Positions 1 through 6,623 of a stretch of DNA of 6,623 nt are shown piece by piece. The notes beneath the pieces were generated by a model. It made no database searches. It was not told where the DNA came from and worked only from the letters and a program-made list of their open reading frames with translations. Source of the stretch: an uncultured Armatimonadota bacterium. Lineage in GTDB: Bacteria > Armatimonadota > Fimbriimonadia > Fimbriimonadales > Fimbriimonadaceae. Location of the stretch: positions 1-6,623 of the forward strand of contig CAMLEL010000137.1 of NCBI GenBank assembly GCA_946478935.1, in the 5' to 3' direction. Position numbers and translations under genes: made by a program. Positions within the stretch are counted from its first letter, which is position 1; each line of letters opens with the position of its first letter.

Positions 1-2823
1 TCGCGCTACTATGCGATCACGAAGTCCAGATGATATGTTTGAGATTTGATCGAGCCCAACTCGGATGCCTCCCCTTGGAACGATCATGTGGTTATCAGCG
101 ACGTCTTCGACGGTGAACGCACGTTCGCTGATGTTCACATCTGGACGGCGAATCTCAACGCCGCGATTTCTGGCCTCATTGGAAATCGTGCAGGGACCGT
201 AGTATCCAGCAGGCTGGGCGTTCAGAAGCGCGGCAAAATATTCAGTAGGATAGTTTTGCTGACACCAGACGCTTCGAATGGAGATTTCTGCGAATGCCAA
301 GGCGTGGCCCTGGGCAAACCCGTATCCTTGGAATACAGCAACTAGCTCGTAGACCTCATTTGCAGTTCGAAGGTCATATCCGTTCTGGACGATCTTGGCG
401 ATGATGTCATCACGGACTTGTTTGACAAACTCTTCTCGTCGACGCTTGTGAATCGCTTCGCGCAACTCTTCTGCCTCACCCGGTGTATAGCCACCAAAAT
501 GTTCGAGGAGTTGATCGACCTGCTCCTGGAAAACGATAATCCCGTACGTATTCCCCAGAATGCGCTCAAGGTCTGGATGGGTGAAGGAATACGGTTTGCC
601 ACGCCTTCGTGCGATTAACTCGTTGATTTTTACGGCTCCGCCAACGCCGGGACGGATACCGGCTTGGACAAGGCTGGCGTCATTGAGGTTTTCGGTTCTC
701 AGCCGAATGTGTGCTTGCCGCATTGCCGGTGAAGCAGATTGAGGAATGCCGATCAGATTTCCGGATCTGAATGTACGGAACACCTCCTCGTCCTTCAAAT
801 CGATCTGTTCCAATTGAAAGCTGGGTTCGAGCTCGGAGATGGATTTTTGTGCGCTGCTCAATACATCGTTGCCTCGGAGACAGAGCACATCGAATTTGTC
901 GAAGCAACGTTTTGCACTGCGCTTGTCCCATTGGATAATCCGAACGTCATCCATTCCCGAGTACATCACCGGAACACGGTTGCAGATCGGTTCGCTGGAC
1001 ACGATCACGCCAGATGAGTGCGCTCGCATATTACGGGGCATGTCCATCATGCGTTCCGCTAGACGAAACACCCAGTGGAAGCGTTCACGTGGGATCCCGC
1101 TGTCACGCAGCTCGGGACGAGCGTCGATTGCCGCTTCGAGCTTTTCTGGTGAGACCCCTCCATGCAGCCTCTTGGCGAGATAGGAAACGGATTCATCAGG
1201 AATCCCCATTACTTTCCCAACCTCTCTTACAATGCCTCTGGATCCATAGGAACCAATGGCAGCTACGGTGGCCACATGGTCCTTCCCGTACTTTTGGACA
1301 AGGTGTTGACGCACATCCTCGCGGCGGCTGGCTTCAAAGTCAATATCGATATCTGGCCGTTTACTACCGTCCCCGGGGAGGAACCGCTCAAAGTGCAGGT
1401 CATGTTCATAGGCGTCGATTCGTGACAAACCTAGACAATAGGCGACTGCTGAGTCAACAACTGACCCTCTGCCGCTAAACAGAATCCCCTGGTTTCGAGC
1501 CCAGTCGCACATCTCCCATGCAATAAGAAAGTGATTCGCGAACCCGAGTTGGATGATTCGTGCCAACTCACGACCAATTCTTCTACGGTATCCATCTGGC
1601 CATTTCGGTCGGATCTCCTTTGCTCGCGCAATCACGATTTCCCGGAGTGCAACGTTATCATCATCAAAAACCATTGGAAGGGGTGCGAGACCAGGCAAGA
1701 TTTCATCCTCACACATATCGGCAATCATCAATGTGTGATCCAACAATTCAGGTACGTCACTATATATTTGACTTAGTTCATTAGGAGAGCGAATGAACTG
1801 CTCAGCATTGATGCTGCGACTTGGGAATATTGGACATTCGGGTTGCGAACGATCACGTGGTGATTTGCGTCCCGTAATCTCTTCGATCAGGCAAAGTGTT
1901 TCAACGCAACTCAGTACATCCTGCACCACAAAGTGTTCCCGTTTCCCCAATGAAGTCTGACCTCCAGCGCAACAAAGAACTTTACGTTTCTTGGCCAAAT
2001 CCATCAACTGGTTGTTTACAGCCGTTTCCCAAGGTTGGTATGTGCGTTCGATTTGGATGAAGGTAGGGAAAAGAGATAGGAGCCGAGCGAGCATTTCATC
2101 GGCTTTGGCGAACTTACGACCCATCAAGAGTCGATTGAGAGGGCCTGCATGCCCTCCGGTCAGACAGATGAGTCCTTGGTGGTGTTTGGCCAGTCGCTCC
2201 CAATTGCAAAGCGGATGGAGTCGAGGCTCATTCAGGTGACATTCAGTGATTAGGTAAGAGAGTGATTGCCATCCATGCGAATTCTGTGCGATCAAAACGA
2301 TCTCACCGCCTTCGGACAACTCGAACGATGCGCCAATGATTGGCTTAATGCCAACCTTTCGCGCGATCTTATCGAACTCATGCGCACCGCTCACCGACAT
2401 CCGATCGGCAAGTAACACCGCCGAGACTCCTTTGGAAGCTGCAATGGCCGGGATTTCTTCGGCGAGCATTGAGCTTCGACCAAAGCTGTAGCCGCTCACC
2501 GTATGAAGCAGGGCATAACTGGATCGGTGATTGATCCCGCTCAGCTTTGGAAGACGAATTGGTTTGACAAGCCCACATGCCTTGGCAACTTTCTCATCTC
2601 GAATCTTCTTGACCCGTAAATCCCAGTCTTCTCGTTGATCCTCGTGATATGGCTCAAAGTTGAAGACTTCGTATGAATTGGCAAGCGAAGGCATTTCAAG
2701 TATGGATTCTCTGTGAACTCCTTTCTCGTCACGTTTGCGATGGATCTCTCGGTATGGTTCTCCATTCCACCATTCACCCGCCTCTCGCCATACTTGGTGC
2801 GAGTCAGACCCAGCCGGTTGCAT
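1..2823 (-). CDS. dnaE2: DnaE2/ImuC-like error-prone DNA polymerase III alpha subunit, 3' end beyond the window
   Basis: Translating the minus strand from the ATG at 2823 gives 941 codons without a stop to base 1, so only the C-terminus (the OB-fold and tail in this family) is missing. This is a C-family replicative-type polymerase, probably the translesion enzyme of a mutasome. Residues 1-60 form an extension with VWREAGEWWNGEP (11-23). A PHP domain starts near residue 97; its metal ligands are mostly lost (V109 for the second His, DR at 140-141 for D-H). The polymerase core follows: GRGS at 451-454, PDIDIDF at 490-496, KFD ending at D645, QEQV at 766-769, GYGFAQGHA at 833-841. The aspartates D491, D493 and D645 keep exactly the spacing of E. 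coli DnaE D401/D403/D555, so catalysis should be intact. The start is fixed by AAGGAG seven bases upstream and an in-frame TGA just before it. Overlap with imuB implies translational coupling. DnaE2 rather than DnaE1 is inferred from the ImuB neighbour and motif variants such as RPGVGG and FAQGHA. Confidence 0.9.
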   Translation of the reverse strand, partial: MQPAGSDSHQVWREAGEWWNGEPYREIHRKRDEKGVHRESILEMPSLANSYEVFNFEPYHEDQREDWDLRVKKIRDEKVAKACGLVKPIRLPKLSGINHRSSYALLHTVSGYSFGRSSMLAEEIPAIAASKGVSAVLLADRMSVSGAHEFDKIARKVGIKPIIGASFELSEGGEIVLIAQNSHGWQSLSYLITECHLNEPRLHPLCNWERLAKHHQGLICLTGGHAGPLNRLLMGRKFAKADEMLARLLSLFPTFIQIERTYQPWETAVNNQLMDLAKKRKVLCCAGGQTSLGKREHFVVQDVLSCVETLCLIEEITGRKSPRDRSQPECPIFPSRSINAEQFIRSPNELSQIYSDVPELLDHTLMIADMCEDEILPGLAPLPMVFDDDNVALREIVIARAKEIRPKWPDGYRRRIGRELARIIQLGFANHFLIAWEMCDWARNQGILFSGRGSVVDSAVAYCLGLSRIDAYEHDLHFERFLPGDGSKRPDIDIDFEASRREDVRQHLVQKYGKDHVATVAAIGSYGSRGIVREVGKVMGIPDESVSYLAKRLHGGVSPEKLEAAIDARPELRDSGIPRERFHWVFRLAERMMDMPRNMRAHSSGVIVSSEPICNRVPVMYSGMDDVRIIQWDKRSAKRCFDKFDVLCLRGNDVLSSAQKSISELEPSFQLEQIDLKDEEVFRTFRSGNLIGIPQSASPAMRQAHIRLRTENLNDASLVQAGIRPGVGGAVKINELIARRRGKPYSFTHPDLERILGNTYGIIVFQEQVDQLLEHFGGYTPGEAEELREAIHKRRREEFVKQVRDDIIAKIVQNGYDLRTANEVYELVAVFQGYGFAQGHALAFAEISIRSVWCQQNYPTEYFAALLNAQPAGYYGPCTISNEARNRGVEIRRPDVNISERAFTVEDVADNHMIVPRGGIRVGLDQISNISSGLRDRIVAR

Positions 2824-3949
2824 CTCGCCACTCCTTCAGAACCCTCAGTCGCCTTGGAACAACCAGATCCTTTCCAAGCTTGACTGAATCCTCGCCAAAA
2901 CTTTTTCGGACACATTTCAGGGCAGAGTCAGCCCGGGACAATTTTTCTCTCATCAAAAGCTGATCAAAAGATTGTTGGTGCGGCGACTTGTGCTCCAATT
3001 CAAAGAGTCGAATCCTAATCTCTTGAACCGGTTGCTTGTTGTCCAGAGAATCAAAAAGTCGTTTCATTGCAAAGTAGACCGAACGCGGATCAGAGATTGG
3101 CCTCGTAAACGTTCTTTGATCAAGCAGTGTGCTGGCATCTTCCATAAGGAGAGTCAACGAGATCCTGGACCCAAAGGCATCGAGTCGTTTCAAATGACGA
3201 CCTACCCTGTGGGCAAGCTTGGTCAGTGTTCGATCGATAATCTGAATGTCGTCGATTGGTTCTGGAAAGACAAATCGATCACCGATTGAGCGCTCTGGGT
3301 ATTGCGCTTTCACGCGCTCGCCGCCTTCTCCTCTCAATGCGCTATGGATCGCTAGTCCCTCTTCGCCGAATTGTCGAAGAAGGGTTTCAAGCGCAATCTT
3401 TGCAGCATCACCACATGTCCGATAACCAAGAAAGCTAAGTCTCTCTGCATGGGCTCCTTGAATGGCCGAAACCGCTTCAACCGGTATATCCGCCATGAAT
3501 CTCCGAGGATCAAACACTGCATCGAATACAGGATCACCATGAGTTGCAGCTAACTTGGCCAGCCATTTGTTCTTCGCCAGGCCACCACGAGCGTGATCGA
3601 TGGAATCCAGTAAGGACCGATAGGTGGAAACGGGGTCTGGGTGCCGGGATAGGTCGATCCAGGCAGAGTGCTGAGCATCGATCTCAATGGTGTCACTGAA
3701 TTCCGCGACTCTATCCAGCCAAGCGCGTGCAGCATTGACATAGGAGTCATGATGCCACTCTCGAAAAGTGCCCCCCATTAGGCAAGCTTTAGCATCGCGT
3801 GAAGACATTTGAGCATGGACCCTGCGGGTTTCTGCAGCCAAGTTGATGTCCAGAATCTTCTTGTTCTTCAAAACCACGGCTGGCATGGGATCATGTTCCA
3901 GTCCAAGTTCCCGAACATAGAATCTCTGGATGTAAATGTATCCGATCAA
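2804..3949 (-). CDS. imuB: ImuB-like catalytically inactive Y-family polymerase homologue
   Basis: 381 residues with the Y-family layout: palm/fingers 1-150 (AKNKWLAKLAA at 125-135 is the conserved 'A.NK.LAKLAS' element), a helix-hairpin-helix thumb at about 155-212 (IPVEAVSAIQGAHAERLSFLGYRT, read in two parts), a little finger to about 345, and a short C-terminus. The catalytic acids are gone. The N-terminal strand reads YIYIQRFY where active enzymes have a D.D motif, and the 'SIDEAYLDL' position reads AQHSAWIDL (92-100), with H94/S95 replacing D/E. This is the hallmark of ImuB, the clamp-binding scaffold that recruits ImuC/DnaE2. A clamp-motif candidate is QSFDQLLM (326-333), degenerate against the QLxLF type. 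The protein is short against the usual 450-520 residues, lacking most of the C-terminal tail. Start is TTG with GGAG six bases upstream; a TAG lies in frame just above, so no longer start exists. An inactive DinB-like protein is the alternative. Confidence 0.82.
   Translation of the reverse strand: MIGYIYIQRFYVRELGLEHDPMPAVVLKNKKILDINLAAETRRVHAQMSSRDAKACLMGGTFREWHHDSYVNAARAWLDRVAEFSDTIEIDAQHSAWIDLSRHPDPVSTYRSLLDSIDHARGGLAKNKWLAKLAATHGDPVFDAVFDPRRFMADIPVEAVSAIQGAHAERLSFLGYRTCGDAAKIALETLLRQFGEEGLAIHSALRGEGGERVKAQYPERSIGDRFVFPEPIDDIQIIDRTLTKLAHRVGRHLKRLDAFGSRISLTLLMEDASTLLDQRTFTRPISDPRSVYFAMKRLFDSLDNKQPVQEIRIRLFELEHKSPHQQSFDQLLMREKLSRADSALKCVRKSFGEDSVKLGKDLVVPRRLRVLKEWRDATGWV
2831..2836 (-). promoter_or_regulatory. 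Shine-Dalgarno site of the DnaE2-like gene
   Basis: AAGGAG on the minus strand lies seven bases before the ATG at 2823, inside the last codons of imuB. It supports a true independent start there instead of frameshift continuation of imuB. Confidence 0.8.
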
Positions 3950-3978
3950 GTAGAACTCCGTCTACTATTATAGACGGA
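3950..3978 (-). promoter_or_regulatory. imuB-dnaE2 promoter with overlapping operator dyad (candidate SOS box)
   Basis: A perfect -10 hexamer TATAAT sits on the minus strand at 3972-3967; the -35 at 17-bp spacing is poor (CTGAAG at 3995-3990). The -10 lies inside a perfect dyad: arms TCCGTCTA (3957-3964) and TAGACGGA (3971-3978) with a 6-bp spacer. A further half-site GTAGA (3950-3954) pairs with TCTAC (3961-3965), so TAGA/TCTA/TAGA recur at 3951, 3961 and 3971 with exact 10-bp phasing. A protein bound here would block the -10 and the start region. Mutasome operons are commonly LexA-controlled; this dyad is not the Gram-positive GAAC-N4-GTTC or the E. coli CTG-N10-CAG type, so naming it a LexA site is inference. 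Confidence 0.7.
3956..3959 (-). promoter_or_regulatory. Ribosome binding site deciding the TTG start of imuB
   Basis: GGAG on the minus strand, six bases before TTG at 3949-3947. It overlaps the outer edge of the operator dyad. The in-frame TAG at 3964-3962 excludes any upstream start. Confidence 0.65.
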
Positions 3979-4003
3979 TATTTCAGTATCTTCAGCTACC
4001 AAG

Positions 4004-4127
4004 TTCTCCCCATTTTTAGCCGCTTTTCCACATCCGAGCGAGTTTGTCTCTCACTGCCGTCTTTTGCAAACAACCGATAGGTTCAACCTCAAAAAACTTA
4101 TCCCCAAATCGCGGTTGCTTTTCCCCA
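4004..4127 (+). other. Cluster of DnaA-box-like 9-mers in gene-free DNA
   Basis: Three same-direction 9-mers differ little from TTATCCACA: TTTTCCACA (4024-4032), TTATCCCCA (4098-4106) and TTTTCCCCA (4119-4127); a weaker TTCTCCCCA lies at 4004-4012. No dnaA, dnaN or AT-rich unwinding stretch is visible, so this is a weak candidate for DnaA binding and could be chance in a C-rich spacer. Nothing else is apparent in 3979-4177, and I see no convincing plus-strand promoter there. Confidence 0.25.
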
Positions 4128-4177
4128 ACCACTACCAGGACGCGCTGTTCTGTCCTAACATATCCGTGTGCTCAGAA

Positions 4178-4306
4178 ATGAGCCGCAAGAAGAAGAAGCC
4201 GATACCGATGACGGATCGCATGACGGACTTCGAAAGAAGCCCAACTCCAAGCGAGATGTCGACCTTATTCGGCCGAATCTTCGAGGTGAGATTCAGTTTC
4301 GACTGA
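4178..4306 (+). CDS. Possible 42-residue basic mini-protein
   Basis: ATG to TGA, beginning MSRKKKKPIPMTDRMTDF, with a lysine-rich N-terminus and GC-rich third positions (roughly three quarters G or C). There is no good Shine-Dalgarno sequence and no family I recognise. The same bases contain tetraloop hairpins (4228-4239, 4267-4278), and the stop falls inside the hairpin 4291-4308, so the composition may reflect RNA structure instead of coding. Confidence 0.2.
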   Translation: MSRKKKKPIPMTDRMTDFERSPTPSEMSTLFGRIFEVRFSFD

Positions 4307-4314
4307 GTTGAACC

Positions 4315-4428
4315 ATGGATTCGAAAGAATCCAAACCGCATCCGGCCACAGAATGGCAAATTGACTGGCAGATCTCGAAAGAGATTTCCCCAGAAGAAGA
4401 GCCGACCTCGGCAGGATGCAAAACCTAA
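4315..4428 (+). CDS. Possible 37-residue acidic mini-protein
   Basis: ATG to TAA, beginning MDSKESKPHPATEWQIDW and ending in SAGCKT. It starts eight bases after the preceding mini-ORF. No ribosome site is convincing and third-position bias is neutral. Two perfect GAAA hairpins (4317-4332, 4370-4387) lie within it, which favours a structured-RNA reading. Confidence 0.18.
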   Translation: MDSKESKPHPATEWQIDWQISKEISPEEEPTSAGCKT

Positions 4429-4678
4429 CTCTTTAGGGAGTTGGGACTTGCATGGAGAAGCTTAGGCATCTCGGTGCTGGTTCCGAAAGGAACCAAACAT
4501 GGCGATAGTTGCCCAATGACGACTATCCGAGGATCTCCGAAAGGAGCATCAGGCGGGTAGAAGTCGACCTCGGTCAACATCATCGCCCTTCTGATCGCCG
4601 CAAGGCGAACAGAAAGCGCGAAGGGTGGGCTCCGGCCCACCAGTCGCGGGGACCTCTCTCGGGAGCGTTCCATCAAAT

Positions 4679-4746
4679 CGGTCCAAAAGACCGACGAGAG
4701 AGGGCTTCGGATTCTTGAATCTGCGGCCCTTTTCTCTTTTGGACCG
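4679..4746 (+). repeat. 12-bp perfect inverted repeat bracketing the terminator
   Basis: CGGTCCAAAAGA (4679-4690) is the exact reverse complement of TCTTTTGGACCG (4735-4746). Forming this helix pairs the terminator U-tract with AAAA and destroys the 4678-4694 hairpin, so the two folds exclude each other. The A-tract/U-tract part is common in bidirectional terminators; the extra CGGTCC/GGACCG is not explained by that. Confidence 0.75.
4696..4740 (+). terminator. Rho-independent terminator of the structured RNA
   Basis: GAGAGAGGGC (4696-4705) pairs with GCCCTTT and CTC (4726-4736, one T bulged, one G.U), capped by an inner stem CGGATT/AATCTG (4708-4713, 4718-4723) with loop CTTG, followed by TTTT at 4737-4740. 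It ends 27 bases before the downstream ATG, so it could act as an attenuator. Confidence 0.7.
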
Positions 4747-4756
4747 CATCGCAACG

Positions 4757-4762
4757 TAGAAT
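4757..4762 (+). promoter_or_regulatory. Candidate -10 element of a leaderless promoter
   Basis: TAGAAT lies five bases before the ATG at 4768, where no Shine-Dalgarno sequence is visible. This is the spacing expected if transcription starts at or next to the ATG. A 17-bp-spaced -35 would fall in the terminator tail (4734-4739) and is not recognisable. Confidence 0.35.
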
Positions 4763-4767
4763 AATCC

Positions 4768-5184
4768 ATGCCTTCTGGATGGGTTCGAACGGGCCTGAAG
4801 TCGACACTGTATATCGCGATCGTCGCTGTGATCGTGGGACTTTACGCTTGGGTCTCACCGGAGGCATTCGCTCGCATCCCCGAGCAGCGTGATGAGTCCA
4901 TCGCCGGTGACTGGTATGTCGATCGTTACGGCAGTTTCCGCAAATACTCTTTTCGAATGGACGGCACGGGCGAAATCCTCTCGGCCGCACGTGAACCCAG
5001 GGTTTTTAGGTGGGGTGTGGAGAATGGGCAACTCCGCATGAAGTTTCAAACTTCGGCTGGTTGGCAAGCCCCAACCTACCGCATCGAAAGGTTCCCCGAG
5101 GGCCCGCTCGAACTCCAAGATTCAAAAACGGGTTATCGGATTCTTTTGAAGCGCGACGTGCCCAAGAGCGCGACCTTGCAGTAG
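4768..5184 (+). CDS. Small membrane-anchored extracytoplasmic protein of unknown function
   Basis: 138 residues. A short basic N-terminus (R7, K11) precedes one hydrophobic segment at about 13-30 (TLYIAIVAVIVGLYAWV), acting as signal anchor or uncleaved signal peptide. The exported part starts with AGDWYVDRYGSFRKYSF and continues with DGTGEI and FRWGVENGQLRMKF. The pattern (G-W near the start, F-x-x-DGTG, then W-x-x-x-x-G-x-L) resembles short lipocalin-like beta-barrel proteins that many bacteria export. I do not recognise a named family and assign no function. It starts 27 bases after the terminator, lacks a ribosome site, and may be leaderless or attenuated. Its last 63 bases lie opposite the end of the convergent gene at 5122-5634. 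Confidence 0.7.
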   Translation: MPSGWVRTGLKSTLYIAIVAVIVGLYAWVSPEAFARIPEQRDESIAGDWYVDRYGSFRKYSFRMDGTGEILSAAREPRVFRWGVENGQLRMKFQTSAGWQAPTYRIERFPEGPLELQDSKTGYRILLKRDVPKSATLQ

Positions 5185-5634
5185 AGATTCTTCCTTTGCC
5201 GTCCGGATGATTTTTTCCAAGATCTCTCGCAGAGGGAACGACTCCGGATCGTGCCAATGAATGTTGTTCCACCGAATCTTCTTCAACCCTTGGCGAAACG
5301 ACATATAAACATCAGTTCCATCGTATGCACTTGGACCGTAGGGTTCGCTGCGGGGTTTGGCTTGCAAATTGGAAAGGTTGGTGGTCCGGATTGAATTGGC
5401 GAGGTCCGATTGTTCAGCGGCTGACAATCGGTATGAATACTCTCCGTCCACATCCTTGATAAACAGCTTTCCGCTGGTGGTAAAAGCCGCCAAACTGTAG
5501 AACATTCCTCGTTGAGTTAGGCCGCCTTTTCGAAGGATCCGCACCGACTCGCCGGTACGGAGCGCAGAGATCCGAGCTGGATCCCCTTCGGGCAGCTGGA
5601 CTGCCAAGGTTAAAGCACATGCGAGCCATGTCAT
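5122..5634 (-). CDS. Secreted hypothetical protein
   Basis: 170 residues. The N-terminus MTWLACALTLAVQL is short and hydrophobic, like a signal peptide without a strong basic end. The mature part has beta-strand-like stretches (SVRILRKGG, GKLFIKDVDGEYSYRLS), a middle rich in S/P/Y, then KKIRWNNIHWHD and a final amphipathic helix with ILEKIIRTAKEE. No family is recognised. An in-frame TGA at 5643-5641 fixes the ATG at 5634 as the first possible start; GGAGG occurs about 24 bases upstream, too far to be an ordinary ribosome site. It lies 30 bp downstream of the two-TM gene, so it is probably the last gene of the mcsB operon. The C-terminal 20 residues are antisense to the plus-strand gene. Confidence 0.68.
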   Translation of the reverse strand: MTWLACALTLAVQLPEGDPARISALRTGESVRILRKGGLTQRGMFYSLAAFTTSGKLFIKDVDGEYSYRLSAAEQSDLANSIRTTNLSNLQAKPRSEPYGPSAYDGTDVYMSFRQGLKKIRWNNIHWHDPESFPLREILEKIIRTAKEESLLQGRALGHVALQKNPITRF

Positions 5635-5664
5635 ATGAACTCAGACGTAGAAAACGCCTCCGAG

Positions 5665-5955
5665 TCACGCATCAGATTGGCCCGAGTTTGCGGCTCCATA
5701 AAGCATCCACCCGATGATCATCATCAAGAATCCACCGCCCGACATGACCATGCCGATCGCTGCCCAGATAAACAAGTCAGAAGGGTTCTTCAGACTCAGG
5801 ATGTAGAACATCAACCCGAGAATCAAAGACATTCCACCCAGCCAGGCGATCGTTCCGCCGAAAACACGCATAGGATTAGGATCGATCAGATTTGAATCTG
5901 ACCAGTCCCTGTTTTGTAGGACCTCAGCTCTTTTGTTCGAAGATAGACCGGACAT
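5665..5955 (-). CDS. Small two-TM membrane protein
   Basis: From the ATG at 5955 this gives 96 residues: a polar N-terminus (MSGLSSNKRAEVLQNRDW...), then two hydrophobic segments at about 30-52 (VFGGTIAWLGGMSLILGLMF) and 61-87 (LFIWAAIGMVMSGGGFLMMI), and a short polar tail. It is a helical-hairpin inner-membrane protein with no recognised family or function. The start is uncertain: ATG 6000 or TTG 6009 would lengthen it and deepen the overlap with mcsB, while ATG 5871 would remove the whole polar N-terminus and leave a 52-bp spacer containing a hairpin. No candidate has a good Shine-Dalgarno sequence. I chose 5955 because the residues before the first TM look protein-like and the overlap with mcsB is small (32 bp), as in a coupled operon. 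Confidence 0.6.
   Translation of the reverse strand: MSGLSSNKRAEVLQNRDWSDSNLIDPNPMRVFGGTIAWLGGMSLILGLMFYILSLKNPSDLFIWAAIGMVMSGGGFLMMIIGWMLYGAANSGQSDA
5884..5903 (-). repeat. 8-bp hairpin at the mcsB / two-TM gene junction
   Basis: On the minus strand GGTCAGAT and ATCTGATC pair (one G.U) around the loop TCAA. No T-run follows, so it is not a terminator. It lies just past the mcsB stop and may serve mRNA stability, processing or a start at 5871, or be chance. Confidence 0.4.
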
Positions 5956-6623
5956 ATTCGGAGCGTAATCGAGCCGCTCGCTCTTCAACGCCGCTGGCAT
6001 GTAGTTCAAGGTGTGTCAGTTGGGCATCTATTTCGCGGGGTGCAAATCGAAAGCCGTCGACATCGGCATAGGCAGCCCAGCGCGCAAAGGCAAAGATTCG
6101 CATGGCATCTGGCAAGTTTAAACCTCGAGAGGACAGTGCAAATTCTCGTACCTGCATCGCCCTCTGGATCAGCATCGGCCTGGGAAGCGAATGCCGGGCA
6201 TCACGCTCCTCATTGATGAGGTACTCAGCGGCGCCTACAAATTCGTTGATGTTTCCACTGACGATGCTCACTTGCACAAATGCCCCTACCGCACGGCTGC
6301 TCTCTCCAAAGATCCCGCGCGCAACGATGCCCTGTGCCGCCAACGCCTTGAGAACCGCTGGAAGTCGCTTGGAGTGGGCCAAGCCTATCAAATGGAACAG
6401 CGCGGAAAGTCGATGACCCTTGCCAGTGTTATACGGGGATGCCGCCAAATATCCGAACCGGGGCGACCAGGCAAACTCCAGCGACCTGCCAAGCTCCTCT
6501 TTCCCCGCGCTGGCAATCGCCTGAGCGGTACCGGCGGACCAACCTGCGGTAAGACCTTGAATTCGCAGGTGATCCTCTTCATTGATCATCACGCACAAGG
6601 ACTCGTCCTTGTTCAGGACCAGG
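5924..6623 (-). CDS. mcsB: McsB-like protein-arginine kinase, 5' end beyond the window
   Basis: The frame is open to the right edge and gives 233 codons, about two thirds of an McsB (about 350 residues). McsB is a phosphagen-kinase-fold enzyme that phosphorylates arginines on proteins, marking them for ClpCP. The family signature is clear: LNKDESLCVMINEEDHLRIQ at the start (NEEDH at 6583-6569), a GYL...P.N.G.G.R.S loop (6454-6404), VARGIFGES (to about 6298), NEERDAR, and a helical C-terminus ending LRSEYVRSIFEQKS. Several key positions differ: the CPTNVGTG loop reads SPYNTGKG, so the catalytic Cys is Ser, and the C-terminal RDxxRA phosphoarginine-binding motif is not preserved (ERAARLR). The arginine in the loop (R.S) and the RG..GE motif remain. 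In Firmicutes the gene sits with ctsR-mcsA-clpC; those neighbours would be off the right edge. Downstream it overlaps the two-TM gene. Identity is sure, activity is not. Confidence 0.9.
   Translation of the reverse strand, partial: LVLNKDESLCVMINEEDHLRIQGLTAGWSAGTAQAIASAGKEELGRSLEFAWSPRFGYLAASPYNTGKGHRLSALFHLIGLAHSKRLPAVLKALAAQGIVARGIFGESSRAVGAFVQVSIVSGNINEFVGAAEYLINEERDARHSLPRPMLIQRAMQVREFALSSRGLNLPDAMRIFAFARWAAYADVDGFRFAPREIDAQLTHLELHASGVEERAARLRSEYVRSIFEQKS

Follow-up and report, generated by a model that had tools for sequence, protein, structure and literature searches.

A predicted modular structured RNA gene with its own putative promoter region in an Armatimonadota bacterium

Large structured RNAs are uncommon in bacteria, and many owe their discovery to being widespread. 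What, then, is to be made of a densely folded, gene-free stretch in a single uncultured Armatimonadota bacterium? The window (the whole 6,623-nt stretch of DNA that was analysed, contig CAMLEL010000137.1) contains such a stretch, which a preliminary description, made from the letters alone, had placed at 4200..4740 and read as a possible large structured RNA. Its setting is as follows.

1-2823, minus strand: DnaE-like polymerase, incomplete at the window end and oriented divergently from the RNA
2804-3949, minus strand: Y-family IMS protein, head to head with the RNA
3957-3978, minus strand: terminator-like hairpin just upstream of the polymerase pair
4168-4740, plus strand: putative structured RNA gene of ~573 nt, its start predicted from promoter geometry and its end from a terminator-like stem
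4768-5184, plus strand: gene for a 138-aa protein whose DUF5640 match is weak and under the cut-off
5924-6622: McsB-like protein arginine kinase, truncated where the window ends

We conclude that 4168-4740 of the plus strand is very probably a previously unlisted structured RNA gene; that it is an independent noncoding RNA gene, taking this part of the claim alone, we hold with high confidence. The stretch has a minimum free energy (MFE) of -256.5 kcal/mol, while 100 dinucleotide shuffles of it give -187.4 (sd 7.5), a z of -9.2 (the fold of 4170-4745 gives z -8.9). Of the 14 hairpin loops in the MFE structure of 4140-4745, seven are GNRA (GAAA six times, GCAA once) and one is UUCG. A screen for hairpins with four-nucleotide loops and stems of four or more pairs gave 20 on the plus strand, including 8 with GNRA loops (one being a second register of another), and 28 on the minus strand, none of them GNRA. 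The same asymmetry is seen in two related genomes, G015 and G016: GNRA hairpins number 8, 7 and 10 (window, G015, G016) on the plus strand and 0, 0 and 0 on the minus strand. The stems and tetraloops in one orientation that had first drawn attention to the locus are thus present, and the end first proposed for it stands, while its start lies nearer 4168.

The reverse strand of the stretch also folds well (z -8.1), because inverted repeats must fold on both strands. The plus strand was called from the GNRA loops, from G-U versus A-C cells (45 vs 12, a count biased to the plus strand in that the structure was predicted on it), from plus-strand energies that are better than those of the minus strand, and from the 3' stem with its T-run. 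On this sequence evidence the feature reads as a structured RNA of the plus strand.

Does it belong to a known class? Searches with Rfam (15), which we take to include GOLLD, ROOL, OLE, 6S and CsrB, returned matches at E 1.4, 4.7 and 5 for the window and at 0.11 and 0.82 for two relatives, all below the gathering score, so that no family membership was assigned and the first impression that no known large RNA could be recognised held up. The match to BjrC68 (E 4.7, below the gathering score) falls on the terminator stem. A divergent housekeeping RNA, tmRNA above all, might be suspected from the finding that tmRNA is over cut-off in G014, G005 and G066, whereas the two genomes that carry the long RNA, G015 and G016, have none over cut-off. 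On the other hand, neither ARAGORN nor RF00023 assigned the locus to tmRNA (ARAGORN found none in the window or in loci L045 and L046), G016 also lacks SmpB, which G015 has, and dnaA is not over cut-off in either genome. With no dnaA over cut-off in either and no SmpB in G016, these drafts look incomplete. We regard this explanation as extremely improbable, and tmRNA replacement was dropped after the tmRNA, SmpB and ARAGORN searches. RNase P was present in all five genomes tested.

Relatives of the RNA are few. Among 113 genomes of the class, blastn gave a match at E <= 0.01 in nine, two of which are real homologs: G015, matching in two pieces at 79-81% identity, and G016, whose match, at 76%, lies at the 3' end. 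By eye, the matches in G029, G062 and G083 are ordinary, coding-like sequence; those in G003, G058, G060 and G073 were taken as chance on score alone. R1, a covariance model for which the 3' domains of the window, G015 and G016 served as input, matched three of the 113 genomes, namely G015, G016 and, falsely, G022, where it hit a coding region with a terminator. Over the phylum, with stricter filters and only part of the first-look candidates scored (e.g. 12 of 72), R1 found G015 and G016 only, 2 of 291 at E <= 0.001; two matches in G074 are short and lie in coding-like sequence. Each of the two homologous genomes has the RNA at one locus by blastn and R1 (again with part of the first-look candidates scored), which is not the many copies per genome of a REP/BIME element. 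Exact 3'-domain patterns were absent from viral contigs (0 occurrences), and blastn against phages and plasmids gave no match. The McsB orthologs of G015, G016 and G014 are 75%, 72% and 69% identical to that of the window, and the next is at 56%; by this ranking, the window and the three genomes form a close clade, to which the RNA is, as far as seen, limited. The plus-strand RNA reading of the whole feature is built from these four species. No paper joining Fimbriimonas and noncoding RNA was found in the literature covered, and Armatimonad, Fimbriimonas and Chthonomonas are absent from the main texts of a 26-genome and a 50-genome RNA survey (PMC8632094, PMC11109978).

The stems are not merely present in G015 and G016; the pairings are kept there beyond controls, though not all of them. 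For a structure-blind alignment of the three sequences RNAalifold gave an energy of -156.2; 60 column-class shuffles of it gave -78.9 (sd 6.2), which corresponds to a z of -12.5. In this alignment 48 of 157 pairs change on both sides, a count of covarying cells that, like the others given here, is inflated by the relatedness of the rows, and 47 of the 157 have a broken member. The window and G015 alone give an alignment z of -10.5, and 24 of their 151 pairs change on both sides. The window MFE, for whose prediction G015 was not used, was also projected on the window-G015 alignment: both sides change in 21 of 195 pairs (shuffles 10.5 ± 2.3, with 0/500 reaching the count; slid controls 0-6) and 90.6% of cells are paired (shuffles 86.4; slid 34-48), while 36 of the 195 pairs are broken and 8 have gaps. 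Projected the other way, the G015 MFE has 204 pairs, of which 17 change on both sides, 40 are broken and 24 have gaps. Broken pairs are scattered over several helices, including the first hairpin, which is aligned one base off. Compensatory changes therefore stand above both shuffled and slid controls, and together with the fold and alignment z they support the reading as a large structured RNA. Neither of the outcomes that the preliminary description had set down as refuting it, an Rfam hit or a loss of the pairings in homologous spacers, was obtained. They also bear on whether the stretch could be a repetitive coding gene. One minus frame is indeed open over all 255 codons in G016, but the window and G015 have stops in all six frames and differ by gaps of 1, 4 and 29 columns, and with the compensatory changes added we give a coding origin almost no credence.

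The body of the RNA is modular, which the preliminary description had overlooked, along with a regulatory region at 4004-4161 and a short version of the RNA, in G014, with the same promoter. A core of ~105 nt is present in three divergent copies in the window, three in G015 and four in G016, followed by a common 3' domain. The elements of the window are these.

4168-4274, plus strand: module 1 core, with two GAAA hairpins and ACCUU in the internal loop
4285-4314, plus strand: extra arm of module 1, UUCG-capped (window fold)
4316-4419, plus strand: module 2 core, with two GAAA hairpins and ACCUC
4422-4477, plus strand: two further hairpins of module 2 (window fold)
4478-4581, plus strand: module 3 core, with two GAAA hairpins and ACCUC
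4589-4614, plus strand: GCAA-capped arm 3' of module 3 (window fold)

G016 has three tandem copies of ~171 nt with 84% matches, and the window and G015 carry diverged copies of the same unit. The order within the core is H-a, a CAAAC joint, P0, an internal loop with ACCUM, P1 and H-b. H-a has a GNRA cap in most copies and H-b in 10 of 10. CAAAC itself occurs in about half of the copies, with close variants in the others. P0 is ccRGCC paired with GGCagg; P1 pairs AUGRC with GYCG, A-U and G-C alternating between modules of one RNA. ACCUM, on the 3' side of the internal loop, is ACCUU in two copies and ACCGR in three G016 copies. Most modules also contain the palindrome GUCGAC, lost in the second window module (GCCGAC), the second of G015 (GCCCAC) and the first of G016 (CUCGAC).

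The ten cores (window 3, G015 3, G016 4) were aligned over 117 columns (alignment A7, in which H-a of the first G015 module sits one column off). A 23-pair module structure leaves 86.8% of the cells paired, as compared with 73.4 ± 1.7 in shuffles (0/500 reach it) and 44% when slid by ±1, a control that leans towards the structure in that the pairs were set by hand while viewing these sequences. Both sides change in 17 of the 23 pairs (shuffles 8.7 ± 1.7, 0/500 reach it). A covariance model of the module (R2), applied to 62 sources, namely 61 of 131 loci plus the window, recovered the 10 input modules and nothing else below E 0.7.

The loops of the modules are uniform within two of the RNAs: GAAA in 6/6 for the window and GCAA in 6/6 for G015 although the stems differ (five by alignment column, H-a of the first module seen in the sequence). 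Such uniformity fits one shared partner. The joint switch could also be repeat homogenisation or drift in one lineage, and the set of G016 is mixed (GCAA in 5 of 8, one of the remainder being GAAC, which is not GNRA). The recurrence of the CAAAC joints and ACCUM loops suggests a different role. Base-pairing RNA regulators exist, and single-stranded joints or ACCUM loops might pair with mRNAs here; but the conserved segments are mostly in helices or GNRA loops, and with ACCGA or ACCGG in three of the four G016 modules a fixed seed is not kept, which makes a base-pairing regulator unlikely in our judgement. An anti-Shine-Dalgarno role of ACCUC was dropped on account of the same three modules.

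Downstream of the modules, the RNA ends in two further elements.

4615-4695, plus strand: conserved 3' domain, including the 4617-4648 arm (CGCGAAGGGTGGGC / GCCCACCAGTCGCG)
4696-4740, plus strand: terminator-like stem and T-run, with a GCGGCCC arm common to G014; absent from the list of a simple scan

The stem at 4696-4738 has 17 pairs, with all cells paired in the window and G015. By eye, this stem and the T-rich run after it read as a terminator, the interpretation given to them originally; a simple terminator and promoter scan of 3900-4900 nevertheless listed no plus-strand terminator, and 0 sigma-70 promoter-like sites. The GCGGCCC arm is found in 4/4 loci, with a T-run that is clear in three and weak in G014. 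A perfect 12-nt inverted repeat (4679-4690 / 4735-4746) spans the stem and offers an alternative pairing; by eye, it is not kept in G015 and G016.

Upstream, the regulatory region 4004-4161 belongs with the RNA and has the following features.

4004-4012, plus strand: putative operator box 1 (TTCTCCCCA), 8/9 to TTWTCCMCA, with an equivalent array position in G015 and G016
4024-4032, plus strand: putative operator box 2 (TTTTCCACA), 20 bp after box 1
4098-4106, plus strand: putative operator box 3 (TTATCCCCA), at 74 bp from box 2, a distance that is 75 in G015 and G016
4119-4127, plus strand: putative operator box 4 (TTTTCCCCA), 21 bp after box 3
4156-4161, plus strand: putative -10 TAACAT, lying 37 bp from where box 4 begins, with the first hairpin 12 bp further on

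Boxes, defined by at least 8/9 agreement with TTWTCCMCA, stand at 1678, 1698, 1773 and 1794 in G015, which has one more on the other strand, and at 1296, 1316, 1391 and 1411 in G016. The spacings are fixed at 20, 74-75 and 20-21; between species the boxes are 83-86% identical and the spacers 37-47%. The counts in ~205 bp (4, 5 and 4 for the window, G015 and G016) were reached by 0/2000 shuffles per locus, a test that is not independent, as the consensus was read from the same loci counted. The exact consensus occurs three times in the whole window, always in this array, and 1/200 shuffles reaches 3. By locus, the -10 elements are TAACAT, TAACAT, TAAAGT and TAGAGT; in 4/4 loci the distance is 37 bp from the start of the last box to the -10 and 12 bp from the start of the -10 to the first hairpin, the -10 positions having been picked by eye with the 37/12 spacing in view.

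The 113 genomes of the class contain three perfect box pairs (spacing 20). They belong to G014, G015 and G016, one to a genome, and each stands ahead of the RNA. Allowing up to one mismatch, pairs occur in 10 of 113 genomes, while a backward control pattern yields 4 pairs in the same genomes. Downstream of the ten pairs, the fold is strong only behind the three perfect ones (z -5.5, -4.6 and -4.6, the G015 stretch being taken from its second pair), the other seven ranging from -1.5 to 1.4. Those seven one-mismatch pairs without a fold were not counted as evidence, given that the control pattern itself gave 4. In locus L126 (G033), a one-mismatch pair lies ~70 bp before what by eye appears to be the ftsZ start, and it may be chance. 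Taken together, we infer that the RNA is very probably a modular one with its own promoter region and terminator, yielding a predicted transcript that would start from this promoter under the control of an activator.

Could the locus be a DNA element instead, such as a repeat array, a cruciform, an origin or a DnaA titration site, to which the RNA is incidental? The boxes resemble the DnaA box, and their counts of 4, 5 and 4 were never reached in shuffles; there is a small local dip in cumulative GC skew near 4200, and three near-matches occur within 250 bp near dnaA of G005. However, the GNRA strand asymmetry, the excess of G-U cells and the T-run that follows the 3' stem, like that stem itself, point to RNA, and the array ends at a promoter of fixed geometry. 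The skew dip is shallow and followed by deeper values, with a local GC of 0.48, and four other dnaA loci, covered to at most 1.5 kb on each side, are without a comparable cluster. We therefore consider a DNA element highly unlikely; the origin reading was dropped on the dnaA loci, the skew and the GNRA and strand evidence.

G014 has a single box pair, the perfect one, followed by a fold of ~155 nt (z -5.1; -5.5 in the comparison of ten pairs). In this fold a 3-bp stem with a GAAA loop forms the first hairpin, and the terminator-like stem contains GCGGCCC with a weaker T-run. R1 scores this RNA at 20.4 bits (E 0.009 over 36.6 kb, a rough figure); the R2 match inside it (10.8 bits, E 2.5) is no better than several chance matches in the same list and is no evidence taken by itself. 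We judge homology to the long form likely for the promoter and the 3' end only, the sequence of the body giving no confident module. The GNRA screen (stem of at least 4) finds 0 in the G014 stretch and 1 in the unrelated locus L131, and so cannot separate short forms.

The neighbouring genes bear on whether the RNA serves one of them. The DnaE-like protein is over the cut-off of TIGR00594 and below that of the error-prone subfamily model, and, over the best segment, shares 57-66% identity with five MAGs that carry the names Armatimonadetes, Fimbriimonas or Fimbriimonadaceae, which places the window near Fimbriimonas. A head-to-head "DNA-damage polymerase operon", as it had been called, is a fair description for the window, but tblastn found neither the polymerase nor the IMS protein on the RNA contigs of G015 and G016, which are only 3.3 and 5.0 kb long. 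The 138-aa protein on the other side has three relatives besides itself among 5.8 billion proteins, one of them encoded on a 452-kb contig; by eye, its N-terminus is hydrophobic. In G016 the RNA is followed by a homolog of it (33% identity) and then mcsB. In G015, contig C114 with the RNA ends in the C-terminal part of an opposite-strand amylase-like gene ("amylase" being a reading of the translated sequence, with no database match), and contig C108 starts with the N-terminal amylase-like part, followed by the 138-aa homolog (48%) and mcsB; the two contig ends overlap by 20 bp. As the sequences read, gene order is kept in three species, yet another gene can intervene between the RNA and the 138-aa gene.

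A leader or attenuator of the 138-aa gene would have a same-strand gene adjacent downstream, and this is what is seen in the window, where the RNA ends 27 bp before the start codon, and in G016, where it precedes the gene. The terminator-like stem is present in all four species, however, and in G015 the opposite-strand amylase-like gene intervenes, which together disfavour such a reading; furthermore, the short RNA of G014 has no 138-aa gene in the 32 kb of its contig that were searched. A leader is thus very improbable, and the 138-aa gene is probably not controlled by the RNA.

As to function, we favour, with low confidence, a multivalent protein-binding RNA. An activator would bind the boxes on one face of the DNA, switching on a promoter whose -10 is recognisable and whose -35 is poor, and the RNA would thus be made under one signal. 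Less surely, each module would present two GNRA-capped arms and the ACCUM internal loop to the same protein, so that the RNA would act as a multivalent platform or sponge and the number of modules would set its capacity. Multivalence draws its strongest hints, which fall short of proof, from the variable module number (3, 3 and 4, with a short form in G014) and from the loops that change together. The whole statement, joining the RNA gene, an activator-driven promoter and a multivalent protein platform or sponge, is tentative, close to an even call and slightly short of it.

An assembly of RNA alone would make different use of the same loops. The RNA might adopt a compact tertiary fold through GNRA loops and their receptors, perhaps self-associating by analogy with GOLLD, ROOL and OLE, which according to PMC12286853 are homo-oligomers, some symmetric, held by A-minor contacts and kissing loops. 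The size of the RNA, its many GNRA loops and the palindrome found in most modules fit this possibility, but a variable module number ill suits a fixed cage, the palindrome is lost in some modules, and there is neither an Rfam match nor an identified receptor motif; it seems to us unlikely. Returning to the multivalent RNA, it may be part of a larger picture, which we offer as speculation and think improbable: a class that grows and shrinks by tandem module duplication behind a single operator, with evolving valency, loops that switch with a co-evolving partner, and a DnaA-like activator coupling it to replication state. Modular short and long forms open the growth and role of large RNAs to test, through comparison of species and through the addition or removal of modules in a laboratory host. 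Although limited to one small clade as far as seen, the RNA combines a rigidly spaced promoter region with a modular build.

It remains to place the locus beside known systems. The DnaA box is TTATNCACA, and the array here likewise consists of TTTTCCACA-like boxes in phased direct repeats; unlike it, several boxes of the RNA locus have C at position 7, and the dnaA loci read contain no comparable array. CsrB and RsmZ are sponge RNAs with repeated GGA in hairpin loops. The present RNA shares with them small repeated hairpins and a variable number of sites, but none of the 14 hairpin loops of the window MFE has GGA, which sets it outside that class, and its modules are larger, with P0, an internal loop and P1. 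GOLLD, ROOL and OLE are several hundred nt long. Like them, the RNA is highly structured, and GOLLD has a conserved GAAA loop, according to PMC12286853; what distinguishes the RNA described here, apart from the lack of an Rfam match, is a duplicated module of variable number, a box-pair promoter region and its occurrence in one clade.
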